Of a stretch of 64,000 nt of DNA, positions 1-64,000 are shown in pieces. Each line of letters starts with the position of its first letter. Position 1 is the first letter of the stretch. The DNA is taken from NCBI RefSeq assembly GCF_009882945.1, contig NZ_WTUY01000002.1:64927-128926 (forward strand), in the 5' to 3' direction. A model generated the notes under the pieces. That model was not told where the DNA came from. It saw only the letters and a program-made list of their open reading frames with translations, and did no database searches. The translations under genes were made by a program, and so were the position numbers. The DNA is from Alcanivorax sp. DP30. GTDB lineage: Bacteria > Pseudomonadota > Gammaproteobacteria > Pseudomonadales > Alcanivoracaceae.

Positions 1-457
1 TCACCCAGGGCGCCAGATTCGCCATCTGGTTACGGCTCAGACGGGCGCCTTCGCGCACCAGTTCCATGTCCACCCATTCCGGGGTGTCTTCCATGGCCTG
101 GATGAAATTCACCAGTTCCGGGGGGGCGTTTCCCACGGCGTCCAGCCCTTCATCGCAGGCTTTCTTCAGCATGGTAATCAGGTTGCGGAAGCCGTACTTG
201 GGCATCAGTGCGGCATAGGCATCTGACACGGTGTCTCCGAGCAGGGTATAGGCCCGCGCCCGTTCCACCTTTTCTTGGTCGGCCAGAATATCGCTGCGGT
301 ACTTGCTGGCGAATTTCTGCGGTAGAGCACTGCGTACGTTGATGTCATCAGTGAAGCGCTCAGGGGTGGCATCGAAATCGATGTCGCCGTAGAGAGAGGG
401 GATCAGGGTTTTCTGTGCACGCACCTTTTCCCAGAGTGCTTCCAGAGATTGGGACAT
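1..457 (-). CDS. MpaB-like oxygenase (DUF2236), N-terminal part
   Basis: The gene reads leftward from an ATG at 457 and runs off the window edge, so only about the first 152 residues are visible. The segment has the look of the DUF2236 (ER-bound oxygenase MpaB / latex-clearing protein) family: a stretch with GDTVSDAY followed by a helix with GLDAVGNAPPEL, then TPEWVDMELVREGARL, which matches the family pattern of a small-residue/PPEL segment ahead of a W-V-D...GA motif. Family members are b-type heme proteins; the heme-binding histidines would lie in the missing part. The next gene upstream is an HD-domain protein on the same strand, but 337 bases of repeats separate them, so co-transcription is doubtful. 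The product name is a family call from partial sequence; the substrate is unknown. Confidence 0.6.
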   Translation of the reverse strand, partial: MSQSLEALWEKVRAQKTLIPSLYGDIDFDATPERFTDDINVRSALPQKFASKYRSDILADQEKVERARAYTLLGDTVSDAYAALMPKYGFRNLITMLKKACDEGLDAVGNAPPELVNFIQAMEDTPEWVDMELVREGARLSRNQMANLAPWV

Positions 458-601
458 TATGGCCTCGGCATTAACACGGGTTTGGTGCATACATAGCGTT
501 TACTGGGCCGGGCTGACAATGACCGAAAATTGTAGAGCTGGAACTCACGGGTTTTTGGCCTGTAATGACGGCAAAAAAGAAACATACGGCTGGAAAGTGT
601 T

Positions 602-657
602 GAGCTACGAGCTACGAGCTACGAGCTACGAGCTACGAGCTACGAGCTACGAGCTAC
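602..657. repeat. 8 tandem copies of GAGCTAC
   Basis: Eight exact back-to-back copies of the heptamer GAGCTAC. They lie in the 337-base gap (458-794) between the MpaB-like gene and the HD gene. A looser repeat of CGAAACTCG/CTTCTCGCAACTC type follows at about 706-745. Translated, the heptamer gives the SYELRAT pattern often mis-annotated as a small protein; I see no gene here. Similar GAGCTAC or AAGCTACAAG strings occur at 35739-35818, about 50610-50690 and 58364-58504, so this is one member of a dispersed family. Confidence 0.9.
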
Positions 658-750
658 GCTCGATCGGATAGGAAGAACCAAAAAGGTTCCCCTGGTTTTG
701 CCTTTCGAAACTCGCTTCTCGCAACTCGAAACTCATTCCTCGCCGATGTT

Positions 751-779
751 CGTATCGCTGGCAGGCAAGCTCCTGCAGG
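751..779 (-). repeat. REP-like palindrome
   Basis: Read on the minus strand this gives GCAGGAGCTTGCCTGCCAGCGATA, which has the layout of Pseudomonas-type REP elements: a GGAGC head, an imperfect short palindrome and a GCGAT tail. Nearly the same core (GCTTGCCTGCAAGCGAT) recurs at 46372-46388 and 50731-50744. It sits just downstream of the HD gene stop and may form a 3' hairpin in that transcript. Confidence 0.7.
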
Positions 780-794
780 GTCAGAAAATCGCTT

Positions 795-1391
795 CTATCC
801 CTGTGCCTCCATGGCTGCCTTGTAGAGCGACTTGCGGGGCTCGGCAAAGACCTTGCGCAGCATGGGCTCGAAGTAGTCCAGCGGCAGGATCTCGCCTTCA
901 GGATCAAAGGCCGGGGCGTCGTATTTGCTGACGAATTCCACAGTTTGTTTGAAGTGGGGGTGATCCTTGTAGCTGTCGCGCAGGTTGCGGTCCATGCCCA
1001 GGTAGTGGAAGAAGTAATAGCCCTGGAAGATGCCGTGGTGCTTGACCATCCAGTGGTTGGCGTCACTGACGAACGGTTCCAGCAGTACTGCCGCCACATC
1101 GGCATGGTTATAGGTGCCCAGGGTATCGCCGATGTCGTGGAGCAACGCGCAGACCACATACTCATCGTCCTTGCCGTCCCGGTGGGCGAGGGTAGCGGTC
1201 TGCAGGCAATGCTGGAACCGATCAATCTGGAAGCCACCGAAGTCGCCTTGCAGCAGACGCAGGTGATCCATGATGCGGTCCGCCAGGCCATGGCTGAACT
1301 CGCCGAAATTACCCGCGATGATTTTCCAGTCTTCGGCGCTGCCGTCTTTCATATGCCTGAATTTGGCACGGGGTTGACGCATGTCATTCAT
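795..1391 (-). CDS. HD-domain phosphohydrolase-like protein
   Basis: A 198-residue soluble protein. An HD-type metal-binding core is visible: HCLQTATLAHRDG followed by CALLHDIGD (the paired His-Asp), then a later VKHHGIFQGYYF stretch that may add metal ligands. This is the arrangement of small HD proteins such as the PhnZ/MIOX-like group, which can be phosphohydrolases or di-iron oxygenases; the sequence alone does not decide which. The ATG at 1391 is preceded by GGGAGAGC, a good ribosome site. The class II aldolase gene lies 40 bases upstream on the same strand and has the same kind of leader, so the two are probably co-transcribed and may act on one substrate. No signal peptide. Confidence 0.75.
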   Translation of the reverse strand: MNDMRQPRAKFRHMKDGSAEDWKIIAGNFGEFSHGLADRIMDHLRLLQGDFGGFQIDRFQHCLQTATLAHRDGKDDEYVVCALLHDIGDTLGTYNHADVAAVLLEPFVSDANHWMVKHHGIFQGYYFFHYLGMDRNLRDSYKDHPHFKQTVEFVSKYDAPAFDPEGEILPLDYFEPMLRKVFAEPRKSLYKAAMEAQG

Positions 1392-1431
1392 ATTGGCTCT
1401 CCCGGTCGGTTTGAGTTTGTTGTTGTACGGG

Positions 1432-2217
1432 TCAGTCTGCGTAGCCAGGGTTCTCCCTATCCAGCTTGCGCAGCAGCCCCGGCCAGGCCAGCTGTCCCCC
1501 CATGCCTTTGGTCACCTGATCGGCTTGCTGCTTGATGGTCTGGACGATGCCGTCGGGGATCGGGGTCAATGGACGATTGCCAGACAGGGCCTGGAGCTGG
1601 ATCTCGCAGGCCCGCTGCAGGATGAACATGTTCAGGAAGGTATCTGCCACGGTGCTGCCCACGGTGAGCAGGCCGTGGTTACGCAGGATCATGAAGTTGG
1701 TGTTGCCAAGGTCTGCCTGCAGGCGGGCTTTTTCATCTTCGCGCAGGGCTACGCCTTCGTAGTCATGATAGGAGAGGCTGGAGAGAGGGAACAGGCTTTG
1801 CTGCGAGAGGGGCAACAGGCCTTCCTTCTGGGCAGAAACCGCGACACCGGCGGTGGTGTGGGTGTGCATCACGCAGGTTGCATCGTCGCGCACCGCATGG
1901 ATGGCGCTGTGGATGGTGAAACCCGCCGGGTTGATATCGAAATCCCCGGGGTCGAGCTTGTTACCTTCCTGGTCCACACGGACCAGGCTGGATGCAGTGA
2001 TCTCGTCGAACATCATCCCGTAGGGGTTAATCAGAAAATGATGGTCGTCACCCGGAAGGCGGGCAGACAGGTGGGTGAAAATCAGATCATCCCAGCCGAA
2101 CAGGGCAACAAGCCGGTAGGCGGCTGCCAGGTCCACTCGCAGTTGCCACTCTTCGACACTGACACGGTCTTTTCTGGAATGGATCACCGCAGGATCAAGC
2201 GTTGCTTGGCTCTTCAT
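1432..2217 (-). CDS. Class II aldolase/adducin-family protein
   Basis: A 261-residue protein with the class II aldolase/adducin fold. The N-terminal FGWDDLIFTHLSARLPG and INPYGMMFDEI segments are typical of the family, and the zinc-binding His pair is seen in CVMHTHTTAGVAVS, with a third histidine expected in ILRNHGLLTVG. Members cleave or epimerise sugar phosphates; some members, including adducin-like ones, have unknown substrates. The ATG at 2217 has GGGAGAG upstream. It is the first gene of the leftward group aldolase-HD protein and is divergent from the Crp/Fnr regulator gene across 196 bases, which suggests control by that regulator. Substrate not predictable from sequence. Confidence 0.85.
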   Translation of the reverse strand: MKSQATLDPAVIHSRKDRVSVEEWQLRVDLAAAYRLVALFGWDDLIFTHLSARLPGDDHHFLINPYGMMFDEITASSLVRVDQEGNKLDPGDFDINPAGFTIHSAIHAVRDDATCVMHTHTTAGVAVSAQKEGLLPLSQQSLFPLSSLSYHDYEGVALREDEKARLQADLGNTNFMILRNHGLLTVGSTVADTFLNMFILQRACEIQLQALSGNRPLTPIPDGIVQTIKQQADQVTKGMGGQLAWPGLLRKLDRENPGYAD

Positions 2218-2413
2218 TATAGTGCTCTCCCTGAATTTCTTTTGTGTGTGGGCGCCTCTTAATCATCCCCTCCAAGCCCCGGTCTTTCTGTCTGGCTCAC
2301 AGCTTGGTACGCGTGTAGAGGGCGTGATTCTGAATATGTCTGTACCGCGATTGCCCCTAGCAGTTTAGGGCCGCATTTGCGGAAAAGACTGTCAACAGGT
2401 TTACAATTGCTGA

Positions 2414-3109
2414 ATGACTGATACCTTCAACATTCTTCGGAATTGCCCCCTTCTTGCCGGTTTCCCGGATGCTGCGCTGCTTGAGGCAGTGGAGCACACC
2501 CGAATTCGCGACTTTTCTGCCAATGAAGTGATCTATCAAAAGGATGAGCTGCAGTCGTACTTGTGTGTAATTGCCGAAGGGATGGTCAGGATCAACTCCA
2601 TTAATGCCCAAGGGCGTGAAGCCCTGCTGATCATCTTTGATCAGGGGACCTGGGTGGGGGATGCCGTATTCACGCCGGGCGGGCGGCGAGTCTACGGTGC
2701 GACTGCGCATACCCACGCGCGTCTGGTCGAGCTGCCCGGCCCATATTTTCGCACACTGATGGAGCGTTATCCGCAGTGTTATCCGGTAGTGCTGGAGTGC
2801 ATCAGCCGTCGTCTTTGGTCCGCAATGCACCTGATTGAGGAAGATGCCCTGCGTGGGACAACCGTCAGGGTGGGGCGGCGCCTTTTGTTCCTTTGCGACA
2901 TGCAGCGAGGCACTGCTGAATCGGGAGCGCCCGTGACGGTGTATCTCACCCGGGAGCATTTGGCCAACATGATGGGAATGACTCGTCAGGGAGTTCATCG
3001 AACGTTGAAGCGTTTTCAGCAGGCCGGGCTTATCCAGCTGGGATATGGCTGTGTGACTATCAATGATGAGGAGGCGTTACGCGTCTGGCTGGAACACTGT
3101 CAGGAGTGA
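2414..3109 (+). CDS. Crp/Fnr-family transcriptional regulator
   Basis: A 231-residue regulator. Residues about 10-125 form the cyclic-nucleotide-binding-like beta barrel (FSANEVIYQKDE, YLCVIAEGMVRI, IFDQGTWVGDAVF). Residues about 150-225 form a Crp-type winged helix with the recognition segment LTREHLANMMGMTRQGVHRTLKRF. No N-terminal cysteine cluster like that of FNR is present, and the phosphate-binding-cassette residues of true cAMP-binding Crp are not obvious, so the ligand is unknown. It is divergent from the aldolase-HD genes, which are its most likely targets. A long AT-rich stretch follows it. Confidence 0.85.
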   Translation: MTDTFNILRNCPLLAGFPDAALLEAVEHTRIRDFSANEVIYQKDELQSYLCVIAEGMVRINSINAQGREALLIIFDQGTWVGDAVFTPGGRRVYGATAHTHARLVELPGPYFRTLMERYPQCYPVVLECISRRLWSAMHLIEEDALRGTTVRVGRRLLFLCDMQRGTAESGAPVTVYLTREHLANMMGMTRQGVHRTLKRFQQAGLIQLGYGCVTINDEEALRVWLEHCQE

Positions 3110-3483
3110 TAACTCGGGAAAGGGGAGTGTGGGGAATAATTCTGGGGGTGTTTGATCTAATTCTTTTGGCTAATAAAAAAACGCCATAAAAAGGGTTTTG
3201 TACTCCATCAGTTAATACTTTTGGTTATTTTTAATGCCCCGTAATGGGGGTTTGTTGTTCGCCATATTTCTAAATCATTACTTAAAATATTTGACAGATA
3301 ATAAGATCAATTCATTAGGAAATCCGCGTCACATTTTAATAAAAACACCATGGAATGGGGATCCTGACCTCTCTAGCATTCAAGCTGTTCAATAGGGCTA
3401 GTAAAAAAGCCTTACTCAAATAAGGGTGGTCACCAGGAAGTGCTACCTTAATGAAATAAGGAGAGACGAAACAGGAATAAAAA
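3110..3483. other. AT-rich gap, no gene seen
   Basis: This 374-base stretch between the Crp/Fnr gene and the first PL7-like gene is clearly richer in A and T than its surroundings. I see no convincing reading frame, RNA or terminator. It must hold the promoter of the lipoprotein gene at 3484. The base composition suggests that the PL7 segment has a different history from the flanking genes. Confidence 0.6.
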
Positions 3484-4362
3484 ATGTGCTCTTTATATAA
3501 AACTCTGGTTTTCTTGTTTTCATTTAATCTTGCGGCGTGTGGTGCCGGTAGCAGCGGTGGCGGTGAAGCAGTTTCCAATCCCGACGCAGGGTCTTCGTCA
3601 GGGACTCCAGAAGCATCTTATCCGAAGGATAGCGACAGCTCAGCAGGTGCTGGCGGGGGTGAGAGTGACAGCAGTGGTGCCCCTGTGTATCAGGGAAAGT
3701 CATCATTCGATCAAGCCTTCTCCTCAAGCGTGCTCCAATACGAAGTCACGGACGGCACGAAGCAGAAAACACTCTATTCCGAGGAGTTGCTGGAATACCC
3801 TGAAACGGATTATTTCTACTTCAAAAACGCGTATCTGGTCTTTGATCTCATACGTGAAGGCAAGGCCAAAAAACGTTCGGAACTCCGTCAGTATCCGGAG
3901 TGGTCCATCGGTGATGAAAACACCATGACAGCGACCCTTCGTCTGGAGTCTTCCGAGTTGAATGAATACACCTGGATGCAATTGCACCGGAAGGAAAAAT
4001 ATTCAGTCAAACCTCCGTTGAGATTGACTTGGGCGAAAGCACAGCGCATCGACGGGAAAACTTACAAGGATTATCTGGTAGCGGTTTTTTACCATGAGGG
4101 CAGCGGGTACCACAAAGTACCTCTAATGCCTCGTCCTGACGGTGACTTCAAGGCGCAGGTCCGCGCTAATAACCACCAGGTGTTTATCAGTGTTAATGAT
4201 AGCCTGATGCATGTGGAGAACGTTGCAGGTTGGGCAAACTATAACTGCTATTTCAAAGTCGGCCTTTACCTCTCAGGCAGTGAGTCCGCGTATGGGAATA
4301 CGCAGGTTGCTGTCTCGGCATTGGACTTTCAGCACAGCCCGAGTATTAGTGGAAAGTACTGA
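3484..4362 (+). CDS. PL7 alginate lyase-like lipoprotein
   Basis: A 292-residue predicted lipoprotein. The first 18 residues are a signal peptide ending in a lipobox (NLAAC, Cys19), followed by a Gly/Ser/Asp-rich linker to about residue 70. The rest is a beta-rich domain carrying the three marks of polysaccharide lyase family 7: RSELR at 131-135, QLH at 166-168 (QIH in many members) and YFKVGLY at 256-262. These supply the Arg, Gln, His and Tyr used for catalysis in the family, so an active lyase on alginate or a similar uronic-acid polymer is plausible. A second, closely similar gene follows at 4789. The nearest purine-rich tract (AAGGAG) is about 20 bases from the ATG, so the ribosome site is weak. 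Family call is fairly firm; substrate is inferred. Confidence 0.75.
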   Translation: MCSLYKTLVFLFSFNLAACGAGSSGGGEAVSNPDAGSSSGTPEASYPKDSDSSAGAGGGESDSSGAPVYQGKSSFDQAFSSSVLQYEVTDGTKQKTLYSEELLEYPETDYFYFKNAYLVFDLIREGKAKKRSELRQYPEWSIGDENTMTATLRLESSELNEYTWMQLHRKEKYSVKPPLRLTWAKAQRIDGKTYKDYLVAVFYHEGSGYHKVPLMPRPDGDFKAQVRANNHQVFISVNDSLMHVENVAGWANYNCYFKVGLYLSGSESAYGNTQVAVSALDFQHSPSISGKY

Positions 4363-4788
4363 TGAGAACTCGGGCCTGAGGAGGCTTTTGACATTCATTG
4401 GGTCAGGCTGCTGATGTCGAGCGTCAAAGTCAGGAGAGCTTCTGGATCAGCATTATCCGAATGGATGGTCAGGGAGCCGCTGAACGCCCAATGACCGCTA
4501 CATTCGTCCGGCAGGTTGCTCCAAAGCAGTGGCTTCATACTCTTCCGGTCTGATTGTTTTGTGGTCATTTTGTAATTTTCTACTGTCACGAAATTGAAAT
4601 GGCTGATGTTATTTCGTGGGATAAGTACCTATTTTTATTGAAAGTTTGAAATTCTGGAATGCAGTTTTTTTTTGTCCCTTAATGGGGAGAATAAAAAAAA
4701 CGTCAATTATAAAGGAGCAAAAGCCGACTGGCGGCCTGTTCTGTGCTGTTTAACACTGTTCCTGCCCATTACCGAAAGGAGCCGTGTC
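4363..4788. other. Spacer between PL7 paralogues
   Basis: A 426-base gap, AT-rich after about 4550, with a 9-T run at 4665-4673 and an 8-A run near 4691. A leftward open frame of 64 codons (4395-4589, GTG start, no clear ribosome site) could be a small or decayed gene, but I recognise nothing in it and do not call it. The upstream in-frame extension of the second PL7 gene (TTG at 4672) has no signal-peptide logic and is treated as non-coding. Confidence 0.5.
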
Positions 4789-5499
4789 ATGCAATCGGGT
4801 GCTGTTGTTACGCTCTGGTTTTTCTTTTTGATGGTGATCTGTTCATCGGCGGCAGCAATGGAAGAAGCCTTGAGCCAAAGTGAGCTGCAGTATGAAGTGG
4901 GCAATGAGAGGATTTGGGAAGTTTGGGACAGCGATGCTTTGCTCGCGTATCAGGAAGCGCCTTATTATTATTCCTATTATGGGTATCAGGTATTTGATCT
5001 GACTCGTCAGGGCAAAGAAAAGAAACGTGCTGAACTCCGTCAGTCAGAAGAGTGGTCGGTTGCAGGTACCCAAGAGCTTAGAGCAACCATGCGGCTGGAG
5101 TCCTCCAGTCTTGATGAATTCACTTGGATGCAATTGCACCGCAAGGAAGATTACTCGGTCAAGCCGCCGCTCAGGTTGGTATGGGTGCGCGACGAATGGA
5201 TTGCGGGGGGGCGCTATAGGGATTACCTGGTGGCTGTCTTCTACCATGTTGGCCAGGGGTACACTGTTCTGCCATTGAGGGAACGCCCTTCCGGGGACTT
5301 CAGCGTGCGACTGGTGGTGAGTAATTATCAGGTCTATGTGGTCATCAACGATCAGCTTCTGGCCGTAGAAAATGTGTCGGCCTGGAGCGGTTATGATTGC
5401 TATTTCAAGCTTGGGTTATATACATCAGGCAATAGTGCGGATTATGGTCAGGCGAGGGTTGGAGTGCGGGAGCTAACGTACTTGCCTCCCGCACTGTAG
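4789..5499 (+). CDS. PL7 alginate lyase-like secreted protein
   Basis: A 236-residue paralogue of the preceding protein, similar along the whole catalytic domain. The start is placed at the ATG at 4789 because AAAGGAG lies just upstream and the resulting N-terminus (MQSGAVVTLWFFFLMVICSS, then AAA) is a normal signal peptide. No lipobox cysteine or Ser/Gly linker is present, so this copy is probably periplasmic or exported, unlike its lipid-anchored neighbour. PL7 marks are RAELR at 80-84, QLH at 115-117 and YFKLGLY at 205-211. The pair therefore looks like a tandem duplication with changed localisation. A 7-G run at about 5206-5212 lies inside the gene. It is convergent with metG, stop to stop within 8 bases. 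Confidence 0.75.
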   Translation: MQSGAVVTLWFFFLMVICSSAAAMEEALSQSELQYEVGNERIWEVWDSDALLAYQEAPYYYSYYGYQVFDLTRQGKEKKRAELRQSEEWSVAGTQELRATMRLESSSLDEFTWMQLHRKEDYSVKPPLRLVWVRDEWIAGGRYRDYLVAVFYHVGQGYTVLPLRERPSGDFSVRLVVSNYQVYVVINDQLLAVENVSAWSGYDCYFKLGLYTSGNSADYGQARVGVRELTYLPPAL

Positions 5500-5507
5500 C
5501 CCTATGA

Positions 5508-7541
5508 CTAACGGACTTCCATGCCAGGCTTGGCACCTGTGTCGGGGCTGAGGATATGGATGTCATCGCCGCCGGGGCCGGCGGCCAGTACCATGCCTTC
5601 GGATACGCCAAACTTCATCTTGCGCGGCGCCAGATTGGCCACCAGAACCACCAGTTTGCCTTCCAGATCTTCCGGATTGTACTTTGCCTTGATCCCGGCA
5701 AATACATTGCGCTCACCCAGCTCGCCCACATCCAGAGTGAGCTGCAGCAGTTTGTCGGCACCTTCCACATGTGCCGCCTTGGCAACACGGGCCACACGAA
5801 GTTTTACCTTTAGGAAATCATCAATGGTGATGGTTTCGTCATCACTGGCCGCAGGTTCGGCAGTTTTCTTCGCAGGTTTGTCAGTCTTGGCCGCTACGTC
5901 GCCGGATTTGGAATCTTCCAGCATGGCCTCGATCTGTTTCATGTCAATGCGACCCAGCAGTGGCTTGAACTTGGCGATCTCGTGATCCAGAAGCAGGCTG
6001 TCAGCATCTGCCCAGATCAGGGGCTCCACCTGAAGGAAGGCCTCGGCACGCTCGGCCAGTGCCGGCAGGACTGGCTTGAGGTAGATCACCAGCAGGCGAA
6101 AGACGTTAATAGCTGTGCTACAGATGGCCAGCACTTCCTGTTCCTTGCCGTCTTCCTTGGCCAGTGACCAGGGGGCCTTTTCGGCAATGTAGCCATTGGC
6201 GTGGTCGGCCAGGGCCATGATTTCACGCATGGCCTTGCCGAATTCACGCTGTTCGTAGAACTCTGCAATGCGCGGGGCGGCTTCCTGGACTTCGCGTACC
6301 AGCATCAGGTTGTCGAGATCGTTGCTGAGGGTGCCACCGAACTTCTTCACGAAGTTGCCGGTGCGGCTGGCAATGTTGACCAGCTTGCCGACCAGGTCGG
6401 AGTTTACCCGCTGGGCAAAATCTTCCAGGTTGAGGTCGAAGTCATCAACCCGACTGGAGAGCTTGGCCGCAAAGTAGTAGCGCAGGTACTCAGGGCTCAT
6501 GTGATCCAGGTAAGTGCGGGCCTTGATGAAGGTGCCGCGGGACTTGGACATCTTGGCGCCATTGACGGTCACAAAGCCGTGGCTGTAGATGGCGGTGGGT
6601 TTGCGCAGGCCGGCACCATCAAGCATGGCAGGCCAGAACAGGCCGTGAAAGTTGATGATGTCCTTGCCGATGAAGTGGTACAGCTCGGCGTTGGAGTCCT
6701 TGCCCCAGTAGTCGTCGAAGCTCAAGCCTTCGCGATCACAGTAGTTCTGGAAACTGGCCATATAGCCGATGGGCGCATCCAGCCAGACATAGAAGTACTT
6801 GCCCGGGTAGCCGGGGATTTCGAAGCCAAAGTAGGGGGCTTCGCGGGAAATGTCCCAGGGCTGCAGGTCTTCAATCCACTCCTGCAGCTTGTTGGCCACT
6901 TGTTCCTGCAGGGCGCCTGATCGGGTCCACTCGCGCAGCAGGGATTCAAATTTTGGCAGATCAAAAAATAGCTGTGTCGTTTCTTTTTCTACCGGCGTTG
7001 CGCCGCTGACGGCAGAATAGGGATCGATCAGATCTGCTGGTGAGTAGGTGGCACCGCAAACTTCACAGTTGTCACCGTACTGGTCCTCGGCTTTGCACTT
7101 GGGACAGGTCCCCTTGACGAAGCGGTCTGCCAGGAACATGCCTTTTTGGGGATCATACAGCTGGGTGATCTGCTTCTCGACAATGTAGCCTGCATCCTTG
7201 TTACGCTGGAACACCATTTCGGAGAGGGCACGGTTTTCCGGGCTATGGGTGCTGTAGTAATTGTCGAAGTGAATCTGGAAATCGGCGAAATCCCGCTCAT
7301 GGTCGGCTTTGACCTGGGCAATCTGTTCTTCGGGGGTGACGCCATTCTCTTCGGCCTTGAGCATGATGGCGGTGCCATGGGCATCGTCGGCGCACACGTA
7401 GGTACACTGCTGGCCGCGGAGCTTCTGGAAGCGAACCCAGATATCCGTCTGGATGTATTCGAGCAGGTGGCCAAGATGGATCGGGCCATTGGCGTAGGGC
7501 AGGGCGCTGGTCACCAGAATCTTGCGTGGCGTGTCACTCAT
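5508..7541 (-). CDS. metG: Methionine-tRNA ligase
   Basis: A 677-residue class I synthetase that charges tRNA-Met. The HIGH motif reads HLGH at residues 22-25, the zinc knuckle reads CPKC...CEVC in the connective domain at about 145-160, and the KMSKS motif occurs intact ([10 protein letters not shown]) near residue 330. The C-terminal ~100 residues are the EMAP/Arc1p-like tRNA-binding domain that allows dimerisation ([12 protein letters not shown] onward), joined by a Lys/Ala-rich linker. Length and domain order are those of E. coli MetG. In Pseudomonas metG lies beside mrp and dcd; here those two genes are at 57-59 kb, so the old neighbourhood is broken. Confidence 0.98.
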
Positions 7542-7760
7542 GAGAACAGGGTCGTTTATCCGGCCAAAGGGGCGCCTATGATACGGGGACAGCGGTTTTT
7601 TTTCATCCTGTCCGGACAGTCATCCGCCAATGGCTGCCATTGGTAGACCGCAGGGCTACATTTGACTCTTTGGCTGGTATGACTCTCGCTGGCGGTCTGG
7701 CGCTCCACTGACGGGACAATAATCAAACAATCCGCTTATTGATGTAGGGGAACAAGGGGA

Positions 7761-9848
7761 ATGACACTTCGATCACGAATTCGCTGGTTGCTGATTTTTA
7801 CGGCGGCCAGCTGCGTAGCGCTGATCTCTGTTGCCCTTTATCAGGTCAATCATTCATTTCTGGATCGGCTTAATGAGCAATCCGCTGGCCGAGAACTGCA
7901 GAAGGTGGAAGCGGCTTTTCTGGATCAGTTATCGGTGCTGCGGGTGCGGGCGGCAGACTGGACTCAGCAGCCAGACAAGCCGCCGCTGAAGCTGGACGGT
8001 GTTGGGCATCTGGATATGCTGATGGCCCTGGAGAACGACCGCATCGTCTGGCAGCAGGGCGCCGAGAGCCTGATTGCCGGCGGTGTGGCGCAACGTCTGG
8101 CAGGTAATTTCGCTGAAAGTTGCTCGCCCATATGGGGCGTTGTACGGACGGATGAGCGGGCTCTGCTGTTTATCACCGCAGTTGAAAACCAGTGTGAGGC
8201 CTATCTGTTGGGGGTCTGGCTGGATAGCACGTGGATGAACTATCTGTCCGATCGGGTGGGCCATGCTCTCTATGTCCGGGATGTGCCGGCAGGTAAAGAG
8301 CCGGTCCGGGGGCTTTCACGGGAAACCAGTGACGCGCTGCATGGTCGCTTTCCGTTACCCGATTACCTGGGCGGACAGCCGCTTGAGGTGGTGGTGGAGC
8401 TGCCCAGAGATGGAATGGGTGCCATGGTCAGTTCCGTGGTGGCCATGATTATTATCATGGTCGTGCTGGTGGCGCTGGCCGTGATTTTGGTAAACCTGCG
8501 TATTCAAACCATGCTGTTTGGCCGACTCAAGCTGGTCCATAACGCGGTGCGTTCCATCGCCCGTGGTGGCACTCTCGACCAGCGATTACCCGTGCTCAGC
8601 GATGATGAAATCGGTGAGCTGGCAATGGATTTCAACAGCATGGTGGATAGCATCGAAAATGCGCAAAACCAGCTGGCAGAGGCTCGAACCCAGGCAGAGA
8701 GTGCAAGCAAGACCAAAAGCCAGTTTCTGGCCAATATGAGCCACGAGATCCGTACACCGATGACGGCGATCCTTGGCTATACCGAACTGCTGCGTGGTGG
8801 CGTGCTGAGCGCGGAAGAGCAGAAGCGTTATCTGAATATTATCCAGCATAACGGTGATGCCCTGCTGGCATTGATCAACGACGTGCTGGACTTGTCTCGT
8901 ATTGAAGCCGGGCAGGTGACCAGTGAGCAGCGACTGTTCTCTCCCCAGGATCTGCTCGATGAGGTGGTGGACAGCCTGCATCTGCGTGCCAGAGAGAAAG
9001 GCCTGGCTCTGGAGTTGACTTCGTCGGGCCGGTTACCGGCAACGGTATCCGGCGATGTCTTCAGGTTGCGGCAGATCCTCATGAATCTGGCGGGTAATGC
9101 GGTGAAATTCACCGAGCATGGCCATGTGCGGGTGTTGGCGAGCTGGGATACGGCTGGCCAGAGTTTGAAGGTGCGAGTAGAAGATACCGGTATTGGTATC
9201 AGCGAATCCGAGTTGAGATCTATTTTCCAACCGTTCTCGCAAGCCGATGCGTCACATTCGCGACGCTATACGGGTACCGGGCTTGGCTTGAGTATCGCCC
9301 GGGAGTTGGCGCGTGCCCAGGGCGGGGATATCACGGTTTTCAGCCAGGAAGGCAAAGGCAGCCGTTTCGAGTTGGTACTGCCTCTGACGGTGGCCAGTGC
9401 CATGCCATCGGGTCGTGAAGTCAGAGCAAACCCGGGTCTTAATGTCGAAGGACCGCTTAGCGGGCGGGTGTTGCTGGCCGAAGACAACCAGGTTAACCGC
9501 TTGTTCGTTCACAAAGTGTTGGGAAATGCCGGGCTCACTGTGGTGGAAGCGGAGAACGGCAAGGAAGCCTGCCGCGAGTTTGCTGACAACCCGGATTTCG
9601 ACTTGATTGTACTGGACATGCAGATGCCTGAAATGGACGGCTATCAGGCTGTGGCCGAGCTGCGTGACAGGGGGTATGCAGGGCCGGTTCTGGCCCTCAC
9701 TGCAAATGTGCTGGCCCTGGATCGCCAGCGCTGTCTGGACGCAGGGTGTGATGAATTCCTCGGTAAGCCGGTTCGCATCAAGGAGCTGATCCAGGTTTGT
9801 TCCCGATTGTTGAGTCAGGCGGAAACATCACTGGATTTGGAGAGCTGA
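7761..9848 (+). CDS. Hybrid sensor histidine kinase with receiver
   Basis: A 695-residue inner-membrane kinase. A first membrane helix at about 10-27 and a second at about 230-255 enclose a ~200-residue periplasmic sensor region of no clear family (CHASE4-like in size). Then come a HAMP linker, the HisKA dimerisation domain with phospho-acceptor His328 in SHEIRTP, an HATPase domain ([14 protein letters not shown]) and a C-terminal receiver with phospho-acceptor Asp619 in [10 protein letters not shown]. No Hpt domain or DNA-binding output is attached, so a separate phosphotransfer protein must exist elsewhere. GGGGAA lies ahead of the ATG. The 3' end overlaps the oppositely oriented second hybrid kinase gene by 34 bases. 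Confidence 0.93.
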
Positions 9849-12613
9849 GCGCGTTTGATGGCCTCGCTCACCTGCTGTCGGGAGACCGGCTTGCTCAGAT
9901 AATCATCCATCCCCGCATCGCGGGCTTTTTGTACATAATCCCCGGTCGCATGGGCTGACAGGCCAATGATCCAGCAATGGGGCTGGCTCGACTGGTTACC
10001 TTCCATTTCACGAATGGCGGTGGTGGCCTGGTAGCCGTCCATCACCGGCATTTCGCAGTCCATAAAGCAGATATCCCAATAGTTGGGTTGCTCGGCGACC
10101 AGCGCCAGAGCCTCCTCACCATTTGCAACCAGAGTGGGGTGAAGCCCCAGTGACTTGAGAATGCTTTCGATGACAAGCTGATTGACTGCATTGTCTTCCG
10201 CAACGATGACATTCAGGCGATTGGCCTGATCCAGAATCACAGTTTGCTCAACCATGCCGCTGTCTAAAGCGGATTCATCTTTACCTGTCACCAGGCTGCG
10301 TTTCAGGGCCTGACAGGAAAGCGGCGTTTCAATCAATAGCAGATCTTCCGGCAGCTGATTGCTGAGCGGAGTGCCGGTTGGGTGTAGCAGCACCAGAGTA
10401 GGATTTTGGAAACGATCCCGAAGGCGCTCCACCAGTGATTCGGAAGCCATGACATTGTGTTCGGCAATGACAAAATCAACGGGCTGATCCTGAAGGCCAG
10501 GATCAAGAGCTGATTCGGCATCACGGAATTCCCGGGTCTTGGCTCCCCAGCGGCTGAGAAGCTGGGACAGACTGAGCAGCTGGGCCGGAGTGCTGGAAAT
10601 GACCACAGCAGAGCGGTTCTTCAGTACCGGCCGTGGACTGCTTTGTGCGACTTTGACAGGCAGCGATAACCAGAAGGTAGCGCCCCGGCCGAGCGAGCTG
10701 CTGACACCGATGTCGCCGCCCAACAGCACGCTGAGGCGTTTGCAGATCACCAGCCCCAGGCCGGCCCCTTTCTGGTCGCCCTTGTGACGCACTTCGCTGA
10801 CCGCGTCAAACAGGGTGGCTTGCTGCCCTTCATCCAGACCACTACCGGTGTCCACGACTTCGATCATCAATACGCACTGATGGTTAGAATTCACTGGCTG
10901 CTTGAGGGTGACGTGCAATGCAACACTGCCACGCTCTGTGAACTTGAAGGCGTTGCTGAGCAGGTTGGTGAGGATCTGCTTCAGACGAATCGGGTCGGTG
11001 CGAATAGTGTCCGGGACCCGGCTGTCGATGTGGATATACAGTGGCACCTGTTTCTCGCTGGAGCGAAGGGCAAACAGGCGAACACAGTCGTCGACGATGC
11101 TTTCCAGCGCTGTGTCCTGAAAATCCAGTTCCAGTTTGCCGGACTCGATGCGGGAATAATCAAGGATGTCGTTGATCACCGTCAGCAGCGACTGGGTGGA
11201 CTGGTAAATGGTGCTTACATATTGCGCTTGCTGCTGAGTCAGTGCGGTGCGGCGGAGCAGGTCACTCATCCCCATGATGCCGTTCATTGGTGTGCGGATC
11301 TCATGACTCATGGTGGCCAGGAATTCGCTCTTGGCATGGTTGCGGGCACCGGCCTTGAAGGCTTCCATTTCCGCGATAGCCCGGTCCCGGATGGAATCAG
11401 AATGTGCTTCCTTGAGGCGGTTGATGCGACGGGCCAGGGCGAGAGAGAGCAGCACGACCTCCACGAACACACCCACCTGCAGCAAGTTTTCAGTCAGCAC
11501 ATTGCGAGGCACGATACCGTACTTGTTTAGCGCCATGGATGCCGCACCAATAATGAAACAGGCCCAGGCGAAGGTGAAAATACGGGCGTCGGGATCCCCG
11601 GATCGAGCGCGTATCAGGCCCACTAGCAGGATACTGAAATCCATGACCAGAATGGCAATCACGCTAATCGGAATCAGGAATTCACGACTGGAAAAGGGGG
11701 CGGCCAGAAACAGAATCGTACCGGTGATGACCAGGCCTTGCAGCCATAGGGCAAGGCGGGGCGCTTTTTCCTTGAGCGACAAAAAATGCAGCGTAAAGAG
11801 CGACGGTAACAGGACCAGCAAAGGCAGCAGGAAATGAATGATGTGACTGCTGATCAGAGGGGAATGAGGCCAGAAATAACGCTGTGCATAGCCCTGGAAC
11901 ACAGCCAGGTAAAGCGTGATGGCCACTGACCAGCACACATAAAGCAGATAAACCTTTTCCCGGACGGAAAAAAACAGCGACAGGTTGTAGAGAATCATCA
12001 CCAGCATGCCGCCAAAGAACAGGCCTTGTATCAGCGTGCGGGTAAGAAAACCGGACTCGAATTTCTCACGGGTCATCAATGCAAGCGGTAACTGGAGACT
12101 GTGCGCTGAGCTCACGCGGAAATAGAAGTCGCTGTCGATGCCGGCAGGCAGAGATATGGGAAACGCAGGGACCGGGTACTCACCGGTTCGCACGCTGAAG
12201 TCTCTGTCCATACCTGCCTGGTAATAGCTGATGATATTGCCACCGGCATCCACCTGGTACACATCCACTTCGCCCAGCATTGCGTAATCAATTCGCAGGA
12301 ACCATTCACTCTGCAGGGTGTTGAGATTGCGTACCGTCAGGTGAAACCAGCAGTGATCGCGGGTAAAGCCAAGGTTGGGTGTGCCACTATCGACTTTTTG
12401 CCAGTTTCCTGATTCTCGAGTACGCACACTATTGATGTCAGGGACCTGATCTGCAGGCGTGCAAAAAAACTTGATGCCCTCTTGGGGATGGAGAATTTGT
12501 TGCTGTTCACCAATAATCTGCATATTTGTGCTGTCGGCGTGTGCGACAGACACAGCAAGTTGCAGAAAAAACGCAACAACCAGAAGAAAACCGAATCGTA
12601 CGTCCTTGGACAC
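9815..12613 (-). CDS. 7TMR-DISM hybrid histidine kinase
   Basis: A 932-residue kinase if started at the GTG at 12613, which gives a clean signal peptide ([20 protein letters not shown]); a TTG at 12673 would add 20 residues. The N-terminal periplasmic part resembles the 7TMR-DISMED2 carbohydrate-like sensor domain ([24 protein letters not shown]), followed by seven membrane helices of the 7TMR-DISM class at about 185-395. HisKA has His437 in SHEIRTP, then HATPase. Two receiver modules follow: a degenerate one without a phospho-acceptor Asp ([10 protein letters not shown]) and a normal one with Asp852 in [11 protein letters not shown]. The layout is BarA-like without Hpt. Ligand unknown. Confidence 0.92.
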
Positions 12614-12723
12614 AGTTGGATTCCTGAATAAAGGAGGGGCGCCTTCTCGGGTGTGATTTAGAGTTATCCCCAAGAAGGAATGCTAGCAGTGTGGGGGCAG
12701 GTGCTCAATCAGGGGGGAAGTGA

Positions 12724-14133
12724 ATGTCACGGATGGTGAACCGTTTCGCGGTTGGCCCGATTGTGGGAGAAGCCGGGGCAACGCACGTGAGGCTGTTTGG
12801 TTCCTTGCCGGCGAACACCTTGAACTCGGGCGAAAAGTGTCAGTGGGGCAGGGTGCGATGGCGTGAGGAACGGGATAAAGACTGGTCTCCAGCTCGCCGT
12901 TTCAGGGTAAATGGTAATTTTGATGGCAGCGGTGTGGTGGTCCTCAATGGTTTACAGCCGGGGACTCGCTATCAGTTTCAGGCTGGCTGGATCAGTAGCG
13001 AAGAGGAGTTTGCTCTGGACTGGCAGCATATCGAAACTGGCTTCTTTTCGACCAATGATCCGCAGGCCAGACGCACCCGGTTGTTATTTGGCTCCTGCTG
13101 TTATCGCTTTGTGGGGCTGGATGGAAAAATTCAGGATGACCGGGCGGACAAGATCTTTGCGGAGATGAGTTCGCTGGCCGAACAGGAAAAGCCGGATTTT
13201 GTCCTGTTCGGGGGTGATCAAGTGTATGCAGATTCCATGCATAGCCTGGGCGCCGCGGAGAATCGTGATGATTTTCTCAGTCTTTACCGGGAAAGTTTTT
13301 CTCAGCCCCATCTGGCTCGCCTGCTGCGTGAAAGCGGCAGCTACATGATCCTTGATGACCACGAAATCGAGAATAACTGGCCGGCAAGAGCGGATGCTTC
13401 CCGTTGGACCAGCAAGTATCCGGCGGCAATCAAGGCTTACCAGATTTACCAAGCTTCCCACTCGCCAGCGGCGCCGCTCAACGGTGCCGGCACCTGGCTG
13501 GACCGGGATCCGGACAAGTTCTGGTACTGTTTTTCCCGTGGCCCTGCGGATTTCTTTGTCATGGATGTGCGGACAGAGCGGGTTCTCAGTCGCTGGCCCT
13601 GGCAACGGCAGATGATCAGCGAGGCCCAGGAGAGCGCATTCCGCCGCTGGCTGGAAACTGAGCCCGGGCGAATCAAGGTGCTCGTCAGTTCCGTGGTGAT
13701 GTTTCCCGAGCAGCGCCGTCCGTTCCGTGGCAAGGATGCCTGGGAAGGCTTTCGCCATCAGCGTCAGCGTCTGTTGCAAGCCATGGCGGACAGCCCCGCC
13801 GAGAAGCTGGTGGTGCTCAGTGGCGACGTGCATGCCTCGCTGTATGCCAACCTGACACTCAAGGGAGGCAAGCAGGTGCATAGCTGGACCTGTTCAGGCT
13901 TGTTCTGGCCCACAGCGCTGATGGCATTCCGCTGGTACCGGCCCATGATTCGGGTGCCGGGGCTGCTTTATGGCGGTTGGGGAAAGCCGCTGGGTCAGGT
14001 GAACGTGCCGGGTGAGGTATTCAGCGATAACGCGTTCTCCATGGTGTCATTCGATGAACAGGGTGCGCGCTTTGAGCTGTTCGACCGGCGCAGGCGTGCG
14101 GTGGAGGCTTCCAGCCAGCAGATTTACTGGTAA
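12724..14133 (+). CDS. PhoD-like metallophosphatase
   Basis: A 469-residue protein of the alkaline phosphatase D family. After a fibronectin-like N-terminal region (residues ~1-105) the metal-binding motifs occur in order: FGSCCYR, FGGDQVYAD, DDHEIENNW and, near the C-terminal third, VVLSGDVHASLY. These bind the Ca/Fe-type centre used for phosphodiester or phosphomonoester cleavage. Unlike secreted PhoD, there is no Tat signal peptide or other export signal, so it is probably cytoplasmic, as in many family members of unknown substrate. GGGGGAAG precedes the ATG. It is divergent from the 7TMR kinase gene across 110 bases. Confidence 0.87.
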   Translation: MSRMVNRFAVGPIVGEAGATHVRLFGSLPANTLNSGEKCQWGRVRWREERDKDWSPARRFRVNGNFDGSGVVVLNGLQPGTRYQFQAGWISSEEEFALDWQHIETGFFSTNDPQARRTRLLFGSCCYRFVGLDGKIQDDRADKIFAEMSSLAEQEKPDFVLFGGDQVYADSMHSLGAAENRDDFLSLYRESFSQPHLARLLRESGSYMILDDHEIENNWPARADASRWTSKYPAAIKAYQIYQASHSPAAPLNGAGTWLDRDPDKFWYCFSRGPADFFVMDVRTERVLSRWPWQRQMISEAQESAFRRWLETEPGRIKVLVSSVVMFPEQRRPFRGKDAWEGFRHQRQRLLQAMADSPAEKLVVLSGDVHASLYANLTLKGGKQVHSWTCSGLFWPTALMAFRWYRPMIRVPGLLYGGWGKPLGQVNVPGEVFSDNAFSMVSFDEQGARFELFDRRRRAVEASSQQIYW

Positions 14134-14242
14134 TTCTACTTTGGGGGTAGGCAGGAACTTCGTGCAATTATGGCGAATGGCTTACATTAACAGAGGCAAA
14201 TGGCCTCTTATGGTCGCACGGTGATTTACCTATAGTGGACCA

Positions 14243-14331
14243 CGCAAGGACGCGATAGAACACGGATGTTCGATTTCGGCCCGGTACAGCCTCGCCCGCC
14301 AGACCCCAAACTGGCGGGCGTTTCTTTTTTT
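14243..14331 (+). ncRNA. Candidate small RNA with a CsrA-like hairpin
   Basis: In the 319-base gap between the PhoD-like gene and DUF2288, a TATAGT -10 element (14231-14236, weak -35) is followed about 60-90 bases later by a strong intrinsic terminator. Between them is a small hairpin, GAACA-CGGA-TGTTC (14258-14271), whose loop shows GGA; ACACGGATGT fits the known CsrA/RsmA preference (ACARGGAUGU) apart from one base, and another GGA lies at about 14248. No open reading frame with a ribosome site covers it. The 5' end is inferred. It could instead be only a leader or the 3' end of the upstream transcript. Confidence 0.4.
14293..14331 (+). terminator. Rho-independent terminator
   Basis: Perfect 10-base stem CGCCCGCCAG / CTGGCGGGCG (14293-14302 and 14311-14320) with an 8-base loop, then a T-rich run (TTTCTTTTTTT). 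It would end the candidate small RNA and any read-through from the PhoD-like gene. Confidence 0.88.
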
Positions 14332-14452
14332 GCCGCTTTACAGCCTCAACATGTCTCATGCTTCAGGCAACAAGCGCCCTTCATCTCCTCTCTTCCTTTG
14401 CCTCATGGCGCCCAAGTCGCGATAATGCGCCGGATTCGAACCGGAGCACACC

Positions 14453-14767
14453 ATGTCTGAACAACGCGTAGATCGTGACGTCCTCAAAGCCAAACTGAAC
14501 CAGGAAACCGCCAAGGCAAGCTGGGCCGAGCTTCAGCCCTTTTTTGCCCGGGGACAGACAGTCTATGTGGCCCCGGGACTGGACCTGGTGGACGTGGCGT
14601 TGGCTTTTTCAGAGGACAATGCAGGCCAGCTCACCTTGTGGCGCGAAAAAGGGCAGGTCGACAAGGTGTCCGATGAGCAAGCCGGCCAGTGGTATGACGC
14701 CGACCAGACACTTTGGACCGTAGTGGTGATGCCGTGGGTGTTGGTTCAGCCGGAACAGATGCAGTAA
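14453..14767 (+). CDS. DUF2288 family protein
   Basis: A small 104-residue acidic soluble protein matching the DUF2288 family of gammaproteobacteria: it opens with LKAKLNQETAKASWAELQPFF, carries the LDLVDVALAFSEDN core, and ends with the DQTLWTVVVMPWVLVQPE signature. No function has been assigned to this family. The ATG follows a GGAGCACACC leader. The gene is convergent with the AraC gene, with only 6 bases between stops, and no terminator is seen there. Confidence 0.85.
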   Translation: MSEQRVDRDVLKAKLNQETAKASWAELQPFFARGQTVYVAPGLDLVDVALAFSEDNAGQLTLWREKGQVDKVSDEQAGQWYDADQTLWTVVVMPWVLVQPEQMQ

Positions 14768-14773
14768 GCCTGT

Positions 14774-15829
14774 TCAGGACACCTCGCGATTCAGCTCTGC
14801 CATGTGCTTTGCCGTCAATCCGGGTTTTTCCTGCTGAAATCGCGCCCGGTACTCGCCGGGTGGCATCCCCTGCCAGCGCTTGAACGCCTTGTGAAAGGAG
14901 GTGGGATCCTCATAGCCCATCTGGCGGGCGATATTGTTAAGACTCTCTTCGCCGATTCTGACCAGTAATTCGGCCTGTTCTGCGCGTACCTGGTCCAGCA
15001 AATCCCGAAAGCAGGTGTTGTGACTGCTGAGCCTGCGCTGCAGATTGCGTACGCTGATGTTCAGTGCACTGGCCAGTGTTTTTTGGTCGATTTCGCCGTT
15101 GGGTAACTGCTGGCGTAGCGTGTTGCGAATTCCTGCCACGAAATGCTCGTCACGTAACGCGGCCAGCGCCTTGTCGCACTGGCTTAATCCCTGCTGATAG
15201 CGGTCATCATCGTGGTTGGGATTGAGGGTATCCAGACAATGCGAGGGAATCACCACTTGATCCTGCTGGCAATCGCCCCTCACTGGCACCTTAACCAGCG
15301 CGGAAAACAGGTCGGTGAGGGGCGTGTCCTCACTCAGTTCCAGTCGGGTGGTCTCTCCGTCCTGCACTCCGAACATCACATCTGCCAGGCGGACAAATCC
15401 GCTGAGAATGGCATGGGTCTGCATGCGGTGAACCTGGATACCGTCAACCGCATTGCAACGTATGGCTATTTCATCCTGGCCAGCACGATGCAGGCTGATG
15501 GTCTGTGCCTCGGTGAGCAAGGGCCAATAGGTTTCCAGCGCCTTTAGTGCCTGCCAGCCATCCCGGTAGTAGTGCAGCACATCGCCCAGGGGCGACAAGT
15601 CGGGTAAAAGCACCTGCTGGCCGATACGAAACCCCATGCCTGGATCGTTGAGGGAGGTCTGAGCGGCTTCAAAGAGTCTGCAAATGGATCTGACTTCGAG
15701 GCGGGTCTGTTCCTGCGAGAGCTGTGACGTGGGTAGCTGGGCCTGACGGGCCAGTTCGTCCAGATTCAGCCCCTGCTTTTGCCAGTAGCGCAGGTCATTG
15801 CGAAACATGGCGATGTGTTTGGTGAACAT
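14774..15829 (-). CDS. AraC-family regulator, OruR-like
   Basis: A 351-residue regulator. The N-terminal ~200 residues match the arabinose-binding-like domain found in OruR/ArgR-type AraC proteins; the C-terminal ~100 residues form a double helix-turn-helix (ALNISVRNLQRRLSSH, then IARQMGYEDPTSFHKAFKRWQGMPPGEYR). The start is taken at the ATG at 15829 because CGGAG lies 7 bases upstream; the ATG at 15862 has no ribosome site. It is divergent from the beta-helix/cytochrome cluster across 246 bases, so that cluster is its most likely target. Effector unknown. Confidence 0.88.
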   Translation of the reverse strand: MFTKHIAMFRNDLRYWQKQGLNLDELARQAQLPTSQLSQEQTRLEVRSICRLFEAAQTSLNDPGMGFRIGQQVLLPDLSPLGDVLHYYRDGWQALKALETYWPLLTEAQTISLHRAGQDEIAIRCNAVDGIQVHRMQTHAILSGFVRLADVMFGVQDGETTRLELSEDTPLTDLFSALVKVPVRGDCQQDQVVIPSHCLDTLNPNHDDDRYQQGLSQCDKALAALRDEHFVAGIRNTLRQQLPNGEIDQKTLASALNISVRNLQRRLSSHNTCFRDLLDQVRAEQAELLVRIGEESLNNIARQMGYEDPTSFHKAFKRWQGMPPGEYRARFQQEKPGLTAKHMAELNREVS

Positions 15830-16075
15830 GTCGGTCTCCGGGGACGCATGATGTGGCGTCATTGTTCTAATGATTTGGTGCTAGACGACACGCATCCATT
15901 CGTTCTGGCGCTCCTTACCATTGTTGTCCGTTAGTGCTTCCGTAAAGTCTGTCGCTTGTACTGCCGTACTGCAGAAACCCAAGAATAAGCCAAAAAATGG
16001 GGTTCAAGGCGGCTGTTTTTTCAATCTAGTGAGACGTGCGTCACAAATACAGGTGATGCCGGGAGACTATACGAG

Positions 16076-17605
16076 ATGCAGAACAATAGGAATAAAGGAT
16101 TAGTGGGTGCGTTGCCGGGTCTGGCAGCTCCCATGGCGATTGCGCTGGTCATGACCGGCTGCGGCGGCGGTGGCAGCAGCAGTTCCGGTGGGGCAAAAGC
16201 GGATGACAAGCCTGCTTCCGCCTATAGCTATCCTGCTGACATGCCTGCAGATGTGGCGACCAAGGAAATGGCCTGTGGTGGGGAAGATGCCATTGAACTG
16301 GATGCCAACAACATTACCGATAGCGCCAAGATTGCCTTCCTGGACGCCCAGGATGGAGACGTGATCGTGTTCCCCGAGGGCAAGTTCAATCTGCAGGATA
16401 CCCTGACGCTGGATGGTGAGCTGGGCGGTGCCCGTGTGGACGGCGTAACCATCTGTGGCCAGGGCATGGACAAGACCATTCTGGATTTCTCCCAGTCAGT
16501 GGGGGACGACGGCCTGTTCATTACCAACATCAACAATGTGGAAATCTTCGGCCTGGCTGTCACCGAGGCGGCCAACAACGCCATCAAGCTGCAGCATGCT
16601 GATGGGGTGAAAATCCATTACACCGCCACCGTGTGGCAGGGTGAGCCTGACAAGGGCAATGGCGCCTATGGCCTGTACCCGGTTGAAAGCAAGAACGTAC
16701 TGGTGGAAAACAGCTATGTACGTGGATCAGCGGATGCCGGTGTGTATGTAGGGCAGTCCGAGAACATTGTGGTGCGTAACAACGTGGCCGAGTACAACGT
16801 GGCCGGCATTGAAATCGAGAACTCCAGGAATGCCGACATGTACAACAACATCGCCCGTTACAACACGGGTGGTCTGCTGGTATTCGATCTGCCTATCGGT
16901 AACGGCGCATACGGTTCCGGTGTGCGGGTCTTTGGCAACGAGGTGTATGAAAACAACACCAAGAACTTTGCCAACAGCAGCAGCAATCCGGGTGGCGTGC
17001 ACATTGTTCCGCCGGGTACCGGTGTGATCGTGCTCTCTACCGATAACGTGGAAATTTTCGATAACACTATCGAGAAACACGACACCCTGGCCGTGGCGGT
17101 CACCAGCTACCTGATGGCGGATGAGGATGCCTTCGGTGCCGACTACCAGGGCATCATCGCTGACGGTTGGCTGCCGCTGGTGCGCAACATTCATGTGCAC
17201 GACAACAGCATTGCCGACACCGGTGCCAACCCCAATGGTGCCCTGATTCAGGACCTGATCCTGCTGTTCAGCTTCACCGAAGGGCTGCAGTGGTCGCACA
17301 TCATCTATGACGGTGCTGCCGAGCAACTGGCTAACACGGGGGCTCTGATGGGGCTGGGTATTGGTGCCTATGAAGCGGGCGACAAGGTGTGCTTCCAGAA
17401 CAACAGCGGCGCCACCATCGGCTACCCGTATGACCCGGCAACCTCTGCCACTGAAGCGGGCCCGACCCTGAGCCCGGCCTTCGGTACGGATCTGCTTGAC
17501 TGCTCTCATGAGCCGCTGCCCGCAGCATCCCTGGTGTTTGACGGCGTGACCTATGGTTGCGGTGTGGATGACACCACCAGCGAGCACTGCGCTGCGAGCC
17601 TGTAA
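16076..17605 (+). CDS. Parallel beta-helix lipoprotein (TIGR03805-like)
   Basis: A 509-residue predicted lipoprotein: signal peptide to a lipobox at Cys29 (MTGC) followed by a Gly/Ser linker. The body shows repeated right-handed beta-helix turns, for example NVLVENSYVRGSADAGVYVG, NIVVRNNVAEYNVAGIEIEN and ADMYNNIARYNTGGLLVFDL. This pattern is that of the family described as 'parallel beta-helix repeat protein' TIGR03805, which is known to occur beside, or fused to, the HNE_0200/SO2930 cytochrome family, exactly as seen here. The function of the pair is not established; a polysaccharide- or substrate-binding role is only a guess from the fold. First gene of a rightward cluster of three. Confidence 0.85.
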   Translation: MQNNRNKGLVGALPGLAAPMAIALVMTGCGGGGSSSSGGAKADDKPASAYSYPADMPADVATKEMACGGEDAIELDANNITDSAKIAFLDAQDGDVIVFPEGKFNLQDTLTLDGELGGARVDGVTICGQGMDKTILDFSQSVGDDGLFITNINNVEIFGLAVTEAANNAIKLQHADGVKIHYTATVWQGEPDKGNGAYGLYPVESKNVLVENSYVRGSADAGVYVGQSENIVVRNNVAEYNVAGIEIENSRNADMYNNIARYNTGGLLVFDLPIGNGAYGSGVRVFGNEVYENNTKNFANSSSNPGGVHIVPPGTGVIVLSTDNVEIFDNTIEKHDTLAVAVTSYLMADEDAFGADYQGIIADGWLPLVRNIHVHDNSIADTGANPNGALIQDLILLFSFTEGLQWSHIIYDGAAEQLANTGALMGLGIGAYEAGDKVCFQNNSGATIGYPYDPATSATEAGPTLSPAFGTDLLDCSHEPLPAASLVFDGVTYGCGVDDTTSEHCAASL

Positions 17606-17621
17606 CTTTCCTACCTGAAAA

Positions 17622-17656
17622 GGAACCGCTGTCCCCGTTATGGGGCCAGTGGTTCT
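17622..17656 (+). promoter_or_regulatory. Intercistronic hairpin
   Basis: A 15-base stem (17622-17636 with 17642-17656; one mismatch, two G-T pairs) and a 5-base loop fill the gap between the beta-helix gene and the first cytochrome gene. There is no T-run, so it is not a typical terminator. Position suggests an mRNA stability or differential-expression element; the ribosome site of the cytochrome gene (GGAG) overlaps its 3' edge. Confidence 0.6.
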
Positions 17657-17667
17657 GGAGTGATGAC

Positions 17668-18876
17668 ATGAAAACCCTGATTCGACTTTCCCTGATGGCT
17701 GGTGCGGTAGCACTGGCCGCTTGTGGTGGTGGGGGTGGCAGTTCCTCAGGTGGAAAAGCCCCTGAGGCTGACAAGCCGGTGGCCAAGAACTGCCAGATCA
17801 GTGAATCCAGTGATGTGAACTGGACGGCACTGGCCAGTGAGAACCTGACCAAGCTGTCGGACTACAACCTGTTCGCCAGCAGTTGTGATCCTACCCGCGA
17901 TGCCCATGGCGGCATGCCCTACGATTTGAATTCTCCGCTTTTTACTGATTACACCAGCAAATACCGTTTTGTGTTTATCCCGGACGGTGAAGCGGCCGCG
18001 TATCAGCAGAATGATGTTTTCGATTTCCCGGTAGGCACGGTCATCAGCAAGACATTTGCCATGCCTGCAGAAACCTCACACCGGGGCTATTCACCGGATG
18101 AGAGCGGCGAGCGTTTGCTGGAAACCCGCTTGTTGATCCATCGTGCAGACGGTTGGACCGCGCTTCCCTACAAGTGGAACGCAGACGGCACAGAAGCCAC
18201 TTATACCCCGCAGGGTGCCCAGTTGCCCATGTCGGTGGTACACAATGGCGCCCAGCAGAACTTCACCTATGTGGTACCGGACAAGGCACAGTGCAAGCAG
18301 TGCCACAGCTACGATAATGGGGATACCAATGTGTTCATTCCCATCGGTCCCAAGGCGCGCCATCTCAATGGCGATTTCGATTATGGCGAGGGCCCGGTCA
18401 ATCAGCTGACCCACTGGCAGTCTGAAGGCCTTCTGACGGGTTTGCCGCTGCTGGAAAATGTGGATCAGGTGCCGGTTTACAAGGATGCCGATGCCAGTCT
18501 GCTGGATGGCTATTCCGATCAGCAGCTGATGGATGCGGCCAAGGGCTACCTGGATGCCAACTGTTCCCACTGCCATGGTGTCGGGGGTACTGCGGCCTAT
18601 ACGGGCCTGCAGCTGGAATTCTGGCGCGCTTACAGCACCGAAAAAGAAAAACACGGTGTCTGCAAATCACCCATTGCCTATGACCAGGGTGAGATGAGCT
18701 ATGACGTGGTGCCCGGTGATGCTGCCAATTCCATCCTGCATTTCCGAATGAACACCACCAACAATCAGGACAGCATGCCGCGTCTGGGGCGAGGCTTGAT
18801 CCATCAGGAAGGGGTTGCCCTGATTGAGGCCTGGATCAACAGCCTGCCTGCTGAAGCTTGCTCGCCGGCATCTTGA
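17668..18876 (+). CDS. SO2930-family diheme cytochrome c lipoprotein, copy 1
   Basis: A 402-residue exported protein: signal peptide with lipobox (ALAAC) and a Gly/Ser linker. Two heme c sites are visible, CKQCH in the middle (near residue 210) and CSHCH at about residue 294, with a late region, HFRMNTTNNQDSMPRLGRG, that could supply an axial methionine. The opening block YNLFASSCDPTRDAHGGMPYDLNSPLFTDYTSKYRF is characteristic of the HNE_0200/SO2930 family (TIGR03806). Members pair with beta-helix proteins of the TIGR03805 type. Electron donor and acceptor are not known. The second copy follows after 7 bases. Confidence 0.87.
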   Translation: MKTLIRLSLMAGAVALAACGGGGGSSSGGKAPEADKPVAKNCQISESSDVNWTALASENLTKLSDYNLFASSCDPTRDAHGGMPYDLNSPLFTDYTSKYRFVFIPDGEAAAYQQNDVFDFPVGTVISKTFAMPAETSHRGYSPDESGERLLETRLLIHRADGWTALPYKWNADGTEATYTPQGAQLPMSVVHNGAQQNFTYVVPDKAQCKQCHSYDNGDTNVFIPIGPKARHLNGDFDYGEGPVNQLTHWQSEGLLTGLPLLENVDQVPVYKDADASLLDGYSDQQLMDAAKGYLDANCSHCHGVGGTAAYTGLQLEFWRAYSTEKEKHGVCKSPIAYDQGEMSYDVVPGDAANSILHFRMNTTNNQDSMPRLGRGLIHQEGVALIEAWINSLPAEACSPAS

Positions 18877-18883
18877 GGTGAGC

Positions 18884-20062
18884 ATGCGTCTGCTGGTTGG
18901 CGTGGCGGGGCTGCTGTTACTGGCTGCTTGCGGTGGTGGCGGCAGCAGCGGCACCTCTGGCAGCGCCAATGACGTGCCTGTTACTGAGCCGCCACCGGTA
19001 GAGGTGGACCCTCGTTGTCTGAGCGAGGAGTCCGGGCCTAACTGGCCGGCGCTGTTGGGTGTCAATTGCCCGTTGCTGTCTCACTACAACCTGTTTGCTG
19101 ATCAGCGAAATCCTCGTGTGACTGCCACTGGGTCGGGGTTACCGTTTGCCCCGGCCAGTGGTCTTTTTACTGATCATGCCAACAAGTACCGTTTCGTATT
19201 TCTACCGGAAGGCGCCAGCGCCACTTATCGTGACAACTATGGCCTGCAATTTCCCGTTGGCACTGTGCTGGTCAAGACCTTTGCGCTTCCTGTTACTCAA
19301 AGCGGAGCGGATGATCGGCTGATGGAAACCCGCCTGCTGATACACCGTGAAGACGGCTGGGTCGGTTTGCCGTTTGCATGGCGGGATGATGGTCAGGATG
19401 CCGAACTGGCCAGAATCGGCAAGGCTGTTCCGACCTATGTAATGGTGGAGGGGGTGCAGCAGGAGTTTACCTATCAGGTGCCGGATGTGCTGACCTGCAG
19501 AAAGTGTCATCAGGGCCGTACCGAGAATGAGGTGATGACGCCGTTGGGCACCACGGTAAGGCAGCTGAACCACACCTTGGACTATCCAGCAGGGAGCGAA
19601 AACCAGCTGGTGTACTGGCAACAGCAGGGGCTGCTTTCCGGCGTGCCGGACGCCAGCCTGTGGCCACGGGCGGTGAACTGGAAGGATGAATCAGAATCCC
19701 TGACGTTGCGCAGCAAATCCTATCTGGACAGCAACTGCAGTCACTGCCACAGCGACGTGGGCAGCGGTGCTTTATCCGGATTGCGCCTGGAATTCTGGCG
19801 CGACGAAACCCGCTATGAATATGGCATCTGTAATCCGGCCCAGGGCTACTACGGCGGTGAATACAGCCTCACGTATGACATCATCCCGGGGGATGCAGAG
19901 CATTCAGTGATGCCTTACCGGATGGGGTCCGAGCGTAGCACCCACAATGCCAAGGACATGATGCCGCCATTGGGGCGCAGTCTTGCTGATCATGATGCGG
20001 TTGCCATGATCCGCGAATGGATTAATGCCATGACTGCCGATCCTTGCCCTACCTTGAACTAA
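18884..20062 (+). CDS. SO2930-family diheme cytochrome c lipoprotein, copy 2
   Basis: A 392-residue paralogue of the preceding cytochrome, clearly similar throughout. The start is the ATG at 18884 with GAGGTGAG just upstream overlapping the previous stop; the resulting signal peptide ends in a lipobox (LLAAC) followed by a Gly/Ser run. Heme sites are CRKCH and CSHCH. Shared blocks include HYNLFADQ, GLFTDHANKYRF and KDMMPPLGRSL. Two diheme copies beside a single beta-helix partner is an unusual dosage for this gene pair; the tandem copies probably arose by duplication and may work as an electron relay, which is inference. Confidence 0.87.
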   Translation: MRLLVGVAGLLLLAACGGGGSSGTSGSANDVPVTEPPPVEVDPRCLSEESGPNWPALLGVNCPLLSHYNLFADQRNPRVTATGSGLPFAPASGLFTDHANKYRFVFLPEGASATYRDNYGLQFPVGTVLVKTFALPVTQSGADDRLMETRLLIHREDGWVGLPFAWRDDGQDAELARIGKAVPTYVMVEGVQQEFTYQVPDVLTCRKCHQGRTENEVMTPLGTTVRQLNHTLDYPAGSENQLVYWQQQGLLSGVPDASLWPRAVNWKDESESLTLRSKSYLDSNCSHCHSDVGSGALSGLRLEFWRDETRYEYGICNPAQGYYGGEYSLTYDIIPGDAEHSVMPYRMGSERSTHNAKDMMPPLGRSLADHDAVAMIREWINAMTADPCPTLN

Positions 20063-20224
20063 CGGAATATCGACTACAGCGTGCGCGGATGACACCCCGG
20101 GAAAGGATAGGGTGGTATTGGCGCATGGCTCCGGTATAGAGTGACTTCAAGGGGTTCTTTTAAGACTCCTTCAAGACCTGTCGCAGGTCGTGCGGCAGGT
20201 TGGGCACTGACGCCGGAGGAAAGG

Positions 20225-23200
20225 ATGCAGGACGACATCGCCCAACGCCAGACACTGATGCTGGCCCAGCTGGAACGCATGCTGGCCGCCCAGATCAAAG
20301 CCGAAGAACAGCCTCTGTTTCGCAGCTTTCTTGCCGGCTATTTCGAAATGGCCAGTCACGCTGCGCTGAGTGCTCGTACTCCTGAACACCTCTTTCGACT
20401 TGCCCGGGAACACTGGCTGCTTGCCTGGCAGCGGCACCAGGAACTGCTGATCGAAGTCTGTCCACCCGAGCGTCCCGGCGAACTGGCTTGCCTGCGTGCG
20501 GTCACCACCGATATACCTTTCCTGGTCGACTCGGTATCCATGGCAGTGCGGGATGCGGGGACTGCCATCGACTGGACTGTCCACCCGGTATTGCGGATTC
20601 GCCGTAACGAGAAGGGGGAGATTTCCCGTATTGACGGCGTGGGGGACGGTGATCATCCGGCAGAATCCCTGATTTACATGGAGTTCGAACCACTGGCCAG
20701 TGAAGCGGACTACCAGAGATTGCGCGAACAGCTGGAGTTGGTGCTGGGAGAGTTGCGTGTGGTGGTCAAGGACTTCCACGCCATGCTCGACAACCTGCGT
20801 GCCACCCAGCAGAACCTGTCCCAGGAGTATCCGGACCGGGATCAGGAAGAACTGGCAGAGGCCCGCGCCTTTATCGATTGGCTTCAGCAGGAACATTTTA
20901 CCTTTCTGGGATATGCCCGCTCCCATGCCCGTTCGGTGGGCGACGTGACCCAGGTGCAACTGGATAATGATGCCGGGCTGGGGTTGGCCCGTGCGGGCAG
21001 TCGCCACGCGGATGCTGATCAGTTCATCGCGCCCAACGAAGAAATGGCCAAGTACATTACCCATGGGCGTCTGGTGGTGGTGACCAAGGCCAACATGCGT
21101 TCCTCCATTCATCACCCCCACTACATGGATGTGATATCCATCAAGCGGCTGGCTGCTGATGGCAGCGTGGAGGGGACGGATCGCTATATCGGTCTTTTTT
21201 CACTGGATGCCTACATTAACCGGCCCAGGGATATCCCGCTGATTCGCCGCAAGGTCAATCATGTGCTGGAGCGCTCGCGGTTGCCGGAGCGCTCCCACTC
21301 TGGCAAGCATCTGCGCGACATTATTTACCAGCTCCCGCGCGATGAATTGTTCCAGTGCAGCGAGGACGAGCTGTTCCACATGTGCATGGGGATTCGGGCG
21401 CTGCGCGACCGTGACCACCTGCGCCTGTTCCTGCGCCGGGACCGCTACGGTCGCTTCTATTCCTGCATGGTTTACCTGAGCCGTGAGCAATTTTCCCGGG
21501 AGCTGCGTGACAGGGTGACGGACGAGTTGATGCGGTTGTGCAATGGCTTGTCCGTGGAGCGCAGTGTGGATTTTCTGCGTGAAGGGCTGGCACGTATTCA
21601 CTGCATTATTCGCATCCCGCAAGGTACCCAGCTCGGCATGAGCGAAGGGCAGGTGGAAGAGCGCTTGCTGGTAGTGACCCGGTCCTGGTCTGATCAACTG
21701 CGAGCGATCCTTCGTGAGGAAGGCGAAGAGGGAGCTGCGCTGGCCATGCGCTATGGCGATGCCTTTCCGGTGGGGTATCAGGAAAATACCTCGCCCATGG
21801 GGGCCGCAGCGGACATACACTATCTGGCTCAGTTGACTGCGAATCAGCCGGTGCTGCCGAGCTTGTCTGTCAGTGAAGATGATGCCGCGGCCTGTCCCAC
21901 CTATCTGCGTTTGTTCAGCCTCGGCAACCCGCTGGGGTTGTCCGACATTCTGCCCTTACTGGAAAACTTCGGGTTACGGGTTGTCAGTCAGGAGCCCACC
22001 CGGGTTTCCCTGCGCGATGGCCCGGATCAGTGGGTGCAGTCTTTTTCGATAAGGGTAAATGGCGATTGTGCATTGGGGCCGGTCCAGCAGAAGCGATTTT
22101 TTGAGGATGCCTTTCTTGCCTGCTGGCATGGACACACCGAGAACGACGGTCTGCACCGGCTGGTGTTACTGGCTGGCCTGAATGCGCGACAGGTTGTTTG
22201 CCTGCGTACCCTGACCCGCTATCTGGTGCAGACGGAATTACCTTTTTCCCAGAGTTACATGGAGCAGTTGCTGGCGGATCATGCTGTGATTGCCCGTTTG
22301 CTGGTGCAGTTGTTTGAAAACCGGTTTGATCCTTCATTGGATGATGCGCGGCGCCAGAAAGAGGGTGTGGCATTGGCGCAGGCACTGGATCATGAACTGG
22401 ATCAGGTTGCTTCACTGGATGGTGACCGGGTGCTGCGTGCCTTTCTGAGTGTGGTGCGTGCCGGGCTCAGAACCAACTTTTATCAGCAAGGGGCCGATGG
22501 CAAGGAAAAGCCCTACGTCAGCCTCAAGCTGGATCCCAAGCGAGTGGCCGAACTACCGCCACCCTTGCCCATGTATGAAGCTTTTGTCTATTCCCCGCAA
22601 ATGGAAGGTATTCATTTACGCGGCGGCCCGGTGGCCCGTGGTGGTTTGCGATGGTCCGATCGGCGCGAGGATTTTCGTACCGAGGTGCTGGGTCTAGTGA
22701 AGGCGCAAATGGTCAAGAACGCGATCATTGTGCCGGTGGGTGCCAAGGGGGGCTTTGTGGTGAAGCAGGGCAACCCGGCCAATCGTGAAGAATGGCAGCA
22801 ACAGGGCGTGGACTGTTACAAGCAGTTTATCCGCGGGTTGCTGGATATTACCGACAACCGTGAAGGCGATGAGGTAGTGCCGCCCCCGTCTGTGGTGCGC
22901 CACGACAGTGATGACCCCTACCTGGTGGTCGCAGCAGATAAGGGTACCGCTACCTTTTCCGATATCGCCAATGGCCTGGCAGATGAGTACGGTTTCTGGC
23001 TGGGGGATGCGTTTGCGTCGGGTGGTAGCGTGGGCTATGACCACAAGAAGATGGGCATCACTGCACGCGGCGCCTGGGAAAGTGTGAAGCGGCACTTCCG
23101 GGAAATGGGCAAGGATATCCAGACGCAGCCCTTCACTGTGGTGGGCGTCGGTGATATGGGGGGCGATGTGTTCGGGAATGGCATGCTGCTGTCCCGGCAA

Positions 23201-25024
23201 ATCCGTCTGGTAGCGGCGTTCAACCACATGCACATCTTTATTGATCCGAACCCGGATCCGGCGCGTACCTATACCGAGCGTCAGCGTCTGTTCAATACCA
23301 AAGGCGCTACCTGGGATGACTTTGATCGGGAATGTCTTTCCGAAGGCGCGGAGGTGTATTCCCGTTCAGCCAAAAATATCCGGTTGAGTCACCAGGCCTG
23401 TGAGGCGCTGGGTATTGAGCAAAACAGCCTGACCCCGGCGGAGTTGATCCAGGCCATTCTCAAGGCGCCGGTGGAGTTGTTATGGAATGGTGGTATTGGC
23501 ACCTATGTGAAGGGCAGCCATGAAAGTCATGCCCAAGTGGGTGATCGCGCCAACGATGCAATCCGTATTAATGGTCGCGAACTGCGCTGTCAGGTGGTGG
23601 GCGAGGGTGGCAACCTGGGGTTGACCCAGCTGGGGCGTGTCGAGTTTGCGCTCCATGACGGACACATCAACACCGATGCCATCGATAATTCCGGCGGCGT
23701 ACACAGCTCTGACCGGGAAGTGAATATCAAGATTCCGCTCAACCAGATGCTCAAGGCAGGAACCCTGAGCCACGAGGAGCGCGATCCCATGCTGGAAGCC
23801 ATGACCGACGATGTGGCTGAAGCTGTGTTGCGAGATAACTATGTGCAGAGTCTTGCGCTGAGTCTGCTGGAATACGATGCGGCCGGTCGGCTGGAGGAAC
23901 ATGCCAGCCACCTGCGGATGCTTGAGCGGCAGGGGGTTCTCACCCGGGCGGTGGAATATCTGCCTGATGATGAGAGCCTTACCGAGCGACGTACCCGTGG
24001 TATGGGCCTGACCCGGCCGGAATTGTCAGTGCTGCTGTCCTATACCAAGAATGCCCTGTTTGATGCGCTTTTGGCCTCTAACGTTCCGGATGATCCTTTC
24101 TTCGACCGGGATGTGCTGAATTATTTCCCTCCTGCGCTGGTGGAGCAGTATCGGGATGCGCTGCTCAATCACGGTCTGCGACGAGAGTTGATCGCTACTG
24201 TGCTGGCCAATGCAGTGGTCAATCGCATGGGGTTTGCATTCGTGCACCGTTTTGCCGATGAGCATGGTCTGTCGCTTCACCGTCTGGTGAAAGCCTATGC
24301 CATGGCCCATGCGGTGTTTGATGCGGATATCTACTGGCAGACCGTGGACCGGCTGGATGGGGTCGTCGACAGTCAGGTGCAGTTGCGGGTCTATGGCCGC
24401 GTGATCGGCTTGCTCAAGCATATGACTACCTGGTTGCTGTTCTACAAGTGGGGGCGACGCCCGGTGGCCGAAGCGGTGAGTCGTTTTCAAAGTGCCATCG
24501 TGGAACTGGAGCAATTGCTGCCCGATATTCTGCCAGGTGGATATCGTGAGGAGTGGCAGCAGGCCGTTGCCGGCATGGGAGAGGACGGCGTTCCGGAGAG
24601 AGAAGCCCGGGTGCTGGCCAATACCATGGTGCTGGGCAGCGGACCCGATATTGCCGAGTTGGCCTCCCAGGCACAGGTGCCACTGAAACTGGCGGCGGAA
24701 GTGTATTTTACTGTCGGAGACCGACTGAACATTCTCTGGTTACTGTCGGCGATCATAGAGCTGAAGGTGAACGGCAAGTGGCAGGCCCTGGCCCGGGCAA
24801 ACTTGCGTGAGGACTGCTACCGGCTGCATCGGCAGGTTGCCGCGCGGGTGCTTGAGCAGGAGGGTGACAGTGCCGAGCAGCGTTTTGATGTCTGGTTGGG
24901 CAAATCCAGCAACAAGATCGAATTCAGCATTCATCGCCTGCATAGCCTGCAGGCAGATAGCCATCATGATTTCATGACTCTTGCGGTGGGCGTCAGGGAG
25001 CTGCGCAAGTTACGGCTGCTGTAG
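20225..25024 (+). CDS. gdhB: NAD-specific glutamate dehydrogenase, large type
   Basis: A ~1,599-residue enzyme of the 180-kDa NAD-GDH class that converts glutamate to 2-oxoglutarate and ammonium, a catabolic role. The catalytic domain lies in the middle (GGPVARGGLRWSDRRED, with the KAQMVKNAIIVPVGAKGG active-site lysine segment, then VGVGDMGGDVFGNGML for NAD binding). The long N-terminal part carries ACT-like regulatory segments (CLRAVTTDIPFLVDS) and the C-terminal ~450 residues are the helical family extension. I place the start at the ATG at 20225, preceded by GGAGG; a GTG at 20141 would add 28 residues without a ribosome site. The symbol follows the Pseudomonas name. It stands alone as a transcript. 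Confidence 0.95.
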   Translation: MQDDIAQRQTLMLAQLERMLAAQIKAEEQPLFRSFLAGYFEMASHAALSARTPEHLFRLAREHWLLAWQRHQELLIEVCPPERPGELACLRAVTTDIPFLVDSVSMAVRDAGTAIDWTVHPVLRIRRNEKGEISRIDGVGDGDHPAESLIYMEFEPLASEADYQRLREQLELVLGELRVVVKDFHAMLDNLRATQQNLSQEYPDRDQEELAEARAFIDWLQQEHFTFLGYARSHARSVGDVTQVQLDNDAGLGLARAGSRHADADQFIAPNEEMAKYITHGRLVVVTKANMRSSIHHPHYMDVISIKRLAADGSVEGTDRYIGLFSLDAYINRPRDIPLIRRKVNHVLERSRLPERSHSGKHLRDIIYQLPRDELFQCSEDELFHMCMGIRALRDRDHLRLFLRRDRYGRFYSCMVYLSREQFSRELRDRVTDELMRLCNGLSVERSVDFLREGLARIHCIIRIPQGTQLGMSEGQVEERLLVVTRSWSDQLRAILREEGEEGAALAMRYGDAFPVGYQENTSPMGAAADIHYLAQLTANQPVLPSLSVSEDDAAACPTYLRLFSLGNPLGLSDILPLLENFGLRVVSQEPTRVSLRDGPDQWVQSFSIRVNGDCALGPVQQKRFFEDAFLACWHGHTENDGLHRLVLLAGLNARQVVCLRTLTRYLVQTELPFSQSYMEQLLADHAVIARLLVQLFENRFDPSLDDARRQKEGVALAQALDHELDQVASLDGDRVLRAFLSVVRAGLRTNFYQQGADGKEKPYVSLKLDPKRVAELPPPLPMYEAFVYSPQMEGIHLRGGPVARGGLRWSDRREDFRTEVLGLVKAQMVKNAIIVPVGAKGGFVVKQGNPANREEWQQQGVDCYKQFIRGLLDITDNREGDEVVPPPSVVRHDSDDPYLVVAADKGTATFSDIANGLADEYGFWLGDAFASGGSVGYDHKKMGITARGAWESVKRHFREMGKDIQTQPFTVVGVGDMGGDVFGNGMLLSRQIRLVAAFNHMHIFIDPNPDPARTYTERQRLFNTKGATWDDFDRECLSEGAEVYSRSAKNIRLSHQACEALGIEQNSLTPAELIQAILKAPVELLWNGGIGTYVKGSHESHAQVGDRANDAIRINGRELRCQVVGEGGNLGLTQLGRVEFALHDGHINTDAIDNSGGVHSSDREVNIKIPLNQMLKAGTLSHEERDPMLEAMTDDVAEAVLRDNYVQSLALSLLEYDAAGRLEEHASHLRMLERQGVLTRAVEYLPDDESLTERRTRGMGLTRPELSVLLSYTKNALFDALLASNVPDDPFFDRDVLNYFPPALVEQYRDALLNHGLRRELIATVLANAVVNRMGFAFVHRFADEHGLSLHRLVKAYAMAHAVFDADIYWQTVDRLDGVVDSQVQLRVYGRVIGLLKHMTTWLLFYKWGRRPVAEAVSRFQSAIVELEQLLPDILPGGYREEWQQAVAGMGEDGVPEREARVLANTMVLGSGPDIAELASQAQVPLKLAAEVYFTVGDRLNILWLLSAIIELKVNGKWQALARANLREDCYRLHRQVAARVLEQEGDSAEQRFDVWLGKSSNKIEFSIHRLHSLQADSHHDFMTLAVGVRELRKLRLL

Positions 25025-25250
25025 TTGAGGGTGGCCGGCGGTCGGGCCTGCACACTGGCGCAACTCTTTTGGCTTATCGCCAACGGGCGGGAACGTGGTG
25101 CCGAGGCTGAGCCTGGGTGCCAGCCGTTATTCACGGAAAGTCCACACGCCTTGAGTCAGTTCATCGGGCAAACCGTGTGCAGCAAGAAGCCGGTATCGCT
25201 CACTCGTGAATCGTGATGGGGTATGCCGGCAAAATCATTGAGTCCTGCCG

Positions 25251-25290
25251 CCTGTTGATATACTGTACGTAAAGACAGTATATCAACAGG
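25251..25290 (+). promoter_or_regulatory. LexA (SOS) box in a 16-base-arm palindrome
   Basis: TACTGT-N8-ACAGTA at 25261-25280 fits the gammaproteobacterial LexA consensus (CTG-N10-CAG). The symmetry is longer than a LexA site needs: arms 25251-25266 and 25275-25290 are perfect inverted copies of 16 bases around 8. The right end overlaps the AGGAG ribosome site (25288-25292) of the radical SAM gene by three bases, so if transcribed it could also mask translation. Confidence 0.85.
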
Positions 25291-25297
25291 AGTGGGT

Positions 25298-26338
25298 ATG
25301 CCTGCCGTAAACCGGGGAACGCTCAGTGACATGCCGGGCCGTTTCGTCATTTCGCACAGCGAGATGCATGAGAGTCCGACCAATCGTGCCACCCGATATC
25401 ACCGCGAATTGGCCAAAAGCATCATCATGACCAATCGCAGCCCTGATCTGCCTTTTTCCCAGAGCATCAATCCGTACCGCGGCTGCGAACATGGTTGTAT
25501 CTATTGTTATGCAAGGCCGAACCATGCCTATGTGGATCTGTCTCCGGGGCAGGACTTCGAAAGCGAAATCTTCTGCAAGGATAACGCCGCTGAAGTGTTG
25601 CGGGACAGCCTTCGCAAGCCCGGTTACCGTTGTCAGCCCATTGTACTGGGCACAGCCACGGACCCGTATCAACCGGTGGAGCGGGAGCGGCGATTGACCC
25701 GTGAGCTGCTTCAGGTGCTGGCGGATTGTCAGCATCCGTTCAGTCTGATCACCAAGAGCACCCTGGTATTACGTGATCTGGACCTGATCGCCCCCATGGC
25801 GCAGGCGGGTAGAGCCGCTGTGACGGTTTCAGTAACCACGCTGGATAACCGCTTGAAGGCACAACTGGAGCCCCGCGCCAGTGGTGGCAAGGAACGCTTG
25901 CGGGCCATTCGTGAGTTAAGCCGTGCAGGCGTGCCGGTGTCAGTACTGGTCGCCCCGGTTATTCCGTTTATCAATGATCATGAACTGGAAGACATCGTGG
26001 GGCAGGTTGCTCAGGCGGGTGCAGAGCATGCTGGCTATGTGGTACTGCGCCTGCCCCATGAAGTGGGCCCGCTGTGGCAGCAATGGCTGGAGGAGCATTA
26101 TCCGGATCGCGCCGAGAAGGTCATGTCGGTGATGCGAGACCTGCACGGTGGCGCCATTTATGACAGCCGTTGGCATAAGCGACAAAGCGGGCAGGGCGCG
26201 TGGTCGCATATTCTGCGCCAGCGATTCGAAAGCGCCTGCCGCCAGGCGGGGTTGTCTGCCCGTGAAGCCCTGGCACTGGATACCGAAGGGTTTAGACCTC
26301 CCGGGCCGCATGGGCAGTTGGCACTGTGGGACACCTGA
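25298..26338 (+). CDS. PA0069-type radical SAM protein, SOS-controlled
   Basis: A 346-residue radical SAM enzyme of the PA0069/Rv2578c group. The 4Fe-4S motif CEHGCIYC places cysteines at 63, 67 and 70; downstream PIVLGTATDPYQPVERERRLTR and LITKSTLVLRDLDLI are typical of the SplB-related branch. Start at the ATG at 25298, with AGGAG 5 bases upstream. The promoter region is a textbook LexA site, and I recall the Pseudomonas homologue as a damage-inducible gene, so a role in the response to DNA damage is likely. It differs from true spore photoproduct lyase in lineage, and the substrate is not established. Confidence 0.88.
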   Translation: MPAVNRGTLSDMPGRFVISHSEMHESPTNRATRYHRELAKSIIMTNRSPDLPFSQSINPYRGCEHGCIYCYARPNHAYVDLSPGQDFESEIFCKDNAAEVLRDSLRKPGYRCQPIVLGTATDPYQPVERERRLTRELLQVLADCQHPFSLITKSTLVLRDLDLIAPMAQAGRAAVTVSVTTLDNRLKAQLEPRASGGKERLRAIRELSRAGVPVSVLVAPVIPFINDHELEDIVGQVAQAGAEHAGYVVLRLPHEVGPLWQQWLEEHYPDRAEKVMSVMRDLHGGAIYDSRWHKRQSGQGAWSHILRQRFESACRQAGLSAREALALDTEGFRPPGPHGQLALWDT

Positions 26339-26475
26339 TCCAGCTGCGACCGCACAGGCGGGGGCGTCGGAGCGGGGCTCGAGCCTGAAGATCGTTACCG
26401 GTTTCTGCCGGCAACTGTCTGATTTTTGTGCCTGAAATTCGGGCGCTGGTCTAAACGGCATGGCTTTGCTATTTT

Positions 26476-26492
26476 AGTGACCCTTGGTCACT
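26476..26492 (+). promoter_or_regulatory. Probable TetR operator
   Basis: Perfect palindrome AGTGACC-CTT-GGTCACT between a TATTTT -10-like element (26470-26475) and the ribosome site of the SDR gene. Size and place suit the dimeric TetR-family regulator encoded two genes down in the same operon, i.e. autoregulation. Binding is inferred. Confidence 0.6.
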
Positions 26493-26507
26493 TATTAGGA
26501 GAAAGTC

Positions 26508-27284
26508 ATGGAAGCAGCATCCTTGCAAGCAGTTGTCGTCACTGGTGCCAGCGCTGGTATTGGTGAAGAGTTTGCCCGACAACTGGCCGTTGCCGGGCAT
26601 CATCTGGTGTTGGTGGCGCGACGTCTGGATCGTCTGGAGGCCCTGGCCGGTGAGCTGCAGTCCCGACATGGCATTCAGGTTGTCTGTATTGCTTCTGATC
26701 TGGCGAGGGCTGATGCTGCGGAACAACTGGTTGCGACGTTGCGGCAAAAGCAGGTGCAGGTAACCGGCCTGGTTAACAATGCGGGTTTTGGGGATAGAGG
26801 ATCGGTGGAATCTCTGGCTCTGCAGCGACAGCTGGACATGATTCAGGTGAATGTGACCTCGCTGGTAGATCTGACCTGGCGGTTGCTCCCCGGGTTGAAG
26901 AACGTGGCCAACAGTTTTGTTATCAACGTGGCATCAACCGCCGCCTTTCAGGCTGGCCCGAACATGGCGGTTTATTACGCGAGCAAGGCGTTCGTATTGT
27001 CTTTTTCCGAAGCCCTTCATGAAGAACTGAAAGGTGATGGTGTGGCCGTCAGCGCGCTGTGCCCGGGGGCAACGGATTCTGAATTTGCCAGCGAAGCGAA
27101 TATGACCGACACCCTGCTTTTCAAGGCTGGCACCATGACCACCGAAGCGGTTGTGCGAAAAGCACTGGCGGGGCGTCGCAACGCTATCGTCATTCCCGGA
27201 TTCAAGAATCTGCTGCTGGTCTGGCTTGGCAAGTTGTCCCCCCGTCTGGTCACACGGCGTCTGGCGGGGATGCTGCAGGCATGA
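26508..27284 (+). CDS. Classical SDR oxidoreductase
   Basis: A 258-residue short-chain dehydrogenase/reductase. The dinucleotide motif VTGASAGIG is at residues 9-17, NNAGFG follows near residue 90, and the catalytic Ser and YYASK (Tyr-x-x-x-Lys) are present around 145-163. The substitution pattern, including the LARRLDRLEALAGEL segment after the Rossmann beta2, is that of the DltE/YqjQ-like NADP group; the substrate is unknown, perhaps a fatty acyl-type ketone or aldehyde. AGGAGAAAG is the ribosome site. It opens an operon SDR-tetR-hydrolase, with 4-base ATGA overlaps, behind a palindromic operator. Confidence 0.88.
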   Translation: MEAASLQAVVVTGASAGIGEEFARQLAVAGHHLVLVARRLDRLEALAGELQSRHGIQVVCIASDLARADAAEQLVATLRQKQVQVTGLVNNAGFGDRGSVESLALQRQLDMIQVNVTSLVDLTWRLLPGLKNVANSFVINVASTAAFQAGPNMAVYYASKAFVLSFSEALHEELKGDGVAVSALCPGATDSEFASEANMTDTLLFKAGTMTTEAVVRKALAGRRNAIVIPGFKNLLLVWLGKLSPRLVTRRLAGMLQA

Positions 27285-27901
27285 CCTCGTGTTGTTTTCA
27301 GCGTGCCCGTTCGCCCCAGCAAAAGGCTGAGCGCCGGGCGCAGATTCTTCAGGCCGCTGCCGAGGCGTTCCAGCGAGACCGATTTCAGGCTATTGCCCTG
27401 GCGGACATTGCCCGGCAATCCGGTGTCAGCAAGGCGGCGCTGTATCGTTATTTCCCTTCTAAGGAATCATTGTTCCTGGCGTTGTACCTCAGTGAGCTTG
27501 AAGCGCTGGCCGACTGTACGCTGGTGGAGGACAAGGCCCTATGGGAGCAACTGGCGGATAATTTGATTGCCCGCCCGTTGTTCTGTCGCCTCACTGCCAT
27601 TCTCCACTCGGTGCTGGAACAGAATCTGGACCAGACACAGGCCAGAGAGTTCAAACTGTTACTCTTGGAATCATTTTCCTCGCTGAGTCGTCGCCTTCAG
27701 TTGCACTACGGGCTACCTGAAAAGCAGGTGAATGCCTATCTGCTTCAGGCCCAGCAAAGTGTTATTGGTTGCTGGGTAATGAGCCATCCTGCTCCGGTGA
27801 TGGACAATTTGCTTGATGAGGCGCCTTTTGATGTATTCAGGGTTCAGTTTGATCGGGCACTGAAAACCCAGCTCGCGGCACTGGAGGCTGCCCAGAAATG
27901 A
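27281..27901 (+). CDS. TetR/AcrR-family regulator
   Basis: A 206-residue repressor-type protein. Residues about 15-65 are the TetR helix-turn-helix (QAIALADIARQSGVSKAALY, then RYFPSKESLF); the remainder is the helical ligand-binding and dimer domain, which gives no clue to the ligand. It overlaps the SDR gene by 4 bases and the hydrolase gene by 4 bases, so all three are translationally coupled. The palindrome at 26476-26492 is its probable operator. Confidence 0.9.
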   Translation: MTSCCFQRARSPQQKAERRAQILQAAAEAFQRDRFQAIALADIARQSGVSKAALYRYFPSKESLFLALYLSELEALADCTLVEDKALWEQLADNLIARPLFCRLTAILHSVLEQNLDQTQAREFKLLLLESFSSLSRRLQLHYGLPEKQVNAYLLQAQQSVIGCWVMSHPAPVMDNLLDEAPFDVFRVQFDRALKTQLAALEAAQK

Positions 27902-28548
27902 CACAGGCGGATTCATTACCGGATTTATTGTTCACTCCTGCCAGCAAGCCCAGGGCCCTGATGTTGTTTGCCCATGGCGCGGGTGCGCCCATGGACAGCG
28001 ATTTCATGACCACAATGGCGCAAGCGGTAGCAGATCAGGGCATTAGTGTTGCCCGATTCGAGTTTCCCTACATGCAACGGCGTCGTCAGGAACAGCGAAA
28101 ATTTCCACCTGACCGGGCCCCCGCATTGTTGGCACATTTTCAGCGAGTACTGGCTCAGGCAGCTGAACATGGCTTGCCAATATGGATAGCGGGTAAATCC
28201 ATGGGCGGACGAATGGCATCCATGCTGACAGCGGATCGTTCTTCCGGGCTTGAGAATGTGCAAGGGGTGATTGCCCTGGGGTATCCTTTTCATCCGCCAG
28301 GCAAGCCAGAGAAAACCCGTACTGAGCATCTTTATGATTTAACGATGCCCATGCTTATTTGTCAGGGTACGCGGGACCCTTTTGGAAAACCCGTGGAAGT
28401 ATCGGGCTATAATTTACCTGTCGGGATACAGGTGCACTGGCTGGAGGGGGGAGACCATGATTTCAAGCCGCTCAAGCGCAGTGGTTTTACTCAGACGCAC
28501 CTGATCGCAGAGGCTGCTGAACAGGTCAGCCAGTTTATACTGTCATAA
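27898..28548 (+). CDS. Alpha/beta hydrolase, KANL3/Tex30 type
   Basis: A 216-residue hydrolase of the dienelactone hydrolase-like, KANL3/Tex30 subfamily. The oxyanion-loop motif LMLFAHGAGAPMDSDFM is near the N-terminus, the nucleophile elbow is GKSMGG (Ser at about residue 101), an Asp occurs in GTRDPFG and the catalytic His in GGDHDF. No signal peptide, so cytoplasmic. It is last in the SDR-tetR-hydrolase operon, which hints at a shared small-molecule pathway. Substrate unknown. Confidence 0.87.
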   Translation: MTQADSLPDLLFTPASKPRALMLFAHGAGAPMDSDFMTTMAQAVADQGISVARFEFPYMQRRRQEQRKFPPDRAPALLAHFQRVLAQAAEHGLPIWIAGKSMGGRMASMLTADRSSGLENVQGVIALGYPFHPPGKPEKTRTEHLYDLTMPMLICQGTRDPFGKPVEVSGYNLPVGIQVHWLEGGDHDFKPLKRSGFTQTHLIAEAAEQVSQFILS

Positions 28549-28579
28549 AAAACGAATCAGGATATATCAGGGGATATGC

Positions 28580-29977
28580 ATGGATGCATGTAGTTACCAC
28601 GCACGCAAATCAACAAGCTGGGTGTGTGAAGGTTGCAACAAGCCCTATTGCACGCAATGTGTGCCGGGTGGTGAAGAGAATTTCAAGGCTGGTCAGCCCC
28701 GCTGTCCTCTCTGTAGCCAGCGTCTTGAATGGCGCGGCGATGGCCTTCCCCGATTGCCATTCTGGCAACGATCCCGAGAGATTCTCGGTTATCCGCTGAA
28801 GCTGCCGGCACTGTGGTTACTGCTGGCCTTTGGGGCCGCCAATGTCATGCTCAGTAACATGATCACGGCACTGTTTTTCCTGTTTGTGTCTACGCTGCTG
28901 TCAGTGTACGCCATGCTGGTGATTGCGGATGTGGCGAGAGATAACTGGGAGCCACCATCGCCCATGGACGGTATTTCGGAAGGCGGTCTGCTTTTTCGCC
29001 AGCTGGGATTGATGTTTGTGCTTTTCGTTGGCCCTTTCCTGTTTGCTTCCACGTCCATGGTGCTCGCGTTCGGATTGCTTGCCCTGGCGGCATTTATTCT
29101 GCCCGCTGCTCTAATGTTGCTTGCAGTCAGTGGCTCTCTGCTTATGGCTTTGAATCCGCTGCGCTGGTTGCAGCTTATCCTCACCGTGGGCGCTTCATAT
29201 CTGCTGCTGTGGTTGGCGGTGATGGCGGTGACGGCAGCCCCGGCGTTACTGGAGTCAGGTAACGCCATGCCGGCAGTGGTGTTCGTCGGTGCCTTTTTTT
29301 CTGCCTATACCACCCTGGTTGCCGCGGCCATGATGGGGGCAATGCTCAATGAAAAGGCACGCCAGCTGGGTCTGACCATGGATGAAGAGCGTGGGCGTTC
29401 GCTTTCCCAGGAAGATTATGAGATCGCTGAAGTGCTGGGGTCTGCGCATATCTATGCTCAGGAAGGTCGACTGGAAGAGGCCCTGAAAGTGATCAACCGT
29501 GGTCTGGCTTCTGCTCCCCTGCATCAAGAACTGAACTGGCGTCGTTTGCGGCTTTTGAAACTGCTGCACAAGGAGGGGCCGTGGCTTGAACACCTGGCCC
29601 GTTTTGTACGCCAGCAGTTAGGTTCTGGCAATGCCGGAACGGCGGTACAGATATGGCTGGAAGCAAGTCAGCAACAAAGCGGGTTGCGTTTCGAGGATGA
29701 TCCGGCTCTGTGTCTGTCGCTTTCCAAAGCATTGTTCGAGCGTGGCCGTTTTCGCGAGGCACAGCAATTATTGGTGAATCTTCATCAACGGGCGCCCCAG
29801 TTCAAGGGGCTTGGTGAGGCTTACATGCTGCTGGCAAGGCTGTATCTTGAGCAGGGGAGCACCGCTACGGCCAACCGTCTGGTCAGCTTTGTGAAGAAGC
29901 ATTTCCCCGGAGATCACGACAGCGAGGATGGGCTGGAAACTGTCGCACTGCTGACAAGGTTGCAGGCTCACAGCTGA
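28580..29977 (+). CDS. B-box-like zinc, membrane and TPR protein
   Basis: A 465-residue protein of unusual build. Residues 4-45 hold eight likely zinc ligands spaced as in a B-box finger: Cys4/His7, Cys16/Cys19, Cys24/Cys27 and Cys42/Cys45. Residues about 65-255 form several hydrophobic membrane helices (ALWLLLAFGAANVML onward). From about 275 to the end are tetratricopeptide-like helical pairs (AHIYAQEGRLEEALKVINRG; AYMLLARLYLEQGSTATANR). I do not recognise a named family. The TPR part probably faces the cytoplasm together with the zinc finger and binds a protein partner. The neighbour, 6 bases away and convergent, is a rhomboid protease that also ends in TPR-like helices. Confidence 0.7.
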   Translation: MDACSYHARKSTSWVCEGCNKPYCTQCVPGGEENFKAGQPRCPLCSQRLEWRGDGLPRLPFWQRSREILGYPLKLPALWLLLAFGAANVMLSNMITALFFLFVSTLLSVYAMLVIADVARDNWEPPSPMDGISEGGLLFRQLGLMFVLFVGPFLFASTSMVLAFGLLALAAFILPAALMLLAVSGSLLMALNPLRWLQLILTVGASYLLLWLAVMAVTAAPALLESGNAMPAVVFVGAFFSAYTTLVAAAMMGAMLNEKARQLGLTMDEERGRSLSQEDYEIAEVLGSAHIYAQEGRLEEALKVINRGLASAPLHQELNWRRLRLLKLLHKEGPWLEHLARFVRQQLGSGNAGTAVQIWLEASQQQSGLRFEDDPALCLSLSKALFERGRFREAQQLLVNLHQRAPQFKGLGEAYMLLARLYLEQGSTATANRLVSFVKKHFPGDHDSEDGLETVALLTRLQAHS

Positions 29978-29983
29978 ACAAGG

Positions 29984-31318
29984 TCATGGGCCGCTCAGCT
30001 CCAGTTGCTGGCTGAGCTTGTCCATGCGCGGGTGTTGCCACTGCTGCGTGCGGAGTTCTGTCACGATGGCACGGGCCTCCGCCGTCCGTTTCTGTTGCCA
30101 TGCCAGTTCTGCCAGTAATAGCCGGAAGGGGGGGGGGAGCCTGGCAATGTCGCCACCCAGAGAATCGTATTCTTTCCATAGCCAGGCGATCAGAACTACT
30201 TTACCTGGTGTCTTGCTGAGGGTCTTCATGGCGTTTTTCATGGCGCTGTCCAGTTGCTTCTGACGTAGACCCATTTCCAGGTAAAAGGCCCACAGCGGGC
30301 GGCTGGTCGGGTACTTCGCCAGCCACTGCTCACACCGCTGTTGGGCGTCGGCAAAGCGTAACTCTTCGGCCATTTTTAGACAGGCTTCGGGGACTTCCCG
30401 GTCTTTGATATCAGTGCTGGTGTCTTCGTTTGGGCTGTTGTCATGGCCTGAGTACGGCAGCAGGAAGGCGAGTATCAAACCGCTGATAAGACCACCCGCA
30501 TGGGCCATGTATGCCACGTTGGTGTCTGCGGTAGCGGCCTGAACCAGCTCCCAGCCCAGCCAGACAGGAAACAGCACCAGAGCAGGGGCACGAAAGCTGC
30601 CAAACACAAAACCGAGCGTATAGAAGAACTCCACTTTGCGAAGCCGATAAGTGCCAGAGTAGAGGCCCATGATGCCGGAGATGGCGCCGGAAGCGCCTAC
30701 CAGGGGCACGCCGCTATCGGGATCGACCATAATGAACAGCAGGCCAGCGCCGAGTCCGGCAGCGAGATAGGCGATGCTGAAACGAAGCCACCCCCAGTAA
30801 CGCTCCATGGCGATGCCAAATATGATCAGCCAGACCATGTTGCCCAGCAGGTGAAACCAGTCACCGTGCATGAACATGGAAGAGACGAAGGTGGTGGCAG
30901 TAGGTGCATTGGGGATCAGGCCCCAGCGAAAGGCAGAAAAGCGGCTGACCCACTGTTCCATGTCTCCGCGCAGCTTGCGCCATTGTTCGGTTGGCGGACT
31001 GCTTTGCCACTGTTCATGGACATGCCGGGTGAACGCCTGATTGAACCAGCCATAGGCAAACATGAAATCCGGGCCGCGATCATTCATGGCAACAGCATCG
31101 GAGTAGGTCGCGCTGTCCTGACGGGAAAGCCAGGTCATCAACAGGGTAGATTCGTACTCCGCAAGGTTTGTCAGCTGCTGGTCGGTAAGCGGAATTTCCA
31201 GCTGGTTATCGCGGTGGGTGGAGGTCGCATACAGGAGCGTGTTGATGATGATCAGGAAAATACATACCCAGGGCAGGGTGCGACGGCCGGTGTTTTCCCC
31301 AACGGGTAATATCAACAT
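29984..31318 (-). CDS. Rhomboid-family intramembrane serine protease
   Basis: A 444-residue membrane protease. The catalytic serine is in VGASGAISG (Ser210) and the partner histidine in AHAGG (His273), on separate membrane helices as in GlpG. One helix precedes a ~120-residue periplasmic loop (residues ~35-150), then the six-helix rhomboid core, and a cytoplasmic tail from about 310 with TPR-like helices (KMAEELRFADAQQRCEQWLAKYP). A 10-G tract at 30128-30137 encodes a Pro run near residue 394 and could be slippage-prone. AAGGGAG precedes the ATG. Substrates unknown. Confidence 0.93.
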   Translation of the reverse strand: MLILPVGENTGRRTLPWVCIFLIIINTLLYATSTHRDNQLEIPLTDQQLTNLAEYESTLLMTWLSRQDSATYSDAVAMNDRGPDFMFAYGWFNQAFTRHVHEQWQSSPPTEQWRKLRGDMEQWVSRFSAFRWGLIPNAPTATTFVSSMFMHGDWFHLLGNMVWLIIFGIAMERYWGWLRFSIAYLAAGLGAGLLFIMVDPDSGVPLVGASGAISGIMGLYSGTYRLRKVEFFYTLGFVFGSFRAPALVLFPVWLGWELVQAATADTNVAYMAHAGGLISGLILAFLLPYSGHDNSPNEDTSTDIKDREVPEACLKMAEELRFADAQQRCEQWLAKYPTSRPLWAFYLEMGLRQKQLDSAMKNAMKTLSKTPGKVVLIAWLWKEYDSLGGDIARLPPPFRLLLAELAWQQKRTAEARAIVTELRTQQWQHPRMDKLSQQLELSGP

Positions 31319-31452
31319 GGTAAAGCTCCCTTCCCCAACAAGACGCCAGCCATCCGGGCTGGTGATTAAGCGATTTGTTGCAGTGTAACGTTAGCGCAGA
31401 CAAAGCGGGAGGGGTGAGTGAGCCCGGCATGGCCGGGCACAGTGGAGGCAGG

Positions 31453-31920
31453 CTATTTGGCCGGTTTTTCACTGATCCAGAGATTGATGGTGCCCTCTAC
31501 CACGACGGTGCCGTCATCGCGCATGGCCTTGACGGTCACAGGCAGATCCCCGGGCTTCCAGTCTTCCGGGTTGACCTCGGCGATGGCGGTGATATCGGTA
31601 GTGGCCTTGGCGGTGTAGTTCACGCTCATGCCTTTGGGAATCCAGCGCAGATGCTTGGGAATAGAGGACTCGGCCATGGCGCCCATGGCACATTCCAGTG
31701 CGTTGCAGATAGCAATGACGTGTACGGTCTGGATATGGTTTTCCACCCCTTTACGCTTCTTGAACTTAACCTCACAGAAATTCGGTCGCAGCTGCGTGAC
31801 GACGGGGGTAATAGTGGCGAAGTAGGGGGCTTTGCGACTGAACATCATGGAAAACAGCTTTCTGCCCGCGGGCAATTTAAGCGCTTTTTCGTAGATATTG
31901 AGCAAGTAGTTGTCGCTCAT
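31453..31920 (-). CDS. DUF4442 hotdog-fold protein
   Basis: A 155-residue protein of the DUF4442 group, a hotdog-fold family related to acyl-CoA thioesterases. The first half holds YFATITPVVTQLRPNFCEVKF; the hotdog helix region is HVIAICNALECAMGAMAESSIP; the last strand is VVVEGTINLWISEKP. The start is the ATG at 31920, with AGGAGA upstream; an in-frame ATG at 31962 would add 14 residues. The catalytic Asp/Glu of true thioesterases is not certain, so acyl-CoA hydrolysis is an inference. It is followed downstream on the same strand by the rhomboid gene after about 130 bases. Confidence 0.8.
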   Translation of the reverse strand: MSDNYLLNIYEKALKLPAGRKLFSMMFSRKAPYFATITPVVTQLRPNFCEVKFKKRKGVENHIQTVHVIAICNALECAMGAMAESSIPKHLRWIPKGMSVNYTAKATTDITAIAEVNPEDWKPGDLPVTVKAMRDDGTVVVEGTINLWISEKPAK

Positions 31921-32062
31921 GATTTTGTCTCCTGGTGGCTCTCCCGATGAGAATGTGGACATTTTCCATGGCTGCCAACGGGGTGCAATGGGTTTGGGGC
32001 GCGACGGTTGCGCGCAGGTGCTACCATTGTGTCAGGATTGAGATGAGCATGAGGGATCGGTT

Positions 32063-34990
32063 GTGAAGGTGTTGGAGACTTGGAAGCAGAGCAGCTGGAA
32101 AATCAAGACATTGGTGATCCTGGCTGTGCTGTATGTGTTGTACGTGTTATTGGGCTTTCTGGTAGCGCCAGGACTCGTCAGAGACAATGCACGGCAGGCA
32201 CTGGCAGAGTTGACAGGCCGGGACGTTCAGATCAATGAGGTCAAGATCAACCCATTGGCGCTCAGTGCCACCATCAATGGCTTTGCCATCAAGGATGAGC
32301 AGACCGAGGTGCTGGCTGCATTTGATCACCTCTATGTGAACTTTCAGGTTTCCTCCCTGTTTCGCTGGACCTGGTATTTCGACCAGATCGCACTGGACGG
32401 GCTGACGCTGAGAGCTCGCCGCAACCCCGGCTCCGTGTTCAATTTCGACGACATTCTTGCCCATATCGAGGCGCAGGCTGAAGCAGAGCCGGATGAAGAG
32501 GCGCCTGTTGCTGAGCAGGACGCAGCCCTGCCAAGCATCGCAGTGGGCGAACTGGTATTGACCAATGGCGATCTGCGCTATACCGAAGCGGCAGGGAAGA
32601 CGCCTCATGAGCTGATTCTGCCTATCGCCTTTGACGTGAATAACTTCTCCACCGTTGCCAAAGACAAGGAATCCAACGATTACGCTGTGCGCCTGGAGGG
32701 CCCGGATGGTGGGGTGTTCGATTGGGCCGGGCATTTTGAGTTTACTCCCTTTATTGCCAACGGACGCTTACAGGTTGAGCGGGTGGATCTGGTTTCCCTT
32801 GCCAAGCTTGGTCAGGATCAAGTGCGCTTTACCGTCCCTTCTGGTGAGATGGATCTTGAAGCGCAATACGAGTTCACCCAGCACCCGGAAGCCAAACTGC
32901 TGATCGAGGAAGGGCGCCTTACCTTGCGCAATGTCTCGCTGCTGAAACCGGGTCAAGAGTCGCCGAGTATCCGGGTGCCAGGAGTGACGGTTTCGGGTAT
33001 CGGGGTGGACACTCTGGCGCAGACGGTTTCTATCCCTGAGGTGGAAATTTCAAAACCTGAGATTCATGCGGTGCTGGAAGAGGCCGGTTTGGATCTGGCA
33101 ACCCTGTTTCTGCCTCCGGATGAGGAAAAAGCGGAGCAGGTCAAAGAGCAGGTGAAGGAGAAGGCACAACAGGCGGCGGAGCGTATCGTCGAGGCTGAGA
33201 CCTTCTGGAAGGTCACGCTGGACAAGGTCGGGGTTAACGGCAGCCTGCTTCGCTTCACCGACCGCACCTTGTCGCCGGCTCAAACCGTAGAGCTGAGTGA
33301 TGGGGATCTGACCCTTACCAATCTGGTGGTGGGTGAGGAAGCGCCGTTCCAGTGGCAGGGAAGTGCAAAGCTGGCCGGTGAGGGCGCGTTGTCTCATTCT
33401 GGCGAAGGCAAGCTGGCGCCGCTTTCCATCAGCAGCAAGGCAAGCCTCAGCGATTTGCCTCTGGCTACTTTCTCGCCCTGGCTGGAAAAGGATATGCCTC
33501 TGTCGCTGACTGCCGGAACGTTGGGTGTAGACATGAATGCTCAGGTCTCAGGGGATGCCCCTGATGCGACAGTCAGTGCCAGTGCCAATATACAGGGGCT
33601 GAATTTGCTCGAAGGAGGTCGCCCGCTGCTCAAGGCCAACAACGCCACACTGCAAGGCCTTAGCCTTTCCACGGCAACCCGGCAGGTACAGATTGAGGAA
33701 ATCGGTCTGACGGGACTGGATATGCTCCATCAAATCGATAATCAGGGCCGTGACGCCGCTACTCGCATTGACGCGGGAAGCACTCCGTCAACAGCGGACA
33801 GCTCTGGCGCTGCGGACAGCGGCAAGCCCTGGCAAGTAGGCATCAAGCGGGTGCGGTTGGTGGGGAGCCAGGTGCGTCATGAAGATCTGACCGTCAGCCC
33901 CAATTTCCGCATAGGTCTGTATCAACTCTCCGGGATCGTTTCCAACCTGAATACGCGTCCCGGCAGTCGGGCAAACCTGGATTTGAAAGCGCAGATTGAC
34001 CGCTATGCCCCATTCTCCATCAAGGGGGTGCTGGCGCCAGAACCGCTGTATTCCGATCTGGCGATAACACTACAGAATTATGAGATGACCAGCCTGACAC
34101 CGTTCACCGGTCTTTACCTGGGATATCAGGTAGAGAAAGGGCAGCTGGGGGTGGAAACCGACGTCAATATCGAGAATAACCACCTCCGAAGCAAGTCAGA
34201 TATTCGCGCCAATCAGTTCTATCTCGGTGAGAAAGTGGAGAGCGATGAAGCGGTGAAGGTGCCGATCAAGCTGGGCCTCTCCGTGCTTCGTTCCCGTAGC
34301 GGTGAGATACACCTGCCGGTAAAAATGTCGGGCGAACTGGATGATCCCAGCTTCAGCGTGACCGGCATGATCCTCAAGGTGCTGACCAATATCGTGGTGA
34401 AGGCAGCTACCGCTCCATTCTCTGTACTGGCTGGGCTGGCTGGCGGCGAAAACCTGGAGAGGATCCAGTTTGAGCCGGGCAGTGCCACCGCTGGCGCACA
34501 GACCAATGATTCCCTGGAGGCACTGGCCAAGGTATTGGATGAGAAGCCTGACCTGAGAATCGGCTTGATCGGGACCACCAATGCGGCGGACCGTATTGCG
34601 TTGGCAGAGCAGGCACTTGGTTCCGATCTCGACGGTGAAGACTGGCCGGGTATCGATATGGCGCTGGAGGAATCTTCGTTGCGTCGCAAACTGAAACGCC
34701 GCTATGAATCATCTACCGATAAGGATGTGGAGACGTTGGTCAGTGAGCCGCTTCCCGAGGATGAGAACGAGGCGGACAGGATTCTGGCGAAGGCGGCATG
34801 GGATGCCATGGCACCACCGATGGCCGAGGCGATTACCACGCAGCAGTTGGTGGAACTGGCCCGGTTGCGTTCTGAAAATGCCAAGGCAGCCCTGGTTCAG
34901 CAACTGGGCGTGGCCCAGGACCGTGTGTACCTGAATGAGTCGAAGGTAGATGGCGATGTTGCCGGCCTGACACTGACCCTGGCGAAATAA
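32063..34990 (+). CDS. DUF748 AsmA-like envelope protein
   Basis: A 975-residue protein with one N-terminal membrane helix (residues ~15-40, LVILAVLYVLYVLLGFLVAPGLV) and a very long periplasmic, mostly beta region. DUF748 marks are the opening VRDNARQALAELTGRDVQINEVKINPLALSATINGF and repeated LDGLTL/VSGIGV-type strands, ending in a conserved helical part (LAKVLDEKPDLRIGLIGT). The family belongs to the AsmA/TamB-like group thought to move lipid or help outer-membrane assembly. A charged segment with many Glu/Lys lies around residue 355-380. The GTG start has GAGGGA upstream. Next gene begins 1 base after the stop, so the two are one transcript. Confidence 0.88.
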   Translation: MKVLETWKQSSWKIKTLVILAVLYVLYVLLGFLVAPGLVRDNARQALAELTGRDVQINEVKINPLALSATINGFAIKDEQTEVLAAFDHLYVNFQVSSLFRWTWYFDQIALDGLTLRARRNPGSVFNFDDILAHIEAQAEAEPDEEAPVAEQDAALPSIAVGELVLTNGDLRYTEAAGKTPHELILPIAFDVNNFSTVAKDKESNDYAVRLEGPDGGVFDWAGHFEFTPFIANGRLQVERVDLVSLAKLGQDQVRFTVPSGEMDLEAQYEFTQHPEAKLLIEEGRLTLRNVSLLKPGQESPSIRVPGVTVSGIGVDTLAQTVSIPEVEISKPEIHAVLEEAGLDLATLFLPPDEEKAEQVKEQVKEKAQQAAERIVEAETFWKVTLDKVGVNGSLLRFTDRTLSPAQTVELSDGDLTLTNLVVGEEAPFQWQGSAKLAGEGALSHSGEGKLAPLSISSKASLSDLPLATFSPWLEKDMPLSLTAGTLGVDMNAQVSGDAPDATVSASANIQGLNLLEGGRPLLKANNATLQGLSLSTATRQVQIEEIGLTGLDMLHQIDNQGRDAATRIDAGSTPSTADSSGAADSGKPWQVGIKRVRLVGSQVRHEDLTVSPNFRIGLYQLSGIVSNLNTRPGSRANLDLKAQIDRYAPFSIKGVLAPEPLYSDLAITLQNYEMTSLTPFTGLYLGYQVEKGQLGVETDVNIENNHLRSKSDIRANQFYLGEKVESDEAVKVPIKLGLSVLRSRSGEIHLPVKMSGELDDPSFSVTGMILKVLTNIVVKAATAPFSVLAGLAGGENLERIQFEPGSATAGAQTNDSLEALAKVLDEKPDLRIGLIGTTNAADRIALAEQALGSDLDGEDWPGIDMALEESSLRRKLKRRYESSTDKDVETLVSEPLPEDENEADRILAKAAWDAMAPPMAEAITTQQLVELARLRSENAKAALVQQLGVAQDRVYLNESKVDGDVAGLTLTLAK

Positions 34991-34991
34991 T

Positions 34992-35738
34992 ATGGCCGTT
35001 GTGTGGAGCGCAGACCGAGAAGGTGTGCGCTACGAAGTCCACCGCAAGGGAAAGAAACTGGAGCTGTATGCCAATGGCGTACAGCATTCGGAGTTTCACC
35101 CCAAACGGTTGCTGACCGGCAGCGTTTGGGATCTGCTCTGGCTGCCGGCCTTGCTGCATGCTCCGGACCGCTATCAGCGGGTACTGGTGCTGGGGCTGGG
35201 AGGTGGCTCGCTGATTCCTCCCATTCGTGCGCTGCTCAACCCCGATACCCTGATTGCCGTCGAGCTGGATGCCCCGCACCTTGAGGTGGCGCGGGATGTA
35301 TTTGGCGTTGCCGAAATGGGCGTGGAAACCCATCTGGCGGATGCCTGCCAGTGGCTGGCAGATTATCAGGGACCGCCCTTTGACCTCATCATCGAAGACC
35401 TGTTTGCTCCCAGTAACGAACAGGTCACCCGCGCGGTGCCGGGGTCTCTGGAGTGGCAGCAGCGCCTTGCTTCTCACGTTTCTGATCAGGGTATGCTGGT
35501 GATGAACTTTGGTGATTGGGCAGAGTATCGTGACAGTGAACTGGCGGAGGAGGAGTCCATGGCCGGTTTTGCCAGTCGCTTCCGGCTCTCCTGTAGCGAT
35601 TGCCATAATGCGATCATTGCATTCAGTCGCACGCCAACCCGCAGTATCCAGCTTCGCCGTCAGCTGGCGGGCATCCCGGAACTGAATACCCGCGACGCCC
35701 GCGGCAGGCTGGATTATCACATTCGCCAGCTGGACTAG
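34992..35738 (+). CDS. Spermidine synthase-like protein
   Basis: A 248-residue Rossmann-type protein of the spermidine/spermine synthase superfamily. Motif I reads VLVLGLGGGSLIP, motif II IAVELDAPHLEVARDVFG and the following acidic region is THLADACQWLAD, matching the family order. The IIEDLFAP segment takes the place of the catalytic-Asp motif of SpeE (YDLIIxD), while the putrescine-binding residues of true SpeE are not clear, so it may be a divergent transferase, not a polyamine enzyme. Coupled to the DUF748 gene just upstream. Confidence 0.8.
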   Translation: MAVVWSADREGVRYEVHRKGKKLELYANGVQHSEFHPKRLLTGSVWDLLWLPALLHAPDRYQRVLVLGLGGGSLIPPIRALLNPDTLIAVELDAPHLEVARDVFGVAEMGVETHLADACQWLADYQGPPFDLIIEDLFAPSNEQVTRAVPGSLEWQQRLASHVSDQGMLVMNFGDWAEYRDSELAEEESMAGFASRFRLSCSDCHNAIIAFSRTPTRSIQLRRQLAGIPELNTRDARGRLDYHIRQLD

Positions 35739-35818
35739 AGCAGGCGAGCTACGAGCCATGAGAAAAAACAAAGCTTTCGCTTTTGAACTTCCTCACAGCT
35801 AGTAGCTAGCAGCTGCTC
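35739..35818. repeat. Inverted repeat of the GAGCTAC family
   Basis: The 80-base gap between two convergent genes is an imperfect inverted repeat. The left half reads GAGCAGGCGAGCTACGAG and the right half, read backward, GAGCAGCTGCTAGCTACTAG. It may end transcription from both sides. The motif links it to 602-657, about 50610-50690 and 58371-58498. Confidence 0.65.
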
Positions 35819-37732
35819 TTATTCCAGCATGGACAGGGTATAGCTGCTTTCGTTTTCCTTGTCGCTGATCAACTGCGCGGTACGAGGCTGGTCATCGTGA
35901 AGACCGATGAACAGCACTCGATAGGTGAGTACGGCCTGCACATAATCGCGGGTTTCCCGGAAGGGAATCGATTCCACCCAGACGTCCACCGGCACAGCCT
36001 TGTCATCGTCTTCAGCCAGCCAGTTATCAATCCGATGCGGGCCTGCGTTATACGCGGCCAGTGCCAGCAAGCGGTTGCCGTTGAATTGATCAAGCAGTTC
36101 TGCCAGATAGCGGGTGCCCAGGCCAATGTTTACATTTTGGTCATAGAGCATGGCCTGGGTAGGGCGTGCCTGATTGGCGTCACTGGCCACCTTGCGAGCT
36201 GTGGCGGGCATCAGTTGCATCAGGCCGCTGGCGCCCACACCGGAACGGGCGCGGGGGTTGAACGCACTTTCACGTCGCGATACGGCCATGGCCAGCCAAG
36301 GATCCAGATCGTTTTCCAGAGCCTCTTTTTCAAACTGGGCCTGGTAGGCCGGCGGGAAGCGCCAGGCAAGAGTGTTCCAGGATTTGGACTGAATCGAGGC
36401 CTCGACAGCCAGGCTGTACCATTGCTGGTTCAGGGCATACTCGGCCAGGGCCCGTTGCTGTTCCTTGTCGCTGTGCCACAGTAACCACAGCCATTCTCGA
36501 TGGGCGGCGCTGTCTTCTTCAAGTTCCTGGAGCAGCTTTATCCGGTTCAGGGCGGGCGGCGCCTTGAAAGGGGTTTCTGCCGAGTAGGGCTCATCGGAAA
36601 ACCGATAGGGTTCACCTAACCGGTCTGCGGCCAGGAAGGCGAAAAAGTTACGCCCCTGGGCGGCCTGCTGAAACAGTCCCCGGGCGTCATCTTCCGAGCC
36701 TGTTGCTTCCAGGGCTCGGGCTTGCCAGTAAAGCCAGCGAGAGTCGGCCTGCTCCTGTTGTGGCAATTTCCCGATCCAGTGGGCGGTGGCATCCCAGTTT
36801 TGTTCGATAATGGCCCTGCGGGCGCGCTGACTCAGCAGCTCGGTATCGCTATGGCTTTCCAGCCAGTCATCCAGCCACTGGCGGTTTTCCTCAATGCCGC
36901 GAATGGTGGAATACCAGGCGAGTCGGCGCCCCAGGGATTGCCGGGCATCCTCATTCTTGATGCGGCTTTCGTGTTTTTCGAACCACGCCCTGGCGGCCAC
37001 GGTGTCGGTATAGATCCAGCGATACAAGGCCGCTTCGCGAAGATCTTCCTTGCGGGCCTTTGTTAAGCCACGAGGGAGGTCGTCAATGTCTTGCGGCGAG
37101 CGGTAGAGTTTTTTCAGCCAGTTGCCCGCGGTTTCATACTCGCTGTTTTTCAGAGAACGGTTCAGGTAACGCATCAAGCTGTAATTGCCGGCTTCAAAGG
37201 CCAGCCGCTGGCGTTCCCAGATGGCTTTTTCATCAATGACGCCGGCTTCGCGGGCGGCGTCAAAAAGCGGGTCGCAGGCATTCGGTCGTGAGCTGCCATG
37301 GGCCCACAGGCGGGCTGCTTCCTGCAGGGCGGAGTCGTCGTCACTGGCGAGCTTTGCCTGATAGTAGTAGCACTTCAACGTGACCGGCCCGGGGGGCTTG
37401 TCACTGATGGCCAGCAGGGCATCCCAGCGCTTCGCCTGGGCGTAGGAGACAATGGCGATGTCACGAATGTCTCCAGGCAGCGGGGAATCGCTGTAGCGTT
37501 CTGCATACGCCTGGACCTTTTCCGGTGATAGCTCGGGCAGGCCGGCTCGAATCCGGTGAAACTCAAGGTAGGCTTGCAGTGGATGTCCATCATCCAGCGC
37601 GCTCTCAAGACGGTTGAGCGATTCCCAGTCGTCATTGCGAGCGGCATCCAGTGCCTGGCGGAACGTGTCGGTCTCGGCCAGGGCCAGCGAAGCCATCAGG
37701 CTACAGGCAATCAGTACTGCGGCGCGAACCAT
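35819..37732 (-). CDS. slt: Soluble lytic murein transglycosylase
   Basis: A 637-residue periplasmic enzyme, near the length of E. coli Slt70. The start is the ATG at 37732 because GGAGG precedes it and the first residues (MVRAAVLIACSLMASLALA) form a signal peptide. The long N-terminal part is the alpha-helical doughnut of TPR-like pairs. The catalytic goose-lysozyme-like domain is near residues 470-610: the catalytic Glu is in SRRESAFNP, followed by GASGLMQLMPATA, NVNIGLGTRYLAELL and ALAAYNAGPHRI. It cleaves the MurNAc-GlcNAc bond to give anhydro-muropeptides, the substrates of the recycling genes at 40-42 kb. Confidence 0.94.
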   Translation of the reverse strand: MVRAAVLIACSLMASLALAETDTFRQALDAARNDDWESLNRLESALDDGHPLQAYLEFHRIRAGLPELSPEKVQAYAERYSDSPLPGDIRDIAIVSYAQAKRWDALLAISDKPPGPVTLKCYYYQAKLASDDDSALQEAARLWAHGSSRPNACDPLFDAAREAGVIDEKAIWERQRLAFEAGNYSLMRYLNRSLKNSEYETAGNWLKKLYRSPQDIDDLPRGLTKARKEDLREAALYRWIYTDTVAARAWFEKHESRIKNEDARQSLGRRLAWYSTIRGIEENRQWLDDWLESHSDTELLSQRARRAIIEQNWDATAHWIGKLPQQEQADSRWLYWQARALEATGSEDDARGLFQQAAQGRNFFAFLAADRLGEPYRFSDEPYSAETPFKAPPALNRIKLLQELEEDSAAHREWLWLLWHSDKEQQRALAEYALNQQWYSLAVEASIQSKSWNTLAWRFPPAYQAQFEKEALENDLDPWLAMAVSRRESAFNPRARSGVGASGLMQLMPATARKVASDANQARPTQAMLYDQNVNIGLGTRYLAELLDQFNGNRLLALAAYNAGPHRIDNWLAEDDDKAVPVDVWVESIPFRETRDYVQAVLTYRVLFIGLHDDQPRTAQLISDKENESSYTLSMLE

Positions 37733-37939
37733 CTGTGCCTCCATGTAAGTCGCAGTTATGAGCAGATATCTTTCCGATTCTACCGCCAGGGCGTCGCTCC
37801 TGAAGTGTGGATTATGTAAAACTTTCCGGAATGTGCCGGGAATGGGATACACATCCGACGGGAGGGTCGGGGAGTGGCTCGACTGGGTTATACTTACGGG
37901 CTGGTCAGCGGAAATTCGATCTGTTTTGTACGGGATACC

Positions 37940-38914
37940 ATGGAAAATACTACGCAATTATTACTGCGACAACGTCATGAGTTTGAGGGCCGCCAGGTGC
38001 TGGTGGTCGAAGCCAATGATGGCGCCCTGACGTCGCTGGATGTGGACGCGCAAATTCATGTACATGCGGATGATTTCACTATCGGGGCCCAGCAGTGGTC
38101 GCCGGCTCCGTCGATTCCGGACGGGGTGGACCTGCTGATCCTGCCGTTGCCGAAATCCGGAGACCGCCTACGTTTTTTGCTCAACTGGCTGGCGGGCAAG
38201 ATTGAGTCGCCCATGGAAATCTGGCTGGTGGGGCCTGCCAAGGGCGGGATCAAGGGGGCGCTCAAGCATTTTGATATTCATGTGGATCATAGCGACCTGG
38301 TAGACAGTGCCCGTCACTGCAAGCTTTACCGCGGCATGTTGCAACCCGGTGAGGCACAGACCCTGGACGCCTGGGGAGAAGTGATTACCGTGGATGAGCT
38401 TACGGCGATCAGCTATCCCGGTGTGTTCAGTCATGGTCGTCTGGATGAAGGCTCGCGCCTGCTGCTGGATGCCATGAACGAACATAACCTGCCCCGGCCG
38501 GGCAAGGTGATTGATGTGGGCTGTGGTGCCGGTGTGCTTGGCATTACCCTGGCGCGCCAGGGCTGGCAGGTGCAGGCCATGGATGTCAGTGCGACAGCCG
38601 TGGCTGCCTGCAAGGCAAGCCTGGAACAAAATGGCTTGCAGGGGCAGGTAAGTGGCGGGGACTTGTTCTCTGCGGTATCCGGTCGTGTGGACATGATAGT
38701 GACCAATCCGCCTTTCCATGATCGCCGTCTGCGCACCACGGATATCACCCGTCGTCTGATTGAGGAAGCGCCAGGCCATCTCAAGGAAGACGGCGAGATG
38801 TGGTTGGTGGCTAACCGGGAGCTGCCTTATGTGCAGTGGCTGGATGCGTCCTTCCAGCATGTGCAGGTAGCGGCTGAAACCAGTCGTTTCCGGGTATACC
38901 GGGCGGTGAGATAA
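37940..38914 (+). CDS. rsmC: 16S rRNA m2G1207 methyltransferase, RsmC-type
   Basis: A 324-residue SAM-dependent methyltransferase with two related Rossmann halves, as in RsmC: an N-terminal half without a complete SAM motif and a C-terminal half with VIDVGCGAGVLGITLA and the guanine-methylase signature TNPPFHD. The ATG at 37940 was chosen because the upstream frame is unlike family members. NPPFH with this length and the LSYPGVFSHGRLDEGSRLLL segment is typical of the RsmC/RlmG group; RsmC is favoured over RlmG by size. It faces away from slt. Confidence 0.87.
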   Translation: MENTTQLLLRQRHEFEGRQVLVVEANDGALTSLDVDAQIHVHADDFTIGAQQWSPAPSIPDGVDLLILPLPKSGDRLRFLLNWLAGKIESPMEIWLVGPAKGGIKGALKHFDIHVDHSDLVDSARHCKLYRGMLQPGEAQTLDAWGEVITVDELTAISYPGVFSHGRLDEGSRLLLDAMNEHNLPRPGKVIDVGCGAGVLGITLARQGWQVQAMDVSATAVAACKASLEQNGLQGQVSGGDLFSAVSGRVDMIVTNPPFHDRRLRTTDITRRLIEEAPGHLKEDGEMWLVANRELPYVQWLDASFQHVQVAAETSRFRVYRAVR

Positions 38915-38952
38915 CGCACAGGGGCGCTGGGCCCCGGTGCTTCAGGGCGTTT

Positions 38953-39933
38953 CTACAGGAGGTTTTCCCGGGCCATCCAGGTGATGCAGTTTTCGATCAT
39001 GGTGGCCAGTGGAATCTGGTCGTTGAAGCCCAGTTTCTCTACCGCCTTGCTGCTGTCTGCGTGAACGCGGTGGGTAATCAGCGCCACCTTTTCCGGGGTC
39101 AGTCTGGGCTCGTTACCGGTGAACAGGCTGCCGATCGGGGATAGCTGGCCGACCAGTCTCAGTACAACCGGCGGGACGGTTTTTCTGGGGACCTTCCTGT
39201 CCAGCTGACGGGCAATGGTTTGTACCAGTTCCAGAAAGCTGGCTTCTATGCCAGCGAGAATATAGCGTTCTCCACAAACGCCTTTTTCGTACGCGCTGAT
39301 ATGCGCTCGCGCCACTTCCTCTACGGCACAGAAATTTCCGCCGCCCGGCGGTACGCCCGGCAACTTGCCATCGTTGATCAGCTTGATCATTTGTGACCAG
39401 TTATGGGTGTCGCCGGCGCCGATGATGCCACAGGGGTTGAGAATGACCGCGTCCAGCCCCTGGCGGATACCGTTTTCCACTTCCTGTTCTGCCAGATACT
39501 TTGTGCGATTGTAGTTGATCCAGTCACTGGCGGCGTTGGAGGGCGTGAGTTCATTGATCGGCTCATCCTGAATGCCCCAGGCGGAGATCGAAGAGGTATG
39601 AATGAAACGACCTGCCACGTTTTTCTGGGCTGCACTCACCATGGCGCGCGTACCGAGCACATTGTCCCTGTACTGCTGGTCATTGCCACGGCGCCACATG
39701 CTGGTGTTGCCCGCCACATGGAACACGGCGTCCGGGGCGGGGGGCATGACCAGTGCCAGTTCGGTGGGGTTATCCAGCGGCGCTTGCACGACAGAAACGC
39801 CCCTGGCCTGCAATTGGGAGGCATCGCTGCGTGGACGAATGACGGCGGTGACATCCCAGCCCCTTTCCAAAAGCTGGTCGACGATATGGCCCCCCAGAAA
39901 ACCCCGGGCTCCACTGACAAATGCCACCGGCAT
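38953..39933 (-). CDS. Extended SDR (dihydroflavonol reductase-like)
   Basis: A 326-residue NAD(P)-dependent epimerase/reductase. The Rossmann glycine motif is SGARGFLGGHI (residues ~6-17); the Ser/Tyr/Lys centre reads HTSSISAWG then YNRTKYLAE. The C-terminal half resembles the dihydroflavonol-4-reductase and 3-beta-hydroxysteroid dehydrogenase branch (RYILAGIEASFLELVQTIA; PEKVALITHRVHADSSKAVEKLGF). TGAGGAG precedes the ATG. Cytoplasmic. Likely acts on a hydroxyl or aldehyde carbon of an unidentified substrate. Confidence 0.83.
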   Translation of the reverse strand: MPVAFVSGARGFLGGHIVDQLLERGWDVTAVIRPRSDASQLQARGVSVVQAPLDNPTELALVMPPAPDAVFHVAGNTSMWRRGNDQQYRDNVLGTRAMVSAAQKNVAGRFIHTSSISAWGIQDEPINELTPSNAASDWINYNRTKYLAEQEVENGIRQGLDAVILNPCGIIGAGDTHNWSQMIKLINDGKLPGVPPGGGNFCAVEEVARAHISAYEKGVCGERYILAGIEASFLELVQTIARQLDRKVPRKTVPPVVLRLVGQLSPIGSLFTGNEPRLTPEKVALITHRVHADSSKAVEKLGFNDQIPLATMIENCITWMARENLL

Positions 39934-40059
39934 GGCGATCTCCTCACTGAATCAGTCCTGTCAGTGTAACCCGAAGCGTTGGCAGGTAAATAAAGATCTG
40001 ATCAGGGGGTGCCGGGACTGGCCAAGGTGCAGGGTTTTGTCTATATTGCCGTTTCCAAA

Positions 40060-40133
40060 GCGGGTGTAGTTCAATGGTAGAACGGCAGCTTCCCAAGCTG
40101 CATACGAGAGTTCGATTCTCTTCACCCGCTCCA
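40060..40133 (+). tRNA. tRNA-Gly (anticodon CCC)
   Basis: A 74-base cloverleaf with encoded CCA. Acceptor stem GCGGGTG pairs with CACCCGC; the D arm holds GTTCAATGGTAGAAC; the anticodon stem GCAGC/GCTGC encloses TTCCCAA, anticodon CCC; the T arm is GAGAGTTCGATTCTC. Discriminator T, then CCA. A TATATT element at 40042-40047 is a good -10. Confidence 0.98.
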
Positions 40134-40140
40134 GACACGA

Positions 40141-40174
40141 CAAAGCCGCCCAAGGGCGGCTTTGTGCGTTTTGG
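40141..40174 (+). terminator. Terminator after tRNA-Gly
   Basis: Perfect 10-base stem CAAAGCCGCC / GGCGGCTTTG with a CAAG tetraloop, 7 bases after the tRNA CCA end, followed by a modest T-rich stretch (TGCGTTTT). Confidence 0.8.
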
Positions 40175-40229
40175 GGAAAGTGAGGCAAGGCCCGTTGCAT
40201 CTTTTCCGCAACCCCCGGACACTTCATCC

Positions 40230-40700
40230 ATGGAATTGATTATCAAATTGTCTGAACAGTGCCTTGAAGTGCATGGCGATCACTCTGAACGCTTTGCCAT
40301 TTCCTCTGCCCGCAACGGGGCAGGGGAGGCCATGGGCTCCCAGGCTACCCCCCGTGGTCGCCATGTCGTACGCGCCCGTTTTGGCGCCGGCTTGCCTCAA
40401 GGTGCCGTGCTCACAGGGCGCAAGTTTTCCGGTGAGATCTATACTCCCGCGCTGGCCGGGCAACACCCTGACCGTGACTGGGTGCTTACCCGAATCCTCT
40501 GGCTTGGCGGGCTGGACGCGGGGCTGAACCAGGGGGGCAGCGTGGATAGTTTTCAGCGCTTTATCTATATTCACGGCACGCCAGACAGTGAGCCCATGGG
40601 CACCCCCGCGTCCCATGGCTGTATCCGCATGCGCAATGCGGATCTGGTTCGTCTTTTCGATCAGGTGCCAGTGGGCACACTGGTGACAATAACCGAATAA
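40230..40700 (+). CDS. Cytoplasmic YkuD L,D-carboxypeptidase/transpeptidase, ElsL-like
   Basis: A 156-residue YkuD-domain protein. The catalytic motif is complete: His115 in IHGT and SHGCIRM with Cys131. There is no signal peptide or membrane helix from the ATG at 40230, which is odd for a periplasmic L,D-transpeptidase. A. baumannii ElsL (LdtK) is a known short, leaderless YkuD protein acting in the cytoplasm as an L,D-carboxypeptidase that trims recycled muropeptides, and this protein fits that pattern. nagZ begins 20 bases downstream, which supports a recycling role. No strong ribosome site is visible. Transpeptidase activity cannot be excluded. Confidence 0.8.
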   Translation: MELIIKLSEQCLEVHGDHSERFAISSARNGAGEAMGSQATPRGRHVVRARFGAGLPQGAVLTGRKFSGEIYTPALAGQHPDRDWVLTRILWLGGLDAGLNQGGSVDSFQRFIYIHGTPDSEPMGTPASHGCIRMRNADLVRLFDQVPVGTLVTITE

Positions 40701-40720
40701 CCGTCTCCTTCAGGGTAGTC

Positions 40721-41740
40721 ATGTCTGACACTATTTCCCCGTTGTTAATGCTGGATCTGCAAGGGCTCACCGTAGCCGATTCCGAAAAGGATCTGCTGGC
40801 TCATCCCGGCACCGGCGGCCTGATCTTTTTTGCCCGCAATTACGAAAGCCGCGAACAATTGCGCGAGCTGGTTCGGCAAGTACGTGCCATTCGGCCCGAT
40901 TTGCTGATCGCAGTGGATCAGGAAGGCGGCAGGGTGCAGCGCTTCCGTGATGAATTTGTGCGCCTGCCACCCATGGCGGCACTGGGGCGCCGTTACGATC
41001 AGGATCCGGCTACCGGCATATACGCTGCCGGCTTGCTGGGAGAGTTGATGGCGTCAGAGCTGACCGAGCTGGGCATTGATATCAGTTTTGCGCCGGTACT
41101 GGATCTGGATTACGGCAGCAGTACCGTGATTGGTGATCGCAGTTTTCATGGCGATGCGGATGCCATGATTGCCCTGGCGGGGAGCTTTATCGACGGCATG
41201 AATGCAGCAGGTATGGCCGCCACCGGCAAACACTTTCCGGGCCACGGTCATGTGGTCGCGGATTCCCACCTGGAACTGCCGGTGGACCCGCGCCCCCTGA
41301 GCGAGATCGAGGCGGCGGACATGCGCCCCTTTATGGCGTTGGCTCCACGTCTGGATGGCATCATGCCGGCCCATGTAGTGTACAGCGCGGTAGAAAACCA
41401 GACCGCAGGTTTCTCCCGATTCTGGTTGCAGAGCCAGCTCCGTGAGCGGCTGGGTTTTCGCGGTGTGATCTTCTCTGATGATCTTTCCATGGCGGGTGCC
41501 CATGGCGTGGGTGGCTACCCACAGCGCGCGGAAGCGGCGCTGGCTGCTGGCTGCGATATGGTGCTGGCTTGCAATAATCGACAGGGAGCGGAACAGGTGC
41601 TGAGCTGGCTGGAAAGCCAGTCTTTTTCGGGGCAGGTGGCGGCTGGCGGTCTGCGGGCACGACCACGGTGTTCCATGGAGGCAGGGCGTCGCCGGGAAGC
41701 GCAGGCCCTTGCAAAATCACTGATTGAGGAAAACGCATGA
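40721..41740 (+). CDS. nagZ: Beta-N-acetylglucosaminidase NagZ
   Basis: A 339-residue glycoside hydrolase family 3 enzyme that removes GlcNAc from recycled anhydro-muropeptides in the cytoplasm. Diagnostic segments are VDQEGGRVQRF, the GH3 His-Asp loop region TGKHFPGHGHVVADSH, and FSDDLSMAGA, which contains the catalytic Asp of the family. No signal peptide. The gene starts 20 bases after the YkuD gene and overlaps the MscS gene by 4 bases. The same enzyme sits next to the thioinosine phosphorylase in Pseudomonas, as here within three genes. Confidence 0.96.
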   Translation: MSDTISPLLMLDLQGLTVADSEKDLLAHPGTGGLIFFARNYESREQLRELVRQVRAIRPDLLIAVDQEGGRVQRFRDEFVRLPPMAALGRRYDQDPATGIYAAGLLGELMASELTELGIDISFAPVLDLDYGSSTVIGDRSFHGDADAMIALAGSFIDGMNAAGMAATGKHFPGHGHVVADSHLELPVDPRPLSEIEAADMRPFMALAPRLDGIMPAHVVYSAVENQTAGFSRFWLQSQLRERLGFRGVIFSDDLSMAGAHGVGGYPQRAEAALAAGCDMVLACNNRQGAEQVLSWLESQSFSGQVAAGGLRARPRCSMEAGRRREAQALAKSLIEENA

Positions 41741-42880
41741 ACTGGGACTGGAGCCAGCTGCTGAATTGGCCAACGCTGGAAACCCCTTCTGACATATGGC
41801 TGACGCAGCTGTTTTTGCTGGTGGTGTGCACGGTGGCGGTGAATTTCACCATGATGCGGGCCATTGATGTCGCCGAGCGGCTGATCAGAAAGACCGATAC
41901 CCTCTGGGATGATGCGCTGCTTGAGGCCGCAAGGATTCCACTAAGGCTGGTGTTCTGGGTCATTGGCCTGTCGATCTGTGTGGAGCTGCTGCAGTCAGTC
42001 AGTGATGAAAAAAATCTGGTGTTCGATCTGGTACCCCAGGCGCGCCGCATCGGTTTCATCGTGATTATCGCCATGTTCCTGAACCGGTTTATTTCTTACA
42101 CGGAAAAGAACCTGATCGACCCGTCCCGGATGCGCAAGCCCATGGATCACTCCACTGCCGCCGCGATTGCCAAATTGTTGCGGGTGTCCGTGATCATCAC
42201 CGCATTGCTTATCATCCTCCAGACTCTGGGTTACAGCATTTCCGGGGTGCTGGCTTTTGGTGGTATTGGTGGCATGGCGGTGGCCTTTGCGGCCAAGGAT
42301 CTGCTGGCCAATTTCTTTGGCGGCATGATGGTCTATCTGGACAAGCCGTTTCGGGTGGGCGACTGGGTGCGTTCGCCGGATCGCGCCATTGAGGGCACGG
42401 TGGAGAATATCGGCTGGCGTTTGACCCGCATTCGTACCTTCGATCAGCGACCGTTGTATATTCCCAATGCCATGTTTACCTCCATTGTGCTGGAAAACCC
42501 TTCGCGCATGTTCAACCGCCGGATCAATGAAAAGATCGGTATTCGCTATGATGACTGGCAAAAAATGCCCGCGATCGTGGCAGAAGTGAGGGCCATGCTG
42601 GAGGCCCATGAAGAGCTTGAAACCGAGCAGAAAACCCTGATTGTGAATTTCGACAGCTACGGGGCGTCTCATCTGGAGTTTTTTATCTACACCTTCACCA
42701 AGACCACCGAGTGGGTGCGCTACCATGAGATCAAGCAGGATGTTCTCATGAAGATCATGAATATTGTCCATGAGCATGGTGCCGAGTTCGCGTTCCCCAC
42801 ACGCACGTTGCATCTGGTCAGCAACAATGATGATGCTCCTGAAACCGGCCTTGAAGAAGACAATGCAGAGGAAAGCCAAC

Positions 42881-42894
<14 letters not shown>
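41737..42894 (+). CDS. MscS-family mechanosensitive channel
   Basis: A 385-residue channel protein. About four hydrophobic segments lie in residues 15-190; the pore-lining helix is seen in ISGVLAFGGIGGMAVAFAAKDLLANFFGG, rich in Gly/Ala as in MscS TM3. The beta domain follows (LDKPFRVGDWVRSPDR; GTVENIGWRLTRIRTFDQRPLYIPNAMF), then the alpha/beta C-terminal domain. Typical role is release of solutes at osmotic down-shock. It overlaps nagZ at the start (ATGA) and hpt at the end by 14 bases, so it is translated in a chain of coupled genes. Confidence 0.93.
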
Positions 42895-44195
<1,301 letters not shown>

Positions 44196-44249
44196 TGCTG
44201 AAAGGGCAGCCGGATCATCGGCGGCTGTCTTCAACAGGAGTTTGCTGTC

Positions 44250-45293
44250 TTGACCTTGCTCATTGTTTTCGCCGCCATCTCCATTGGTTTCTCCTTTATT
44301 TGCTCGGTGCTGGAAGCCGCTTTGCTCTCCATCACTCCGAGCTTTATCGCCGGCTTGCGTGAAAAACGCCCGGCGCTGTATCAGTCACTGCGTGCGTTCA
44401 AGGACGATATCGACAAGCCACTTTCTGCGATTCTGACCTTGAATACCGTGGCACATACCGTGGGTGCGACCGGTGTTGGGGCCCAGGTGGCGGTGGTGTT
44501 TGGGGAGACCTGGCTGGGGGCTGCGTCGGGTATCATGACGCTGGCCATCCTGATCCTGTCCGAGATCATTCCCAAGACCATCGGCGCCAAATACTGGCGT
44601 TCGCTGGCGCCCATGCTGCCGCCGGTGCTGAAGTTCATCATGGTCGTGTTGGCGCCCTTTGTGTGGCTGTCCAAGCTGATTACCAGTCAGATCGGTGGTA
44701 ATGAACATGATGTGGATGTGCGGTCTGAAATTGCCGCGCTGGCGGATATGGGCAAGGACCAGCAGGCCCTGGCCGATGACGAGCACAAGGTGATCCTGAA
44801 CATTCTCCATCTGCATGATGTGAAGGTGGGCGCCATCATGACCCCACGCACTGTGTGCCGGACGGTTTCTCCGGAGATGACGGTGGCCGGATTTCTGGAG
44901 CAGGAGAAGGGGCAGCCGTTTTCGCGCTTCCCGGTGATGAACGAACGGGGCGAGTGCAGCGGTTATATCCACAAGTCTGACTTGCTGGATGTGTCCCCGG
45001 AGCAGACCATGAAGGCCCTGGCGCTTGATGTGTCCATGATCAGCACGCGAATGAGCATCGAAAGCCTGTTTCATGCCATGCTCAATCAGCGCCAGCATAT
45101 GGCGGTGGTCTACGATGAGCATGGCACCTGGGTGGGGCTGGTCACGCTGGAAGATATCCTGGAAACCATTCTTGGTCGTGAAATCATGGATGAGACGGAT
45201 AGTGTGGCCGATCTCAGACTCTATGCGCGTCAGCGCTGGAGCAGAAAACTGAAGAAACAGGGTAGCGCCGATACGAAGAAGGATGCGCCCTGA
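44250..45293 (+). CDS. CNNM (DUF21)/CBS-domain membrane protein
   Basis: A 347-residue protein of the HlyC/CorC (CNNM transporter) family: the N-terminal DUF21 region has three or four membrane helices (SIGFSFICSVLEAALLSITPSFI; ILILSEIIPKTIGAKYW), followed by two CBS domains (VGAIMTPRTVC; FSRFPVMNERGECSGYIHKSDLL; MAVVYDEHGTWVGLVTLEDILETILG). Family members are linked to Mg/Co efflux or tolerance. Starts with TTG, with AGGAG 10 bases ahead. A CorC_HlyC C-terminal domain is not present, so it is the short CNNM form. Confidence 0.9.
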   Translation: MTLLIVFAAISIGFSFICSVLEAALLSITPSFIAGLREKRPALYQSLRAFKDDIDKPLSAILTLNTVAHTVGATGVGAQVAVVFGETWLGAASGIMTLAILILSEIIPKTIGAKYWRSLAPMLPPVLKFIMVVLAPFVWLSKLITSQIGGNEHDVDVRSEIAALADMGKDQQALADDEHKVILNILHLHDVKVGAIMTPRTVCRTVSPEMTVAGFLEQEKGQPFSRFPVMNERGECSGYIHKSDLLDVSPEQTMKALALDVSMISTRMSIESLFHAMLNQRQHMAVVYDEHGTWVGLVTLEDILETILGREIMDETDSVADLRLYARQRWSRKLKKQGSADTKKDAP

Positions 45294-45333
45294 TTGTTTT
45301 TCCTGACAACTCCTCACAACAAGGAGGCAAACC

Positions 45334-46302
<969 letters not shown>

Positions 46303-46607
46303 GAGACGCAACATGCAACACGCGGGCAGGGCCTTGCTATCCGGCGAGGCCTTGCCAATCTCGCCCTAGATGCTTGCCTGCAAGCGATTTTGCATTGGAA
46401 AAGCACCTTTGGGGTTTTCTGACCTGACTGCTCCAGGTTATCCGTACTGGTTTGCTTTTCCCTTTTCAACTTTAAACTTTCAACTCGCCATTAGCGCCTC
46501 TTTCGTGGGCACTATACCGCAGCACAGTACACGCCATTCCGCGCCTTGAAGCTTGCCGCTTGCTGCTCTCTTTTTTGCTATCCTTGCTCCCCAATCAGGA
46601 GGGGCCC
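46303..46607. repeat. Gap with REP-like core at 46372-46388
   Basis: A 305-base gap between cysK and the flavoprotein gene. GCTTGCCTGCAAGCGAT at 46372-46388 repeats the REP core seen at 751-779 and 50731-50744. Further right is a loose run of AACTTTAAACTTTCAACTCG and TTGAAGCTTGCCGCTTGC strings that resembles the second dispersed family. GGGCCTTGC/AGGCCTTGC is a direct repeat near 46330. No gene seen. Confidence 0.65.
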
Positions 46608-47798
46608 ATGGCTGCCATTACAGAGACTGACATTGTTGTCATCGGCGCCGGCGCTGCCGGGCTGATGTGTGCGGCTACAGCGGCGTATCAGGGGCATCGG
46701 GTGCGGGTGCTGGATCATGCCAACAAGGCAGGCAAGAAGATCCTCATGTCTGGTGGCGGTCGCTGTAATTTCACCAACCTGAACACGACGCCAGAGCATT
46801 TCGTCTCCGCCAATCCTCACTTCTGCAAATCCGCCCTGAAGCGCTATAGCCCCTGGCATTTCGTCGAGCTGGTGGAGCGTCATGGCATAGAGCATGTGGA
46901 AAAGGCACCTGGGCAGCTGTTCTGTGCGGACTCCTCCAAGGAGATTCTGGGTGTCCTGCTCACTGAGTGTGAATGGGCTGGAGCCGAGATTGCCCTGAAT
47001 ACCTCTATCAAGCGAGTCAGCCAGACTGGCAAGGGATTCAGTCTGGCCACCAGTGCCGGGACAATCACCTGCCAGAAGCTGGTGGTGGCCTGTGGCGGGC
47101 TGTCCATCCCGACCATGGGTGCCACCGGCTTTGGCTACCAGCTGGCAGAGCAATTTGGTCTGCAGGTGTTGCCTACTCGAGCCGGGCTGGTGCCTTTTAC
47201 CCTGCAGCCGGATGACAAGGCCTGGCTGGCCGAGCTGTCAGGAATCAGCACTGAGGTGGTAGCACGCACCGCCAGTGCGTCTTTTGCCGACCCCATGCTG
47301 ATTACCCATCGAGGCCTGTCCGGTCCGGCCATGCTCCAGGTCTCCAGCTTCTGGGTGCCGGGACAGGCCGTGACTGTGGACTGGCTGCCACAGATTGTCG
47401 ATCCGGTTGCTGAACTGGCGGCGGAGCGGCAGCAACACCCTAATCGCGGTCTGGAACGCTGGCTACGGCAGTATTTTTCCCAGCGGCTGGCATCGGCGCT
47501 GGTGGAGCAGTTCGGTTGGCAGGGCAACCTGCAGCAGTTCAGTAATGAGCGCCTGTCATCCGTGGCTGCGGTATTGAAGGGGTGGTCCTTCAAGCCTTCT
47601 GGCACGGAAGGCTACCGCACCGCAGAAGTGACCCTGGGCGGGGTCGATACTGACGCCATTTCCTCGAAGAACTTTGAGGTGAAATCCGTGCCGGGCCTGC
47701 ACTTTATTGGCGAGGTGCTGGACGTGACCGGCCAGCTGGGCGGGTTCAACTTCCAGTGGGCCTGGGCCAGCGGCTGGTGCACTGGCATGGCATTGTGA
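46608..47798 (+). CDS. BaiN/YhiN-type FAD flavoprotein
   Basis: A 396-residue NAD(P)/FAD-dependent protein of the HI0933/YhiN/BaiN family. The N-terminal dinucleotide motif is VIGAGAAGLMCAATAA, followed by the family hallmark GKKILMSGGGRCNFTN; C-terminal signature DVTGQLGGFNFQWAWASGWCTG. Start is the ATG at 46608 with CAGGAGGGG upstream. Related enzymes reduce the bile-acid double bond in gut bacteria, but in most bacteria the substrate is unknown. The downstream tag gene follows after 21 bases. Confidence 0.9.
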   Translation: MAAITETDIVVIGAGAAGLMCAATAAYQGHRVRVLDHANKAGKKILMSGGGRCNFTNLNTTPEHFVSANPHFCKSALKRYSPWHFVELVERHGIEHVEKAPGQLFCADSSKEILGVLLTECEWAGAEIALNTSIKRVSQTGKGFSLATSAGTITCQKLVVACGGLSIPTMGATGFGYQLAEQFGLQVLPTRAGLVPFTLQPDDKAWLAELSGISTEVVARTASASFADPMLITHRGLSGPAMLQVSSFWVPGQAVTVDWLPQIVDPVAELAAERQQHPNRGLERWLRQYFSQRLASALVEQFGWQGNLQQFSNERLSSVAAVLKGWSFKPSGTEGYRTAEVTLGGVDTDAISSKNFEVKSVPGLHFIGEVLDVTGQLGGFNFQWAWASGWCTGMAL

Positions 47799-47819
47799 GC
47801 TCAACCATCAGGAGGCGTC

Positions 47820-48428
47820 ATGGATGACGTGATCATCGGGACCGATGGACAATGTCGCTGTGCCTGGAGCCAGGCCGCGCCGGATTATCCCCGCTATCAT
47901 GATAGTGAATGGGGGTTTCCCGTAGGAGATGATATTCGCCTGTTCGAGAAGGTCTGTCTGGAAGGTTTTCAAGCCGGGTTGAGCTGGCGCACCATCCTGG
48001 AGAAACGGGAAGCCTTCCGCGATGCTTTTGCCGGTTTCGATTACAGGGTGGTAGCCGGGTTTGGTGATACTCAGGTAGAAGCTCTGATGGATAATCCCGC
48101 GATTGTCCGTAACCGCCGCAAGATCCAGTCAGTCATCAACAATGCCCGCCGTGCGGCAGAACTGATGGAGGAGTGCGGATCGCTGGCGGCTTTTTTCTGG
48201 TCTTTCGAGCCTGACGCAGGGCATTTGCCAGCACCGCAATCGGTGGCAACCTCGCCGGAATCCGTGGCGCTGTCCCGGGCGTTGAAAAAAAGGGGCTGGA
48301 CCTTTGTCGGGCCGACCACCTGTTATGCCTTTATGCAGGCCATGGGATTAATTAATGATCATCACTTTGGATGCGTGATTCGCAACAAGGTGGAGGAGGC
48401 GCGGTCGCACTTTGTACGACCGGAATGA
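47820..48428 (+). CDS. tag: DNA-3-methyladenine glycosylase I
   Basis: A 202-residue alkylation-repair enzyme. The opening CAWSQAAPDYPRYHDSEWG is diagnostic of Tag; the HhH glycosylase core has FEKVCLEGFQAGLSWRTIL; the C-terminal PTTCYAFMQAMGLINDHHFGC supplies His and Cys of the zinc site together with the N-terminal Cys. It removes 3-methyladenine from DNA. GGAGGCGTC is the ribosome site. The nearby umuDC genes share the DNA-damage theme but have their own SOS promoter. Confidence 0.96.
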   Translation: MDDVIIGTDGQCRCAWSQAAPDYPRYHDSEWGFPVGDDIRLFEKVCLEGFQAGLSWRTILEKREAFRDAFAGFDYRVVAGFGDTQVEALMDNPAIVRNRRKIQSVINNARRAAELMEECGSLAAFFWSFEPDAGHLPAPQSVATSPESVALSRALKKRGWTFVGPTTCYAFMQAMGLINDHHFGCVIRNKVEEARSHFVRPE

Positions 48429-48437
48429 CTGAGGCGG

Positions 48438-48728
48438 TTATACAGGGAACGCCATAAACCGTTTGCCGATCACAAACAGGGCATGAATCTCAAGGTGGTC
48501 ATTCAAGCTGCGTACAGCATCGCTGGCCAGCTGGATATAGGGATAGCGATGGGCCCAGGCACTGGGCCTTACATAGTGTGTGCGAGGCTGTCCTGTTTCC
48601 TTGTTGATTGCCATAAAGCCGTCGTGCTCTGTGTTATAGAGCACGTAGCCTTGGAATATCGAATTGGACGGAAGTCCCAATTCTTCCATGAAGTCGGAGA
48701 ACCATTTGGAGTTAGATTCGACGCTCAT
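48438..48728 (-). CDS. Hypothetical 96-residue protein
   Basis: A short frame on the minus strand, converging on tag. It starts with ATG at 48728, with AAGGAA upstream, and codes for an ordinary-looking soluble protein with many aromatic residues (GYVLYNTEHDGFMAIN; HYVRPSAWAHRYPYIQLASDAVRSL). No motif, signal peptide or membrane helix is recognised. The gap behind its start leads to the umuD promoter. I treat it as real because of its composition and ribosome site, but have no function to offer. Confidence 0.55.
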   Translation of the reverse strand: MSVESNSKWFSDFMEELGLPSNSIFQGYVLYNTEHDGFMAINKETGQPRTHYVRPSAWAHRYPYIQLASDAVRSLNDHLEIHALFVIGKRFMAFPV

Positions 48729-48886
48729 ACTGTTCCTTGGCCGTGTCGGGCCAGTAATTATTTATCTCCGTGCCTCTCTACTTTGAGCGATGGTTTGTAC
48801 TTGGTGGATGGCGGTTTTTATGAGGTTTTGTAAGTGCTCGTAATTCATGTTTGGGTTTGGTGTCTATGCAATGGTTTTGCACCAAA

Positions 48887-48906
48887 TGCTGTACATATGA
48901 ACAGTA
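48887..48906 (+). promoter_or_regulatory. LexA (SOS) box of umuDC
   Basis: TGCTGT-N8-ACAGTA fits the CTG-N10-CAG LexA site, with one departure from the symmetric form. It lies about 40 bases ahead of the umuD start, so it probably overlaps the promoter. One other LexA site occurs in this window at 25261-25280. Confidence 0.85.
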
Positions 48907-48946
48907 TTTGGATAACCTGATTTCCCATTAGTGAGTCAGGTGTGAC

Positions 48947-49342
48947 ATGGCTGCATTACCGTTATTTACTGAAGCCGTGCGGGCCGGCTTTCCCTCGCCG
49001 GCCCAGGGTTACATGGAAGAACCGCTGGATCTCAACCGCCTGTGTATTCGTCAGGAGGCCGCCACTTTCCTTCTACGGGTGGAAGGGGATTCGATGATTG
49101 ATGCGGGGATTTATGCGGGTGACATTCTGGTGGTGGATCGCTCACTGGAAGCGCTGCATGGTGACATTGTGGTGGCCGCTGTGGATGGGGAATTTACCGT
49201 CAAGGAGCTGGCCCTGAAACCGTCTCTCCGTTTGCTGCCGCGCAACCGCCGCTATGCACCGATTGTGCCGGAGGAGGGGAGTTGGGAGTTGTTCGGGGTG
49301 GTTACCTTTGCGCTTCATACCCTGCGTGGCGGGGCGGGCTGA
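48947..49342 (+). CDS. umuD: UmuD-type translesion accessory protease
   Basis: A 131-residue LexA/UmuD-fold protein (peptidase S24). The self-cleavage site is Ala13-Gly14 in RAGFPSPA (Cys-Gly in E. coli), the nucleophile is Ser49 in EGDSM, and the general base is Lys86 in FTVKEL. RecA filaments trigger cleavage to UmuD', which joins UmuC as Pol V. No DNA-binding helix-turn-helix is present, so it is not LexA. umuC begins one base after the stop, and the LexA box at 48887 supports SOS control of both. Confidence 0.95.
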
Positions 49343-49343
49343 C

Positions 49344-50606
49344 ATGTTTGCCCTGGTGGATTGCAACAGCTTCTATGCCTCCTGTGAACGGGTATTTCGC
49401 CCTGATTTGCGCGACCGGCCGGTGGTGGTGCTGTCCAACAACGACGGCTGTGTGGTGGCCGGATCGGCGGAAGCGAAAGCGTTGGGTATTCGTACCGGGG
49501 TGCCGTTGTTTCAGGTGCGCGATCTGATCCGCAAGCATGACGTGGCGGTGTTCTCTTCCAACTACACTCTGTACGGAGACCTGTCACGGCGGGTGATGAC
49601 GACCCTGGCAACCCTGGCGCCCAAAGTGGAAGTGTATTCCATCGACGAAGCCTTTCTGGATCTTTCCATGGTGCCTGAAGCACAGCTACAGGTGCTTGGG
49701 GAGCAGCTGCGCGAGCGCGTAGCCCGGTGGGTGGGGGTGCCGGTTTGTGTCGGGATTGCCCCCACCAAGACGCTGGCCAAGCTGGCCAATCATTACGCCA
49801 AGCGCCTGGGGTCGGGTGTGGAGGTGTGGGCCAGGCCTGAAGACTGGCAGGCGGTGCTGGGCCAGACGCCGCTGGGAGATATCTGGGGTGTGGGCCGCCG
49901 TCTGGTGGCTCGTCTGGAGGCGTTGGGAATCCACAACGGTGCGGCGTTGGCAGCACTGGAGTATGACTGGGTGCGGCGCCATTTCTCCGTGGTGCAAGCG
50001 CGTATGGTCCGGGAGCTGAACGGTGAGCCCTGTCTGACGCTGGAGCTGCAGCCGCCACCGCGCCAGCAGATTATCCATTCCCGTTCCTTTGGGCAGCCTG
50101 TAGTGTCGCTGCCGCCGCTCCGTCAGGCGGTAAATGACTATACGGCACGGGCTGCAGAAAAAATGCGTATGGAAGGCCAGCTGGCCGGAAGCGTCAGTGT
50201 GTGGTTACGCACTGCACCCATGGGCAAGCCTCAGCAGCTCTGGCCGGATTCACTCAGTCGCGATTTGCCGCAGGCCAGTGCCGATACCCGTGAGCTGGCG
50301 CGGCTGGCGGTGCAACTGCTGGAGCAGTTGTGGAAGCCCGGATTGCGCTACGGAAAAGTTGGCATAATGCTGACAGATCTACGCCCTGCGGAACATGCCC
50401 AGGGGGGATTGTTCGAGGCGAGCAAGACCCGGCAGGGTGAAGCACTCATGGCGGTGATGGACAGCATCAACCGTAGCGGCAAGGGCCGCGTGTGGCTGGC
50501 TGGTCGGGGAGTGAAAACCCGTCAGGAATGTGTCTGGAGCATGCGTCGGGAGTACTTGTCTCCGGCCTATACGACACGGGTGAGTGACCTCCCTCGGGTG
50601 TCTTGA
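49344..50606 (+). CDS. umuC: UmuC-type Y-family DNA polymerase
   Basis: A 420-residue catalytic subunit of DNA polymerase V. The N-terminal palm opens with [17 protein letters not shown] (metal-binding Asp), followed by [11 protein letters not shown] and [11 protein letters not shown] (the second acidic pair). A helix-hairpin-helix follows ([13 protein letters not shown]), and the C-terminal little finger reaches full length. It bypasses lesions with reduced fidelity. It ends with DLPRVS; the repeats begin after the stop. The start is the ATG at 49344, after the umuD stop. Confidence 0.96.
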
Positions 50607-50720
50607 AAGCCGCTTCGAGCTGCGAGCGACTGACTACGAGGAAAGGGGAAAAGCAGCGGCAAGCTACAGACCTCAAGCTACAAGGAAGGACAGAAGCAGG
50701 GACGGTTTGCTTCTGGTTTT
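50607..50720. repeat. AAGCTACAAG-type repeat copy
   Basis: The start of the 451-base gap 50607-51057, which holds no gene. It includes GAGCTGCGAGCGACTGACTACGAG and CAAGCTACAGACCTCAAGCTACAAGG-like strings, split over 50610-50685; these match the second dispersed family at 602-657, 35739-35818 and 58371-58498. Confidence 0.55.
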
Positions 50721-50722
50721 TT

Positions 50723-50788
50723 GTGGGAGCTTGCCTGCAAGCGATAAGGCATATCCAACCGCACAGCCGTCTGCCGGCAGACTCCCAC
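50723..50788. repeat. Inverted REP pair (REPIN-like)
   Basis: A REP element in plus orientation at 50723-50750 (GTGGGAGCTTGCCTGCAAGC, then GATAAGGC) is followed by a second in reverse at 50761-50788 (GTGGGAGTCTGCCGGCAGAC when read on the other strand). Head-to-tail inverted pairs of this type are called REPINs in Pseudomonas. They would fold into one long hairpin. Confidence 0.8.
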
Positions 50789-50801
50789 GGTATCCTCCTC
50801 C

Positions 50802-50829
50802 TGTAGGAGTTCCTCTTGAGGGACGAAGG
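50802..50829 (+). repeat. REP-like element
   Basis: TGTAGGAGTTCCTCTTGAGG followed by GACGAAGG: head, short palindrome and tail are all recognisably REP-like, in plus orientation. Confidence 0.7.
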
Positions 50830-50882
50830 TCCGATCTGCCTTTCAGCACAGAGACAACAGCGCCGGTATACCGGATGTCGTT

Positions 50883-50910
50883 GTGGGAGCGGTCGTTTGA
50901 CCGCGAAGGG
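50883..50910 (+). repeat. REP-like element
   Basis: GTGGGAGCGGTCGTTTGACC followed by GCGAAGGG. This is very close to the common Pseudomonas REP form (GTGGGAGCGG...CCGCGA), in plus orientation. Confidence 0.75.
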
Positions 50911-50933
50911 GTGGAGCAAAATCGCTTTCTTTC

Positions 50934-50999
50934 ACCACAGCGTTCACAGAGGCGCAGAGAAGCCGCTCGTTTCCCGGTGATCTCTGTGACCTCTGTGGT
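50934..50999. repeat. 66-base imperfect palindrome, ACCACAG/CACAGAG type
   Basis: Outer arms ACCACAG...CTCTGTGGT with inner CACAGAGGCGCAGAGA and TCTCTGTGACCTC. This is unlike the REP elements beside it and resembles the ACCACAGAGG-type repeat seen in many bacterial genomes. The remaining stretch to 51057 shows nothing clear. Confidence 0.65.
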
Positions 51000-51057
51000 A
51001 AACCCGCCTTTGGGTTTTAAAGCGTCAGGCTTCGGACGTTCGTCATCCTGCGCCCCA

Positions 51058-52515
51058 TCACACCACTGACATCGGCACCTGATCCAGCATGCGCTCCTCG
51101 ATGCGATCCAGGCGAGCGCGGCAGTCGCGGAAGGTGCGGCTAATCATGGTGGTGTTGGCTACCATTTCCACCTTGGGCCAGGTGGCCTGCTCGCCCTTGC
51201 GGATGTAGTTGCGTACATCCTGCAGAGTCGGGTTGCTGAGCACCTTGAGAGCATTCATGGGCTGACGGGGCGGGATCATGTTGATGTCGCCGATATACTT
51301 CTGCGTCACCATGCTCTTGGCCTTGTCGATCATCAGACCCACATCGTTGGAAGCAACACGCTGCTGTACCAGTTTAAGGGCATAGCGAATATTCATGGAG
51401 GCGTTGCGCAGGGCCCAGTCACCGAGGGTGCTGAGTGAGTTACCTGTGTCGCTACGGGACAGGAACGGCACCACATGGGGGTTGGTCTGGCTGACGATGG
51501 AGTGATTCACGCCATACAGACGGGACAGCCGGCGGATCGGCAGATCGTCGACAATGGAGCCATCAACAAACTTGCGGCCGGGGATATAGGGCACTCGCTC
51601 GCCGTCGATATTCTTGGCCCACAGGGATACCGGTGGATAAATGCCGGGAATCGCACAGGACGCCAGTGATGCCTTGCGAATCAGCACATTGGGGGAGGTG
51701 CGTCGATTGAGCAGCCGGGCATGCTGGTTGCGGTCATAGGGGCTGACCGTGATATTGATTTCCCGCCCGGTATGCCGGTAGGCCTCTTCAAAGGTCATGT
51801 CGGAAATGTTTTCTTCCAGGCAGGCTTCCAGGTGGTCGCCGTCCAGCACCGGGGTGCCGCGGATCAGGCCTTTCCAGCCCAGTACCTTGAAGGCTTCCAG
51901 ATAGATGTTTTCCGGTTCCAGCTTGAGCTTCAGTTCTTCATCGTTGTGGGTGCCCACCACGGAAGCAATGATACTGCCGGCACTGGATCCCGAGATCACG
52001 GAAGGCAGCAGGTCCTGCTCCCAAAGGCAGCGGGCCACGCCGATATGGAAGAGTCCCAGTGCAGCGCCGCCGGACAGCATCAGACAGCTCTGCCCGAAGG
52101 CCTGACCGGTGGTCTCGAAGAAATCCAGTTTCTCCTTGAGCCCGAACTCCTTGAAGTTGGTGTCACACAGGTAATTCAGCGCGGTAGTCACCTCGGTGAG
52201 ATAGTTCTCGATCAGGTGTTTGGTACCCACGCGGCTGTGCTGATAAAGGTGCGGATTGGAAATGTTGCCCAGATTGCCATGCAGGCCTTCATGCAGGTGG
52301 AAGACCAGCTTGTTCACGTCCCCGCGCTCGCGGGCCTGGCGGATTTGCCAGAGGCGATTACGGATCAGTTCGTAATCGTAATGGGGAGAACGGTCGATTT
52401 CTTTCCATTCATCCGCACCGGAAAGCCGGTCGTGTTCCTGGCTGGCCTCATACCATTCGTTATAGGTCTGAGCGTGCTCAATGGCCCGTTCCAGTTGCTT
52501 GAGCGTGCCTTTCAT
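51058..52515 (-). CDS. DUF3336 patatin-like lipase
   Basis: A 485-residue protein with an N-terminal DUF3336 region (residues 1-135) and a patatin core. The glycine-rich oxyanion loop is SGGAALGLFHIGV, the nucleophile elbow GSSAG has Ser178, and the catalytic Asp is in KFVDGSIVDDLP. DUF3336 plus patatin is the domain order of fungal triacylglycerol lipases Tgl3-5 and of a bacterial group. Since Alcanivorax-like bacteria store neutral lipids, a lipid-mobilising role is a reasonable inference. No signal peptide, so it acts inside the cell. No downstream partner is evident. Confidence 0.9.
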   Translation of the reverse strand: MKGTLKQLERAIEHAQTYNEWYEASQEHDRLSGADEWKEIDRSPHYDYELIRNRLWQIRQARERGDVNKLVFHLHEGLHGNLGNISNPHLYQHSRVGTKHLIENYLTEVTTALNYLCDTNFKEFGLKEKLDFFETTGQAFGQSCLMLSGGAALGLFHIGVARCLWEQDLLPSVISGSSAGSIIASVVGTHNDEELKLKLEPENIYLEAFKVLGWKGLIRGTPVLDGDHLEACLEENISDMTFEEAYRHTGREINITVSPYDRNQHARLLNRRTSPNVLIRKASLASCAIPGIYPPVSLWAKNIDGERVPYIPGRKFVDGSIVDDLPIRRLSRLYGVNHSIVSQTNPHVVPFLSRSDTGNSLSTLGDWALRNASMNIRYALKLVQQRVASNDVGLMIDKAKSMVTQKYIGDINMIPPRQPMNALKVLSNPTLQDVRNYIRKGEQATWPKVEMVANTTMISRTFRDCRARLDRIEERMLDQVPMSVV

Positions 52516-52737
52516 GACGTGTCTCCGTCAGATTCATTATTGTCATTGGATGATGGCAGTATAGCCATGAAGTGGGGGAATGCTGAAGCAATTGTCTGAC
52601 AAAAGGTGTTTGGGGCGGGCTGACAGCAACTGGAGGTAGCCAGTAAGGCACAGTATGGAGGCTGCCGGGAAAGGAAGACGGATGAGGGAAGGGTGAGGGG
52701 AGGGGTAGCGACCTGCGCCGCTGCCCCCCAGTAATGT

Positions 52738-53097
52738 CTAGATGCTAAGTGTCGACTCCACTTCCTGGCAGGCACGCCGTGCCAGAGCCAGGTTGGATTT
52801 GGCTTTATCCAGCACCAGGTAAATAAACAGGCCTTCCTTCGCGGCGACAGGCCGGATGATGTGGTACTGGCTACCCAGGGTGATCAGGATGTCCTCGATC
52901 TTGTCGTTCAGACCAAGCGATTTCATGGTTTTCATTTTGGCGCGAACCACTTCGGTATTACCCGCAGCAGCCAGTTCAAGATCCAGACCGGTGCCATCCT
53001 GGCCAAGAACCATCCCACTGTTCGCATCGACGATGGCCGTGCACATGGCACCATCGGGTTGCAGTAGGGCGGTAAGACTTTCTTTTACACTAGCCAT
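52738..53097 (-). CDS. Roadblock/LC7-domain protein, distal copy
   Basis: A 119-residue protein with a roadblock/LC7 fold (ALLQPDGAMCTAIVDANSGMVLGQDG; DLELAAAGNTEVVRAKMKTM; DILITLGSQYHIIRPVAAKEGLFIYLVLDKA). Roadblock proteins act as partners or GTPase-activating scaffolds for Ras-like GTPases such as MglA. It is last of four leftward genes with the GTPase, separated by 53 bases from the other roadblock gene and only distantly similar to it, which suggests a hetero-complex. Confidence 0.88.
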   Translation of the reverse strand: MASVKESLTALLQPDGAMCTAIVDANSGMVLGQDGTGLDLELAAAGNTEVVRAKMKTMKSLGLNDKIEDILITLGSQYHIIRPVAAKEGLFIYLVLDKAKSNLALARRACQEVESTLSI

Positions 53098-53150
53098 GTT
53101 GTTCTCCTTGCTTTACTTCCTTGAGGGTGTGGTTTTACACGCTTTTGTTG

Positions 53151-53558
53151 TTACTTCTTGCTGAGTTGCTCGGCCAGGCTGCGGCAACACTCTTTCGAGG
53201 CCCACAGCAATTGCCCGAGAATGGACGCATCGTTGGCCACAACGGCCAGCGACATGGGCGGGGAGACGCCACGAACTTCCATGACTGTCACCACGCCAGA
53301 TTCTGATTCCACAATCATTCGGCTGCATTCCTTGAGGCTTGCTTCCTTGGCAATGGCTTGCCCGATGGCGGCCAGGGAGCTTCCCATGGCTGCCAGCTTG
53401 CTGGCGCTTTCATCATTCAGGTGGAGAGAGGCAACCTGAAAACCATCATTGGTCAGCAGGACGGCAGAGGTGACGCCCTTGGTTTCCTGACCGAATTTTT
53501 CCAGCTGCCTGGTGGCAATGGAGGTGCCTACCTTTCCCAGTGGGGATTGTGCGGTCAT
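53151..53558 (-). CDS. Roadblock/LC7-domain protein, proximal copy
   Basis: A 135-residue roadblock/LC7 protein: KGVTSAVLLTNDGFQVASLHLN in the first strands, ASKLAAMGSSLAAIGQAIAKEA in the helix and MIVESESGVVTVMEVRG in the later strands. It overlaps the GTPase gene by 4 bases (ATGA), so translation is coupled. With the second copy it may form a platform for the GTPase, as MglB does for MglA, though MglB is normally a single type forming homodimers. Confidence 0.88.
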   Translation of the reverse strand: MTAQSPLGKVGTSIATRQLEKFGQETKGVTSAVLLTNDGFQVASLHLNDESASKLAAMGSSLAAIGQAIAKEASLKECSRMIVESESGVVTVMEVRGVSPPMSLAVVANDASILGQLLWASKECCRSLAEQLSKK

Positions 53559-54115
53559 GCTTGGAGACTCCTGCAGTCATCGGCTTCTATCTGGCAAAGC
53601 AGGGCATCAACCAGCAACAGTACATCGTCCTGCTGGCGGACATCTGCATCGAAAATGGGTAGGGCAATACCGCGGTCTTCCAGGCGCATGGCCAGTTTTT
53701 CCAGGCAGCTAGTATCATCCGCAGCAAGCCGACCTATGCCGACGACCATGGGGACCTTGCCGTTGCCGAAAGCGTTGACATAAAGCTCAAGCTGGTCGGC
53801 GACTTCGGGGTGTTCACCGTTAAGCAGCACAATGACACCGGCGGCATTATTGAGAAGAATGGGCCACATGAAGCGAAAACGCTCTTGGCCGGGAGTGCCA
53901 TACAGACGAACGCAACTGTTATCGGGCAGAACAATCTGGCCATAATCCAGTGCCGCTGTGGTCAGTTCCTTGTTGCACTGTGCAAGATCGGTATTCACCA
54001 CATCGGTGGAGACGGCTTCATGATCACTGATGGCTGAAATCGCAGTGGTTTTTCCCGCCCCCATGGGGCCGGTAAACAGAATCTTGAATTCGTTGCTGGC
54101 GTTGGCGTTCATCAT
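53555..54115 (-). CDS. Ras-like small GTPase of the conservon (CvnD/MglA-like) type
   Basis: A 186-residue small GTPase. The P-loop is GPMGAGKT at 16-23, switch I has the Thr pair TTAALDYG at 52-59, and switch II reads GTPGQERFRFMW (GTPGQ at 73-77), the pattern of the conservon CvnD and MglA-like bacterial GTPases. The base-recognition NKxD is not present: the expected place has VVGIGRLAADDTS. Thus either nucleotide choice is relaxed or another residue substitutes. It begins on the stop of the 321-residue gene upstream (TAATG). Conservon roadblock proteins accompany it. Confidence 0.87.
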   Translation of the reverse strand: MMNANASNEFKILFTGPMGAGKTTAISAISDHEAVSTDVVNTDLAQCNKELTTAALDYGQIVLPDNSCVRLYGTPGQERFRFMWPILLNNAAGVIVLLNGEHPEVADQLELYVNAFGNGKVPMVVGIGRLAADDTSCLEKLAMRLEDRGIALPIFDADVRQQDDVLLLVDALLCQIEADDCRSLQA

Positions 54116-55080
54116 TAGCTACTCAGACCAAGGCGGTGACGCAAACCCTGAATAAACGAGCCCATACGGCGCGGTTCATGGGTGGCGGCTGCAGCACGGG
54201 TAGAAGGGGCGACCGCGCCGGTTTCACAGACCAGAAGATTGCTCATGGCACAGGCTGACAGGAAACGGTCGACCTGTTGTTGCGCACACCCTGCATGGGC
54301 GGCCAGTTGTTCCCTTTGGCAGGGCTGCTTGGTCATCAACGCACTCATGGATAAGTAGGCACGGTCACTTTTGGCCGAGCGTACATTGGGCCAACGCTTG
54401 AGCCGGAAGCTGCCATTTTCGGGTAACCAGGCGGGCAGACTGCTTGCCAGTTGCGCCGTCATCCATGCCAGTTCCGCTATGGGGCGACGGGTATAAGCGC
54501 TCAGGTCGGTGTCAGCAGCAGGCTCCAGGGCCGGCAATGTGGCGGCTTTCTGGCGCACCTCATTGAAGAGGGGTTCCTGGATGAAATAAGCGCCGGCTGA
54601 TGGTGAAACAAACAGAGAGCCTTTTGGACTACGGGACTGATAAAGCGTTTGCGTGTTCTTGCCGGTCACTGCCTGATACAGGGATTCACTGAAATCGGTT
54701 TGTTGTGAGGTTGCCTTGCGGGGCTGTTCGGCGGAGGCCTGTGCAGTGGTTTGCTGTCTTTGGCCATCGTGACTCAGGGTGCCGGAGATGTCTTCCAGCA
54801 CCGAGATAAGCTGCATTACCCGGAATGGATGAGAGAGGGTATAGGGGGCGGCTGGTTTGTCTTCGTTGTTGTGATAAATGACGATGCAGGGTTTGTTGCT
54901 GCCTTGCCATTTACGGTTGGCATCACTGTCGTCATTGGCCAGCATAAGAACGTCGGCATCTTCAGGCTCGGCCTGCATCCATTCGATGCTGGAGCGACCA
55001 TTCATGATCTTCAGCATGGACAGGCAGGCGCTCGTGGTGTCCGCCTCCAATCCTACAAATGCCAATTTCCTGTTTTCCAT
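54115..55080 (-). CDS. Unknown protein, first gene of the GTPase operon
   Basis: A 321-residue protein of unknown family and the first gene of the operon (GGAGAG before the ATG at 55080). The first ~100 residues alternate hydrophobic strands and helices (KLAFVGLEADTTSACLSMLKIM; ADVLMLANDD; PCIVIYHNNED; SHPFRVMQLISVLEDI), like a receiver domain without the phospho-Asp. A polar Gln/Ser/Thr linker follows to about residue 150. The last ~70 residues (QREQLAAHAGCAQQQVDRFLSACAMSNLLV) look like a winged helix. No signal peptide or membrane helix. It may be the input or output partner of the GTPase module. I make no functional call. Confidence 0.7.
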   Translation of the reverse strand: MENRKLAFVGLEADTTSACLSMLKIMNGRSSIEWMQAEPEDADVLMLANDDSDANRKWQGSNKPCIVIYHNNEDKPAAPYTLSHPFRVMQLISVLEDISGTLSHDGQRQQTTAQASAEQPRKATSQQTDFSESLYQAVTGKNTQTLYQSRSPKGSLFVSPSAGAYFIQEPLFNEVRQKAATLPALEPAADTDLSAYTRRPIAELAWMTAQLASSLPAWLPENGSFRLKRWPNVRSAKSDRAYLSMSALMTKQPCQREQLAAHAGCAQQQVDRFLSACAMSNLLVCETGAVAPSTRAAAATHEPRRMGSFIQGLRHRLGLSS

Positions 55081-55350
55081 TGCCGCTCTCCGTGCGGTCT
55101 GCGTATTCCCGGGGGTGGGAAGACGCAGCTGTTTGCCACTTTTGTGCGCTAGTCGTGGTCAGCGATGTGATATTCGCGTGAATGACCTTTCCTCCTTTGT
55201 AGGGATTAACGGCTCTGCTTGGCAAAGGGATGGCGATGAACGGCCGATTATAGAGGCTGAAAAATCGATGACAGACATTCGAAATGGCACTCGTGTGCAA
55301 AAAGCTGCAATTTAAGTAAGCCAAGTGCTCTGGTGAGAGTAGGAAATTGC

Positions 55351-56376
55351 TTACAAGGTGTGGCGGGTTTTACGGAACTGGCCAGGTGTCTGGCCGGTGT
55401 GTCGTTTGAAACTGCGTTGAAAGGAGCGGATATCCGAGTAACCCAGCGCATCTGCAATGCAGGTTTGGGCTTGATCTGTCGTACGCAACAATAGCCTGGC
55501 CTGTTCCAGGCGTATCTCATCCAGTAGTTTCTGCCAGCTTTGTCCTTCATCCGCCAGGTGACGGTGCAGGGTACGGATATTCATGCCCAGGCGTTCTGCT
55601 ACGGCTTCCTTGCGAGGCAAAGTATGGCCGATGGCGTCCTTGATGCATTGACGCACGCGCTGGCTCAGACTGGTTTCGATGCCCAGCTGGGCCAGTTGGG
55701 CCGTGGCATGGGCTTCCAGGGTGGACAGCAATAGAGGATCCGGTTGGCGAATGGGTAACATCAACAGATCGGGGGCGCCAACCAGGGCAGAATGAGGCTG
55801 GCCAAATCGTACCGGACAACGAAAGATGCGCTGATACTCGGCAACCTGCTTGGCCGAGGGTTCAGTGTGTTCGAGCAGGAGTTGCGCCGGTGCCAGATTG
55901 TCATTGCCGGTGAGCCAGCGCGCATAGCACAGCCAAGAGCTGAGTACGTTATCAATCAGATGACGGCGCACCGGTTGATCGGGATAACGGCAGTGCCAGC
56001 GAATCTTCGCCTGCTCGTCTTCTATTTCGATGTCAGTGGTGCCCATATCGCCCACCAGCCGCTCATACAGTGTGACCTTGATTAGCGCCTCATGCAGGGT
56101 GTGGGCGCTCATGGCTATATAGCCCATCACATTGTATGAGCCCGGTTGAATGAATGCGGAGGTGTGCAGGCCGAACAAGGGGTCGCCGGAGGCTTCGATC
56201 AGGTACTGCAGCAGACGCTGAAAATCCCGGCCGTCCACCCGCGCTTCCGGACGCAGGGGTTGATCGGCCTGGAGATTCGCGCTGGCCAATGCCGCCGCGG
56301 TATCCAGGCCCAGCTTTTCTGCGTGGGCAAGATATTGCTGGAGGGCGGCGCTGCTGATTTCACCCAGATCGGTCAC
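55351..56376 (-). CDS. AraC-family regulator, OruR-like
   Basis: A 341-residue regulator with an N-terminal arabinose-binding-type domain (SGDPLFGLHTSAFIQPGSYNVMGYIAMSAHTLHEAL) and a C-terminal double helix-turn-helix (AVAERLGMNIRTLHRHLADEG; IADALGYSDIRSFQRSFKRHTGQTPGQFR). It belongs to the same subfamily as the regulator at 14774 but is a separate gene with only moderate similarity. The SIMPL lipoprotein gene ends 6 bases upstream on the same strand and is likely co-transcribed. Ligand unknown. Confidence 0.88.
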   Translation of the reverse strand: MTDLGEISSAALQQYLAHAEKLGLDTAAALASANLQADQPLRPEARVDGRDFQRLLQYLIEASGDPLFGLHTSAFIQPGSYNVMGYIAMSAHTLHEALIKVTLYERLVGDMGTTDIEIEDEQAKIRWHCRYPDQPVRRHLIDNVLSSWLCYARWLTGNDNLAPAQLLLEHTEPSAKQVAEYQRIFRCPVRFGQPHSALVGAPDLLMLPIRQPDPLLLSTLEAHATAQLAQLGIETSLSQRVRQCIKDAIGHTLPRKEAVAERLGMNIRTLHRHLADEGQSWQKLLDEIRLEQARLLLRTTDQAQTCIADALGYSDIRSFQRSFKRHTGQTPGQFRKTRHTL

Positions 56377-56382
56377 GGTGTC

Positions 56383-57075
56383 TTATTCCAGCTCGAAAGT
56401 GATTTGCACCTGGGCGGTAATATCGGTTTCGCCAGGGCGGAAGCTTTCAGCGGCGCCCTCTTTGGCGCGTGCCATCATCATCATGGGGCGGGGGGTGCCC
56501 ATGGTGTGGGATTCAATGCGGATGGCCTCGCCCACATCCCGGCCTGCAGCCGCGGCGAGGATCCCGGCGCGCTTTCGTGCATCGTTGACCGCGTTCTCGA
56601 GCGCAGTATCGGACAAGGCATCGGCATTGCTGACCTCATTGCCTGCGGGCTGAATGTCACGAACGTTCAGTTTGGCCAGGCCATCAAGGAGTTCGGCATA
56701 GGTTTCCAGACCCTTTACACGGAAGTGGACGGAGCGGGAGACCTGATGACCGATGAGTTTTCTTTCCGGCTGATATTGCCACTGCGGGGTTACCCGGAAT
56801 TCAGTGGCGCGGGTTTGTGACTCCGGAATATCCAGATCATCGGCGAGGTCGAGCATGGCTTCGATCTGATCATCGACCCGGGATTTCATGGCATCAATAT
56901 CGGAGCCTTGTTGTTGCGATGATGCGTTGATGGAGAAGATATCCGCAATGGCGGTGACATTGCCCTGGCCGGATACAGTGATGCTGTCGCGTTCCTGGGG
57001 CAGCGGGCCTTGCCCACAGGCAGAGAGAAACAGAATCGAGAGGCTGGCCAGGCCAAGTGCGGTAACACCTTTCAT
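56383..57075 (-). CDS. SIMPL-domain (DUF541) lipoprotein
   Basis: A 230-residue predicted lipoprotein (signal peptide to FLSAC, Cys20) with the SIMPL/DUF541 domain: ITVSGQGNVTAIADIFSINASSQQQG, LDIPESQTRATEFRVTPQWQYQPE, VSNADALSDTALENAVNDARKRAGILAAAAGRDVGEAI. The domain forms ring-like periplasmic assemblies in a related protein, but its role is not well defined. AAGGAG-type leader (AAGGAGAT) precedes the ATG. It probably leads an operon with the AraC gene. Confidence 0.88.
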   Translation of the reverse strand: MKGVTALGLASLSILFLSACGQGPLPQERDSITVSGQGNVTAIADIFSINASSQQQGSDIDAMKSRVDDQIEAMLDLADDLDIPESQTRATEFRVTPQWQYQPERKLIGHQVSRSVHFRVKGLETYAELLDGLAKLNVRDIQPAGNEVSNADALSDTALENAVNDARKRAGILAAAAGRDVGEAIRIESHTMGTPRPMMMMARAKEGAAESFRPGETDITAQVQITFELE

Positions 57076-57183
57076 GGTATCTCCTTGTTTTTTGTATACC
57101 GGGTAGCCCTATTGTGCGAATTTCAGAACGGATAGCCAGTGCATTGAGCAAGCCGTGAAGATTTTACGAACGTTCTCACCATT

Positions 57184-57253
57184 AAGGGCACAAGATAAGC
57201 CCTTGTGCCCCTTGGTTGGCAAGGCTTAAGTCCCTATCATCGCAGCGTGCGAT
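57184..57253 (+). promoter_or_regulatory. Two hairpins ahead of mrp
   Basis: AAGGGCACAAG (57184-57194) pairs with CTTGTGCCCCTT (57202-57213), and ATCGCA-GCG-TGCGAT (57239-57253) is a second small hairpin 15 bases before the mrp ATG, near its ribosome site. The first lacks a T-run. A role in mrp expression is possible; a terminator for something upstream is the alternative. Confidence 0.4.
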
Positions 57254-57268
57254 GAGGGAGCAGAGATC

Positions 57269-58354
57269 ATGAGTGCAACAGAACAGGTGATACGTGAACA
57301 GCTGGGGCGTTTTGTGCCCGAGGATCTCGGGGTTTCCCTGGATCAGGCTGGTGCCACGATCGGAATCACGGCAACGGATCAGACGGTGACCGCAGATGTG
57401 ACACTGGGGTATCCCTGTGCCGGTGTTGAGGCATTGCTGCAAAGCCAGATGCAGGATCACCTGAGTGAATGCCTGGCTGGACGGAAGTTTGTACTTGGCC
57501 TTCATCATCATGTGATTCCCCATCGCAACCAGTCAGACATTCCGGCTCTGGATCAGGTTGCCAACGTGATTGCGGTCGCCTCCGGCAAAGGGGGCGTTGG
57601 GAAATCCACCACTGCGGTGAATCTGGCGCTGGCCCTGCAGGCTGAAGGCGCCAGGGTGGGGCTGCTGGATGCGGATGTGTTTGGTCCCAGTCAGCCCTTG
57701 ATGCTGGGCAAGCCTGATGGCACTCGCCCTGAGGTGCTGGACGGCAAGACCTTCGTGCCGGTGGACGCCTACGGCTTGCAAACCATGTCCATGGGCTACC
57801 TGACCACCCAGCAAACGCCGGTGGTGTGGCGTGGCCCCAAGGCCAGTGGTGCTCTGGTGCAAATGATGGAACAGACACGCTGGCAACAACTGGATTACCT
57901 GCTGGTGGATCTGCCGCCGGGCACCGGGGATATCCAGTTGACCCTCGCCCAGAAGATTCCCGTGGCGGGGGCGGTGGTGATTACCACGCCCCAGGACATC
58001 GCTCTGCTGGACGCAGTGAAAGGCGTGGAAATGTTTCGCAAGGTGGATATCCGCGTGCTGGGCATCGTGGAGAATATGGCGGTGCATATATGCAGCAACT
58101 GCGGCCATCAGGAGCACGTGTTCGGGCAGGGCGGCGGTGAGCGCATGGCCCGGGATTATGACACCGACGTGCTGGCCGCACTGCCATTGTCACTGAAGAT
58201 TCGCGAGCAGGCAGATAGCGGCAAGCCCGTCGTTGCAGCCTGTCCGGACAGTGAGGAAGCGGCACTGTACCGCAAGGCCGCCCGGCGGATGGCGGCAAGG
58301 CTGTCGTTGACCAGCAAGGGCAAGCGGGCGTTTCCCAAGGTCACGCAGCATTAG
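57269..58354 (+). CDS. apbC: Iron-sulfur cluster carrier Mrp/ApbC
   Basis: A 361-residue P-loop NTPase that delivers Fe-S clusters to apo-proteins. Residues 1-85 are the MIP18/DUF59-like domain; the deviant Walker A motif SGKGGVGKST is at 105-114; and the cluster-bridging CSNC gives Cys275 and Cys278. DLPPGTGDIQLTL and GQGGGERMARDYD complete the signature. The order mrp-dcd is conserved with Pseudomonas, where metG also lies next to them. The dcd gene follows after 240 bases that hold a large inverted repeat. Confidence 0.96.
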   Translation: MSATEQVIREQLGRFVPEDLGVSLDQAGATIGITATDQTVTADVTLGYPCAGVEALLQSQMQDHLSECLAGRKFVLGLHHHVIPHRNQSDIPALDQVANVIAVASGKGGVGKSTTAVNLALALQAEGARVGLLDADVFGPSQPLMLGKPDGTRPEVLDGKTFVPVDAYGLQTMSMGYLTTQQTPVVWRGPKASGALVQMMEQTRWQQLDYLLVDLPPGTGDIQLTLAQKIPVAGAVVITTPQDIALLDAVKGVEMFRKVDIRVLGIVENMAVHICSNCGHQEHVFGQGGGERMARDYDTDVLAALPLSLKIREQADSGKPVVAACPDSEEAALYRKAARRMAARLSLTSKGKRAFPKVTQH

Positions 58355-58370
58355 AAGAAGCTTCAAGCCC

Positions 58371-58498
58371 CAAGCTACAAGCTGCAACGCGGAACGGGTG
58401 AGAGGTGTGTTAGAGGTTGTGCCCGCGCAGGAGCGTCGGGCGCGGCGGCAGACCTGGAACCTGGTATCGCCTGGCTGCGCGTTGCAGCTTGTAGCTTG
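58371..58498. repeat. Inverted repeat, 21-base perfect arms
   Basis: Arms 58371-58391 and 58478-58498 are perfect inverted copies (core CAAGCTACAAGCTGCAACG), with a weaker extension outward, separated by about 86 bases. It fills most of the 240-base gap between mrp and dcd (58355-58594), and no gene is seen inside. The core belongs to the AAGCTACAAGCTGC family found at 50610-50690 and related to 602-657 and 35739-35818. Confidence 0.85.
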
Positions 58499-58594
58499 AG
58501 GCTGGTGTTACATCTGGCATCTGGTGTCCGGCGCCTATACCATTGACCGCTTGAAAATCACTGGCAACCCCCATTTCGAAACCGAGAGGCAGAA

Positions 58595-59164
58595 ATGACG
58601 ATTAAATCGGATCGCTGGATTACCCGCATGGCGAATGAACACGGCATGATCGAGCCTTTTCAGGCCGAACAGGTGCGTGCCGATGCCAGTGGCAACAAGC
58701 TGATTTCCTACGGGGTGTCCAGCTATGGGTACGACGTGCGCTGCGCGGATGAATTCAAGGTGTTCACCAATATTCATTCCGCCACCGTAGACCCCAAGAA
58801 TTTCGATGATCGCAGCTTTGTCGACATCAAGGGCGAATACTGCATTATTCCACCCAACTCCTTTGCGCTGGCTCGCACCGTGGAGTACTTCCGCATCCCG
58901 CGTAACGTGCTGACCGTATGTCTTGGCAAATCTACCTACGCGCGCTGCGGTATTATCGTCAATGTGACGCCGTTGGAGCCGGAGTGGGAAGGGCATGTGA
59001 CCCTGGAATTTTCCAACACCACCACCTTGCCGGCAAAGATTTATGCCAATGAAGGGGTGGCGCAGATGCTGTTCTTCGAGTCTGACGAGGTTTGTCAGAC
59101 CTCCTACGGAGACCGCGGAGGCAAATACCAGGGGCAGAAAGGCGTTACCCTGCCTCGGGCCTGA
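58595..59164 (+). CDS. dcd: dCTP deaminase
   Basis: A 189-residue enzyme, the usual length for Dcd, converting dCTP to dUTP on the way to dTTP. The family segments are [63 protein letters not shown] (with the catalytic Glu) and [12 protein letters not shown] at the end. AGAGGCAGAA precedes the ATG. The 3' end overlaps the convergent DUF3108 gene by 20 bases. Confidence 0.97.
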
Positions 59165-59933
59165 CCTCGCTCAGCTCGGGCTGTGCCGTGCTGGCATCAC
59201 TCTGATTGGTCACTGCCTGGGTGCCGGATTTTTCCGGATCCGGGCCGGTGTAATCAATCATGATCAGTTCGGCTTTGAGAAAGGTGCTCTCAATGTGCTT
59301 GGCCTTGACCACCATATAGTCCAGAGACGGCGCTACCCAGAACAGGGTGCGCCGTTTTTTCTTGCTGTCGCCCTGTCGTTTTTTTTCTACCAGCAACGTA
59401 TCCAGCTCCCCCATGGGGGTTTCGATGGTTTCGCGATCAATCACTGCGAAGTGGTGTGTGCGAATACGGTCGCCATAGACACTGGTAACAGAATAGCTGT
59501 CGGCACCTTCTGAGAAAACGCAGCGGCCACGCAGCAGAATAGTCAGTTCATCCAGCGCGTTTTCCGGAATGTCCAGACTCTCCTTGTCGTCCTCGGAGAC
59601 GTTATGGACCCGCGGGGGGCTCCATTGAAAATCCATCCGGTGATAGCGGTGTTTGCCGAAGCCCTCGAACTCATGCAGGTACTTGCTGGTGCGGGGCTGG
59701 CAGTCACGCCACTGGAAAAAACTTTCTTCGGTATTGGTGAGCAGGAACGACTTGGCCTTGAGGAGCATGCGGTAGTTATCTGCCCCCTGCGCGGGTTCCA
59801 GTACCAGATCGGCTTTTACCGGTGTAGGCAACTTGTTGACGTAAATGCGAAATTCCGCCGCAAACGGGGAAAGGGTTTCGGCCGCGGCCAGATTGCAGAC
59901 AACCAGCGACAGGCAGAATAGCAGTTGGCGCAC
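59145..59933 (-). CDS. DUF3108 exported protein, distal copy
   Basis: A 262-residue protein with a signal peptide ([15 protein letters not shown]) and a DUF3108 domain: [26 protein letters not shown] at the start, [14 protein letters not shown] in the middle and [22 protein letters not shown] then [21 protein letters not shown]. The family is a periplasmic beta barrel-like domain of unknown role. A second member of the same family lies 2 bases upstream. A short low-complexity tail ([17 protein letters not shown]) ends the protein. Confidence 0.88.
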
Positions 59934-59935
59934 AG

Positions 59936-60661
59936 TTATTGCCCCTCCAGGGATTGCAGTGTCATGAGATGCTCACCGTCTTTGTTCTTTTGCTGCAACT
60001 GTACCAGAAGAAAATGATGTTTCGGTGCAAACCACATGAAAGTTTGTCGGGGACTATTTGCGCCCCGAATCCGTTGCACCTTGACGGTGTTGATCCGCTC
60101 ACCATCGATTTTCAGGGATTCCTCACCGACTACGCGAAAGCGCTGGGTTTCCAGTGACTTCTCATCGGCCACGTCCAGCCTGATGTCCTGCTCGCCACGT
60201 TCGAGAGCGCACTGCAGCGCCAGGCTCACAGACAGTTCGTCAGTGGCTGTTTCCGAAATGGGGTAGCTGTGCATGGCTTTGCCGGTACGCTCACTGGCGG
60301 CCACCCCGGTTTCCCGGTCCAGATGCAAGGTGGCTTCTTTTAGCTGCCCCAGGCCCTTGCGCATATAGCCATAATAGCTGCTTTGCGGTGTGCAGGATTG
60401 CCAGTTAAAGAGGGCGGTCTCGCGGATTTCACCCAGCCAGTTCTTGGCACTGACTTCCATTTTCCACAGGTCACCTTTCACCTTTTTGAGAGTGCGGGTG
60501 GCCGTAATGGAGAATGGAATGCCCTCACTCTTGAGTCGATAATCGAGGGTAAAAGGGGTAACCGGTGGCTGGGCAGAGGCAATCGGTGCCACGGCTATTG
60601 GTACCAGCAGAAGGGCGGCCCTAAGGGACCTGATAACCCTGTTCGGGTAGAGGCTTCCCAT
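59936..60661 (-). CDS. DUF3108 exported protein, proximal copy
   Basis: A 241-residue paralogue with a signal peptide (LRAALLLVPIAVAPIASA) and the DUF3108 pattern: VTPFTLDYRLKSEGIPFSITATRTLKKVKG, DELSVSLALQCALERGEQDIRLDVAD, ESLKIDGERINTVKVQRIRG, QTFMWFAPKHHFLLVQLQQKNKDG. The start is the ATG at 60661, which puts the first 41 bases inside purN; later starts would cut into the signal peptide. The overlap argues for coupling to purN. Two DUF3108 genes behind purM-purN also occur in Pseudomonas-type genomes as far as I recall. Confidence 0.83.
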   Translation of the reverse strand: MGSLYPNRVIRSLRAALLLVPIAVAPIASAQPPVTPFTLDYRLKSEGIPFSITATRTLKKVKGDLWKMEVSAKNWLGEIRETALFNWQSCTPQSSYYGYMRKGLGQLKEATLHLDRETGVAASERTGKAMHSYPISETATDELSVSLALQCALERGEQDIRLDVADEKSLETQRFRVVGEESLKIDGERINTVKVQRIRGANSPRQTFMWFAPKHHFLLVQLQQKNKDGEHLMTLQSLEGQ

Positions 60662-61283
60662 CCAGCTTGACTCCCTGTTCGTCCAGTGACAGGCGCTGCT
60701 CTGCGCGCCATTGCAACACCAGCGGGTAAAGCTGATGTTCACGTATCTGTACACGATTGGACAGGGAATCCGGATTATCGTTCGCCACAATTTCCACACG
60801 GGCCTGGGCAATCAGTGGGCCGCCGTCCAGTTCTTCGGTGACAAAGTGAATGGAACAGCCGTGTTCCCTGTCGCCAGCCTCCAAAGCGCGGGCGTGGGTG
60901 TGCAGGCCGCGGTACTTGGGTAGCAGGGAAGGGTGGATATTGATGAGCCGGCCTGCAAAATGGCGAACGAACACGGGGGAGAGAATACGCATGAACCCGG
61001 CCAGTACCAGGGTTTGCGGCTCATAGGGCTCAAGCTTGTCGATCATTGCCTGATCAAAGGCCTCGCGACTGTCGAAATCGCGATGATCCAGAATTTCAGT
61101 CGCAATGCCGGCCTGGCGGGCCCGCTGCAGCCCTCCAGCCTCGGCCTTGTTGGACAGCACAACCGGAACCCGCGCGTGCAGATTTCCTGCCGCAATGGCA
61201 TCCAGAATGGCCTGCAGATTGGTGCCTGAGCCACTGATCAGCACAGCCAGACGATGTGGCGCGGCGGAGGGGGAATCGGTCAT
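60621..61283 (-). CDS. purN: Phosphoribosylglycinamide formyltransferase
   Basis: A 220-residue enzyme (slightly longer than E. coli PurN) that transfers the formyl group from 10-formyl-THF to GAR. Seen are LISGSGTNLQAILDAI, the FMRILSPVFVRHFAGRLINIHPSLLPKYRGLHTHARALE block with the catalytic Asn and His, and HFVTEELDGGPLIAQA with the catalytic Asp. purM ends 63 bases upstream. A start with GTG is not needed; ATG at 61283 fits. Confidence 0.97.
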   Translation of the reverse strand: MTDSPSAAPHRLAVLISGSGTNLQAILDAIAAGNLHARVPVVLSNKAEAGGLQRARQAGIATEILDHRDFDSREAFDQAMIDKLEPYEPQTLVLAGFMRILSPVFVRHFAGRLINIHPSLLPKYRGLHTHARALEAGDREHGCSIHFVTEELDGGPLIAQARVEIVANDNPDSLSNRVQIREHQLYPLVLQWRAEQRLSLDEQGVKLDGKPLPEQGYQVP

Positions 61284-61346
61284 TGAACGGGTTTCCAGGG
61301 GCTTGTCAGAAAATGGGCTGCCAGCAGGCCGGCAGCCCGGGTTCGA

Positions 61347-62390
61347 TCAGTCTTCCAGGCCTTCCAGAACAACCTCGGGCTCGCCGTCTGCAGCGTGGAT
61401 CTCGCCCATCAGGAAAGCGGTTTCTCCTTCCGCTTCCATCAATGCCAAGGTGGCGTCGACCTGATCCGCCGGCACTACGATGACCATGCCAACGCCGCAG
61501 TTGAAGGTGCGGTACATTTCAAAGGCGGGCACCTGGCCTTCCTGTTGCAGCCACTGGAATACGGCGGGGAATTCCCAGCTGTTGGTATCAATCACGGCCT
61601 GGGTACTCTCGGGCATCACGCGGGGCAGGTTCTCTGGCAGGCCGCCACCGGTAATGTGGGCCAGGGCATGCACCTCAACCTGCTCGATCAGCTTGAGCAG
61701 CGGCTTGACATAAATGCGCGTGGGGGCCAGAAGGTGCTCCATCAGCGGCTTGCCGTCCAGCTCAACATCCGTTTCGGCCTGCGCCATGATGCGACGTACC
61801 AGAGAGTAACCGTTGGAGTGCGGCCCACTGGAGGCCAGGCCGATCAGCTTGTCGCCGGCCTGCACCTTGCTGCCGTCGAGCACGCCATCCTTCTCGACTA
61901 CACCAACACAGAAGCCAGCCAGGTCGTAGTCTTCACCTTCATACATGCCGGGCATTTCAGCTGTCTCGCCACCAATCAGCGCGCAGCCCGCCATTTCACA
62001 GCCTTCGCCAATGCCGGTGACCACACTGGTTGCGGTTTCCACGTCCAGCTTGCCAGTGGCGTAGTAGTCGAGGAAAAACAGTGGCTCGGCGCCGCCAACG
62101 ATCAGATCGTTGACGCACATGGCCACCAGATCAATACCCACCTTGTCGTGTCGGCCGGTATCAATGGCCAGACGCAACTTAGTGCCCACGCCATCGGTGC
62201 CGGCAACCAGTACCGGGTTCTTGTAGCGCGAGGGCAGCTCGCAGAGGGCGCCGAAACCGCCCAGGCCACCCAGGACCTCGGGGCGGCGGGTGCGCTTGGC
62301 CACGGGGGCAATACGCTTTACCAGCTCGTTTCCGGCATCGATGTCGACGCCAGCGTCACGGTAGGTCAGTGGCCGTTTCTGTTCGGTCAT
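61347..62390 (-). CDS. purM: Phosphoribosylformylglycinamidine cyclo-ligase
   Basis: A 347-residue AIR synthetase. Start is the ATG at 62390, with GGAG 8 bases upstream; longer frames lack a family match. Family segments: [79 protein letters not shown] and GHIMAQ-type [14 protein letters not shown]. It forms AIR in purine synthesis. Divergent from the DUF2066 gene across 157 bases, the order known from Pseudomonas. Confidence 0.97.
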
Positions 62391-62547
62391 GGGGGGCTCC
62401 GGGTTGATGAAGGCGCGTATTTTAAGAGTCCGGCGCCCATCTTTCCACCGCTGAGTAGCAGAGAATGACAGAGAAAATCCGGTTCGCCAGTCTGCATCGA
62501 ATAGGTGATAATAGCCCGCTTTATGAGACTGGTTGGATTTTGCGCTC

Positions 62548-63570
62548 ATGCGTCTAAATGGAAAGCAGGTAGTAGCAGCACTGTTATTGTTGCTGGTCAT
62601 GTTGTCAGGAGTGCAGTCCGCACTGGCCGGAACACTGGATACCGTGGAAGTTGCGGTGGAAAACCGCACCCCGGAAGAGCAGCAACGGGCCTTGGGTGAA
62701 GCGCTCAACCAGGTGTTGGTGCGTTTGAGCGGCAAGCCGTCGGTACTGGATCTGCCGGTGGCAGAAAAAGCTGCGGAACAGCGCGATCGCTGGGTCATTC
62801 GCCAGGATTACCGCGAGGGTAAGTTGGTGGCGCGGTTTGATACCGCAGGTCTGATGGACTTTATTGGCTCCAGCGGGGCGCCAGTGTGGGGTGTGCCCCG
62901 ACCCCGTGTGCTGGTCTGGCTGGTGGATCAGGGCACGGGCAAAGGCAGCATGGTCAATCCCGGCCACCCGGATTTCGCCATGCTCAAGCGTGAAGCCGAT
63001 CGCCGGGGTCTGGACGTGGTGATCCCGGAGTGGGATGCCACCGATCGTGGAGCCCTGGCTGTGGCGGATATTCGAGGCCGCTTTGATAACCAGATTCTGG
63101 AGGCGTCTTCTCGCTATCCCCATGAAATGGTGCTCGCAGCGGTGCTGTATAGTGGCGATCCGGCGACGGTGAGCTGGCGAATCCTGCAGGGCCGCAAGAC
63201 CCTGGATGATGGCCGTATCAAGTCTGACTCCACCCCGCAGGCCATTGCGGACCTTGTGGATAGCGTGACAGATCAGCTGGCTGACCGCTTTGCGGTGGCC
63301 GGCGGAGCCAGCGATCAGCGCACCTTGCTGACGGTACAATCAGTTGGTGCGCTGGATGACTGGAAGGCGCTGCGGGACTTCCTCTCAGGGCTTGGTGGGG
63401 TGCAGAGCGTCTCGCTGGTTCAGGTTTCCGGAGACTCCCTGATCTATGGTCTGGATTTCAGCGGCAGCGATGCGCAGCTGCGCGATTTGCTGTCACTGTC
63501 TTCCGCGTTGTCTCCCTGTCCTGATGACGCTGTGGCCGGGCCACAGTGGCGTTACTGCTGGCGCCACTGA
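62548..63570 (+). CDS. DUF2066 exported protein
   Basis: A 340-residue protein with a signal peptide ([20 protein letters not shown]) and the DUF2066 domain: [35 protein letters not shown] and [45 protein letters not shown]. Start at the ATG at 62548 gives the signal peptide; no strong ribosome site is seen. The family has no known function. It stands upstream of hda, with 3 bases between them, an arrangement conserved in pseudomonads. Confidence 0.9.
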
Positions 63571-63573
63571 TCA

Positions 63574-64000
63574 ATGGTGGCGCAACTACCCCTTGCTCTG
63601 CAGCTGCGCGAGGGCAACGACCTGTCCAATTTTGTTGCCGGTGATAATGGCGCCCTGTTTCAGGGTGTTCGGGAAACGGTGCTGGGTGAGGATCGCCAGG
63701 CCTTTATCTGGGGTGGCGACGGCCAGGGAAAGAGCCATTTGCTGGAAGGGGCCGTCCGGCTGGCCCAGCATCATGGCCTTAACGCCTGCCTGTTACCCGC
63801 CGAAGAAATTCTTCCGCTGAGCCCGGAAGTGCTGGAATCCATGGAGCAGTTCGATCTGCTGGCCCTGGACGATTGTCAGCACTTTGCCGGAGAACCCCGT
63901 TGGGAAGAGGCATTGTTCCATCTTTATAACCGGCTGATGGCCAGGGGAGGGCGGTTATTGGTTACCGCCACGGCATCCCCCGCCGCCATGGGGTTGATGC
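63574..64000 (+). CDS. hda: DnaA-inactivator Hda, partial
   Basis: The first ~142 residues, cut by the window end. It is a DnaA-like AAA protein: LQLREGNDLSNFVAGDNGALFQGVR at the start, Walker A GGDGQGKSHLLEG and Walker B LLALDDCQHF. There is no DnaA DNA-binding region in the seen part. With the sliding clamp, Hda drives ATP hydrolysis on DnaA after initiation. The ATG at 63574 follows the DUF2066 stop directly, so the two are coupled. Full length would be around 235 residues. Confidence 0.95.
   Translation, partial: MVAQLPLALQLREGNDLSNFVAGDNGALFQGVRETVLGEDRQAFIWGGDGQGKSHLLEGAVRLAQHHGLNACLLPAEEILPLSPEVLESMEQFDLLALDDCQHFAGEPRWEEALFHLYNRLMARGGRLLVTATASPAAMGLM

Follow-up and report, generated by a model that had tools for sequence, protein, structure and literature searches.

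Group 3 of the MglA-type small GTPases, as described by Wuichet & Søgaard-Andersen (2014; PMC4316618), is found almost exclusively in beta- and gammaproteobacteria and comprises an unknown protein, an MglA with a deviant G4 motif and one or two MglB proteins. According to that description, the unknown protein is predicted by Phyre2 to be receiver-like with a winged helix; Groups 2-5 carry GTPGQ in G3 and a Thr in place of the Group 1 Arg in G2, Groups 2 and 3 share a D-A-R-type G5 motif, the Group 3 G4 deviates from [NT]KxD and often lacks the Lys, and an Asp-Gly pair is reported for the MglB proteins of Groups 2-5. MfpB, classed there as a Group 2 GTPase, has a demonstrated GAP, MfpD (PMC9769811). 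The Snodgrassella mgl operon, assigned to Group 3 by its authors, has one mglA and two adjacent mglB genes (PMC11112851). In open-licence PMC papers we found no biochemistry of Group 3 proteins and no study of the module in Alcanivorax, and for the module in Acinetobacter, Xanthomonas, Neisseria, Stenotrophomonas and relatives we recognised just PMC4316618 and PMC11112851.

The four-gene locus of Alcanivorax sp. DP30

The window, that is, the whole stretch of DNA that was analysed, is 64,000 nucleotides long. It comes from Alcanivorax sp. DP30, a marine bacterium of an oil-degrading genus, and four genes, in the order X, GTPase, RobA and RobB, span its positions 52738-55080 on the minus strand. 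The features are as follows.

55247..55274, minus strand: promoter-like site CTGTCA-N16-TATAAT, 167 nt upstream of gene X
54115..55080, minus strand: gene X, 321 aa (ORF), with a predicted N-terminal pseudo-receiver (residues 1-114), a linker, a C-terminal part and a basic tail
53555..54115, minus strand: Ras-like GTPase of MglA Group 3 type, 186 aa (ORF, motifs and tree)
54047..54070, minus strand: P-loop (G1) GPMGAGKT, residues 16-23; G16, G21 and K22 invariant in 25 sequences
53876..53899, minus strand: G3/switch II GTPGQERF, residues 73-80; G73, P75, G76, Q77, R79 and F80 invariant in 25 sequences
53723..53734, minus strand: degenerate G4, G128-R129-L130-A131 at the NKxD position (alignments)
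53636..53644, minus strand: G5 D158-V159-R160, the D-A-R-type motif of Groups 2 and 3 (alignment)
53151..53558, minus strand: RobA, 135 aa, roadblock/LC7 protein of MglB/CvnB type, probable GAP (Pfam and profile)
52738..53097, minus strand: RobB, 119 aa, second roadblock protein, outside Pfam (AlphaFold2 and Foldseek)

By the ORF coordinates, adjacent genes overlap by 1 nt and by 4 nt and are then separated by a 53-nt gap, which argues for packing into one operon. In 11/11 Alcanivorax-type loci (L003-L013) the four genes recur in this order, as they do in other proteobacterial loci, e.g. L016 and L017, so the arrangement is not due to chance. The ORFs are exactly those of a preliminary description of this DNA, which had reported four consecutive genes for a 321-residue protein, a GTPase and two roadblock proteins; the P-loop and switch II that it called normal, and the VGIGRLAADD that it placed where NKxD is expected, are all present in the GTPase. 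The promoter-like site has 10/12 consensus bases, and its region holds three such sites against 1.2 (sd 1.2) in shuffles; this is weak evidence for a promoter.

Since its gene set and motif signature equal the published description, we assign the Alcanivorax operon to MglA Group 3 with high confidence. The receiver-like N-terminus, the deviant-G4 MglA, the D-A-R-type G5, GTPGQ and the roadblock genes are common to both (PMC4316618), and nothing excludes membership; however, Alcanivorax has lost the G4 Asp besides the Lys, and RobB, compared with Group 3 MglB, lies outside Pfam and has no Asp-Gly pair. The earlier premise of one MglB per MglA module does not hold for Group 3, for which one or two are described (PMC4316618). 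Snodgrassella also has an orphan mglB-3 (PMC11112851), whereas the window genome gives a single RobB and a single RobA match. The operon is a further case of the known Group 3 switch, with its own details in G4 and RobB.

Two other described systems were compared and rejected. The actinobacterial conservon or mfp operon (Group 2) is alike in GTPGQ, D-x-R, a degenerate G4 and a CvnB/MfpD-type roadblock, but it has a histidine kinase and CvnC where the Alcanivorax operon has gene X and RobB; as the preliminary description had observed, both are missing here, and a scan of the four genes and of the two proteins next to them gave neither a kinase nor CvnC (DUF742). The Myxococcus MglA/MglB/MglC system (Group 1) likewise combines a small GTPase with two different roadblock proteins, but in Group 1 MglA the G2 Thr has an Arg beside it, an intrinsic Arg finger, and G4 is standard (PMC4316618), while the Alcanivorax GTPase has Thr-Thr (KELTT) in G2, GTPGQER rather than TVPGQ in G3 and no NKxD, and no RomR gene is among the four genes.

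Searches with the GTPase gave 68 related stretches, representing 67 distinct loci. The closest relatives are from Alcanivorax (the best, 89% identical, from A. nanhaiticus and Alcanivorax sp. S6407), then from other beta- and gammaproteobacteria, and the relative from Neisseria, a named Group 3 genus, is 40% identical over 79% of the query. A tree of 120 GTPases, built without the sequences of PMC4316618, places the window protein in a clade of 95 members (support 0.92), all of them proteobacterial, with no actinobacterial rows. Against PDB chains the single sequence gave weak phmmer matches, mostly Rab and Arf (best E = 0.0055), and Sec4 and other Rabs are among the best 60 of 555 matches of the GTPase profile to solved structures. 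A second copy in the same genome was rejected, the candidate being just a 28% stretch at E = 0.096, as was a phage origin, since tblastn against 50,697 phage records gave nothing at E 1e-5.

In a 274-genome sample of the class, 24 of the 25 RobB-linked GTPase places (24 loci) hold X, GTPase, RobA and RobB, and 7/66 GTPase matches, counted regardless of contig ends, have no partner within 3 kb (thresholds E 1e-6 for GTPase, X and RobB and 1e-4 for RobA; local ORF tables with a minimum ORF length of 40-70 aa, by set). Operons in which a single roadblock gene (L163) or no detected one (L165) is present also occur; the preliminary description had named one-roadblock operons as a refutation of its distinct module. 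The reading that we consider likely is that the operon encodes an MglA Group 3 small-GTPase switch, in which X would be the input, RobA the GAP and RobB a second partner.

The roadblock proteins and the possible output of the switch

RobA matches the Pfam roadblock family PF03259 (E = 2.5e-9), and in profile searches its best solved relatives are Rv3364c (1.2e-28) and CvnB5 (1.9e-26), with MglB at 8.2e-5; its D38-G39 pair is invariant in 22 sequences. We propose that RobA, probably dimeric, acts as GAP of the GTPase, and judged from the sequences a GTP-binding switch so regulated is probable. Some GTPases of this kind are naturally fused to a C-terminus that resembles a roadblock (hhalign 89%, E = 2.4e-6, in a comparison of six C-termini), which argues for direct contact between GTPase and roadblock.

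RobB has no match in Pfam, and its profile match to RobA is modest (72%). Its AlphaFold2 model (mean pLDDT 83) matches the roadblock structure 3kye in Foldseek (E = 2.3e-7, TMq 0.82) and also resembles MglB and LAMTOR2; RobB is thus predicted to have a roadblock fold, and the earlier claim of two different roadblock proteins is borne out by PF03259 for RobA and by predicted fold for RobB. It is the most conserved part of the operon, with 82-92% identity in ten of the eleven Alcanivorax-type loci, 75% in the remaining one (L012) and 67-72% in another seven loci. RobB is also found apart from GTPases, and in Actinomycetota and Deinococcota at 52-62% identity. As a second roadblock partner it would scaffold or tune the complex, perhaps in a role like that of MglC next to MglB. 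Of the 30 GTPase loci L090-L119, 18 contain a protein of about 210 aa that is another second roadblock candidate; its L105 member, the one scanned, has no Pfam match and gave 16.5% in hhalign against RobA, so that we call it roadblock-like with reserve.

The GTP-bound form would act either on surface behaviour, through type IV pili, or on transcription. A type IV pilus output, with a polarity switch like that of Myxococcus Group 1 MglA/MglB and RobB in the part of MglC, is a tentative possibility. A mutation of an orphan mglB in Snodgrassella altered the colony edge and gut colonisation, and the authors attribute the phenotype to type IV pilus-dependent motility; the mutated gene, however, lies outside the operon (PMC11112851). 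PilP is present in 46/47 GTPase-positive genomes against 178/227 others, a base rate of 78% without the GTPase that weakens the association, descent and genome size being uncorrected (14 control genomes gave zero positives). MglC is the sole roadblock match of RobB among solved sequences, but a non-significant one (E = 0.048) that ranks after two annexins, and the few annotated neighbours include no pilus genes.

Gene X and its BLUF relatives

The model of X (mean pLDDT 84, pTM 0.56) gave no Foldseek match under E = 0.001; in VIA-align, where the comparison covered mainly residues 1-114, its N-terminus has a receiver fold (best Z 11.8 to 6ob8_B, rmsd 2.5, 110 aligned; NtrX Z 11.6; AraT receiver Z 11.5). 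The phospho-acceptor position, placed by alignment, appears to hold Ala or Ser and not Asp, and in the Alcanivorax rows acidic residues often stand two or three places past it. We conclude that the N-terminal domain is a predicted pseudo-receiver with no Asp at the putative acceptor site.

Residues of about 223-290 are winged-helix-like, with all Pfam matches sub-threshold. This bears on the alternative in which the output is transcription, X being a DNA-binding effector whose DNA binding is controlled by the GTPase-roadblock unit. PMC4316618 predicts a receiver and a winged helix with Phyre2 and proposes transcriptional control, the receiver fold is supported here by structure comparison, and a plasmid-borne relative of X comes near the HTH_IclR cut-off (21.8 against 22 bits). 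However, conservation in the C-terminal part lies mainly in a WP motif and the basic tail, without an obvious recognition helix. Winged helices, moreover, often serve as protein-protein domains, and we regard a transcriptional output as unlikely.

In the reading of X as the input protein of the switch, its N-terminal domain, a pseudo-receiver here and BLUF in relatives, would sense a signal by some route other than the usual phosphorylation of an Asp, and the conserved C-terminal part of X would relay it to the GTPase-roadblock complex. The blue-light domain BLUF replaces the receiver in 4/40 X proteins scanned (L132, L139, L140 and L147; Pfam E 5.8e-20 to 7.5e-24), which suggests that the input at the N-terminus may be exchangeable. 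At their C-terminal part, the BLUF proteins are homologous to X (hhalign 92.9%, E = 3.7e-7); the carriers, three more distant relatives, are Agarilytica and two other gammaproteobacterial genomes, and a phylum-wide search for this C-terminal part gave 0/299 in a sample without any genome known to carry it. In the tree, the GTPases linked to BLUF fall outside the 95-member clade to which the window protein belongs, a position that lowers the odds of this view of X, so that we favour it by a small margin.

More doubtful, and weakened by the same branching, is the broader proposal that RobB-containing MglA operons serve as plug-in signalling cassettes, in which a swappable X sensor would drive one GTPase-RobA-RobB core and RobB would be the hub of several pathways; the multi-pathway role is suggested by the occurrence of RobB away from GTPases and in Actinomycetota and Deinococcota. 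If it were true, some such operons would be light-controlled bacterial Ras-like switches, for which (BLUF with roadblock or MglA/MglB) no report was found in open-licence PMC papers. The BLUF sister operons represent a switchable input, with which the direction of signal flow could be tested by light.

GTPase motifs and guanine specificity

The G4 motif was compared in 106 rows, of which 12 were Alcanivorax-type, 56 from other proteobacteria, 26 fusions of a GTPase with a roadblock, 9 actinobacterial, 2 from Asgard archaea and 1 from Persephonella. Sequences shorter than 150 aa, duplicates and matches beyond the E-value limits had been removed; rows were labelled by record title if one was present, and other rows from the class were counted as proteobacterial. 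All 12 Alcanivorax-type rows have GRLA, GRLP, GRLS or GRIS, with both Lys and Asp gone. Among the 56 other proteobacterial rows, in which one species may appear twice, the Asp is absent in 13 and a canonical [NT]KxD stands at the aligned position in 10; the preliminary description had named such a canonical homologue as a refutation of its distinct module. The G5 D-x-R is present in 12/12 Alcanivorax-type and 55/56 other proteobacterial rows.

These losses would also fit a pseudo-GTPase, in which the Alcanivorax protein has lost guanine specificity and is an unspecific NTPase or a fixed scaffold. We consider this quite improbable: the P-loop, the G2 Thr, GTPGQ and the D-x-R residues D158 and R160 are invariant in 25 sequences, and GTP is hydrolysed by Group 2 proteins, in which the G4 Lys is often missing, as reported for MfpB (PMC9769811) and CvnD9 (in PMC4316618). 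In the preferred reading of a GTP-binding switch, guanine recognition would be kept despite the eroded G4, perhaps via the G5 Asp-x-Arg.

The earlier view of a distinct module unrelated to described families, to which RobB outside Pfam and the weak Ras matches of the single GTPase sequence in Pfam lend something, is rejected with hardly any doubt, because the same gene set and motif signature were published as Group 3 in 2014 (PMC4316618) and the window protein sits within the proteobacterial homologues in the tree.

What is added here to Group 3 is the loss of the G4 Asp, the predicted pseudo-receiver of X, its replacement by BLUF, and the conservation of RobB and its occurrence away from GTPases. 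The family, defined by computation in 2014, is still scarcely studied. Its range of G4 motifs, from TKxD and TRxD to GRLD and GRLA/P/S, offers a test of how a Ras-like protein keeps, or loses, its guanine specificity when the classic motif is gone, and Alcanivorax, an environmental genus in which the operons are mostly single-copy, would be a good place to test the role of the switch.

An Alcanivorax operon very probably of the Group 3 MglA type

On the minus strand, four head-to-tail genes encode protein X, a Ras-like GTPase and the roadblock proteins RobA and RobB.

Features of the operon
55080-52738, minus strand: operon of four head-to-tail genes (ORF listing)
X, minus strand: 321 aa, first gene of the operon
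GTPase, minus strand: 186 aa, 1-base overlap with X
RobA, minus strand: 135 aa, 4-base overlap with the GTPase
RobB, minus strand: 119 aa, 53 bases after RobA

The open reading frames and the roadblock evidence confirm the four adjacent genes of the preliminary description (an unknown 321-residue protein, a GTPase and two roadblock proteins); its proposal of a distinct GTPase module does not hold, since a family matching in gene set and motifs is already described (PMC4316618). That work, from 2014, defines Group 3 MglA proteins, nearly restricted to beta- and gammaproteobacteria and typically encoded beside one or two MglB and a conserved uncharacterised protein, in which Phyre2 recognised receiver-like and winged-helix-like parts; their guanine motif (G4, NKxD) deviates, for which a D-A-R G5 motif may compensate (PMC4316618). 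The Alcanivorax operon agrees with Group 3 in the features that gave clear answers, showing the gene set, a deviant G4, an Asp-x-Arg G5, a receiver-like X and the roadblock genes. In the open-licence PMC literature, no report was found of the double loss of G4 residues in Alcanivorax, a pseudo-receiver in X, RobB as a strongly conserved non-Pfam roadblock family, or a BLUF swap in such operons.

In the 3.6 Mb host genome this is the sole convincing GTPase of its kind; its nearest relatives are from Alcanivorax, with 89% identity in A. nanhaiticus and Alcanivorax sp. S6407. The operon is flanked by a gene for an AraC-type regulator and one for a patatin-like protein, the latter a phospholipase with DUF3336 (51058-52515) directly downstream on the same strand, which nothing ties to the operon.

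Guanine motif and phylogeny of the GTPase

Sequence and alignment uphold the earlier reading of a normal P-loop and switch II with a replaced guanine-specificity motif: the P-loop, the G2 Thr pair and GTPGQER are all intact, and G128-R129-L130-A131 occupies the guanine motif position. Four aligned residues were tallied in an alignment of 106 related sequences. The G4 Lys and Asp are both absent from all 12 Alcanivorax-type rows (GRLP, n=5; GRLA, n=4; GRLS, n=2; GRIS, n=1). Homologues with a standard NKxD at this position, which the preliminary description took to speak against its proposal, do exist: canonical [NT]KxD stands in 10/56 other proteobacterial rows, of which 43 retain the Asp and 33 carry Arg for Lys. 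It occurs in 0/26 GTPase-roadblock fusions and 0/9 actinobacterial rows, the Asp being retained in 26 and four of these, respectively. The G5 Asp-x-Arg is present in 12/12 Alcanivorax-type, 55/56 other proteobacterial, 26/26 fusion and 9/9 actinobacterial rows. These residue counts indicate that within one GTPase family G4 ranges from canonical to fully eroded while G5 is constant. In a tree of 120 GTPases, the 12 Alcanivorax-type sequences form one group (support 1.0), which joins the betaproteobacterial GRLD type in a clade of 22 (0.87), nested in a proteobacteria-only clade of 95 (0.92).

The natural fusions to a roadblock-like C-terminal domain occur in Amphritea, Marinobacterium, Neptuniibacter and relatives (six C-termini compared), in loci among L029-L049 and L051 (e.g. 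L035 5995-6990); no RobA or RobB match was found in these fusion loci. In one Neisseria gonorrhoeae record (L130 2998-3533) the GTPase frame is broken into two overlapping partial frames, and the tblastn match is split in two in both gonococcal records.

Roadblock proteins and constancy of the operon

RobA is a roadblock protein by Pfam, and its profile matches the solved structures of Rv3364c (1.2e-28), CvnB5 (1.9e-26) and MglB (8.2e-5); its Asp-Gly pair, which RobB lacks, is invariant (n=22 sequences). RobB has no Pfam match, and one of 20 family members touches Robl_LC7 weakly (E=0.05). Profile comparison of RobB with RobA gave 72%. The fold predicted for RobB is that of a roadblock, settled by its AlphaFold2 model: Foldseek matched it below E=0.001 to 133 PDB structures, of which the best 50 are roadblock, MglB, MglC, p14/MP1 and Ragulator entries. 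Judged by identity, RobB is the operon's most conserved component: in seven Acidovorax/Massilia-type loci it reaches 67-72%, the GTPase 43-47% and RobA 34-40%, with X at 25-26% in the four where BLASTP detected it. RobB also matches 27 plasmid records, the best 20 at 52-76% identity, Streptomyces, Deinococcus and Nocardia among them, and annotated as 'hypothetical protein' or not at all. Plasmid relatives in Streptomyces (L135 4031-6363) and Deinococcus (L138 5393-6216) have DUF4388 proteins close by, though in Streptomyces the DUF4388 match falls below cut-off, and the Streptomyces one also lies near another roadblock protein; no GTPase match lies within these two stretches.

Among 274 gammaproteobacterial genomes, searched at fixed thresholds with same-strand partners counted up to 3 kb away, the GTPase is present in 47, at 66 places: X is near 48, RobA 53 and RobB 25, with all three near 16, X and RobA without RobB near 26, and no partner near seven. 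Reading the region recovered X in the eight RobB-linked places where the threshold search had missed it, so that 24 of the 25 such places (24 loci, one with two GTPases) hold all four genes, in varying order. Operons with a single roadblock gene, which the preliminary description had set against its proposal, were also found (L163), and at L165 no roadblock was detected. Behind the GTPase, 18 of 30 loci (L090-L119) encode a different protein, of ~210 aa, weakly indicated to be roadblock-like. Conversely, 14 of 38 RobB matches have no same-strand GTPase within 3 kb, one having a GTPase close on the other strand. The GTPase matches in 22/46 genomes of the host's family and 16/17 of its genus, one merely as a shortened frame. 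At L159 (5040-5807), in a genome of that genus, the GTPase and X frames are shortened and no RobA or RobB match lies within the 11 kb read, which possibly reflects natural loss.

The module can be mobile, being encoded entire on an Acinetobacter wuhouensis plasmid typed as conjugative, with insertion sequences close by (L136, L168). In other relatives, fusions of an ABC-type ATPase to a DSP/PTP-type phosphatase adjoin the roadblock genes.

ATPase-phosphatase fusions
L020 6528-7883
L021 6492-7874
L025 1307-2611
L026 6549-7907

Bacterial-globin-domain proteins also adjoin the module (L015 7411-8343, L025 3226-4752), one with ferredoxin and oxidoreductase domains, and are possibly another redox or oxygen input.

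Protein X, BLUF-bearing sister operons and output

In the model of X (mean pLDDT 84, pTM 0.56), residues 1-114 adopt a receiver fold, the top match in structure comparison being 6ob8_B, entitled a dual sensor histidine kinase (Z 11.8, rmsd 2.5, 110 aligned), followed by NtrX (Z 11.6) and the AraT receiver (Z 11.5). At residue 48, the inferred phospho-acceptor position, where the relative L019 carries Asp, the 12 Alcanivorax-type rows all have Ala (n=10) or Ser (n=2), and X of this type is therefore probably not phosphorylated there; acidic residues are common two or three places beyond. In the C-terminal part a WP motif is conserved together with a basic tail; Pfam winged-helix families were matched there below cut-off, none above.

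In four loci the position of X is occupied by a protein whose N-terminal domain is BLUF, and its GTPase, RobA and RobB neighbours are of the same types.

BLUF sister operons
L132 6001-8072 (Agarilytica plasmid)
L147 5788-8014 (one of two genomes of one genus)
L139 2858-5199 and L140 4599-6917 (both in the other genome of that genus)

BLUF (Pfam E-values 5.8e-20 to 7.5e-24) was detected in four of 40 X proteins scanned, and the BLUF proteins share a homologous C-terminal part with X (hhalign 92.9%, E=3.7e-7, 91 columns). The Gln required for BLUF photochemistry is kept in three of the four domains and is Gly in L139. Because the four linked GTPases cluster (support 0.98) outside the 95-member clade containing the Alcanivorax protein, the tree argues that the domain was exchanged once, or a small number of times, within a sister lineage. 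The simplest reading is that the N-terminus of X would be an input domain.

The output proposed for Group 3 in 2014 was transcription (PMC4316618). In Snodgrassella, whose mglA was placed in Group 3, mutation of an orphan mglB changed colony edges and gut colonisation, which its authors read as pilus-dependent motility (PMC11112851). The type IV pilus gene PilP was found in 46/47 GTPase-positive and 178/227 other genomes (Fisher p=6.6e-4, descent ignored), by a search with 0 positives among its own 14 control genomes; being uncorrected for descent, the association points weakly to a pilus output. In Myxococcus, MglB and RomY form a bipartite GAP complex (PMC9481161) and MglC is an MglB paralogue (PMC7949163); by analogy, RobB may play an MglC-like part beside RobA.
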